Part shown: piece after piece, positions 1-36,231 of the stretch
Numbering within the stretch: position 1 is the stretch's first letter
How the letters are laid out: each line of letters begins with the position of its first letter
Assembly (NCBI GenBank): GCA_020628865.1
Contig: JAHDEJ010000001.1
Location: forward strand, 381,495 to 417,725
DNA: 36,231 nucleotides
Origin: Acidimicrobiales bacterium
Lineage (GTDB): Bacteria; Actinomycetota; Acidimicrobiia; Acidimicrobiales; SHLQ01
Direction of reading: 5' to 3'
Notes under the pieces: model-generated
The model's database searches: none
Seen by the model: only the letters and a program-made list of their open reading frames with translations
What the model was told of the DNA's origin: nothing
Translations under genes and position numbers: made by a program

Positions 1-947
1 CCGACGACGCCGAAGCACCAGCCGAAGACGACACCGAAGCTGAAGCCGACGACGCTGAAGCACCAGCTGAAGACGACACCGAAGCCGAAGCCGACGACGA
101 AAGCGAAGGCGACGAGACTGACGGCGACGAGGCCGAAGCCGGTGACGACGAGGCCGAAGGCGACGAGGCCGAAGCCGGTGACGACGAGGCCGAAGGCGAC
201 GACGCCGAAGCACCAGCCGAGGACGACACCGAAGCCGACGAGACCGACAGCGACGACGCCGAAGCCGGTGACGACGAGGCCGAAGGCGACGACGCCGAAG
301 CACCAGCCGAGGACGACACCGAAGCCGGTGACGATGAGGCCGAAGGTGACGACGCCGAAGCCGAGGAGGAGATGGTCGACGACCAGCCGAACGAGCAGTG
401 GTTTGTCATGCTCGATAACGGCTGGCAGTCGCCGGTCACCGACGACCTTCCCTACGACCAGGACACGAACACCACGGTGTTCACCGGTGTCACGATCGAA
501 GCGGCAACCATGATCTCGGTTCACCACATCGGTGGCACGGGCGGCCCGAACTCGATCGGTGTCGAGTGTGTTGGATTCACCCCGAGCGCCTCCGCCCCGA
601 TGGACGGCGCAGATGAGGGCGCCGAGGATTCGGACGAGCCGGAAACCGCAGATGACGGTTCCGACGACGCCGACGTTGAGGTCGAGATCGACGTTGAGGT
701 TGAGACCGACGACGCTGACGAGACCGCAGACGAGCCGGAGATGACGGACGACGCCGACGAGGCCGAAGGCGAAAGCGCCGACGAGCCCGAGGCGGCTGAC
801 GACGCCGAAGCTGACGAAGTCGAAGTCGACGAAGTCGACGAAGCCGAAGCAGACGAAGCCGAAGCAGACGAAGCAGACGAAGCAGACGAAGCAGACGAAG
901 CAGACGAGGCTGACGAAGCTGACGCCGAGGACGTGCTCGAGGGCTGA
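1..947 (+). CDS. Hyperacidic Asp/Glu/Ala repeat protein, 5' end outside the window
   Basis: The frame is open from base 3 to the TGA at 945-947, so only the C-terminal 314 or so residues are visible. The first 120 residues are low-complexity D/E/A/G. They include four copies of an AEAPAEDDTEA-type unit (DNA copies near bases 9, 54, 204 and 294) mixed with AGDDEAEGD units. A non-repetitive island of about 80 residues follows (roughly bases 372-610), with aromatic residues and one Cys, and could be a small beta-rich domain. The tail is again acidic and ends in a run of ADE triplets. No membrane segment is seen in the visible part. I do not recognise the family; a secreted or surface acidic protein is an inference. 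An internal ATG at 372 exists, but the upstream frame has the same composition and no stop, so I treat it as internal. Confidence 0.75.
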   Translation, partial: DDAEAPAEDDTEAEADDAEAPAEDDTEAEADDESEGDETDGDEAEAGDDEAEGDEAEAGDDEAEGDDAEAPAEDDTEADETDSDDAEAGDDEAEGDDAEAPAEDDTEAGDDEAEGDDAEAEEEMVDDQPNEQWFVMLDNGWQSPVTDDLPYDQDTNTTVFTGVTIEAATMISVHHIGGTGGPNSIGVECVGFTPSASAPMDGADEGAEDSDEPETADDGSDDADVEVEIDVEVETDDADETADEPEMTDDADEAEGESADEPEAADDAEADEVEVDEVDEAEADEAEADEADEADEADEADEADEADAEDVLEG

Positions 948-965
948 TCCTCCGAAGAACATGAG

Positions 966-1008
966 ACCGGGGCGGTCGGGCATGGCCCGTCCGCCCCGGT
1001 TACGTTTT
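966..1008 (+). terminator. Strong Rho-independent terminator after the acidic protein gene
   Basis: ACCGGGGCGG (966-975) pairs perfectly with CCGCCCCGGT (991-1000). After one T-T mismatch an inner CGGGC/GCCCG stem (977-981 with 985-989) closes on the loop ATG. TACGTTTT follows. It begins 18 bases after the stop codon of the upstream gene. Confidence 0.8.
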
Positions 1009-1012
1009 GGGG

Positions 1013-1291
1013 GTGGATTCGCCGCCGCCCGAACCGTGGGCCGAGACCTCGTACGCGTCGACGGCAATGATCCTGAGCGTCGTTGGCCTGTTGTCCTGCG
1101 GCCTGATCTCCCCCATCGGCATGGTGATGGCAGATCGGGAACTAGAAGCGATTGCGGCCGGCCACCGGGACCCGGCCAATGAGCGCACAGCGAAGATCGC
1201 CAAGGGCATCGGCGCCTTCGGCACGACCATCCTCACGTTCGTGGTGTTGAGCGCGATTGCGCTGGCGACGATCGGCGTCGTCTACGCCTGA
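1013..1291 (+). CDS. Small two-helix membrane protein, DUF4190-like
   Basis: A 92-residue product with a short Pro-rich N-terminus (PPPEPW), a first hydrophobic helix near residues 17-40 (AMILSVVGLLSCGLISPIGMVMA), a polar charged linker with RELEAI and HRDPANERTAKIAKG, and a second helix near 69-91. This layout is typical of the DUF4190 family of small actinobacterial membrane proteins, whose function is unknown. The chosen start is GTG 1013; TTG 1007 and ATG 1066 are alternatives. The start lies directly behind the terminator of the upstream gene. A TANNNT hexamer (TACGTT, 1001-1006) sits about 7 bases before the GTG, which would suit a leaderless transcript. The 3' end overlaps the convergent MFS gene by 10 bp. 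Confidence 0.65.
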   Translation: MDSPPPEPWAETSYASTAMILSVVGLLSCGLISPIGMVMADRELEAIAAGHRDPANERTAKIAKGIGAFGTTILTFVVLSAIALATIGVVYA

Positions 1292-2436
1292 TTGGCGACC
1301 TCGCCGGCCCCCGTGTCGGGCACGCGGGCGAGCAGCAGGAACGCCGCCACTTCGAGGACCATGCAGCCCACAATGGCGGCGGTGTAGCCGCCCGTGGCGT
1401 CGATGATCAGCCCGGCGATTGGCGGCCCGAGCAGGCCGCCCAGTCCCTGCGAGGTGTAGAAGAGCCCGAGGATCGCGCCCAGTCCGACGACGCCCATTCG
1501 CTCCGCCATGACGATGGTGCTGAGGGCGACGAAGCCGCCGTAGCCGATGCCGAGCACGACGACGAAGGCGACGAGCAGCGTGTACGAGGAGCCGGCGATC
1601 AGCCAGAGGAGAAAGCTGGAGCCGAGCAGCACGAACGAGCCGCGGTACAAGGGCATGGACCCGAACCGGCGAACGGCCGAGCCGAAGCCGATGCGAGCCA
1701 GCACGCTGGATCCCCCGAGGAGACCGACGAGCACGGCCGCCCGCACTGCGCTGACGCCCTGGGCCTCGGCGTACTGCCCCACGAAGACGAACGGCACAAA
1801 GAGCGCAAGGCCCGAGCACAGCGCCGAGAGGTGCAGCCACCGGAAGACGGGCGATGCGAGGACGGTGCGCAGCGGCGGGGCGACGGCCGAGCGTTGGCCG
1901 GGCGGCCGGTCCACGAGGCCGATGCACGCCAGGAGCACGAGAGCGCCGGCAATGCCGATGAAGCGGTAGGTGTCGCGCCAACCGTAGGTCTCGACGAGGC
2001 GGGCGGCGAGGGGCGACATGACGAGCGTGCCGACGCCGATGCCGGCAACGGCGATACCGACGGCGGTGGCCCGTTTCGCCTCGAACCACCCACCGACGGC
2101 GGCCACCATCGGGATGTAGCCGGTGGCGGCCGCAACACCGACACCAACGCCGTAGGTCGCGTAGGCGACGGGCAGCGAGCCGGCCCGGCTGGTCAGCAGC
2201 AGGCCGAAGAAGAGGCTGCAGGCGCCGAGGAGCAGGACGGGCCGTGGGCCGACGCGGTCGGCGAGCCGGCCGGTGAGGATGCTGAGCCAGAAGAAGGCGA
2301 ACGTGGTCACCCCGAACACGACGGACGTTGCCGCCTTGCCCGAATCGAACTCGTCGGCCATTGCAGAGAAGAACGCGCCGAAGCTGTACGCGGTTCCGAG
2401 CGTCACGAACGACGAGAGGAACGTGCCGAGCACCAC
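1282..2436 (-). CDS. Major facilitator superfamily (MFS) transporter
   Basis: A 384-residue integral membrane protein with about twelve hydrophobic segments. The cytoplasmic loop after helix 2 carries the MFS signature GRLADRVGPRP. Members of the OFA/monocarboxylate-type branch have a comparable N-terminus and a GGWFEAKRATAVGIA motif after helix 4, which is also present here. The substrate cannot be told; a small organic anion is the usual guess for this branch. The start is GTG 2436, but the residues just upstream in frame (DSPRAW) resemble the normal MFS lead-in to helix 1, so the real start could be a rarer codon a little upstream. Its end overlaps the convergent small membrane protein gene by 10 bp. 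Confidence 0.8.
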   Translation of the reverse strand: MVLGTFLSSFVTLGTAYSFGAFFSAMADEFDSGKAATSVVFGVTTFAFFWLSILTGRLADRVGPRPVLLLGACSLFFGLLLTSRAGSLPVAYATYGVGVGVAAATGYIPMVAAVGGWFEAKRATAVGIAVAGIGVGTLVMSPLAARLVETYGWRDTYRFIGIAGALVLLACIGLVDRPPGQRSAVAPPLRTVLASPVFRWLHLSALCSGLALFVPFVFVGQYAEAQGVSAVRAAVLVGLLGGSSVLARIGFGSAVRRFGSMPLYRGSFVLLGSSFLLWLIAGSSYTLLVAFVVVLGIGYGGFVALSTIVMAERMGVVGLGAILGLFYTSQGLGGLLGPPIAGLIIDATGGYTAAIVGCMVLEVAAFLLLARVPDTGAGEVANQA

Positions 2437-2542
2437 GAGCCACGCCCGCGGCGAGTCGATCAGTGCCGTCGTGTCGACGGTGGCGTGGGTCGCGGCATCC
2501 GGTTCGATGCCGCGACCCTACGCTCCTGCGGATTGCGACGCG

Positions 2543-3163
2543 TCAGTGCACCTTGCGCCAGACAGCCGAGCCACCGACGCCGGGCTGGAACATGTCCTTG
2601 GCTTCGCCCAACTTCGCCATGTAGCGCTCGTCGGCCCAGATCGCTTGCGTTCGGTCCTCGAGTTCGTCGACGCTCTGGCCTGCGCTCATGAACCCCAGTT
2701 GGCCGATGGGGCCGATCGAGTTGGCGCTCAGCATGATCGGATGCCCGGTGATGGAACTGGCGAGCTCCGTCATCTCGATCGCCCAGGCGACCGCGTCGGA
2801 CAGCGCACCGACCGATTGGCCCCACACCGTCGACACGTAGTCGGGTTTCGGCCCGAGGTCGCCGGTTGCGTGAATCGGTGTGAGCAGCGAATCGGTCATC
2901 GGCGTGACATGGGGACGAACTCGCTCGACGATGTCCCAATACTCCTCGCGAGGCAGCAGTTTGTCCGACGCGTCCACGAGCTCCGATCGCCGGTTCACGA
3001 GCCCGGACCACGAGATGCTGCCGGGTTCGGTTCCGACGGCCATCGAGTAGAGGCTCGTGTCGAGGTCGGTGTTGCGGTTGACGAAGTCGGTGACAGCGAC
3101 GAGATCCGCCATCACCCCGCCGCCTCCACTGAGCACGCGCGAGTTCCTGGTGAACAGATACAT
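2543..3163 (-). CDS. Unrecognised conserved-looking protein, 206 aa
   Basis: I do not recognise this family. The product is soluble, with no signal peptide or membrane segment. The start ATG 3163 is preceded by GGAAGGTGGGA, a good ribosome binding site; a GTG three codons upstream is less likely. The sequence has the look of a putative sensor or ligand-binding protein (MADLVAVTDFVNRNTDLD near residue 18, several Trp residues, a central helical region), but nothing diagnostic is visible. Bases 2460-2540 separate it from the MFS gene on the same strand. It lies downstream of adk with its own promoter candidate, so it is probably not part of the ribosomal operon. Confidence 0.6.
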   Translation of the reverse strand: MYLFTRNSRVLSGGGGVMADLVAVTDFVNRNTDLDTSLYSMAVGTEPGSISWSGLVNRRSELVDASDKLLPREEYWDIVERVRPHVTPMTDSLLTPIHATGDLGPKPDYVSTVWGQSVGALSDAVAWAIEMTELASSITGHPIMLSANSIGPIGQLGFMSAGQSVDELEDRTQAIWADERYMAKLGEAKDMFQPGVGGSAVWRKVH

Positions 3164-3212
3164 GATTCCCACCTTCCCGCCGCTCCGCTCCTTGCGGAAC
3201 AGGCGTGCGTCC

Positions 3213-3241
3213 GGTCTAGCAGGTGTATCTGAATTTGTGAA
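3213..3241 (-). promoter_or_regulatory. Candidate promoter for the 206-aa gene
   Basis: On the minus strand, TTCACA (3236-3241) and TAGACC (3213-3218) are separated by 17 bases, and a TG lies one base before the -10 (TGCTAGACC, extended -10 type). The predicted start point is about 40 bases before ATG 3163. The surrounding sequence is notably AT-richer than the genes. This is a motif match only. Confidence 0.35.
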
Positions 3242-3289
3242 TCGCGAATCTGTGACAGTGATGTCCGGGCAGATCGGGCGTTGCGGCGG

Positions 3290-3847
3290 TCAGAGGGCGC
3301 CGGAAACGCGGGCGAAGACTTCGTCCTCTTCGCCGAGCCCGTCGACCACGACGAGCTTGTCGCGGGAGGCGAACCACTCGAGCAACGGTGCCGTCTGCTC
3401 TTCGTAGAGCTCGAGGCGGCGGGCGATGCTCTCGGGCGTGTCGTCCTCGCGGCCGCGGGCCATCATGCGCTGAGTGACCTCTTCGAGCGGCACATCGATG
3501 TTGATTGCGGCCGTGAGCTCGACGCCCTGCTCGGCAAGGATCGCCTCGAGCGAATCGGCCTGAGCGGCGTTGCGGGGGTAGCCGTCGAGCAGCACGCCGT
3601 TCTCCATGATGTCGTCCTGCGCGAGGCGCTCGGACACGATGCCCAGCATCAGCTCGTCACCGACGAGCTCGCCGGCCTGCATGACGGCTTCGGCCTGCTT
3701 GCCGAGCTCCGTGCCGGCGGCCACGGCAGCCCGCAGCATGTCACCGGTGGAGACGTGGACGATCCCGAACTCCTCGACGAGGCGAGCACACTGGGTGCCC
3801 TTGCCTGCGCCCTGCCGCCCGAGCACCACAATTCGACGTGCCGTCAT
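3290..3847 (-). CDS. adk: Adenylate kinase, short (lid-less) form
   Basis: Catalyses ATP + AMP = 2 ADP in the cytosol. The 185-residue product has the P-loop GRQGAGKGTQ at residues 10-19, the AMP-binding STGDMLR, the LLDGYPRN motif near residue 90 and the GREDDTPESIARRL stretch where the long LID domain is replaced by a short loop. The length matches the short bacterial class. The residues after the first P-loop Gly are Arg-Gln, where Pro-Pro, Leu-Pro or Pro-Gln are usual; Gly-Lys-Gly-Thr is intact. It is the last gene of the ribosomal operon, 10 bases downstream of the secY stop. In many actinobacteria map and infA follow adk; here they do not. Confidence 0.97.
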   Translation of the reverse strand: MTARRIVVLGRQGAGKGTQCARLVEEFGIVHVSTGDMLRAAVAAGTELGKQAEAVMQAGELVGDELMLGIVSERLAQDDIMENGVLLDGYPRNAAQADSLEAILAEQGVELTAAINIDVPLEEVTQRMMARGREDDTPESIARRLELYEEQTAPLLEWFASRDKLVVVDGLGEEDEVFARVSGAL

Positions 3848-3857
3848 GGCCAGCCCC

Positions 3858-5198
3858 TTACTTGTTCTTGGCGAGGAAGCCCTCGTAGTTCCGCATCATG
3901 AGCTGGCTGTCGATCTGCTTCATCGTTTCCAGCGACACACCCACCGCAATCAGGATAGAGATTCCGATGAACCCGAAGCCAGCCGCCTGCAGGCCGCCGT
4001 CGTGGCCGGCGAGGTCGTAGCCGAGCGCCGTCATGATCAGGTTCGGCACCAGGGCCACGGCGGCGATGAACAACGCGCCGGGGAGGGTGATGCGGGTGAG
4101 GATGCGAGCGAGGTACCGCTCCGTCTGTGGTCCGGGGCGGATGCCGGGAACGAAGCCACCCTGCTTGCGGATGGTGTCGGCCTGCTTGGCGGGGTCGAAG
4201 GTGATCGCCGTGTAGAAGTAGGCGAAGCCGACGATGAGCAGGCCGAAGACGACCAGGTAGAGCACCGCGGTGGGGTCGACCAGGTTGTTGTTGACGAAGT
4301 TGCGGATGCTGTTACCCCAGCCGTTGTCGGGCAGGGCGACGGCGATCAGGTTCGGCAGGTACAGCACGGAGCTGGCGAAGATGATCGGGATCACGCCGGA
4401 CTGGTTGACCTTGAGCGGGATGTAGGTGCTCTGGCCGCCGTACTGCTTGCGACCGACGACCCGCTTGGCGAACTGCACTGGGATACGACGCTGTCCCTGC
4501 TCGACGAACACGATGCCGAGAAGCGCAATGGCGAGGATGATGATGAAGGCGACGACTGCGGTCCAACCTTCGTTCTGCTGGAGCGCAGAGAACTGGGCCG
4601 GGAACTGGCTGACGATCGCCGCCGTGATGATCAGCGACATGCCGTTGCCGATGCCCTTTTGCGTGATGAGCTCGCCCATCCACATGACGAGCGCCGTACC
4701 GGCGGTCAGGGTGAGCACGACGAGCAGCACGGTGGCGGCGTTGAACTTCGGCATGAGCACGAAGCCACCGCCGACTGCGGCGCCGCTGTTGAACAGGAAC
4801 GAGAAGCTCGTGGCCTGGATGATGCCGATGGCCACCGTCATGTAACGGGTCCACTGGGTGATCTTGCGCTGACCGACCGCACCCTGCTGCTGCCACTGCT
4901 CGATTCGAGGCACCACGACGCCAAGCACCTGCATGATGATCGATGCGGTGATGTACGGGAAGATGCCCAGTGCGAAGAGGGCAAAGGTCGTGAGGCTGCC
5001 GCCGGAGAACAGCTGGACGAATGCGAGGATTCCGCCCTGCTCGTCCGAGCTCTCACGCAGCGCCTGCACGGCGGCGACGTCGATACCCGGAGCCGGGATG
5101 AACGACCCGATCCGGTACAGCAGAAGGATGAACAAGGTGAAGAGGATCTTGTTGCGAAGATCCGGCACCCGGAACATGTTGGCGATGCGTGAGAACAC
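3858..5198 (-). CDS. secY: Preprotein translocase subunit SecY
   Basis: Forms the SecYEG protein-conducting channel of the plasma membrane. The 446-residue product has about ten membrane helices and typical SecY stretches: RNKILFTLFILLLYRIG at helix 1, IPAPGID just after it, IMQVLGVVVPRIEQW, the GQRRIPVQFAKRVVG cytoplasmic loop, and the C-terminal EGFLAKNK. The start is set at GTG 5198, preceded by AGGGAGACC, because the family begins just before the FSRIANMFRVPDLRNK segment. The frame runs 43 codons further upstream, but those codons overlap rplO and have no SecY similarity. Unlike most genes of the operon it is separated from rplO by about 75 bases. Confidence 0.97.
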   Translation of the reverse strand: MFSRIANMFRVPDLRNKILFTLFILLLYRIGSFIPAPGIDVAAVQALRESSDEQGGILAFVQLFSGGSLTTFALFALGIFPYITASIIMQVLGVVVPRIEQWQQQGAVGQRKITQWTRYMTVAIGIIQATSFSFLFNSGAAVGGGFVLMPKFNAATVLLVVLTLTAGTALVMWMGELITQKGIGNGMSLIITAAIVSQFPAQFSALQQNEGWTAVVAFIIILAIALLGIVFVEQGQRRIPVQFAKRVVGRKQYGGQSTYIPLKVNQSGVIPIIFASSVLYLPNLIAVALPDNGWGNSIRNFVNNNLVDPTAVLYLVVFGLLIVGFAYFYTAITFDPAKQADTIRKQGGFVPGIRPGPQTERYLARILTRITLPGALFIAAVALVPNLIMTALGYDLAGHDGGLQAAGFGFIGISILIAVGVSLETMKQIDSQLMMRNYEGFLAKNK

Positions 5199-5272
5199 AA
5201 GGTCTCCCTGCGTAGCTGGCTGGCCAAGCGTAACCCACGCCCCGAAATCTCGGGACGCGGGCTCGCCGGCGA

Positions 5273-5776
5273 CTATCGGTTGGTGTGCTGGTTGCCCTGG
5301 GCGGGCGGACGAGGCGAATCGCCCCATGGCTTCGGGAGGATCTCGATGGATCCACCGGCGCCGGTGATGGCCTCTTCGGCCGACTTCGAGAACGCGTGCG
5401 CCTGCACGGAGACGGAGCGGCTGAGTTCGCCGCGACCGAGCACCTTGATGAGGGCGTTCTTCGAGACGAGACCGCGCTCGAACAGGGCTTCGGGCGTGAC
5501 CTCGGTCAGCTCGGAGTCCTGAATCGTGTCCAGGTTGATCGCCTGGTACTCGACGCGGAACGGGTTGGTGAAGCCGCGAAGCTTCGGGACCCGCTTCTGC
5601 AGTGGCATCTGGCCACCCTCGAACCCGGCGCGGACCTTGCCGCGACCACGAGAGTGCTGGCCCTTGGTACCACGGCCTGCGGTCTTGCCGCCCTTGCCGC
5701 CGATACCGCGGCCCTTGCGCTGCTTGTTCTTGGTCGAGCCCTCGGCGGGCTTCAGATCATGAATCTTGATGGCCAT
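5273..5776 (-). CDS. rplO: 50S ribosomal protein L15
   Basis: Late-assembly large-subunit protein of 167 residues. The N-terminus MAIKIHDLKPAEGSTK and the Gly/Lys/Arg-rich rRNA-binding arm (RKGRGIGGKGGKTAGRGTKGQ) identify it, followed by the EGGQMPLQKRVPKLRGF stretch. The start ATG 5776 is one base after the rpmD stop (TGACATG). The C-terminus runs about 15 residues beyond the usual IEILP end (PKPWGDSPRPPAQGNQHTNR), a non-conserved polar tail. Confidence 0.96.
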   Translation of the reverse strand: MAIKIHDLKPAEGSTKNKQRKGRGIGGKGGKTAGRGTKGQHSRGRGKVRAGFEGGQMPLQKRVPKLRGFTNPFRVEYQAINLDTIQDSELTEVTPEALFERGLVSKNALIKVLGRGELSRSVSVQAHAFSKSAEEAITGAGGSIEILPKPWGDSPRPPAQGNQHTNR

Positions 5777-5777
5777 G

Positions 5778-5957
5778 TCAGGCGTCCTCCACCGTGACGA
5801 GATGGGGCACGCGGGCAATCATGCCGCGAACCTCAGGCGTGTCCGGCTTGGTGACGGTCCGACCGATGCGGCCGAGACCAAGCGCACGGATGGTGCCGCG
5901 CTGCTTCGGCTTGGTGCCGATCGTGGACCGGGTCTGGGTGATCTTCAGGTCTGCCAT
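5778..5957 (-). CDS. rpmD: 50S ribosomal protein L30
   Basis: A 59-residue protein starting [16 protein letters not shown] and containing [27 protein letters not shown], the L30 core. L30 is a small single-domain protein of the large subunit. The ATG at 5957 shares one base with the rpsE stop (TGATG) and the stop at 5778 lies one base before the rplO ATG, so translation is probably coupled in the canonical S5-L30-L15 order. Confidence 0.96.
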
Positions 5958-6625
5958 CAGGCACCCCCGTTGGTGACGATGCCGGCGGTGGCCGGATCGG
6001 CGCCGTCGCGCTCGGATTCCTTGTAGGCCTGGAGCAGGCCGGCGGGAACGAATTCTTCGGGATCGAGGCCACGGAGGCGGGCGATCTCGTCGGGGCGCTT
6101 CAGTTCCTGGAGGCCGGCGATGGTTGCGCGGGCCACGTTGATGTGGTTCGGCGAACCGAGCGACTTGCAGAGCACGTCCTGGATGCCGGCCTCTTCGAGG
6201 ATGGCACGGGCCGCACCACCGGCGATGACGCCGGTACCGGGAGCCGCAGGCTTGAGCAGCACGCTGCCGGCGCCCATCTGGCCGAGGATCGGATGCACGA
6301 TGGTGCTTCCGGCGAGCGGCACGGAGAAGAGGTTGCGCTTGGCTTCCTCGGTGCCCTTCTGGATCGCCAGCGGCACCTCCTTCGCCTTGCCGTAACCGAG
6401 TCCGACCTGACCCTTGCCGTCACCGATCACGACGAGAGCGGTGAAGCTGAAGCGACGACCACCCTTGACGACCTTGGCGACACGGTTGATGTGGATCACG
6501 CGGGACTCGCGCAGGCCACCCTCGTTTTCGCGGTCGTTCCGATCGTTGCGATCATTGCGGCCACGGTCGTTGCGGTTGCCACGGTCGTTCCGATTGTTGT
6601 TGTTGTTGTTTGGCTCGTTCGCCAT
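5957..6625 (-). CDS. rpsE: 30S ribosomal protein S5 with Asn/Arg/Asp-repeat N-terminus
   Basis: A 222-residue S5, a small-subunit protein involved in mRNA handling and decoding fidelity. The double-stranded-RNA-like S5 domain starts near residue 38 ([33 protein letters not shown]), followed by [12 protein letters not shown], the [20 protein letters not shown] loop and the C-terminal [18 protein letters not shown]. The first 37 residues are unusual: a run of six Asn and then repeated RND/RGN units ending in ENEGG. Actinobacterial S5 often has a charged N-terminal extension, but this composition is odd. The start ATG 6625 overlaps the rplR stop by one base. Confidence 0.97.
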
Positions 6626-6987
6626 CAGAACTCCAGTCCTGCTTCGCGGGCAGCGTCTGCCAGCGCAGCGATGCGTCCGTGGTAGAGGTTGCCGCCACGA
6701 TCGAACACGACGGTCTCGATGCCGGCGTCCTTGGCCCGGCTGGCCACGAGCTCACCGATCTTGGTGGCGGCCTCGACCGTGTTGCCCGCACCATCCCAGC
6801 TGTTCTCCACCGTGGAGGCGGAGGCCAGGGTGACCCGTGCGTTGTCGTCGATCACCTGAGCGGTGATGTGCTTGTTCGAGCGGTGTACGGCCAGACGAGG
6901 CCGTGCTGCGGTGCCGTTGACCGACTTGCGCACGCGATAGTGGCGGCGCTGACGGTTGCGGCGACGTTCGGCAGATACATCCTTCAT
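6625..6987 (-). CDS. rplR: 50S ribosomal protein L18
   Basis: The 120-residue 5S-rRNA-binding protein L18. Seen are the basic N-terminus ([40 protein letters not shown]), the TLASASTVE stretch and the conserved C-terminal [32 protein letters not shown]. The ATG shares its first base with the rplF stop (TAATG), indicating coupled translation. Confidence 0.97.
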
Positions 6988-7526
6988 TACTTGGCTGCCT
7001 TTCCTGCCTTGCGGATGATGCGCTCACCCTCGTACTTGATGCCCTTGCCCTTGTAGGGCTCCGGCTTGCGCCACTTGCGAATGTCGGCGGCCACCTGGCC
7101 GACGAGCTGCTTGTCGATGCCCTTGACGATGATTTCCGTCTGCTGCGGGACTTCGAACTCGATGCCGTCCGGTGCCTGAATGTGGACCGGGTGGCTGAAG
7201 CCGAGCTGCATTTCAAGAGCGTTCGAACCCTTGGCGGCGGCACGGTAGCCGACGCCGACGATTTCGAGCTTCTTGGTGAAGCCTTCGCTCACTCCGGTGA
7301 CCATGTTGGCCACCAGCGTGCGGGCGAGGCCGTGCATGGCCTTGTTCTCTCCGCTGTCGTCGGGACGGACAGCCGTGAAGGTGCCGTCTTCGACCGATGC
7401 GGTGATTTCGCCCGGAAGGGTCATGGACAGTTCGCCCTTGGAACCCTTCACGGTGACGTCGCGTCCGCTGACGGACACGTCGACACCGTCGGGGATGGCG
7501 ATCGGTGCGTTTCCAATACGTGACAT
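6987..7526 (-). CDS. rplF: 50S ribosomal protein L6
   Basis: A 179-residue large-subunit protein with the duplicated L6 fold. The N-terminus [17 protein letters not shown], the central [22 protein letters not shown] and the C-terminal signature [25 protein letters not shown] are all present at normal length. It is separated from rpsH by 8 bases and precedes rplR with a one-base overlap. Confidence 0.97.
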
Positions 7527-7534
7527 CGCTGCTC

Positions 7535-7939
7535 CTACCAGACGTAGGCGAGCACCTCGCCACCAATACGGCGGCGACGGGCTTCGCGATCGGTCATGAG
7601 GCCACGGTTCGTGGAGAGCACGGCAACGCCGAGCCCGCCGAGAACACGAGGGACCTCTGTGGACTTCCGGTACACGCGCAGGCCGGGCTTCGACACTCGG
7701 GTGATGCCCGAGATGACGCGCTTGCGGTCGGCGGAGTACTTCATGTCGATGCTGAGGATCCGGCCGGGCCCGTTCGGGTTGTCGGCGACGGCATACCCGG
7801 CGATGTAGCCCTCAGTCTTGAGGAGCTCAGCCAGGGTTTCCTTCAGCTTGGACGACGGCATGTTGACGTCATCGTGCATCGCCGTGTTGGCGTTGCGGAT
7901 GCGTGTGAACATGTCGGCGATGGGGTCGGTCATTGTCAT
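7535..7939 (-). CDS. rpsH: 30S ribosomal protein S8
   Basis: A 134-residue primary 16S rRNA-binding protein; in the best-studied bacteria it also represses its own operon. It begins [17 protein letters not shown] and ends with the family motif [34 protein letters not shown] 7939 is chosen because GGAAGGA lies 8 bases upstream; a second ATG two codons later is possible. The in-frame extension further upstream overlaps rpsN and is not homologous. Confidence 0.97.
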
Positions 7940-7955
7940 GTGTCTGTTCCTTCCC

Positions 7956-8141
7956 CTACCAGCTGGCCTTCTTGAGACCCGGAATTTCTCCGGCATGTCC
8001 CATTTCACGGAGGCAGATGCGGCACAGGCCGAACTTCTTGTACACGCTGCGCGGACGACCGCACTTGCGGCATCGGGTGTAGGCGCGGACCTTGAACTTC
8101 GGGGTCTTCTGCTGCTTGTTGACGAGGGCCTTCTTCGCCAT
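7956..8141 (-). CDS. rpsZ: 30S ribosomal protein S14, zinc-binding type Z
   Basis: A 61-residue S14 of the short, zinc-containing class. Two CxxC pairs (CRKC and CRIC) flank the [12 protein letters not shown] segment and form the zinc site, and the C-terminus [11 protein letters not shown] is typical. The short form in the spc operon is usual for Actinomycetota and Firmicutes. The ATG overlaps the rplE stop by one base (TAATG). Confidence 0.96.
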
Positions 8142-8707
8142 TACTGGCCTGCCTTTCGGAACGGGAAGGAGTAGGCATCGAGCAGGGCTTTGCCGTGCTC
8201 GTTGTTGGTCGCGGTGGTGACGATGGTGATGTCCATGCCCCGAACCGTGTCGACCTTGTCGTAGTTGATTTCTGGGAAGATCAGCTGCTCGGTGACGCCG
8301 AAGGTGTAGTTCCCTCGTCCGTCGAAGCTCTTCTCGGGGAGACCGCGGAAGTCACGGATCCGAGGAGTGGCGAGCGAGATGACCCGGTCGAGGAACTCGT
8401 ACATGCGGTCGCCCCGGAGGGTGACTCGGCAGCCGACGACCTGGCCCTCACGCAGCTTGAAGCTGGCGAGGCTCTTCTTGGCTCGAGTGATCGCCGGCTT
8501 CTGACCGGTGATGATCGCCATGTCTTCCAGGGCGCCCTCGATGGCCTTCTTGTTCAGTGCAGCCTCGCCGACGCCCATGTTGACCGAGATCTTCTCGAGC
8601 CGCGGGACCTGCATGATGTTGTCGAGTTCGAGCTGCTCTTTGAGCTGGGCCTGAATCTCGTCGTAGTACCGAGCCTTGAGCGTCGGCATGGTGGTGGTGT
8701 CTGCCAT
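8141..8707 (-). CDS. rplE: 50S ribosomal protein L5
   Basis: A 188-residue protein that binds 5S rRNA and contacts the P-site tRNA in the central protuberance. Diagnostic stretches are [73 protein letters not shown] and the C-terminal [20 protein letters not shown]. The start ATG 8707 shares a base with the rplX stop. The frame extends nine codons further but that part overlaps rplX. Confidence 0.97.
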
Positions 8708-9015
8708 CAGAATTCGGCTCCCGTGCGCTTGCACACCCGAACCTTGGTGCCGTCCTCGAGGACCTTGTAACCAATGCGGGTGGGCTTGCCGTCCTTGGGG
8801 GACAGTGCGGCGACGTTCGAGACGTGCATCGGCATGTCCTTGTCGATGATCCCGCCGGGCTTTCCTTCACCCTGGGGACGCTGGTGCTTCTTGACGAGGT
8901 TGACGCCCTCGACGATGACCGTGTCCTTTTCGGGGAAGGCGAACATGACGACGCCTTCCTTGCCACGGTCCTTGCCGGAGAGCACCTGGACCTTGTCGCC
9001 CTTCTTGATCTTCAT
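8707..9015 (-). CDS. rplX: 50S ribosomal protein L24
   Basis: A 102-residue assembly-initiator protein of the large subunit. The KOW motif is at the N-terminus ([23 protein letters not shown]), followed by [15 protein letters not shown] and the C-terminal [12 protein letters not shown]. It is coupled to rplN upstream and rplE downstream by one-base TGATG overlaps. Confidence 0.97.
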
Positions 9016-9383
9016 CAGAGGACCTCCGGTGCGAGCGACACGATGCGCATGAACTTCGCGTCACGAAGTTCACGACCCACCGGGCCGAAGATACGGGTTC
9101 CACGAGGCTGGCTGTTCTCGTTGATGAGCACAGCGGCGTTCTCGTCGAAACGGATGTAGGAACCGTCGGGGCGACGGTTGCCCTTCTTGGTGCGGACGAC
9201 GACGCACTTGACGACCTCGCCCTTCTTCACGGCGGCGCCGGGGTTGGCGTCCTTGACCGTGGCGACGATCACGTCACCGATGCCGGCGTAACGGCGGCGA
9301 GTGCCACCGAGCACCTTGATGCAAAGGATCTCGCGAGCGCCGGAGTTGTCGGCGACCTTGAGTCGGCTTTCCTGCTGAATCAT
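9015..9383 (-). CDS. rplN: 50S ribosomal protein L14
   Basis: A 122-residue protein with the standard L14 sequence from [27 protein letters not shown] to the C-terminal [14 protein letters not shown]-type end (here [16 protein letters not shown]). It lies at the subunit interface beside L19. Length and core are entirely normal, and it has one-base overlaps with rpsQ and rplX. Confidence 0.97.
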
Positions 9384-9676
9384 TAGCGGGCCCTCTCGAT
9401 GATCTCGACGAGGCGCCAGCGCTTCTTCTTCGACAGGGGGCGGGTCTCCTGGATCCGCACCCGGTCGCCGACGTTGGCGTCATTGGTCTCGTCGTGGGCG
9501 AACAGCTTGTTGCTGCGCTGCACGGTCTTGGCGTAGCGGCGGTGACGGACACGGTCGATGGCCTCGACGACGATGGTCTTGTCCATCGACACGGAGACGA
9601 CCATGCCTTCGCGCACCTTGCGGGGATTTTCGCGGTTTGCCGAGGCCTCGGCCTCGGATGTGATTGCGTCGCTCAT
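9383..9676 (-). CDS. rpsQ: 30S ribosomal protein S17
   Basis: A 97-residue primary 16S rRNA-binding protein. The OB-fold core starts at [31 protein letters not shown] and runs through [22 protein letters not shown]. The first 20 residues ([19 protein letters not shown]) are an actinobacterial-style acidic extension. It overlaps rpmC by four bases (ATGA). Confidence 0.96.
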
Positions 9677-9900
9677 GAGGCGACCTCCTCGCTGTCAAGC
9701 GCTTCCGCGGCGGCGATTTCGCGTGCCCGCAGTTCGGTCATCACCCGGGCCTTGTCCTTGCGGACCTGGCCGAGGCGGCGAATGTTGCTGAGCTGTCCGG
9801 TTGCGTTCTGGAAACGCAGGTTGAACAGTTCTTCCGATACTTCGTCGAGACGCTTCAACAGGTCGGCGTCGGACAATTCGTTGAGCTTCTTCTGTGCCAT
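9673..9900 (-). CDS. rpmC: 50S ribosomal protein L29
   Basis: A 75-residue two-helix protein near the exit tunnel. It shows the L29 core [53 protein letters not shown]. The C-terminus adds about ten acidic/Ala residues. The ATG overlaps the rplP stop by one base, and its own stop lies inside the rpsQ start. Confidence 0.96.
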
Positions 9901-10316
9901 CAGAAACCCTCCTCACGCTTCACGAACTTGGCCTTGATGGGCAGCTTCTGGATGGCGCGCTCGATGGCGGCCCGGGCGACCTCTTCGTCATGGAACGAGA
10001 GCTCGAAGAGCACCTTGCCGGGGCGCACGACGGCGACCCAACGCTCGGGGTTGCCCTTGCCGGAACCCATGCGGGTTTCGGCCGGCTTCTCGGTGACGGG
10101 CTTGTCGGGGAACACGTTGATCCAGACCTTGCCGCCACGCTTGATGTGACGGGTCATGGCAATACGTGCAGCCTCGATCTGACGGGCCGTGATCCAGCCC
10201 GGCTCGAGTGCCTGGAGGCCGTAGTCGCCGAAGCTGACTTCGGTACCGCCCTTGGCGGTTCCCTTCATGCGACCACGATGGTGTTTGCGATGTGCGACCT
10301 TGCGGGGCATCAGCAT
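9900..10316 (-). CDS. rplP: 50S ribosomal protein L16
   Basis: A 138-residue protein at the A-site side of the large subunit. The sequence [19 protein letters not shown] opens the family, followed by [55 protein letters not shown], which is nearly invariant. ATG 10316 is chosen (MLMPRK); the second ATG two codons on is also possible. The longer in-frame extension upstream overlaps rpsC and is not L16. A 22-base gap separates it from rpsC. Confidence 0.97.
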
Positions 10317-10338
10317 TGTTCGTACCTGATCCTTCTCG

Positions 10339-11268
10339 TCAGTCCGCGTCGCCGGGACGGAAGTTGAGTGCTTCGTCCTTGGTGCGGGTCGAGGCGTCGA
10401 TTTCCTCTTCCGCTGCAAGGAGCTTCTCGAACTCGGGGTCGGCTTCTGGCACCAACGGGGCGAGTTCCTGTTCGGGGGTTTCGGCCACCGGTTCGGCTGC
10501 AGCGGCAGCCGCTGCTGGCTTGCGCGGTGCGGCCGAGCTGGACACGACCTGGCGGGGCTTGTTCTGCCCGGAGGTCTCGCCGACGGCCATGGCGGCTTCA
10601 CGCTGGATCTTGTCCTGCGCTTCGCTCTTGTAGGGCAGACGCTCGCCGGTGTAGATCCACACCTTGACGCCGATGCGACCGGCGGCGGTGTGGGCTTCGC
10701 GGAAGCCGTAGTCGATCTCGGCGCGCAGCGTGTGCAGCGGCACCTGACCTTCGCGGTACCACTCACGGCGGGCCATTTCGGAGCCGCCGAGGCGACCCGA
10801 GGTCTGGACCCGGATGCCGAGGGCGCCGGCCTTCTGTGCGTTCTGCACGGCGCGCTTCATGGCACGACGGAAGGCGACACGGCCCTGGAGCTGATCGGCG
10901 ACACCCTGTGCGATGAGGGCGGCGTCGAGCTCCGGCTGCTTGATCTCCTGGATGTTGAGCTGCACCTTCTGGTTGCCCGTGATCTTGGCGAGGCCCTGGC
11001 GGAGGCGGTCGGCCTCGGCGCCCTTGCGGCCGATGACGATGCCGGGGCGTGCGGTGTGCACGTCGACCCGGAGGCTGTCACGGCTGGACTTGCGCTCGAT
11101 CTCGATCCGGCTGATCGCCGCGTGCGGCAGGTCCTTCATGATGAAGGTACGGATGCTCGAGTCTTCGATGATGAAGTTGGCGTAGTCCTCGCGGCTGGCG
11201 AACCAGCGGGACTTCCAGTCGGTGGTGACACCGAGGCGGAAGCCGTAGGGGTTGATCTTCTGACCCAT
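10339..11268 (-). CDS. rpsC: 30S ribosomal protein S3 with long Ala/Glu-rich C-terminal tail
   Basis: A 309-residue S3. The N-terminal [23 protein letters not shown], the KH-domain GxxG-type motif in [18 protein letters not shown] and the C-terminal domain [32 protein letters not shown] are standard; S3 lines the mRNA entry channel. The conserved part ends near residue 215. The remaining 90 or so residues are unstructured-looking, with [23 protein letters not shown] and an acidic end. This is longer than typical actinobacterial tails. It lies 3 bases downstream of rplV. Confidence 0.97.
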
Positions 11269-11271
11269 GAG

Positions 11272-11802
11272 TTACTCCTCTTCCCCGGCATCTGCCGAGG
11301 CCACTGCCTCTTCGTCAGCGCTGGTCTCGGCCGGCGCCTCATCACCCTTGGACTTTGCGACACGTGCGGCACGGTCGGCCTTGGGGGCCGATCCGGAGGC
11401 ACGGCGGTCGAGCTTGGCTCGACGAAGCTCGAGAGCGTCGTCGTCCATGCGGGACACGATGACCGTGATGTGGCAGGTGCGCTTGCGGATGCGGGTCGCA
11501 CGACCGCGGGCACGGGGGCGCCAGCGCTTCATCGTGGGACCTTCATCGGCGTAGCAGGCCGAAACGAAGAGTTCGTCGGCGTCCTGCAGGTCGTTGTGCT
11601 CGGCGTTGGACACGGCCGAGTCGAGCACCTTGGAGATCACGTCGGCCACGCCACGCTCGCACAGGTCGAGGTAGTCGGCGGCGTCGGCAACCGGAAGGTT
11701 GCGGATCTCGTTGAGGACCTCGCGGGCCTTGTAGGCCGACACGCGAACGTGGCTGGCCTTCGCCCGGGTGCCCGGACGCTCGTTGGTCTTCGCTCCGGTC
11801 AT
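11272..11802 (-). CDS. rplV: 50S ribosomal protein L22 with acidic C-terminal tail
   Basis: A 176-residue L22, whose beta hairpin lines the peptide exit tunnel. The core ([78 protein letters not shown]) is normal. After residue 122 comes an extra tail of about 55 residues, Lys/Arg-rich and then acidic, ending [22 protein letters not shown] related stretch ends L4 of the same operon. The start overlaps the rpsS stop by four bases. Confidence 0.96.
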
Positions 11803-12077
11803 CGGCGGGCTCCCCGCTCCTGGCCCGCATGGAACTTGAACGTGCGGGTCGGCGCGAACTCGCCGAGCTTGTGACCGACCATCGATTCGGTGACGTAGAC
11901 CGGCACGTGCTTGCGTCCGTCGTGGACGGCAAGGGTGTGACCGATCATGTCGGGGATGATGGTGGAACGACGGGACCAGGTCTTGATGACCTGCTTGTCG
12001 TTGTTCTCGTTGAGGGCGTCGATCTTCTTGAGCAGATGCTCGTCGACGAACGGGCCCTTCTTCAGACTGCGCGGCAT
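11799..12077 (-). CDS. rpsS: 30S ribosomal protein S19
   Basis: A 92-residue protein of the small-subunit head. [19 protein letters not shown] at the start and the central [50 protein letters not shown] are diagnostic. The start is 6 bases after the rplB stop, and its stop overlaps the rplV ATG (ATGA). Confidence 0.97.
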
Positions 12078-12083
12078 TGTGCG

Positions 12084-12920
12084 TTACCTCCGCGAGCCGC
12101 GCGTGCGGCGTCGACGAATGATCATGTCGTTGGACTGCTTCTTCTTCGGACGGGTGCGGGCTTCAGGCTTGCCCCACGGGGACACCGGATGGCGACCACC
12201 GGAGGTCTTGCCTTCGCCACCACCATGGGGGTGGTCGACCGGGTTCATGGCGACACCACGGGTCTGGGGGCGAACGCCCTTCCAGCGGTTGCGGCCGGCC
12301 TTGCCGATCTTGATGAGCTCGTGCTCGGAGTTACCGACCTCGCCGACCGTGGCCCGACCGTCGATGGGCACGCGGCGCATCTCGGTGGAGGGCAGACGGA
12401 GGATGGCGTGCGGGCCGTCCTTGGCGACGAGCTGGACGCTCGAACCGGCGGAACGGGCGAGCTTGCCGCCGCCGCCGGGCTGGAGCTCGACGTTGTGAAT
12501 GGTGGTACCGACCGGGATGTAGCGCATGGGCAGTGCGTTGCCCGGCTTGATCTCGGCGCCCTGGCCGTTCATGAGCGTCTCGCCGACGCCGACACCCTCC
12601 GGAGCGAGGACGTAGGCCTTCTCACCGTCGTGGTAGTGGAGCAGGAGAATGCGGCAGGAGCGGTTCGGGTCGTACTCGACGGCGGCAACCTTGGCCGGCA
12701 CGCCGTCCTTGTTGCGACGGAAGTCGATGCGACGGTACTGCTGCTTGTGGCCGCCACCCTTGTGGCGGGCCGTCTTGCGGCCGTAGTTGTTGCGACCACC
12801 GGTCTCGCTCTTCTTCTCGATGAGCGAACGCTCGGGCGAGGTCTTGGTGACCTCGGAGAAGTCGGACGACGTCTGGAAACGACGTCCGGGGCTGGTGGGC
12901 TTGCGCTTGCGAAGAGTCAT
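12084..12920 (-). CDS. rplB: 50S ribosomal protein L2
   Basis: A 278-residue protein required for subunit association and peptidyl transferase function. Conserved landmarks are [65 protein letters not shown] and the catalytic-region [18 protein letters not shown] with the conserved His. ATG 12920 gives the standard [14 protein letters not shown] start; the longer in-frame extension overlaps rplW. Four bases separate it from rplW. Confidence 0.97.
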
Positions 12921-12924
12921 CGAA

Positions 12925-13218
12925 TCACACCTCGAACAGGTCGATCTCGTCACCTTCGGCGAGCGTGACCATGGCTCGCTTGGTGTCGGGGCGCTTGCCG
13001 AACGTGCCGTTGCGGCGGTTGCGCTTGCGCTTCCCCTTGCGGTTCAGCGTGTTCACCTTCAGGACCGTGACTTCGAAGATCGACTCGACGGCCTGCTTGA
13101 TCTCGGGCTTGGAGGCGTCGGGCGCCACCTTGAACGTGTACACGTTCTCCTCGAGAAGGCCGTAGGACTTCTCCGAGACGACGGGGGCGATGAGGACATC
13201 GCGGGGATCGGCTGCCAT
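12925..13218 (-). CDS. rplW: 50S ribosomal protein L23
   Basis: A 97-residue exit-tunnel protein that forms the docking site for trigger factor and SRP. It shows [64 protein letters not shown] and a normal length. The start overlaps the rplD stop by one base. Confidence 0.97.
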
Positions 13219-13946
13219 TACTCTTCCTCCTCCGAAGCGGCGGCGGCTGCGGGAGCCTCATCGGCGCTGGTTTCGGTTGGGGCGGCGTCCTGCGGGGCCG
13301 AACGCTTGACGACCGGGGCCTTCTTGGCCTTCGGTGCCGGTGCGGTGGGCAGGGCGTCCTTGGTGAACACGACGTAGTCGGAGACGAGCACGTCGTAGGC
13401 GTTGAGCTCGCCGGTGGGCAGGACGTGAACGTTCTGCAGGTTCCGGAAGCTGAGGGCGGCGTTGGCGTCTTCGTCGGTGAGGACGAGGAGCACGCGGCCG
13501 TCGATGCCGAGTGCATCGAGTGCCTTGACGGCGTCTGCGGTCTTCGGTGCGTCGAAGCCGAAACCGTCGACCACGATGACCTTGTCGTCGGCGGCACGGT
13601 CGGACAGAGCCGAGTGCAGCGCCAGGCGGATCATCTTCTTGGGGGTCTTCTGGCTGTAGTCACGGGGCTTCGGGCCGTGGGCCACGCCGCCGCCACGCCA
13701 CTGCGGGGAGCGGATCGAGCCCTGACGTGCTCGGCCGGTGCCCTTCTGACGCCAGGGCTTGGCGCCACCGCCACGCCGTTCGGCGCGGGTCTTGGTGGAG
13801 TGGGTGCCGGCACGACGGGCGGCCAGCTGTGCGGTCACGACCTGGTGCATGACCGGGACGTTTGGCTCGATGCCGAACATCTGGTCGTCGAGGTCGGCCT
13901 TGCCGGCGCTCTTGCCGGCGGTCGTCTTCACGTCAACAGTTGCCAC
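13218..13946 (-). CDS. rplD: 50S ribosomal protein L4 with acidic C-terminal tail
   Basis: A 242-residue L4, which lines the exit tunnel and in enterobacteria represses the S10 operon. Core landmarks are [60 protein letters not shown] and the C-terminal [19 protein letters not shown]. The start is GTG 13946, sharing a base with the rplC stop (TAGTG). From residue 205 on there is an extra Ala/Pro/Lys segment followed by an acidic end [21 protein letters not shown]. That end resembles the L22 tail. Confidence 0.96.
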
Positions 13947-14590
13947 TACTGGCCTCCCTGCTTCTTGGAGGCGTTGCGCAGGAGGACGGTGCTGCCCTTG
14001 GGGCCGGGCACGTTGCCCTTGACCAGGACGAGGTTCTCCTCGGCGTTCGCCTCGACGATGGTGAGGTTCTGGGTGGTGGTCTTCTGACCACCGGAGCGAC
14101 CGGCCATCTTCTTGCCCTTGAAGATTCGGGCAGGGGTGGCGCACTGGCCGACGGAGCCGGGCATGCGGTGCACGCGGTGTGCGCCGTGGCTGGCTCGCTG
14201 GCCCTTGAAGTTGTGACGCTTCATGACGCCGGTGAAGCCCTGGCCCTTGCTGACGGCGGTTGCATCGACGAGTTCGCCTTCAGCGAGGACGTCGGCGCTG
14301 ATCTCCTGACCGATCTCGAACTCGCTGACGTCGTCGAGGCGAAGCTCGACGAGCTTCTTGCCCGGAGCGACGCCGGCCTTTTCGAAGTTGCCGAGTTCAG
14401 GCTTGATGAGCCGGTGTTCCTTCTGGGTACCGAAGGTGACCTGGACGGCCGAGTAACCATCCGTCTCGGGGCGCTTGATCTGCACCACACGACACGGGGT
14501 GACCTTTAGCACGGTCACGGGGACGATCTTGTCGTCACGCCAGACCTGCGTCATTCCCAGTTTTTCACCAACGATGGCTTTGGTGGCCAT
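13946..14590 (-). CDS. rplC: 50S ribosomal protein L3
   Basis: A 214-residue early-assembly protein of the large subunit. It begins MATKAIVGEKLGMTQVW and contains VSKGQGFTGVMKRHNFKGQRASHGAHRVHRMPGSVGQCATPARIFKGKKMAGRSGG, with the usual His/Gly-rich loop reaching the peptidyl transferase centre. The start ATG 14590 follows AAGGAA with 8 bases between. It is the first gene of this operon: the usual rpsJ is not upstream, and the sequence before it is an untranslated leader. Confidence 0.97.
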   Translation of the reverse strand: MATKAIVGEKLGMTQVWRDDKIVPVTVLKVTPCRVVQIKRPETDGYSAVQVTFGTQKEHRLIKPELGNFEKAGVAPGKKLVELRLDDVSEFEIGQEISADVLAEGELVDATAVSKGQGFTGVMKRHNFKGQRASHGAHRVHRMPGSVGQCATPARIFKGKKMAGRSGGQKTTTQNLTIVEANAEENLVLVKGNVPGPKGSTVLLRNASKKQGGQ

Positions 14591-14791
14591 GTTTTCGTTC
14601 CTTGTTCTCTGGGCCGAGTTGCCTCGGGCCGCAGCCCTGTCACGCGAACGCTCCGCACGAGCAGGGCACGGCGGAGCGATGGTTTCGGTTGTGCCGACTG
14701 GTTCCCGGAGGCCTGATCGGACGTCGATTGTGTTCTGAGTGCTCTCAGTCGCCTGGCTGTCTCGGCCGAAACCGGGACGTCAGACTCACAA
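14591..14791 (-). promoter_or_regulatory. Structured 5' leader of the ribosomal operon
   Basis: About 200 bases lie between the predicted transcription start and the rplC ATG, with no open frame that looks coding. Two clear hairpins are visible on the minus strand. One is CGCTCCGC/GCGGAGCG (14649-14678, 8 bp). The other is CCGAG-GCAA-CTCGG (14614-14627), closed by a GNRA-type tetraloop and placed just before the Shine-Dalgarno AAGGAA. In other bacteria L4 or another operon product regulates such leaders; whether that applies here is inference. Confidence 0.45.
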
Positions 14792-14798
14792 GCGCTAA

Positions 14799-14827
14799 AG
14801 CCTAGCGAGGTTCGGCCGAGGCACCAA
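14799..14827 (-). promoter_or_regulatory. Promoter of the ribosomal protein operon
   Basis: On the minus strand TTGGTG (14822-14827) and TAGGCT (14799-14804) are separated by exactly 17 bases, a good match to a housekeeping sigma promoter. Transcription would begin near 14790. It is the only good candidate in the 1.3 kb upstream of rplC. Confidence 0.6.
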
Positions 14828-14963
14828 CTCTCGATCTGCCCGCGTTTTCTGGGCGTCCGACCGTTCTCTGCTGGGCACTCCCGTGCGCTCGGGGCATCCG
14901 CCCGTTTTCTGTCGCCCGTACGCGTTGGAGCGCTGTTCCCTCGCCGTGCCCGCAGCTCGACGG

Positions 14964-15006
14964 TAGGTGCCTGGCACCTAAGCGGCCGTTAGGTGCCAGG
15001 CACCTT
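14964..15006. repeat. Palindrome pair, AGGTGCCTGGCACCT family
   Basis: TAGGTGCCTGGCACCTA (14964-14980) is a perfect 17-base palindrome around a central T. TAGGTGCCAGGCACCTT (14990-15006) is its near-exact reverse complement. The two units therefore also pair with each other across a GCGGCCG spacer (CACCTAA/TTAGGTG). The second unit is followed by TTGCGGAATTCGGGGTC, and a very similar tail follows the last palindrome near 26776. Confidence 0.85.
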
Positions 15007-15069
15007 GCGGAATTCGGGGTCTGGAACCGCGACGGAACGGTCACCGGTTCGTCATCAATCCGTTTTCAA

Positions 15070-15183
15070 CGAATCGGGATTCGCGCCGTTGGAGGTGTAC
15101 AGCGATGCACAGGACCTTGGCGGGAAACACCTGTGCGACGCTCCTGGGATCCGGTCAGTACTTGGCGGGCTTGGCCGGATCCC
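15070..15183 (+). ncRNA. Two-hairpin RNA-like element, copy 1
   Basis: The element has a 5' block CGAATC (15070) and GCCGTTGGAG (15085-15094). Hairpin 1 is GCACAGG/CCTGTGC (15107-15113 with 15130-15136), whose loop carries CTTGGCGGG (15116-15124). Hairpin 2 is GGGATCCGG/CCGGATCCC (15146-15154 with 15175-15183), whose loop carries the same 9-mer (15161-15169). The stems differ from those of copies 2 and 3 but pair perfectly, while the loops are conserved. That pattern is what a structured RNA shows. The strand is inferred from the terminator that follows. I know of no family with this arrangement. Confidence 0.6.
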
Positions 15184-15220
15184 ACAACATCTCATCTCTC
15201 TCCCCCCAATGAGAACGGCA

Positions 15221-15260
15221 GATCCTCCGGCGTGGCAGCGCCGGGGGATCGCTGTTTTTG
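15221..15260 (+). terminator. Rho-independent terminator downstream of RNA element copy 1
   Basis: GATCCTCCGGCG (15221-15232) pairs with CGCCGGGGGATC (15239-15250) over 12 bp with one G-T pair, a six-base loop and the tract GCTGTTTTT directly after. No protein gene precedes it on this strand, so it probably ends a short RNA. Confidence 0.75.
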
Positions 15261-15277
15261 GCCGACGTCACCCGTCG

Positions 15278-15368
15278 AGGTACCTGGCACCGAACGGTCC
15301 CTCAGGTGCCAGGCACCATTCACGTCGGAGGAGGCCTGGCACCTTTTGGGCGGAAAGGTGCCAGGCAC
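15278..15368. repeat. Palindrome cluster, AGGTGCCTGGCACCT family (diverged units)
   Basis: Four units or half units occur: AGGTACCTGGCACC (15278-15291, one mismatch), AGGTGCCAGGCACC (15304-15317), GGCCTGGCACCTTTT (near 15333-15347) and AAAGGTGCCAGGCAC (15354-15368). The last two pair with each other over GCCTGGCACCTTT/AAAGGTGCCAGGC with a six-base loop. The cluster lies between RNA element copies 1 and 2. Confidence 0.75.
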
Positions 15369-15434
15369 GTTCGGGGTTGCGGGAGCGTTCGGGGAATGAC
15401 ATGGAACCGTAATTGCCTGCTGCTCAACAGTCGG

Positions 15435-15560
15435 CGAATCGTGCCGTTGGAGTTCCACAACACGGGCACGGCACCTTGGCGGGAATGCCGAAACCCGAAA
15501 AACCGGGAGTCTCCCCTGCTACTTGGCGGGAACGGGGGAGCTCCCGGTTTGTTGCTTTTT
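15435..15560 (+). ncRNA. Two-hairpin RNA-like element, copy 2, ending in a terminator-like hairpin
   Basis: The 5' block is CGAATC (15435) and GCCGTTGGAG (15443-15452). Hairpin 1 is CGGG-CGGCA/TGCCG-CCCG (15463-15473 with 15486-15497), loop CCTTGGCGGGAA. Hairpin 2 is AACCGGGAG-T-CTCCCC paired with GGGGAG-CTCCCGGTT (15501-15516 with 15535-15549), with CTTGGCGGG in the loop (15522-15530). TGTTGCTTTTT follows directly, so hairpin 2 looks like an intrinsic terminator. About 60% or more of its bases match copy 3, with the differences concentrated in the stems. Confidence 0.65.
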
Positions 15561-15635
15561 CCACCAGCGGGAGGTGAGTCATGCTTCGTTGCGAGAGCGC
15601 CACGACACCGTCACACAACCGCGATCAAGCTTTGG

Positions 15636-15760
15636 CGAATCATGCCGTTGAAGTTCCTAACAACGAGCACGGCACCTTGGCGGGAACCGCCGCAGCTCGG
15701 AACCGGGAGTCTCCTCCGCAACTTGGCGGGAACGGAGGGACTCCCGGTTCGTTCGCTTTT
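15636..15760 (+). ncRNA. Two-hairpin RNA-like element, copy 3, ending in a terminator-like hairpin
   Basis: The 5' block is CGAATC (15636) and GCCGTTGAAG (15644-15653). Hairpin 1 is CGAGC-CGGC/GCCG-GCTCG (15664-15673 with 15689-15699), loop ACCTTGGCGGGAACC. Hairpin 2 has an 11-bp outer stem AACCGGGAGTC/GACTCCCGGTT (15701-15711 with 15739-15749) and an inner CCTCCG/CGGAGG, with one bulged T in the same place as in copy 2. The loop is CAACTTGGCGGGAA. CGTTCGCTTTT follows. It ends about 190 bases before the DUF3048 lipoprotein gene. Confidence 0.65.
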
Positions 15761-15950
15761 GGGCCGATCTTCTCGCTGGCCGCGACCGTCCGTGAGCGAC
15801 GGTGGGCGAATGCTCCCGCTGTGACACACGCACCGACAGGTGCGCGCCATCGGCTGCGGCGACGAATTAACTTGTCGGTTTCGTCCGTGGCCCTGACTAC
15901 GACGCAGACCCTCATCTGTCTCACCCCTGTCCCCACTTGGAGAAACCTCA

Positions 15951-17074
15951 TGGCTTCGGTACGTCGACTCGTCCTTCTGATCTGCCTCGCGCTCGTTGCC
16001 GTGGCCTGCGGCGGAGGTGACGACGCCGACACGGCCGAGACCACGACCTCCACCACGGAGGCTCCGGCCACCACGACGGCGGCGCCGGAAACCACCACGA
16101 CCGAGGCCGAGACCACGACGACCACCACCGAGGCCCCGGGCCCGACCGGTCCCGTGTGGCCGCTGACCGGCGTTCCGATCGGCGGCGACGAGCCGGGCGA
16201 GCCGGTGCATCCCGCAGTGGTCGTGAAGATCTCGAACAACGATGCGATCGCCCGATCCGTGCTTCGTGGGCTCGATGAGGCCGACATCGTCTTCGAGGAG
16301 CGCATCGAGCAGCAGGCGACCCGCTTCGCGACCGTGTTCCACTCTCAACTGCCGACCGAGGTCGGTTCCGTTCGGTCGGCTCGAACGAGCGACATCGACA
16401 TCGTCGCCAATCTGAACGGCCCGATCTTTGCGTTCTCGGGTGCGAACAATGGCGTGCTGAACCAGGTGCGCGCAGCCGATCGGGACGGCGTGCTGGTGAT
16501 GGCGTGTGAGGACTGTGGCAACAGCCAGTTCTCGCTGCTGCCGGACTTCCGGCGCCCGAACGCCACGGTGGTCGACACGCTGGCGCTGCTCGATGAGGCG
16601 CCGGACGACGCTGGTCCTCCTTCAGCGATCTACGACTACTCGAACAATGTGGCCGAGCTCGGCGAGCCGTCGGTCGGCGTGCAGATCGCTGCTGCCGCTG
16701 CGGCGAACTTCATCTGGTCGGAGGCCGACAACGGCTGGCTCCGCTTCCAGGCTCGCGAACCGCACATCACCCGCGACGATGTGCAGCTCGCTCCGCAGAA
16801 CGTGATCGTGATGACGACCCAGTACCTGCCGAGCCAGATCGATGCGTCGTCCGTCGATGCGATCACGATCGGCTCCCGCGAGGTGGTCGTCTATTCGAAC
16901 GGTCACCGGGTCGAGGGCATCTGGACTCGTGAGACTGCGGCGGACGGCTACACGCTGACGACGGCGGACGGCGAGATCATCGGTCTCGCTCCGGGCCAGA
17001 CCTGGGTGTCGATGACGCCGGCGGGTACGTCGAGTGAGCTCAGCGCCGCCGACGCTGCCGTCTTCACGAACTGA
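15951..17074 (+). CDS. DUF3048 (YerB-like) lipoprotein
   Basis: A 374-residue exported lipoprotein. Signal peptide MASVRRLVLLICLALVAVAC has the lipobox VAVAC at residues 16-20; a Thr/Glu/Ala-rich linker (to about residue 65) is typical of actinobacterial lipoproteins. The DUF3048 domain follows with PLTGVPI, HPAVVVKISNN, ADIVFEERIEQQATRFATVFHSQ and VGSVRSARTSDIDI. The C-terminal part is the DUF3048_C region (QTWVSMTPAG). The biochemical role of the family is unknown; B. subtilis YerB is the reference member. ATG 15951 has GGAG 8 bases upstream. The frame is open to an earlier ATG at 15581 with a fine Shine-Dalgarno, but that would run through RNA element copy 3 and bury the signal peptide, so I reject it. 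Confidence 0.88.
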
Positions 17075-17081
17075 GTTCGCC

Positions 17082-18224
17082 CTAGGGGATGAGGACCCGG
17101 GTGCGCTCGGGGAGGCCGGTGATGGCCACGACGCGCCCGGCCTGGCCGATCACGTCGACCTCGGTCCGGCGGATGGTGTCGCCGTCCAGCACGTCGACGA
17201 CGTAGACGCCCGAGTCGAGCTTGCGGATTGCCTCCGGCGGGATCGTGAGTTCGTCGACGAGTTCGGCGATCGTCCATTCGACGGTGACGGCGAGACGGTC
17301 CACGCTGCCGACGTCCTGACCGTCGAGGTCGACGGAGAAGACGAGGTCGAAGCCGGTGTCGGTTCCCCGTGAGCTGACGAGTTCGGCGGGGACGTCGCCG
17401 ACGCCGGGCAGGTCGACGATGAATTCGTCGGCGTCCAGCAGTCCTTCGGGGAGTTCGGCCACCGAGACTTCGACGGCTCGTTCGTCGCTCGTGTACGTGA
17501 GGACGGATTCGCCGTCGGCCACGACGACGCCTTCCGTGAGGTGCACGTCGACGATGCGGATCGGGCCGGGCGAGAACCAGAGGTCGCCGAGTTCGACGAT
17601 GCCGGTGACGGTCTGGCCGGTGTCCTCCTGCCAGGCTTCGACGGCGGTTGTCGTGGCGGTGGTCCATTCGCCGTCGGCCACGAGCTCGTCGCCGTCGCCC
17701 CACCCGCCATCGAGCAGATGCTGTTGCAGCTGGGCGATGTCGGTTCCGGTCGTGTCGGCGTCCATCGTGCGGAAGGCGGCCATCTCGCCGGCGGCCAGAT
17801 GGACGGGCGTGGAGTCGGTTTCGATCAGCACGTCTCCGGGGGCGATGAGGTCGCCGGGTTCGGGGAGGCCGGTGATGGCGCGGGTGCCGGGTTCTTCCAC
17901 GGTGGTGGACACTTGCTGGGAGAAGCGGCCCTGTCCGACCGTCTGCGTGACAGTGGTTTCGACCGGGTCGACTCGATGGGCGAGCACGACCTCGTTCTGG
18001 TAGACGAGCCGAGCGTCGAGCTCGCCGATATCGGCCACGTCGTCGCGGGTGACCACGGCGGTTTCGAAGACGTCGGTCAGGTCGCTGGGGACCTCTTCGG
18101 CGGACCCATCGCCGTCGACGAGGTCCTGCCACCAGGCGGTGTCGCGGGCGAACCACCAGCCGACGGCGAGGAGGACGCCGAGCACGGCGAGGGTGACGGC
18201 GGTTGGGAGAAGCTTGCGAATCAT
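17082..18224 (-). CDS. Second periplasmic-adaptor-like protein of the exporter, with peptidoglycan-binding-like segment
   Basis: A 380-residue protein with an N-terminal membrane anchor (residues 5-27, LLPTAVTLAVLGVLLAVGWWF) and an extracytoplasmic body. A segment near residues 140-185 (TDIAQLQQHLLDGGW, then TTTAVEAWQEDTG) resembles the PG_binding_1 fold. The rest, ending VVDVLDGDTIRRTEVDVIGQAGRVVAITGLPERTRVLIP, resembles the C-terminal membrane-proximal domain of HlyD/MacA adaptors. It is the last gene of the operon; its ATG overlaps the permease stop (ATGA). It is a distant paralogue of the adaptor encoded at 20307-21650 and probably couples the MacB-like transporter to the cell wall. The stop is 7 bases from that of the convergent lipoprotein gene. 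Confidence 0.7.
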   Translation of the reverse strand: MIRKLLPTAVTLAVLGVLLAVGWWFARDTAWWQDLVDGDGSAEEVPSDLTDVFETAVVTRDDVADIGELDARLVYQNEVVLAHRVDPVETTVTQTVGQGRFSQQVSTTVEEPGTRAITGLPEPGDLIAPGDVLIETDSTPVHLAAGEMAAFRTMDADTTGTDIAQLQQHLLDGGWGDGDELVADGEWTTATTTAVEAWQEDTGQTVTGIVELGDLWFSPGPIRIVDVHLTEGVVVADGESVLTYTSDERAVEVSVAELPEGLLDADEFIVDLPGVGDVPAELVSSRGTDTGFDLVFSVDLDGQDVGSVDRLAVTVEWTIAELVDELTIPPEAIRKLDSGVYVVDVLDGDTIRRTEVDVIGQAGRVVAITGLPERTRVLIP

Positions 18225-19462
18225 GACGACCTCAGCGCTTCGGTCGGGGCGAGGCGGGCGGCGCGCACGGCCGGGTAGAGGCCGGCGAGGGCGCCGATCG
18301 CGATGGCGGCGACGAGCCCACCGAAGATGGCTTCGGGCGGGATGACGACGCGCCATCCCTGACTGTTGGCCCACAGTGCGGTCACCGCGGAACCGAGCAG
18401 TACGCCGGCGACGCCGCCGAGCACGGAGAGCAGGAGCGCTTCGAGCAGGAACTGGCGGCGGATGTGGGCGCGGGTGGCGCCGAGTGCCCGGCGAAGGCCG
18501 ATTTCGTTTCGGCGTTCGATGACGGCGATGACCATCACGTTGGCGATGCCGATGCCGCCGACGAGCAGCGCCACGGCGCCGAGGCCGAGGAACAGATTGT
18601 CGAACGTGGAGGACGCGGCTTCCTGTGCCTCGAGTGCGTCGGTCGGGCGCACGACTTCGACCTCTTCGGGGCTTTCCGGGTCGGCGGTGTTGGGGATCAC
18701 GTTGAGGACGTCGTCGATGAAGTCCGGGTCGGTTCTGACGTAGATCGTTTCGGGGTTGCGGGCGGCGTCGAAGAGTTCCTCGGCGATGTCGGCGCCGATG
18801 AAGGCGGCGCGGTCCAGGTCGGCGAAGAGTGTCGTTTCCACGTCGTCGGTCTGGTCGTCGAACGAGTCGAGGATGCCGATGACGGTGAACCACTCCTCCC
18901 CCACCAGCACCTGCGTGCCGTCGACGGCGGACACGCCGAGGCGTTCGGCGGCGACGGAGCCGAGCACGACGGCGGGAACGTCGACGGTTGCGTCGTCGAG
19001 GAAGCGGCCGGCGGCGATCGAGCCGTTGAGCGCTTCGACGAGGTTGGTTTCGGCGGTGCGGACGGAGAGGCCGCCGGTCTGGCTCGGGTTGACCAGGTCG
19101 TTGAGGAGCACGTTTGCGTCGACGGTGGCGACGGCGGAAACGGAGTTGACCGGGCCGATCCGGCCGACGGTGGCGACGGCGTCTTCGGGGAGGGTGGCGT
19201 CGCCGCCGCCGAAGCCCTGTCCGGCCGAGACCTGGAGCAGGTTCGTACCGAGGGCGGCGATGCGGTCTTCGAGCGCCGCGCTACCGGAGCGGCTGAGGCC
19301 GAGCACGGCAACCATGGCGCCGATGCCGATGGTGATGCCGAGTGCGGAGAGAGCGGTGCGGAGCTTGCGGGCGGTGAGGCCGGCGGTGGCAGTGCCGAGG
19401 ACGTCGGCGATGCGGAACGAGCTGGATCGGGGAAGCGGCTTGGCCGGGGTCGGGTTCGCCAT
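18221..19462 (-). CDS. MacB-type ABC transporter permease
   Basis: A 413-residue permease of the MacB/LolC/FtsX type. There is one membrane helix near residues 37-58 (LSALGITIGIGAMVAVLGL), a large extracytoplasmic MacB_PCD domain (about 60-285), then three helices in the FtsX domain (GLGAVALLVGGIGIANVMVIAV, LEALLLSVLGGVAGVLLGSAV, the C-terminal AAIAIGALAGLYPAVRAARLAPTEALRS). The RRNEIGLRRALGATRAHIRRQFLLEAL coupling helix and final PTEALR are diagnostic. MacB-type pumps move substrates from the outer face of the membrane rather than across it. Its ATG shares one base with the ATPase stop. Confidence 0.93.
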   Translation of the reverse strand: MANPTPAKPLPRSSSFRIADVLGTATAGLTARKLRTALSALGITIGIGAMVAVLGLSRSGSAALEDRIAALGTNLLQVSAGQGFGGGDATLPEDAVATVGRIGPVNSVSAVATVDANVLLNDLVNPSQTGGLSVRTAETNLVEALNGSIAAGRFLDDATVDVPAVVLGSVAAERLGVSAVDGTQVLVGEEWFTVIGILDSFDDQTDDVETTLFADLDRAAFIGADIAEELFDAARNPETIYVRTDPDFIDDVLNVIPNTADPESPEEVEVVRPTDALEAQEAASSTFDNLFLGLGAVALLVGGIGIANVMVIAVIERRNEIGLRRALGATRAHIRRQFLLEALLLSVLGGVAGVLLGSAVTALWANSQGWRVVIPPEAIFGGLVAAIAIGALAGLYPAVRAARLAPTEALRSS

Positions 19463-20310
19463 CAGGGCCCGTCCGTCGGGTCGGGCTCGGTCAGGTCGTC
19501 GAGCTGCAGCTCGGTCGGTTCGGGCTCCCCGACCGATGGCGCTGCGTCGGTGCTCGTGGTCGACGGCGCACCAGCGGTGCCGTTGGCGGAATCGAACTCG
19601 ACCGATCCGTCGCGGAAGCGCACCTGGCGTGGGAGCGAGTCGGCGAGTTCGTTGTCGTGGGTGACGACGATGATCGTGGCGCCTTCCTGGTGAAGTTCGT
19701 GGAGCAACGCCTGGATCGACTCGCTGGTGCGGGAGTCCAGGTTGCCGGTCGGTTCGTCGGCGAGCACGAGGGTCGGTCGGGCGACGAGCGCACGGGCGAT
19801 GGCGACGCGCTGGCGTTCACCGCCGCTCAGTTCGTTGGGTCGGTGGTGGAGCCGATGACCGAGGCCGACGCGCTCGAGCGCTTCGACGGCGGCGGCCCGA
19901 CGCTTCCGGGCCGAGGTGCCGGTGTAGAGGAGCCCGGTGGCGACGTTGTCCACGGCGCTGTCGCCGTCGAGCAGGAAGAACTGCTGGAAGACGAAGCCGA
20001 CGAGTGCGCTGCGAACGGCGGAGAGGCGACGGTCGGACAGGCGGGACACTTCGTGTCCGGCGATGTGCACGGAGCCGCTCGTCGGCCGGTCGAGTGTGCC
20101 CATCACGTGCAGCATCGTGGACTTGCCCGAACCGGACGGGCCGACGATTGCCGTGAGCTCACCTTCGGCAACGGTCAGGTTGACGCCGTCGAGCGCACGG
20201 ACCGGCGGCACGCCGGGATACTCCTTGACGACATCGATGAGTTGGAGCGCGGGCGGGCCGGTGGGTTCCGTCGGTGCGCTCGGTGTGGAGTCCGAGGCGA
20301 CGGTCGTCAT
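19462..20310 (-). CDS. MacB/LolD-type ABC transporter ATPase
   Basis: A 282-residue ATPase. Walker A is GPSGSGKST (near residue 57), the Q-loop FVFQQFFLL, the signature LSGGERQRVAIARAL, Walker B LVLADEPTGNLD and the switch His in VTHDNELA. The family's ALDGVNLTVAEGE lead-in is present. The last 40 residues form a Pro/Thr/Asp-rich tail beyond the usual end. ATG 20310 overlaps the adaptor stop (ATGA). Together with the permease it forms a MacAB-type unit whose substrate is unknown. Confidence 0.94.
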   Translation of the reverse strand: MTTVASDSTPSAPTEPTGPPALQLIDVVKEYPGVPPVRALDGVNLTVAEGELTAIVGPSGSGKSTMLHVMGTLDRPTSGSVHIAGHEVSRLSDRRLSAVRSALVGFVFQQFFLLDGDSAVDNVATGLLYTGTSARKRRAAAVEALERVGLGHRLHHRPNELSGGERQRVAIARALVARPTLVLADEPTGNLDSRTSESIQALLHELHQEGATIIVVTHDNELADSLPRQVRFRDGSVEFDSANGTAGAPSTTSTDAAPSVGEPEPTELQLDDLTEPDPTDGP

Positions 20311-21650
20311 GCCGGCACCACGATCGATTCGCCCGGGCTGACTGCGCCGTTGGTGATCTCGACCCAGCCGTCGTCGAAGGTGCCGAGCTCGACGGCCACG
20401 AGGCCGCGTCCTTCGACATCGATCGCGTGGCCGCCTTCGGCGAGTGCGATGAGCGATCGGATCGGGATGACGGTGGCGCCGAGGATGGCTTCGTCCTCGA
20501 CCCGGATGGTGACGGGTCCGGCGGAGAAGGCGCCGGTGAGTGGTTCGACGGGTTCGATCACCACGTCGAGGACGGTGACGGCGTTCTGGCCGACCTGGGT
20601 GGTGCGGGCGACGTCGCCGACCTCGTCGACCACGGCGTCGATCAGGGTGCCATCGGGCAGCTCGACGACCACGGGCAGACCGACGTCGAACTCGTCGATG
20701 TTGTCGACGTCGACTTCGAGTTCGATGGCGCCCTGGGCGAGTTCCCACCGGTGCGTGGGGCGGCCGGCCTCGGTCCATTCGAAGACGTCGAGCACCGTGT
20801 CGACGACGACGGCTCCGTCGGGGACCTGGACCTCGTAGGCGTCGGTGCGTTCGGTGTCGGGTTCTCCGGTGACGGCGACTGCGGGGACGACCGTGTCGTC
20901 GACGGTGAGGTCGGCGAGGACGAGGCCGTCGGCGAGAACGACGTCGATGTCTGCGAGCGCGCCGACGGCCGACGTGTTCACGGGGTTGGCGAGGAAGCCG
21001 CTTTCGGCGAGGGTGACGGTGGCCAACAGTGGTTGGCCGGGCGCCGCTTGTGAGCCGACAGCGGTTCGCGAGGTGACTTCGCTCGGCCCTTCGATGAAGG
21101 CGATCTGGCCGAGGTCGACCGTCGTGTCCGGTTCCTCGATGCCGAGGTCCGTTTCCCAGCGCTCGACCATGAGGCCGGTGTTGTACGTGTAGTCGTCGTC
21201 GACGGTGACGGTGCCGTCGGGGTCGTAGCCGAGGGCGACGAGGTTGGCCTCGAGTTGTTCGATGTCGGCGCCGTCGTCCGCGTCGTCGTCGAGTTCCCGG
21301 AACTGGGGGACGGAGCCGTAGAGGGCGACGACGGGTGCGCCGTCGATTTCGGCGACGACGTCGCCGGCCCGGATGGTGGTGCCGACGTCGGAGGTGCGGG
21401 TGATCGTGCCGCGGCCGGATGCGGCGATGACGGCGGGCTCACCGGCGGTGAGTTGGGCGGTCCATTCGGTGAAGGAGACGAGGTCGCGGGTTTCGGCCTG
21501 GACGGTGGTGGTTTCCGTTTCGGTCTCGACGGTCGCTTCGGTGTCGGTGTCGGCCTGGTCGAACCAGATCCATGCACCGATGCCGACGGCGGCTCCGAGG
21601 ACGAGGCCGACGAGGAGCGCGGGCCATCGAGCGGGTTGCATCGAACTCAT
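20307..21650 (-). CDS. HlyD/MacA-like adaptor with peptidoglycan-binding-like segment
   Basis: A 447-residue membrane-anchored protein. A signal-anchor lies at residues 10-30 (ALLVGLVLGAAVGIGAWIWF). A lipoyl-like half (GRGTITRTSDVGTTIRAGDVVAEIDGAPVVALYGSVPQFREL) is followed near residues 128-180 by a PG_binding_1-like segment (ADIEQLEANLVALGYDPDGTVT, TGLMVERWETDLGI), then a second lipoyl half and a C-terminal barrel-like domain. Such adaptors with a peptidoglycan-binding insert occur next to MacB-like transporters in Actinomycetota. GGAG lies 7 bases before the ATG. It follows the lipoprotein gene by 12 bases. Confidence 0.78.
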   Translation of the reverse strand: MSSMQPARWPALLVGLVLGAAVGIGAWIWFDQADTDTEATVETETETTTVQAETRDLVSFTEWTAQLTAGEPAVIAASGRGTITRTSDVGTTIRAGDVVAEIDGAPVVALYGSVPQFRELDDDADDGADIEQLEANLVALGYDPDGTVTVDDDYTYNTGLMVERWETDLGIEEPDTTVDLGQIAFIEGPSEVTSRTAVGSQAAPGQPLLATVTLAESGFLANPVNTSAVGALADIDVVLADGLVLADLTVDDTVVPAVAVTGEPDTERTDAYEVQVPDGAVVVDTVLDVFEWTEAGRPTHRWELAQGAIELEVDVDNIDEFDVGLPVVVELPDGTLIDAVVDEVGDVARTTQVGQNAVTVLDVVIEPVEPLTGAFSAGPVTIRVEDEAILGATVIPIRSLIALAEGGHAIDVEGRGLVAVELGTFDDGWVEITNGAVSPGESIVVPA

Positions 21651-21662
21651 GCGTGCTCCGAT

Positions 21663-22421
21663 TCAGCTGTCGGTGGTGGCGGCGGGCTGTTGACCGCCAC
21701 CCTGCCCGAATCCTGCAAGGGCTTCGTCCAGCGTGGGCACGCAGGCATCGAGGGCGGCGACGACATCGGGATCCTCGAGGTCGAGGCCGAGTCGGTTGGC
21801 GATGCGTTCGGCGCGGTCGCCGCCGGCACCGCCCTGTCCCTGCGGCTGGCCGCGGCCTTCGCCGTCGGCTCCGTCGGCCTGGCCTTGACCCTGGGCCTGA
21901 CCGCCTTGGGCGCCCTGGCCGCCGTCGAAGGTGAGGTCGCCGACGTCGAGCCCTTCGGCCCGGAGGCAGTCGGTGTAGACGAGCAGTCCTTCTTCGAGTG
22001 CTTCGCGGTTGTTGTTGCGGGCGCCGGTGCCGAGCTGGTCGGCTCCGGATTCGGCCTGGCAGACCTCGAGCTGTTCGCGGAATTCCGGGTTCTGGAAGTC
22101 GATTCCGGAGGAGAGGATGGCGGCCCGGAGCCCGAATCCGCCGTTGCCGTCGGGGACCGGGTCGGGGAAGTCATCCCAGCCATTGTCCCGCATGCATTGG
22201 GACATCGCGAGGACGATCTCCTCGGCGTCGTCTTCGCTGACTTCGGCTTCGGTTTCGTCTTCGGCGGCGTCGACCGCGTCGGTGGTGGTCTCGTCGAGGT
22301 CGTCGACGCTGGCGACGCCAGCGGTCTCAGCAGAGTCGCCGTCGCCGCCGCCGCATGCGGCGAGCAGGACGGCGAGGGCGGCGACGACGGCGAGGATCCT
22401 CGAGCGTGGGGAGAGCTGCAT
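21663..22421 (-). CDS. Lipoprotein opening the exporter operon
   Basis: A 252-residue lipoprotein. The signal peptide ends in the lipobox LLAAC (residues 19-23), followed by GGG and an acidic Thr/Asp/Glu linker. The body (about 70-170) has four Cys in a QCMRDNGWDDFPDP...VCQAE...DCLRAEG...ACVP pattern that could form two disulfides. A Gly/Gln-rich stretch (GGQGAQGGQAQGQGQ) separates it from the C-terminal helix. The QCMRxxG...FPDP motif is seen in actinobacterial lipoproteins near peptidoglycan-binding ABC adaptors; the function is not known. The ATG has no clear ribosome binding site, so the transcript may be near-leaderless. Confidence 0.72.
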   Translation of the reverse strand: MQLSPRSRILAVVAALAVLLAACGGGDGDSAETAGVASVDDLDETTTDAVDAAEDETEAEVSEDDAEEIVLAMSQCMRDNGWDDFPDPVPDGNGGFGLRAAILSSGIDFQNPEFREQLEVCQAESGADQLGTGARNNNREALEEGLLVYTDCLRAEGLDVGDLTFDGGQGAQGGQAQGQGQADGADGEGRGQPQGQGGAGGDRAERIANRLGLDLEDPDVVAALDACVPTLDEALAGFGQGGGQQPAATTDS

Positions 22422-22529
22422 GGAACGAATTGTTGCGCACAGCTTGGCGACCGCACATGAAACGGCACTGAAGACAAGGTAAGAAACGCCGCAAGTCGGC
22501 GTCGCCTGGTTGCGGACCGGCGCGGGCGG

Positions 22530-22904
22530 TCAGCGGCCGATGGCGTCGGCGAGGCCGTGCGGGTCGGCGACGCTCACCCAGAGGGCGTCGTGATCCTTGA
22601 ATCCGATGACCTTCTTGATGGGTTCGCGGAAGGCGATGCAGAGGCCGAGTCGGTGGTTGGTGCCGAAGGTGAGGCCGGTGTCGGTGAAGCTGAGGCGGAG
22701 GCCGACGGCCGTGTACCACCGGTGGGGTCCGGTGACGAGCGTGTGGTCGATGTTGTCGAGTGGGGTTTCGACGCGCACTCGGCCGTAGCTGGCGACGAGG
22801 CGTCCGTCGTCGGTGAGTTCGACGGCGTCCTTCGCTCCCACACCGAGCCCGAAGAACAAGGCGTTCCACCGTGTGTCGAGCTCATACGGAAACCGCTGCG
22901 TCAT
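22530..22904 (-). CDS. Hypothetical protein, 124 aa
   Basis: A soluble-looking protein with no signal peptide or membrane helix. It is mostly beta-like (GRLVASYGRVRVETPLDNIDHTLVTGPHRWYTAVGLRLSFTDTGLTFGTNHRLGLCIAF) and ends in a short helix (ADPHGLADAIG). The pattern FREPIKKVIGFKDHDALWVSV suggests a small barrel, perhaps PH-like, but I do not recognise a named family. It lies alone between the exporter operon and the lysR-type gene. Confidence 0.65.
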   Translation of the reverse strand: MTQRFPYELDTRWNALFFGLGVGAKDAVELTDDGRLVASYGRVRVETPLDNIDHTLVTGPHRWYTAVGLRLSFTDTGLTFGTNHRLGLCIAFREPIKKVIGFKDHDALWVSVADPHGLADAIGR

Positions 22905-22929
22905 CCCCCCATCCTGTCACCGACGCGGG

Positions 22930-23766
22930 TCAGGTCGGGGTGAGGGTTTCGACGATGGGTTCGAGCCAGGGCCAGGTGGCGGCGCGTTCGGAGAGGACAA
23001 GATAGACGCTTCGGGTGAAGTCGGGGGCGTCGGCCACGGGGTGCAGCCGTCCGTCGGCGATGTGGCGGGCGGTCAGCCGGGTCGGCAGGTAGGCGCTGCC
23101 GCCGTTGCGAAGCACTTCTTCGAGGGCCCAGTCGGTGCTGCCGAAGCTGAGCCGGGCGGTGCCGGCGTCGGAGTAGGCGGCGGCGTGACGTCGACGGAAG
23201 TCTTCGCCGCCTTCGACATAGATGTACTTGGGGTCGAAGCGCATCGGCGTGCCGACCCGGTCCGAGACGAGGGTGAGCCGTTCGGGATCGAGGCTGCGCA
23301 CGGTCTGGTTGTGTTGCACGGACGCCTCGTAGGTGATCGCGATGTCGGCGAGCCCGCCGCGCAGCAACCGTTCCAACTCGGCCTGATCGCCGGGAAGCAC
23401 GGTCAGCCCCGCCTGCGGGTGGTCGGCTCGGATGGTGTCGAAGAGGCGGCGGCCGGGCCCGGACCAGAGGTCCGGGTGGCAGCCGATGCTGCAGACGACA
23501 TCGACCGTGTCCGGGAGTGCGATGTCCTGGGCGGCCTGGCTCCAGAGCTCGACCATGACGACTGCGTGGTGCCGGAATCGGCGCCCGGCCTCGGTCAGTT
23601 CGATGCCGGACTTCTGTCGATGGACGAGCGTGGTGCCGAGGTTCTGTTCAAGGGTCTGCAGCCGGGTCGTCACGGTCGATTGGCTCACGTGGAGTTGTTC
23701 GGATGCGCGCACGAGGCTGCCGGTGTCGACGATGGCAAGGAACGTTTCGAGTGCAGTGAGATTCAT
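22930..23766 (-). CDS. LysR-family transcriptional regulator
   Basis: A 278-residue regulator. The N-terminal winged helix-turn-helix is clear (MNLTALETFLAIVDTGSLVRASEQLHVSQSTVTTRLQTLEQNLGTTLVHR), followed by the linker helix and a type-2 periplasmic-binding-like effector domain (from about residue 82, VDVVCSIGCHPDLW). The start ATG 23766 is the family start; seven more codons exist upstream. It is divergent from the TPP-enzyme and flavin monooxygenase genes, the usual arrangement of a LysR regulator with its targets, and a dyad lies on its start codon. Confidence 0.92.
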   Translation of the reverse strand: MNLTALETFLAIVDTGSLVRASEQLHVSQSTVTTRLQTLEQNLGTTLVHRQKSGIELTEAGRRFRHHAVVMVELWSQAAQDIALPDTVDVVCSIGCHPDLWSGPGRRLFDTIRADHPQAGLTVLPGDQAELERLLRGGLADIAITYEASVQHNQTVRSLDPERLTLVSDRVGTPMRFDPKYIYVEGGEDFRRRHAAAYSDAGTARLSFGSTDWALEEVLRNGGSAYLPTRLTARHIADGRLHPVADAPDFTRSVYLVLSERAATWPWLEPIVETLTPT

Positions 23767-23787
23767 GGTTCGACTTTTTCGAACCAT
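23765..23787. promoter_or_regulatory. Candidate LysR operator dyad
   Basis: ATGGTTCGA (23765-23773) and TCGAACCAT (23779-23787) form a perfect 9-bp inverted repeat with the spacer CTTTT. The inner TTCGA-N5-TCGAA contains the T-N11-A pattern typical of LysR sites. It overlaps the regulator's start codon and lies about 90 bases before the divergent gene, so it could serve both autoregulation and activation. Confidence 0.5.
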
Positions 23788-23876
23788 ATGTGCAGATGAT
23801 TCCGATGGTCAAAATCCATGGAGATACGCGAAACTGCGAACGGGTGGTCTCCTGGACCGGCCCGGGGGAGCACACA

Positions 23877-25610
23877 GTGACGGACGTGAACGACACGACG
23901 GAGATGACCGGCGGCCATGCGGCCGTCGAAGCGTTGCAGGCCGAGCAGGTCGGCCACGTCTTCGGTCTGATCGGATCCGCCACGATGGAGCTGTTCGATG
24001 CGCTCCACGACTCGTCCGACATCACCTTCGTCGGCGTGCGGGACGAACGAACCGGCACGCACATGGCCGACGGTTACGCCCGCGTGACGGGACAGGCCGG
24101 CGTGGTGCTCGCCGGCCAGAACGGCCCGGGTTCCACGAACCTCGTCACAGGCCTCGCTCAGGCGAAGGCCGCCTACTCCCCCGTTGTCGCCATCGCCGGG
24201 CACCTGGCCAGCGGGCATCGCTACCGCGATGCGTTCCAGGAGGTGGACCAGGAGGCGTTGTTCACGCCCATCACGAAGAAGACGTGGACCGTGCCGAGCA
24301 CCGATCGGGTGCAGGAGATGTTCCGGGAGGCGTTTCGGGTTGCGGTGACGCCGCGCCAGGGGCCGGTGCAGATCAACCTTCCCCGAGACGTGCTGGCCGG
24401 CACGGCCGAGTTCCCGGCGGCGCAGCAGCCGGCCGGGTATCGGGCCACCACCAACCCGGCGGCGCCGGATGAGGCGATTGCCGCCGCCGCCGAGCTGTTG
24501 CGTTCGGCCCGTCAGCCGGTGATCGTGGCCGGCGGCGGTATCAAGAACACGGCCGGGCACGACGCGGCGCTCGCGCTGGCCGATGCACTCAACTGCCCGA
24601 TCGCAACGTCGCCGGGTCACGGCGATGCGATTCCGTTCGGCAGTCCTCGCAACGCCGGGCAGATGGGCCCGCGTGGCAATCCGGTTGCGTCCCGACTCGT
24701 GAAGGAGGCGGACGTGATCGTCGCCCTCGGCACGCGGCTCGGCTTCAACTCGACCTTCTACAGCACGGACAACATCAACGCCGACGCTGCGATCATCCAG
24801 ATCGAGATCGAGCCCACGGCGATCGGCCGGTTCTTTCCGGTTGCGGTCGGCATCTGGGCCGATGCCCGGGACGCGGCTACGAAGCTGGTTGCGGCGTTGG
24901 CCCTGCTCGACGCTCAGACCGAGGTCGAGGCGTCCGTCGCCGCATGGACCACAGCGTTCGAGGCCGACCGGGCGGCGCACCTTGCCGATCGGGACGCGAA
25001 CGCCGACACGTCAGACCCGATCAAGCCGAGCGGCTTGTTCAAGGAGTTCCGCAAGGTCCTGCCGCCAGACGCTGCGATCACGTTGGATGCGGGAACGATG
25101 TGCCTCCAGGCCACCGATGCGTTGGACTATCACTCGCCGCAGAGCCTGTTCTCGCCGCTCGACTTCGGACTCGTCGGCTTCTCGTTTGCCGCCGGGCTCG
25201 GCATCAAGTGCGCCCAGCCGGAGCGGCCGGTCGTGAGCATGATGGGCGACGGCGGCTTCGGCATGACGATCAGCGAATTGTCGACAGCGGTCGCCTACGG
25301 GCTGAACACGGTGACCCTCGTGATGAACAACCAGTGTTGGGGCGCGGAGAAGGCTTATCAGCGGGACTTCTTCGACGGCCGCTACATCGGCGCCGACATT
25401 TCGAGCCCGCCGTTCGACAAGGTGGCCGAGCTCTACGGTGCCGCCGGGTTCCGGGCCGAAACGCTGGCGGAAGTCGGCGGCGCGGTCGAAGCCGCATTGG
25501 CCTGTGGCCGTCCGGCCGTGGTCGACATCGCCGTGGACCCGGATGCCTTGTACAGCTTCCGCCGAGATTCCTTCACCCATCGCGACCCCGACGCACAAGC
25601 CGACGACTGA
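23877..25610 (+). CDS. Thiamine-diphosphate enzyme, sulfoacetaldehyde acetyltransferase / acetolactate synthase-like
   Basis: A 577-residue cytosolic enzyme of the acetolactate synthase superfamily. The N-terminal PYR domain has FGLIGSATMELFD, the cofactor-activating Glu in VRDERTG (residue 57), MADGYARVTG and AGQNGPGSTN. The FQEVDQEALFTPITKKTW stretch resembles Xsc-type enzymes (FQEVEQ). The C-terminal PP domain has the TPP-binding GDG (457-459) to NN (484-485) motif. Xsc cleaves sulfoacetaldehyde with phosphate to acetyl phosphate and sulfite; a related carboligase or lyase is equally possible. GTG 23877 is chosen, with GGGGGAG 6 bases before; ATG 23904 is an alternative. The flavin monooxygenase gene follows by 23 bases. 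Confidence 0.78.
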   Translation: MTDVNDTTEMTGGHAAVEALQAEQVGHVFGLIGSATMELFDALHDSSDITFVGVRDERTGTHMADGYARVTGQAGVVLAGQNGPGSTNLVTGLAQAKAAYSPVVAIAGHLASGHRYRDAFQEVDQEALFTPITKKTWTVPSTDRVQEMFREAFRVAVTPRQGPVQINLPRDVLAGTAEFPAAQQPAGYRATTNPAAPDEAIAAAAELLRSARQPVIVAGGGIKNTAGHDAALALADALNCPIATSPGHGDAIPFGSPRNAGQMGPRGNPVASRLVKEADVIVALGTRLGFNSTFYSTDNINADAAIIQIEIEPTAIGRFFPVAVGIWADARDAATKLVAALALLDAQTEVEASVAAWTTAFEADRAAHLADRDANADTSDPIKPSGLFKEFRKVLPPDAAITLDAGTMCLQATDALDYHSPQSLFSPLDFGLVGFSFAAGLGIKCAQPERPVVSMMGDGGFGMTISELSTAVAYGLNTVTLVMNNQCWGAEKAYQRDFFDGRYIGADISSPPFDKVAELYGAAGFRAETLAEVGGAVEAALACGRPAVVDIAVDPDALYSFRRDSFTHRDPDAQADD

Positions 25611-25633
25611 CCCGAGAGAAAGCGACCACCCTC

Positions 25634-26671
25634 ATGAAGTTCCATCTCGCCGTGAACCTGGAGCGTCTCGATCTGGACATCGAGATGGAGAAGGTCGAGG
25701 CCCACACGTTGGACATGGTGCAGATGGCCGACCGTGGTGGCTTCGAGACGGTGTGGGCGGCGGAGCATCATGCGTTGGAGATGACGATTGCGCCGAACCC
25801 GTTCCAGATCCTGACGTGGTGGGCGGCGCACACCGAACGCATCCGCCTGGGATGCGCAGTGGCGGTGGCCGCCTATTGGCATCCGATCAACTTGGCGGGC
25901 GAGGCGGCGTTCACGGATCTGATCAGTGGCGGACGGTTGGAGTTCGGCATCGGGTCGGGGGCGTATCAGCGGGAGTTCGACCGGATGCATCCGGGCCTGA
26001 AGCAGCAGGATGCGTACCGGTACATGCACGAGATGTTGCCGGTCCTGAAGGAGCTGTGGGCCGGGGACTACGCACACGACGGCGAGTTCTGGCAGTTCCC
26101 GACGTCGACGTCGTGCCCGAAGCCGATTCAGGATCCGCATCCGCCGATCTGGGTGGCCGCCCGCTCACCCATCACGTTCGATTGGGCGGTGGAGAATGGC
26201 TGCAACCTGATGAGTTGGCCGATCGCCCGCCCACACGCGGAGATGGTGGAGTACAAGCGCCGGTTCGACGATGCGCTGACGAAGAACCCGAGCGCCGCTC
26301 GCCCCGAGTGGGCGATGATGCGGCACGCCGCGGTCTACGAGGACGCCGCGGATTGGCAGGTGCCGGTGAAGGCGGCGCAGCGTCAGCTCGGCATGTTCAC
26401 CACGCTGTTTGCCGGTGATGGTGGCGTGACCGAGGGTGTGCCGGCCGAGACGCCGACCGACAGGCTCGAGGAGCATGCCGACTACAACACGCAGTCGCTG
26501 CACGAGAACCTGCTGGTCGGCACGCCCGACGAGGTGATCGAGAAGCTGAAGACGTACGAGGCGCTTGGCGTCGACAGCTTCATCTACTACGCAAGCATGG
26601 GGCTGGGCCTGGAGGAGCAGAAGCGCTCGATGGAGCTGTTCATCAGCGACGTCATGCCCGCCTTCACCTGA
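25634..26671 (+). CDS. Luciferase-like (LLM class) flavin-dependent monooxygenase
   Basis: A 345-residue TIM-barrel protein of the bacterial luciferase superfamily, using FMNH2 and oxygen. The pattern is clear: MVQMADRGGFETVWAAEHHALE, ERIRLGCAVAVAAYWHPINLAGEAAFTDLISGGRLEFGIGSGAYQREFD, then YRYMHEMLPVLKELW and the C-terminal LVGTPDEVIEKLKTYEALGVDSFIYY. The substrate is not told by sequence; relatives include alkanesulfonate and nitrilotriacetate monooxygenases. It lies directly behind the TPP enzyme with a weak ribosome binding site, so the two are probably cotranscribed under the divergent LysR regulator. It ends just before the palindrome array. Confidence 0.88.
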   Translation: MKFHLAVNLERLDLDIEMEKVEAHTLDMVQMADRGGFETVWAAEHHALEMTIAPNPFQILTWWAAHTERIRLGCAVAVAAYWHPINLAGEAAFTDLISGGRLEFGIGSGAYQREFDRMHPGLKQQDAYRYMHEMLPVLKELWAGDYAHDGEFWQFPTSTSCPKPIQDPHPPIWVAARSPITFDWAVENGCNLMSWPIARPHAEMVEYKRRFDDALTKNPSAARPEWAMMRHAAVYEDAADWQVPVKAAQRQLGMFTTLFAGDGGVTEGVPAETPTDRLEEHADYNTQSLHENLLVGTPDEVIEKLKTYEALGVDSFIYYASMGLGLEEQKRSMELFISDVMPAFT

Positions 26672-26683
26672 CCCACTCCCCTC

Positions 26684-26776
26684 AGGTGCCTGGCACCTAA
26701 ACCCCCGTTAGGTGCCAGGCACCTACGACCCCGTTAGGTGCCAGGCACCTACGACCCTGTTAGGTGCCAGGCACCT
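26684..26776. repeat. Array of four AGGTGCCTGGCACCT-type palindromes, 26-bp period
   Basis: AGGTGCCTGGCACCT (26684-26698) is followed by three copies of AGGTGCCAGGCACCT at 26710-26724, 26736-26750 and 26762-26776. The last three are spaced by exactly 26 bases, with spacers ACGACCCCGTT and ACGACCCTGTT. The first is the reverse complement of the others, as in the pair at 14964. The array fills the gap between the convergent monooxygenase and 182-aa membrane protein genes, and the last unit is followed by TTGCGGAGATGGGGTC. There is no T tract, so a simple intrinsic terminator is not indicated. Confidence 0.9.
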
Positions 26777-26789
26777 TGCGGAGATGGGG

Positions 26790-27338
26790 TCAGTGGCGGC
26801 TGCCGGGGCGGAAGGCCTGGGCATTTGAGGTGTCGTCGGCGCGGTCGAGGACACGCGCGACGGCGGCGATGACGGCGGCAGCGATCGTGAGCCCGAGCGG
26901 CAGTTGGTAGCTGGCGGTGTCGACGGCCGAGACCAGCTGGACGATGCCGATGAGGAAGAAGGACACGAAGAAGACCAGCGCAAGCATGGCGATGCCCGAC
27001 CGTTGCACTCGGGAGTCGGCCTGCGCTCCGCGCCGCATGGACACGCTGCGATCCAGCTGGACGATGGCGAGCAGGACGAGCGATGCGGTCAGTCCGAGCA
27101 GCGTCGGGTCGTCGGTTCCGAATGCGACTGTGGACAGCGAGAAGACGGCGGCGACACCCGTCCACACGGTCGAACCGAGCGCGTACGCCGCCACCCATGC
27201 CACGGGGCCGATGACCGCGTAGCCGACGGGTGTGCCGACCGAGGTTCCGATGCCGGCGCTGGCGAGCACGAGGATCGCTCCGAGGAGGATGTTGAGCCAC
27301 GGGCCGCGCCGCCCGATGAACCCGGTTGCGGCGGTCAT
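26790..27338 (-). CDS. Membrane protein of the MoxR/DUF58 operon, 182 aa
   Basis: A polytopic membrane protein with about five hydrophobic segments: two in the first 65 residues, one near 80-95, then a basic loop (RSVSMRRGAQADSRVQRSG) and two more (IAMLALVFFVSFFLIGIVQLV, LPLGLTIAAAVIAAVARVL). I do not recognise a named family. The ATG at 27338 overlaps the DUF58 gene stop (ATGA), so it is the last gene of that operon. Confidence 0.72.
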   Translation of the reverse strand: MTAATGFIGRRGPWLNILLGAILVLASAGIGTSVGTPVGYAVIGPVAWVAAYALGSTVWTGVAAVFSLSTVAFGTDDPTLLGLTASLVLLAIVQLDRSVSMRRGAQADSRVQRSGIAMLALVFFVSFFLIGIVQLVSAVDTASYQLPLGLTIAAAVIAAVARVLDRADDTSNAQAFRPGSRH

Positions 27339-28627
27339 CGCTGCGCTCCTCGTTGTCGGCGAGCGAGCGTGGCGATGGGAGTTTCGATCGGGGCATCGTC
27401 GGGCCATGGAACGACGACGAGTCCGTGGGCGCGCAGGTCTCGCCGGCGAACTTCGCGTTCGAGCTGGTAGAGCCGACGGGCGAGCGGTTCGGTGTGCTGC
27501 GTGTTGAAGCGGGAGGTGAGGAGGGCGTTGGGGAAGGTCGGCTCGATGACCGAGATGGTTCGCCCGCGGGAGCGCAGCGCGGCGAGGGAGCCCACGATTC
27601 GGCGGTCGTCGAGTGTGGAGATGCCCACGACCACGGCGTCGCCGGGGACGACTCGGGTCGGGTCGAACGTCGCTTCGCCTGCATCGGAGCCCGCCACGTC
27701 GAGCAGCGCTTCGGAGATGCGCAGGAGTTGGCGTTTGCCGAGTTGTGGCTCGATCCACGTCGGGTTGTGGCCGAGTACGAGCAGCCCGACCCGATCGTGG
27801 ATGTCGAGGTGCGCCTTTGTGAGCGCCTCGGCCATGCGGGCGATGGCCCGTTCCTTGGCCCCGCCGGTCACGAAGCCATCGACGAGGATGACGATCGTGG
27901 CGGAGCGATCCGGATGCCGAACGGTCACCCAGGGTTCGCGGCGTCGGTTGCTGATTCTCCAGTTGATCGACTTCATCGGGTCGCCGGGCCGGTACTCGCG
28001 CACGTCGGCGAGTTCGGTGCCGTCGCCGCGGTCGTCGCTCGGATGGCTGCCGACGACGCGCCGGTAGCGGTCGGGGGCGAGCACGGTGCGGAGCCGTTCT
28101 TCGTGGAGACGGACTCGGAGGTCGGCGGTCACGCTGAAGTGGTAGTCGCGGGCGAGGAGACCGAGCTCGTCGCTCGCTCGGACCCGGAGCAGGCGGGGCG
28201 TGAAGACTCCCCATTCGGTGAACTCGATTGGGAAGGCGACGACACGGGGGACGCCGGGGTGCACGGCGACGACGGCGCGAAGTGTGGCGACGGGTGAGGC
28301 GACACCCGGGGGCAGCTCCACTTCGACCTCGCATCGGCGGATCCCGGCGCTGCTGTCGAGGATGACTCGAATCTCGCTGAAGTCGCCTTCGAGGAAGTAG
28401 CCGTCCTCGAGTTCCATCTGAACTCCGAAGACGTCGTCGCGGTTGCCGAGGAAGGCGAATGCGAGTGCGAGGAGGAAGGGGATGGCGAGCGCAACCAGGT
28501 CGGGCCGTCGGGAGACGATGGCCGCCAGCATCGAGCCGGCGCCGAGCGCGGCAATGACGATCGCCAGCCTGGTCACTCCGGTGGTGGAGTGGGAGGTGGC
28601 GCCAACGGAGGTGAGTTGGGCCTCCAC
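27335..28627 (-). CDS. DUF58 domain protein
   Basis: A 430-residue protein with one or two N-terminal membrane helices (near residues 17-58, LAIVIAALGAGSMLAAIV and LVALAIPFLLALAFAFL), a beta-rich extracytoplasmic-type region, then the DUF58 signature ADVREYRPGDPMKSINWRISNRRREPWVTVRHPDRSATIVILVD, in which the VREYRPGD-INWR motif is diagnostic. A von Willebrand A-like fold follows. DUF58 proteins travel with MoxR ATPases and are thought to be their clients. GTG 28627 is used as start, 8 bases after the moxR-like stop; the ribosome binding site is weak. Confidence 0.87.
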   Translation of the reverse strand: MEAQLTSVGATSHSTTGVTRLAIVIAALGAGSMLAAIVSRRPDLVALAIPFLLALAFAFLGNRDDVFGVQMELEDGYFLEGDFSEIRVILDSSAGIRRCEVEVELPPGVASPVATLRAVVAVHPGVPRVVAFPIEFTEWGVFTPRLLRVRASDELGLLARDYHFSVTADLRVRLHEERLRTVLAPDRYRRVVGSHPSDDRGDGTELADVREYRPGDPMKSINWRISNRRREPWVTVRHPDRSATIVILVDGFVTGGAKERAIARMAEALTKAHLDIHDRVGLLVLGHNPTWIEPQLGKRQLLRISEALLDVAGSDAGEATFDPTRVVPGDAVVVGISTLDDRRIVGSLAALRSRGRTISVIEPTFPNALLTSRFNTQHTEPLARRLYQLEREVRRRDLRAHGLVVVPWPDDAPIETPIATLARRQRGAQR

Positions 28628-28635
28628 TCGGCCGT

Positions 28636-29619
28636 TCAGCCGTTGCGCGCCGGTGGCCGGATGGACGGTGGCGCGGGAACGCGTTGGAGGCTCTCTTCGA
28701 CGATCGCATGCGGGCTGGTCCCGCGGAGCCATTCGTCGGGTTCGAGGATGAGCCGGTGGGCCAGGCAGTGCGGGGCCATGATGCGGACGTCGTCTGGGGT
28801 GACGAAGCTGCGACCACGCAATGCGGCGTGTGCCCGGGCGGCTTTGAGGAGGCCGAGCGAACCACGCGGGCTGGCGCCTGCTTCCAGCCTTGCGTTGTTC
28901 CGGGTGTCGCCGACGATGGCGACGATGTACTCGGCCACGCTCCGGTCGACGTGCACTTGTTCGACGAGCTGTTGCATCGTGGCGAGGTCGGCGCCGGTGA
29001 GGACGGGCGAGAGCGTGATCGATTCCTGCCGGCGAGCTGCTCGCCGCATGAGGATCTCGGTTTCCGCCGTGTCGTCGGGGTACCCGACGCTCAGCTTCAG
29101 CAGGAAACGATCGAGCTGGGCTTCAGGCAGCGGGTAGGTGCCGCCCTGTTCGATCGGATTCTGGGTGGCGATGACGAGAAACGGTTTGGGGAGCGGATGC
29201 GAGGTGCCGTCGACGGTCACCTGCCGTTCCTCCATCGCTTCGAGCACGGCGGCCTGGGTCTTTGGTGGTGCCCGGTTGATTTCGTCGCCCAACACGAGGT
29301 TGGCGAAGACGGGTCCGGGTTGGAACAGGCCGCTGCCGGTTCCGGGGTTGAAGACCATGGATCCGGTGATGTCGCCGGGAACGAGGTCGGGGGTGAACTG
29401 CACGCGACTGAACGACATGTCGGTCACCTGCGCGACGGAGCGGGCGATCAGCGTCTTGGCGAGACCGGGTACGTCTTCGAACAGCAGGTGGCCGTCGGCG
29501 AGGAGACCGGTGAGGAGGAGGTCGAGGACGTCGCGTTTGCCGACGACGGCTCGTTCGAGCTCATCGAGGATGGCGCTGCCGACCTCGGCGACCTGTTGGA
29601 TACTGCGTTCGTCAACCAC
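28636..29619 (-). CDS. MoxR-family AAA+ ATPase
   Basis: A 327-residue ATPase of the MoxR branch, thought to act as a chaperone in assembly of neighbouring complexes. The P-loop here reads EDVPGLAKT, as is usual for MoxR proteins. Further motifs are RVQFTPDLVPGDITGS, the Walker B LGDEINRAPPKTQAALLEAMEER-like stretch (here VLEAMEER), and the sensor IATQNPIEQGGTYPLPEAQLDRFLLKL. GTG 29619 is preceded by GGAGG with 8 bases between. It overlaps the upstream 139-aa gene by 8 bases. Confidence 0.94.
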   Translation of the reverse strand: MVDERSIQQVAEVGSAILDELERAVVGKRDVLDLLLTGLLADGHLLFEDVPGLAKTLIARSVAQVTDMSFSRVQFTPDLVPGDITGSMVFNPGTGSGLFQPGPVFANLVLGDEINRAPPKTQAAVLEAMEERQVTVDGTSHPLPKPFLVIATQNPIEQGGTYPLPEAQLDRFLLKLSVGYPDDTAETEILMRRAARRQESITLSPVLTGADLATMQQLVEQVHVDRSVAEYIVAIVGDTRNNARLEAGASPRGSLGLLKAARAHAALRGRSFVTPDDVRIMAPHCLAHRLILEPDEWLRGTSPHAIVEESLQRVPAPPSIRPPARNG

Positions 29620-30031
29620 GAGGTGTTCCTCCGTTGCGTTGTTCGATGGCGGTGAGCCGGGCGGCGACATAGTGCCGGTTGTAGGTCCGGGGTGTTCCGG
29701 TCCTCTGGACGTTGGGCAGGATGCGCGACCATCGACGGAATCGCACGGCGCTGCGCGTTCCTGGGGCGATGGCCGGGTCGAGTTCTGCGGCGATGGCGTC
29801 GAGGTGGGCGACGAGCTTGCGCCAGTCCTCGCCGCTGCCTTTGGCCATCTCGATGCGGTCGACGGTGCGATCGAATCCGGGTTCACGCCCGGCCCATCGT
29901 CCGGCGGAGGTCGGTGCTCGCCACTTGCCGGCCTCGTGCGGTTGCGCCGGGTAGCGGCGGTGCAGCACGGCGCCGAGGTAGAGGAAGGCGGCGGCGCAGA
30001 GGATGGCGGCGAGGATGGTCAGCGCGTTCAC
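29612..30031 (-). CDS. Single-helix membrane protein, 139 aa
   Basis: One N-terminal membrane helix (residues 3-23, LTILAAILCAAAFLYLGAVL) followed by a basic soluble region with many Arg and Trp (RWAGREPGFDRTVDRIEMAKGSGEDWRKLVAHLDAIAAELDPAIAPG, then RRWSRILPNVQRTGTPRTYNRHYVAARL). I do not recognise the family. The start is GTG 30031, overlapping the stop of the DUF4129 gene (GTGA). Its position between DUF4129 and MoxR indicates a part in the same complex. Confidence 0.7.
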   Translation of the reverse strand: MNALTILAAILCAAAFLYLGAVLHRRYPAQPHEAGKWRAPTSAGRWAGREPGFDRTVDRIEMAKGSGEDWRKLVAHLDAIAAELDPAIAPGTRSAVRFRRWSRILPNVQRTGTPRTYNRHYVAARLTAIEQRNGGTPRG

Positions 30032-31386
30032 GATGAGAACGCCTTCGGCTCGTCGTTGCTGTCGTTCGGCGCCGAGGCGTCACGGCGACCGGCTCGGGAT
30101 TGCCATGCGTCGCGCACGAGGACGAGGGCATCGATGGCGTCGGCGCGCATCTGCTCGTCGATGGTTGCGTCGGAGAATCGGGCGAGTTCGAAGAGCGTGG
30201 TGAGCGTCCGGAGCGGCTGAGAAACGCCGCCGACGACACCGATGGTGCGGTGGAGGTACGTGGAGCAGGTCTCGCTCGGTTTCCGGGAGAGGGCCGGGTT
30301 GCCGAAGCCGGTCTCGAGGGCGGCGTAGGCGCGCTGAATGGCGCGGGCCGGGTCGGGGTCGGCCCGAAGTTCGGCGATGAGGTCGGTGATCTTCTTCACC
30401 CGGAGCTCGGCCACCTGTGTGCTTCTTCTGGCGAGGTCGACGTCGTCGTCGAACGGGTCGTCTTCGGGTGAGGCGTCTGGTGGTGGCGGCTGGTGGAGCA
30501 GGTCGTCCTGCGCGTCGACTTCGTCGGCGCGCCGCTTGGCAGCCTGCATGAGGATCACTGCGGCCACGATGATGAGGCCGACGCCCAGGAGGATGAGCAG
30601 CGGGGCGAGGCCGCGGAGGCTCAGCGCCGATTCGCTGTCGTCGGTGGTCGCCTGGTCGTCTTCGCTGGTCTCGTCGTCTTCAGCCGTCTCCTCGTCTTCG
30701 GAGTCGGTGGGTGCTTCCGGGTCGGCGGTGCGGGTGCCGGCCTGTGGTTCGAGCGCGCCGAAGCGAATGGGGATCTCTCCGTCGCCGATGGTGATGAGGC
30801 CGATGCCGCCATCCGGCCGCACCACGAAGCGGATGAAGCTGGCGGCGTTGTGGTCGGCGGGAAGCGGGAGCAGCGCGCCCCGGGGGTCGACGCCGAAGTC
30901 CGTGCCCTCGACGCCATCGGCCTCGGTCAGTGGAATGACGAAGGCGTCGTCGGGCAGCCAGTCGGGGAGGATGCACGGCTCGATGCAGACGTAGGTTTCG
31001 AAGCCTTCCGGCGAGGTGAATCGGCAGACGGTGCGGTCCTCGTTGCAGTCGAAGCGGGCTTCGGGCTCCGCATCGCCGGGCCCGGCATCACCGTCACCAT
31101 CGCCTTCGGAGGTTCCCCCTTCGCCGGCGCTCGATCCCTCGCCGATACCCGATCCCTCGTCATCGCTGATCAGACGCTCGGTGGTGGCGTCTTCCGCGAC
31201 AGCCTCATCTTCGGCGAGGGTCGTACTTGCGAGCGCCCACAGCCCGAAGAGCAGGGTGGCCACGCCGATTGCGAGGACGAGTTGGCCGACGGCGACCGGC
31301 AGGCCGTTGCGGCTGGGCGCAGCGTGCAGGTCGTACACGGCGAGGCTGGGGGTGGGTTCGCCGCCGCTGCCGTGTGGTGAGGTCAT
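30028..31386 (-). CDS. DUF4129 domain protein, two membrane helices
   Basis: A 452-residue protein. The order is an N-terminal membrane helix (about 32-54), an acidic Gly/Glu/Asp linker, an extracytoplasmic domain with three Cys (DCNEDRTVCRFTSPEGFETYVCIEPCILP has four, likely disulfides), a second acidic stretch, a second helix (near 262-285, PLLILLGVGLIIVAAVILM) and the cytoplasmic DUF4129 region (AIQRAYAALETGFGNPALSRKPSETCSTYLHR, LTTLFELARFSDATIDEQMRADAIDAL). DUF4129 is usually linked to transglutaminase-like and MoxR/DUF58 proteins. It heads the operon; ATG 31386 has no strong ribosome binding site. Confidence 0.8.
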   Translation of the reverse strand: MTSPHGSGGEPTPSLAVYDLHAAPSRNGLPVAVGQLVLAIGVATLLFGLWALASTTLAEDEAVAEDATTERLISDDEGSGIGEGSSAGEGGTSEGDGDGDAGPGDAEPEARFDCNEDRTVCRFTSPEGFETYVCIEPCILPDWLPDDAFVIPLTEADGVEGTDFGVDPRGALLPLPADHNAASFIRFVVRPDGGIGLITIGDGEIPIRFGALEPQAGTRTADPEAPTDSEDEETAEDDETSEDDQATTDDSESALSLRGLAPLLILLGVGLIIVAAVILMQAAKRRADEVDAQDDLLHQPPPPDASPEDDPFDDDVDLARRSTQVAELRVKKITDLIAELRADPDPARAIQRAYAALETGFGNPALSRKPSETCSTYLHRTIGVVGGVSQPLRTLTTLFELARFSDATIDEQMRADAIDALVLVRDAWQSRAGRRDASAPNDSNDEPKAFSS

Positions 31387-31476
31387 GTGATCGCCTGGGT
31401 CCCCGGCTGCCTTGCTCCCCAGCAGCCGGTCATTCAGAAACTATCGGTCCCGATGCAGGTGAATTGACATCTCCGT

Positions 31477-31490
31477 GGGCCGTTCGGCCC
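31477..31490 (-). terminator. Palindromic hairpin downstream of the RNase Z gene
   Basis: GGGCCGTTCGGCCC forms a 6-bp stem with a two-base (TT/AA) centre, about 20 bases after the rnz stop on the minus strand. It has no T tract, so it may be a weak or Rho-assisted end, or simply a palindrome. It lies in the 123-base gap between rnz and the MoxR-type operon. Confidence 0.25.
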
Positions 31491-31509
31491 TGTTTGGAGC
31501 GCTCGATTC

Positions 31510-32433
31510 TCAGCGGGGTGGGACGGGGATGGTGGCGAGTTCGTCGGCGGCGACGACGTCGCCGTGGTACCTGCGTGCTTCTTCCGCGAACACCTCGTTG
31601 TCGTGGTAGCGGGCGGAGAAGTGGGTGAGGACGAGGCGGCGGGCGCCGGCTTCGGTGGCGAGCTCGGCGGCTTGGCGGGCGGTCATGTGCTTGTACTTGC
31701 GGGCAAGTTCGACTTCGGCGTGCAGGTAGGTGGATTCGATGACGAGCATGTCGACGTCACGGGCGAGTTCGAGGGCGCCGGCGCAGGGGACGGTGTCCAT
31801 CACGAAGGCCATGGATTGGCCGCGTTTGGGAACGGTGACCTGGTCGACGGTGACGCGGCCGTTCGGGCCGTCGACCCAGCCCTGGTCGAGCAGTCGGCCG
31901 ACGTCGGGGCCGTTGATGGCGGCGGTGGCGAGGAGGTCGCCGTCGACGCTCAGGCCGTCGGGTTCTTGCAGCCGGTAGCCGTAGCAGGTGTCTCGATGTT
32001 CGAGCGGTTGCGCGGACAGTTCGAACTGGCCGAGGCTGGCTTGGAGCCCGGGTGCGGTGATGGGCATCTTCTGCAGGTTGCTGGTGTCGTGGAAGATGGA
32101 GGCGTGGTGGAGCCGGTCGAAGTAGTCCTCGCCGTCGCCCGGGTAGAAGACGGGAAGCGGGCCGAGGCCCTTGGGGCTGGCACCGTTGTCGAAGGAACGG
32201 CGTTGGATGACGCCGGGGAGGCCGAGGCAGTGGTCGCCGTGGAAGTGGGTGACGCACACGGCGGTGGCGCGGGCGATGGCGACACCGGTCAGGGTGCAGC
32301 CACGTTGGGCGCCTTCGCCGGGGTCGAAGAGGACGAGTTGGTTGTCCCAGCGAAGGGCGTAGCTGTTGTGGGCCCGGTGGCGGGTGGGCAGCATCGACGA
32401 GGTGCCGAGGACGACGAGTTCACGCGTGGCCAT
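31510..32433 (-). CDS. rnz: Ribonuclease Z family metallo-beta-lactamase
   Basis: A 307-residue RNase Z-type enzyme, which matures the 3' end of tRNA precursors. The metal-binding motif THFHGDH is at residues 62-68, and LGTSSMLPTRHRAHNSYALRWDNQLVLFDPGEGAQRG is the family start (TSSxxPTxxR, FDPGEGAQ). Further metal ligands are in PLEHRDTCYGYR, AFVMDTVP and VLTHFSARY. The ExoH-like arm is not obvious, and HNSY replaces the more usual RNxS, so it may be an RNase Z-like branch (BN/Z type). ATG 32433; the long in-frame extension upstream is antisense to the ApbE gene. Confidence 0.85.
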   Translation of the reverse strand: MATRELVVLGTSSMLPTRHRAHNSYALRWDNQLVLFDPGEGAQRGCTLTGVAIARATAVCVTHFHGDHCLGLPGVIQRRSFDNGASPKGLGPLPVFYPGDGEDYFDRLHHASIFHDTSNLQKMPITAPGLQASLGQFELSAQPLEHRDTCYGYRLQEPDGLSVDGDLLATAAINGPDVGRLLDQGWVDGPNGRVTVDQVTVPKRGQSMAFVMDTVPCAGALELARDVDMLVIESTYLHAEVELARKYKHMTARQAAELATEAGARRLVLTHFSARYHDNEVFAEEARRYHGDVVAADELATIPVPPR

Positions 32434-32519
32434 GCGCCAGTCTCCCGCACCTCCACCGGGAGGCGCCTGACCCCCGGGGCCGCGGGCTGTGGACGGTTGG
32501 GCGTGGGTAGGGTCGGAGG

Positions 32520-33383
32520 ATGAGGTCTCGCGAGCCGTTGTTGGGGACGCGGGTGGACGTGGCCGTGACGAGTTTGGATGCGGCCACGGCGGAGCGGACC
32601 GAGCGGGCGATGCTGGCTGCCGTGGAGCGGTGGGAGCCGGTGTTCTCCGTGTTCGATGCGGCGAGCGATCTGTGGGCGTTGCGCCGTTCGGGCTCGACCG
32701 ATGTGGCGGAGCTGCAGGCCGTGGTTGGGTTGGCGCGGGAGTGGGCGGCGAGGACCGGTGGTGCGTTCTGTCCGACGATGGCGCCGCTGATGGCTGCGTG
32801 GGACCGGGCGGAGGCTCGGGGCCGCCGTCCTGAGGAGGCTGAGCTGGCCGACGCCGTCGCCGACGCTCAACGGATGGCCGTTGAGCATCTGGATCTGAAT
32901 GCGCTGGCCAAGGGCTGGATTGCCGACCGGGCGTTGACGTCGGTGCGGGAGGTCGGCGGCTGGGGCGACGGGGTCGGTGCGTGGCTGAGCGTGGGCGGCG
33001 ACCTTGTTCATGGTGGAGCGGGTGCGGTGCGGGTCGGGGTCGAGGATCCGATGCGGCCGTACGACAATGTGCCGCCGCTGGCGACGATCGAGGTGGCGAA
33101 CGAGGCGGTGGCGACGAGCGGTGGTGGGCGTCGTTGGTGGACGATCGACGGGGTTCGCCATTCGAAGGTGGTGGACCCGCGCACGGGCGAGCCGACTCAC
33201 ACGATGTTGAGCGCAACGGTGGTGGCGTCGAGTGCTGCGGTCGCCGATGTGTTGGCGACCACGGCGCTGATCCTCGGGCCTGATGATGCCGCCGACCTTG
33301 TCGCCGCCGAGGGTGGCGAGTTCCTCTTCGTGTTGGCGGACGGCTGCGTTGTGGCGTCGTCCGATCGGTTCAGGCGAGGGTGA
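32520..33383 (+). CDS. apbE: ApbE-type FAD:protein FMN transferase
   Basis: A 287-residue enzyme that uses FAD to attach FMN to a Ser or Thr of partner proteins. It has the ApbE pattern: MLGT-like start (PLLGTRVDVAV), LNALAKGWIADRAL, LSVGGDLV, VATSGGGRRW and the diagnostic RHSKVVDPRTGEPTHT followed by VVASSAAVADVLATTALILG. It has no clear signal peptide, so it would act on the inner face or be exported by another route. The stop overlaps that of the convergent PepSY-type gene by 14 bases. Its neighbours are probable substrates. Confidence 0.92.
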   Translation: MRSREPLLGTRVDVAVTSLDAATAERTERAMLAAVERWEPVFSVFDAASDLWALRRSGSTDVAELQAVVGLAREWAARTGGAFCPTMAPLMAAWDRAEARGRRPEEAELADAVADAQRMAVEHLDLNALAKGWIADRALTSVREVGGWGDGVGAWLSVGGDLVHGGAGAVRVGVEDPMRPYDNVPPLATIEVANEAVATSGGGRRWWTIDGVRHSKVVDPRTGEPTHTMLSATVVASSAAVADVLATTALILGPDDAADLVAAEGGEFLFVLADGCVVASSDRFRRG

Positions 33384-34080
33384 GCCAGCCGACCACGACG
33401 GCGATGGCCGCGCCGACGGCCAACCATTGCAGGGCGGACCGACGCCGCTTGCGCATGAAGAGTTGGATGCCGAGCCCGGAGAGCGACACGAGCACGAGGA
33501 GCACGGCGGACACGTCGATGATGAGGCTCCAGGCGGTGTTGGTGTCGCTGCCGGTGTGGAGGTCTCGCATGGCGTTGACGAAGCCCTCTTCGGTGATCTG
33601 CGCGTCGTAGGCGAGGGTCTCGACGTCGAAGCGTACGGAGGCGCCGTAGGCGGGGCCGGTGTAGTTGATGGAGCCTTCGTTGCCGACCTGGTCGAAGTTG
33701 GTGACCTCGCCGACGACGCCGTGTTCGCTGCGGAGGTATTCGCTGACGGCGAGGAATTCGACGCCGCCGTCGGCGGTGCGGACGGTGTCGGGCAGGGTGC
33801 CGTCGACGACCGTGGTGACGAGTTCGTCGCCGCCGAGCCAGCTCGGATGGTTGAGGAGGAGGCCGGTGATGCCAAAGAAGCCGATGATGACGAAGGCGAC
33901 CATGCTGACGTAGACGTGGGTCCAGCGCATCCAGCGTTGGGCCTGGTTGGAGCGCCGCCCGGGCGTGGGCTTGCCGGTTTCCGGAGATGCCGTTGGGCGG
34001 GTGGCTTGCCGGGCCCGTTGGGCTTCGATGCGGCGGCGAAGGTCGTCGTTCATGTCGGTGGTGGAGGTGGGGGCGGCCAT
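33370..34080 (-). CDS. PepSY-associated transmembrane protein
   Basis: A 236-residue membrane protein. A basic N-terminal region is followed by a helix near residues 55-78 (VYVSMVAFVIIGFFGITGLLLNHP), whose FGITGLLLNH is the PepSY_TM hallmark. A PepSY-like extracytoplasmic domain comes next (to about 180, VRTADGGVEFLAVSEYLRSE, NYTGPAYGASVRFD), then two C-terminal helices (SLIIDVSAVLLVLVSLSGLGIQLFM and ALQWLAVGAAIAVVVGWLTLA). ATG 34080 lies one base after the DUF2271 stop; ATG 34053 is a possible shorter start. PepSY_TM proteins are linked to flavin-dependent electron transfer across the membrane. Confidence 0.8.
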   Translation of the reverse strand: MAAPTSTTDMNDDLRRRIEAQRARQATRPTASPETGKPTPGRRSNQAQRWMRWTHVYVSMVAFVIIGFFGITGLLLNHPSWLGGDELVTTVVDGTLPDTVRTADGGVEFLAVSEYLRSEHGVVGEVTNFDQVGNEGSINYTGPAYGASVRFDVETLAYDAQITEEGFVNAMRDLHTGSDTNTAWSLIIDVSAVLLVLVSLSGLGIQLFMRKRRRSALQWLAVGAAIAVVVGWLTLA

Positions 34081-34081
34081 G

Positions 34082-34804
34082 TCACACGTCGATTCGCACG
34101 GTGGCTGCGGAGAGTTCGCCGGTGTCGGGCAGTGGGGTTGTTGGCAGGGTGCCGTCGAGGCGGAGTGGTTCGCGGATGAGCGAGTAGGGCCCATCTTCGC
34201 GTGCCGATTCGATGCAGATGAAGTAGTCGCCGGCGCCGAGGGGTGCGCCGGTGGCGGTGCCGTCCCAGGCGAGGTCGTAGGTGCCGGGCGTGCGGGTGGC
34301 GGAGGAGATGGTGTCGGCGTTGTCGGTTCCGCCGGCGGCGATTCGGGCGGCGTCGACGGCGAACCAGCGGTCGAGGTGGTCGAGCCAGCGGGCGCCGCGC
34401 CTGGTCTGTTCGTAGAAGAGGGCGATGGTTTCGAGGAGTTCGCCGTCGGCGTCTTCGATCCACACGGCCACGTATGGGGATTCGATCTTGCCGCCGGCAC
34501 TGCGTGTGTAGGTGAAGGAGATGATCATTTCGCCGGCGACGGCGAGCCCGGCGGTTTCGGGGGCCGAGGTGGTTGTGGTGGCGGTGTCGGCGGGCTCGGC
34601 GGCCGGTTCGCTTGTGGTGGAGGACGAGGTGGTGGAGCTGGTCTCGGGCTCGGTGGTGGTGGGGGCGTCGGCGATGGCGCCGGCGAAGACGTCGGAGTCC
34701 TGGTTGCCGCAGGCGCCGGTGAGGAGGACGACGCCGGTGCCGAGGGAGGTGCGCAGCATGGCTCGGCGGGAGACGCGGAGGTAGCGGGAGTGCTGTTCGG
34801 TCAT
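34082..34804 (-). CDS. DUF2271 Tat-type lipoprotein, probable flavinylated redox protein
   Basis: A 240-residue exported protein. The signal region has SRRAML at residues 12-17, a twin-arginine motif, and a lipobox LTGAC ending at Cys32. A Thr/Ser/Glu linker (45-85) follows. The DUF2271 domain then begins with IISFTYTRSAGGKIESPYVAVWIEDADGELLET, continues with ARWLDHLDRWFAVDA and ends GDYFICIESAREDGPYSL. DTISSAT (164-170) lies where family members have DxxTGAT, which is the consensus for FMN attachment by ApbE. Its gene is next to apbE and a PepSY-type gene. The start ATG 34804 is the family start; the upstream extension is not homologous. Confidence 0.85.
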   Translation of the reverse strand: MTEQHSRYLRVSRRAMLRTSLGTGVVLLTGACGNQDSDVFAGAIADAPTTTEPETSSTTSSSTTSEPAAEPADTATTTTSAPETAGLAVAGEMIISFTYTRSAGGKIESPYVAVWIEDADGELLETIALFYEQTRRGARWLDHLDRWFAVDAARIAAGGTDNADTISSATRTPGTYDLAWDGTATGAPLGAGDYFICIESAREDGPYSLIREPLRLDGTLPTTPLPDTGELSAATVRIDV

Positions 34805-34903
34805 TGACTGCAGCTTGCGGAAGCGAGGTAAGCGGAGCCTTAAGGCGTTGTTCGAGGTGCGCAAGTTCCCCGCAGTGGCCGGCGGGGATGGCAGGGTTGT
34901 GGG

Positions 34904-36181
34904 ATGACGGATGTGGCTGCAGCGCCGGGGATGAACTGGTCGGAGAATCTGACGTATGCGGCCGCCGAGTTGCGGCAACCGAGCACGATGGCCGAGCTAC
35001 AGGAGGTGGTGGCCGACGCGGCGAAGGTGAAGGCGTTGGGCACGCGGCATTCATTCACGGACGTGGCGGATTCGCCGGGTGGCGTGTTGGTGTCGACCGC
35101 GGCCCTCGACGTTGGCGGGGTCGAGGTCGACCATGCGGCGGGGACGGCGTCGGTGCCGGGGGCGTGGAGTTACGCAGCGGTGGCGGAGGCGTTGGAGGCC
35201 GAGGGGGTGGCGCTGCACAACATGGGTTCGCTCCCCCACATCTCGGTGGCCGGTGGTACGGCGACCGGCACGCATGGTTCGGGGAACGGGAACCGCGTGT
35301 TGTCGGCGGCGATTCGGGGTTTGGAGCTGGTGACGGCCGACGGTTCGCTGCTGCACGTGGACGCCGACGATCCTCGGTTGCCGGCAATGGCGGTGGGCTT
35401 GGGTGCGTTTGGCGTGATCACTCGGGTGACGTTGCAGGTGGAGCCGAGCTATTGGGTGCAGCAGCACTTGTACAAGGACGCGTCGTGGGCTGACGTGCTG
35501 GCGAGTCTGGATGAGGTCTTTGCGAGCGCGTACGCCGTGAACCTGCATGCCGATTTCTCGTCGGCGAACACTCGCACGATCTGGCAGAAGGAGCGGCTGG
35601 CGACCGACGCCGGTGGCGAGCTAGTGCTCCCCGATGTGGCGGAAGAGCGGTGGGGCGCAAGCCGGTTGGACGTGGTGGATCTGGATCCGGGGCGGGTCAC
35701 CCAGATCACTGAGCCGGGCCGGTGGCTGCATCGGTTGCCGCACTTCGTGCCTGGAGGGACGCCATCGGTCGGCGGCGACGAGTTGCAGAGCGAGTGGTTC
35801 GTGGATCGGGCCGATGCGGTGGCGGCGATCGAGGCGTTGCGGCGGATGGGGGACCGCATCGACCCGCATCTGCATGGCACGGAGATCCGCACGATGGCGG
35901 CGGACGACCTCTGGTTGAGCCCGGCGTATGGCCGGGATTGCCTGTCGTTGGGGTTCACGTGGAAGAAGCATCCGGCGGAGGTGACGGCGTTGCTGGCGCC
36001 GATCGAGGAGGCGTTGGCGCCGTTCGCACCGACCGTGCATTGGGGCAAGCTGTTTGCGATGGGCCGCCCCGAGCTGAGCGAACGACTACCCCGCTTGGAC
36101 GACTTCCTCGCCCTCGCCGAATCGATGGATCCGACCGGCACATTCCGCAATGCGTTCATGGATCGGCTGGCGGCCGGCTAG
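34904..36181 (+). CDS. Alditol oxidase-like FAD enzyme
   Basis: A 425-residue oxidase of the vanillyl-alcohol/L-gulonolactone oxidase family. The N-terminal FAD-binding domain has KALGTRHSFTD, in which His49 corresponds to the His covalently bound to FAD in Streptomyces AldO, and LHNMGSLPHISVAGGTATGTHGSGNGN, a nearly exact AldO motif. The C-terminal substrate domain has GGDELQSEWFVDRADA, EIRTMAADDLWLSPAYGRDCL and HWGKLFAM. Relatives oxidise xylitol, sorbitol or glycerol at C1 with release of hydrogen peroxide. ATG 34904; divergent from the DUF2271 gene with 99 bases between. The final 50 bases of the window hold nothing I can name. Confidence 0.86.
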   Translation: MTDVAAAPGMNWSENLTYAAAELRQPSTMAELQEVVADAAKVKALGTRHSFTDVADSPGGVLVSTAALDVGGVEVDHAAGTASVPGAWSYAAVAEALEAEGVALHNMGSLPHISVAGGTATGTHGSGNGNRVLSAAIRGLELVTADGSLLHVDADDPRLPAMAVGLGAFGVITRVTLQVEPSYWVQQHLYKDASWADVLASLDEVFASAYAVNLHADFSSANTRTIWQKERLATDAGGELVLPDVAEERWGASRLDVVDLDPGRVTQITEPGRWLHRLPHFVPGGTPSVGGDELQSEWFVDRADAVAAIEALRRMGDRIDPHLHGTEIRTMAADDLWLSPAYGRDCLSLGFTWKKHPAEVTALLAPIEEALAPFAPTVHWGKLFAMGRPELSERLPRLDDFLALAESMDPTGTFRNAFMDRLAAG

Positions 36182-36231
36182 GTGTAGTTCCCATGGACGT
36201 TGTTGACAGGTGAGGGGCCTCGCTCTTGGGA

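Follow-up and report, generated by a model that had tools for sequence, protein, structure and literature searches.

The array lies between the divergent rplC and DUF3048 lipoprotein genes

The window, i.e., the whole 36,231-nt stretch of DNA analysed here, contains an intergenic region bounded by two divergent genes. On the minus strand lies rplC (L3; window 13946–14590), with which the S10-type ribosomal operon begins, and on the plus strand a DUF3048 lipoprotein gene starts near 15950. Between them there are three copies of a repeated element, composed of the following parts:

15066–15091, plus strand: copy 1, promoter-like block TCAA-N15-GCCGTTG; the homology between copies begins at TCAA
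15101–15142, plus strand: copy 1, hairpin 1 with the CTTGGCGGG loop at 15116–15124 (9-mer position, folding)
15145–15184, plus strand: copy 1, hairpin 2 with the CTTGGCGGG loop at 15161–15169 (9-mer position, alignment, folding)
15221–15258, plus strand: copy 1, separate intrinsic terminator with a 13-bp stem and TTTTT (-37.5 kcal/mol, z -5.5)
15424–15449, plus strand: copy 2, promoter-like block TCAA-N15-GCCGTTG (homology between copies)
15463–15497, plus strand: copy 2, hairpin 1 with outer stem CGGG/CCCG, inner stem CGGCA/TGCCG and loop at 15475–15483 (9-mer position, folding)
15500–15560, plus strand: copy 2, hairpin 2 with loop at 15522–15530, then TTTTT; doubles as an intrinsic terminator (alignment, folding)
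15625–15650, plus strand: copy 3, promoter-like block TCAA-N15-GCCGTTG (homology between copies)
15664–15699, plus strand: copy 3, hairpin 1 with outer stem CGAGC/GCTCG, inner stem CGGC/GCCG and loop at 15676–15684; has a competing fold (9-mer position, folding)
15700–15760, plus strand: copy 3, hairpin 2 with loop at 15722–15730, then TTTT; probable intrinsic terminator (alignment, folding)

The similarity between copies sets in abruptly at the invariant TCAA, and the 20-mers just 5' of it have only 7–9 of 20 bases in common. At the other end, the similarity of copies 2 and 3 stops in the U-run 3' of hairpin 2, while copy 1 has no U-run after hairpin 2 and carries a strong terminator of its own downstream. 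The combination typical of intrinsic terminators, a GC-rich hairpin followed by a 3' U-run, is found at 15221–15258, in copy 2 (TTTTT) and in copy 3 (TTTT); the terminator scan marks only a 5-bp piece of hairpin 2 of copy 2. Thus, the onset at TCAA and the ends at a U-run or terminator delimit a unit made up of the promoter-like block, two hairpins and a terminator. The plus strand is favoured, since no U-run lies 3' of the hairpins on the minus strand.

The same region also contains palindromes of the form GGTGCC(T/A)GGCACC (window 14966–15005, 15279–15317 and 15334–15366), often paired with a 26-nt spacing. They belong to a REP-like dispersed repeat separate from the array, with 37 copies in 1.08 Mb of this genome, 33 of them intergenic, and are present in several members of the genus and family as well. 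We did not see rpsJ directly upstream of rplC, and the region upstream of rplC varies across the genus.

The 9-mer occurs in three pairs and does not vary between copies

CTTGGCGGG was originally noted to occur six times, as three pairs 45–47 bases apart, and all six coordinates proved exact (15116, 15161, 15475, 15522, 15676 and 15722, plus strand). The distance between the paired loops is 45 nt in copy 1, 47 nt in copy 2 and 46 nt in copy 3. Three more occurrences on the plus strand, at 4185, 25891 and 31671, are distant from the array. The whole window thus holds nine against 0.73 expected, a number reached in none of 100 shuffles. None of the occurrences of CTTGGCGGG that we found in the literature concerns a bacterial RNA.

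The alignment of the three copies spans about 120 columns. Per 122 columns, copies 1 and 2 differ at 56, copies 1 and 3 at 51, and copies 2 and 3 at 23, whereas the 20 loop columns contain no difference at all. The probability of such a change-free loop block arising by chance is about 1e-6 for copies 1 and 2, 5e-6 for copies 1 and 3, and 0.01 for copies 2 and 3. The differences fall mostly in the stems, where pairing is retained.

Pairing is largely kept in stems that change

In minimum-energy folds CTTGGCGGG is placed in an apical loop in five of the six hairpins. The expectation that it always lies in a hairpin loop fails for hairpin 1 of copy 3, for which a competing GGCGG/CCGCC fold that buries the loop is preferred (-16.0 vs -13.3 kcal/mol). 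The loops measure 11–16 nt around CUUGGCGGG, which is largely single-stranded in the predicted folds, though partly paired in several loops, and the two hairpins of a copy are predicted to be 0–2 nt apart. A linear 9-mer that is constant in loops of variable size suggests recognition of the sequence itself.

For every copy, 199 of 200 dinucleotide shuffles fold less well than the copy itself (z of -2.7, -2.7 and -3.8). On a hand-drawn structure 83% of cells pair, a level not reached by any of 500 shuffles, and in six pairs both partners have changed, a count matched in 3 of 500; both measures exceed all slid controls and nearly all shuffles, although three paralogues are a small sample for covariation statistics. 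Between copies 2 and 3 only two changes are fully compensatory (34-65, G-C to A-U, and 85-106, C-G to U-A); the other stem changes are a single U-G to C-G replacement, one shifted bulge and one pair lost. The hairpin 1 stems first compared in support of changing but pairing stems were not homologous: an outer stem of copy 3, CGAGC, was set against inner stems of the other copies. It corresponds to CGGG/CCCG of copy 2, and the inner stem CGGC/GCCG is identical in copies 2 and 3.

The shared 5' block resembles a promoter

The two boxes TCAA and GCCGTTG are invariant and separated by exactly 15 nt in all three copies. The block had been taken for a part of the RNA; however, since the homology starts at TCAA and the boxes stand at a fixed spacing, it is more likely to be a promoter. 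No sigma-70 pattern matches within it, and elsewhere in the genome TCAA-N15-GCCGTTG occurs at chance level (6 other matches vs 8 in a reversed control).

A 15-nt spacing between boxes is characteristic of flagellar and WhiG promoters. The sigma-28/WhiG promoter has TAAA and GCCGATAA boxes, with at most two mismatches as the criterion (PMC8325347). We rejected the assignment of the block to this class, as TCAA-N15-GCCGTTGR has the 15-nt spacing but 3–4 mismatches to TAAA-N15-GCCGATAA. A search of 1.08 Mb of the genome, which encodes a WhiG-type sigma factor, gave no clear WhiG promoter. Two FliA/WhiG-type sigma factors score above the family cut-off (G000:C106:36085-36756, L259, and C54:94804-95466, L260). 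The former lies between xerC and rpsB/tsf, as does whiG in Streptomyces.

The array is found in a single genome

We built a covariance model from the three copies, which it recovers at 96–142 bits. Among 147 relatives it returned only its own copies, the matches with E up to 0.1, in 15 genomes, being at chance level, and with laxer filters it returned nothing else noteworthy from 19 genomes of the family. Likewise, only the three copies were returned from 397 genomes of the order and from 396 genomes of the phylum (all these sets overlap). The best outside matches were inspected and rejected, as they lacked the loops or fell within coding sequence.

A two-loop pattern was found only in these copies among 395 genomes of the class, and was absent from viral contigs. 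Two-loop matches in genomes of the order, and those among the matches listed for a wider set of contigs, were dominated by lysine/alanine-rich coding repeats. We found no relatives in viral contigs, phages or plasmids, and no further copies of the array in the same genome. The element is absent upstream of rplC in seven members of the genus and one other member of the family, in which similarity reaches to about 14800 and then diverges (two of these contigs stop after only a few hundred bases), and it is absent upstream of the DUF3048 orthologues of the genus. Searches of Rfam at gathering and relaxed thresholds gave nothing credible, the microRNA matches lying far below their own cut-offs, in agreement with the prediction that no known family has this layout.

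On present evidence, the array is restricted to one genome. The check that had been proposed as decisive, homologues with covarying stems elsewhere, yielded no homologue in the genomes searched, so that the argument for selection rests on three paralogues. A selected, structured RNA with invariant loops is still the best reading of these three copies.

A candidate array of tandem small-RNA genes

The array is non-random and real, and probably represents functional sRNA genes. The sequence itself shows that the element is repeated, that its loops do not vary while its stems pair, and that the copies start with a promoter-like block and end like terminators; transcription, action in trans, the partner and the function are inferred. 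We give about even chances to the reading that the copies are three tandem paralogous genes for trans-acting small RNAs, specific to this lineage, whose loops would be recognition sites for one partner. Each copy would be transcribed on the plus strand from its own promoter TCAA-N15-GCCGTTG, with predicted transcripts at about 15098–15258, 15456–15560 and 15657–15760, i.e., RNAs of about 160 nt (copy 1) and 105 nt (copies 2 and 3). Each RNA would fold into two hairpins displaying the same CUUGGCGGG. Hairpin 2 would serve as the terminator of copies 2 and 3, and the separate third hairpin as that of copy 1. Acting in trans, the RNA would offer its partner two identical loops, six over the whole array. 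The most likely partner would be an RNA-binding protein titrated by this sponge; alternatively, the loops could be antisense seeds for CCCGCCAAG. Of the two, we consider protein titration slightly likelier than antisense pairing. A protein-binding sRNA, a leader and a decoy had been proposed as roles; as a terminator ends or follows each copy, separate sRNA genes appear likelier, and the leader is disfavoured.

If transcribed, the array would be a natural experiment in which paralogous RNAs of one genome have drifted in their stems while keeping their loops fixed, an indication that the loop is the part that functions. At present it is an orphan candidate, without homologues in the genomes searched. 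It might open the way to an RNA-binding partner, or to an antisense system, in little-studied actinobacteria, and we know of no RNA system of such a kind described in this group.

Alternative explanations

If the RNAs acted by antisense pairing, the anatomy of the sRNAs would be unchanged and only the partner would differ: the unpaired CUUGGCGGG seed would pair with mRNA sites of the CCCGCC type, and with two loops on each of three genes both dose and avidity would rise. The invariance of a linear 9-mer within loops of varying size agrees with such a mechanism, which we consider possible, with perhaps one chance in a few. On the other hand, part of the seed is itself paired in several of the loops, and complementary 8-mers show no excess near 868 predicted starts, about one fifth of the genome (8 genes against a mean of 5.7, sd 4.3, for permuted seeds), although this is a weak test.

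It is rather improbable that the array is a DNA-level or decaying repeat, i.e., a palindrome or small element tandemly duplicated in this lineage without any RNA function. Its occurrence in one genome only, the presence of frequent REP-like palindromes in the same intergenic region and the variability within the genus beyond the rplC upstream sequence would all fit a repeat of this sort. Neutral decay, however, would not be expected to leave change-free loops amid 19–46% divergence, together with retained pairing, U-runs and a fixed two-box spacing, and the genome has no other copies.

The position of the array on the same strand as the DUF3048 lipoprotein gene, with the end of copy 3 about 190 nt before its start, would suit tandem regulatory hairpins or attenuators acting in cis as a leader. 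We regard this as unlikely, since each copy is closed by a terminator and has its own promoter-like block, the DUF3048 orthologues of the genus have no such element upstream, and there is no Rfam match. Very unlikely is a small-protein gene in copy 1 (GGAGG, then ATG at 15105 to TGA at 15212, 35 residues), despite a good Shine-Dalgarno spacing and the terminator downstream: its start codon and frame are missing from copies 2 and 3 and, with GCCGTTGG as the -10 box, the transcript would begin only downstream of GGAGG. The 35-codon frame is probably fortuitous. A coding reading of the copies in general was rejected as well, because the loop spacings of 45, 47 and 46 break the reading frame.

Comparison of the candidate sRNA array with known systems

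ANTAR-target RNAs, common in actinobacteria, consist of two tandem stem-loops with conserved loops, variable stems and a short linker; the loops are hexanucleotides with A1 and G4, and the linker is 2–25 nt (PMC8164766). The array resembles them in its two tandem stem-loops, conserved loops and variable stems, but differs in having loops of 11–16 nt rather than six-base A1..G4 loops, and in forming stand-alone units with terminators. No A1..G4 hexaloop fits its predicted structures, and the predicted linker of 0–2 nt falls at the lower limit of the ANTAR range or beneath it. The 6C RNA, an sRNA of actinobacteria about 100 nt long, bears the same kind of loop on both of its stem-loops (PMC4046766). 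Its two-hairpin layout is shared by the array; however, its loops are runs of at least six C, whereas those of the array are G-rich, in three tandem copies and without an Rfam match.

Sponge sRNAs of the CsrB/RsmZ type carry repeated identical hairpin loops in multiple copies and a terminal terminator. They act by sequestering a protein (PMC4005645). The array follows the same repeated-loop logic with only two sites per RNA, and lacks a GGA in every loop: CGGGAA is present in five of six, and hairpin 2 of copy 1 has CGGGCTT. That the array represents a new class of lineage-specific multi-loop RNA, whose CUUGGCGGG loops would sequester an actinobacterial RNA-binding partner as CsrB does a different one, is by analogy conceivable but doubtful. 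The array would belong with tandem multi-copy sRNAs with repeated loops rather than form a demonstrated new class. In Listeria, the genes of the LhrC sRNA family lie in tandem as paralogues, each with a terminator of its own and with loop motifs that recur; the C-rich loops of LhrC pair with ribosome-binding sites. The array resembles LhrC in its tandem paralogues, repeated loops and terminators, a likeness of layout for which we claim no relation in sequence, and its own loop is G-rich.
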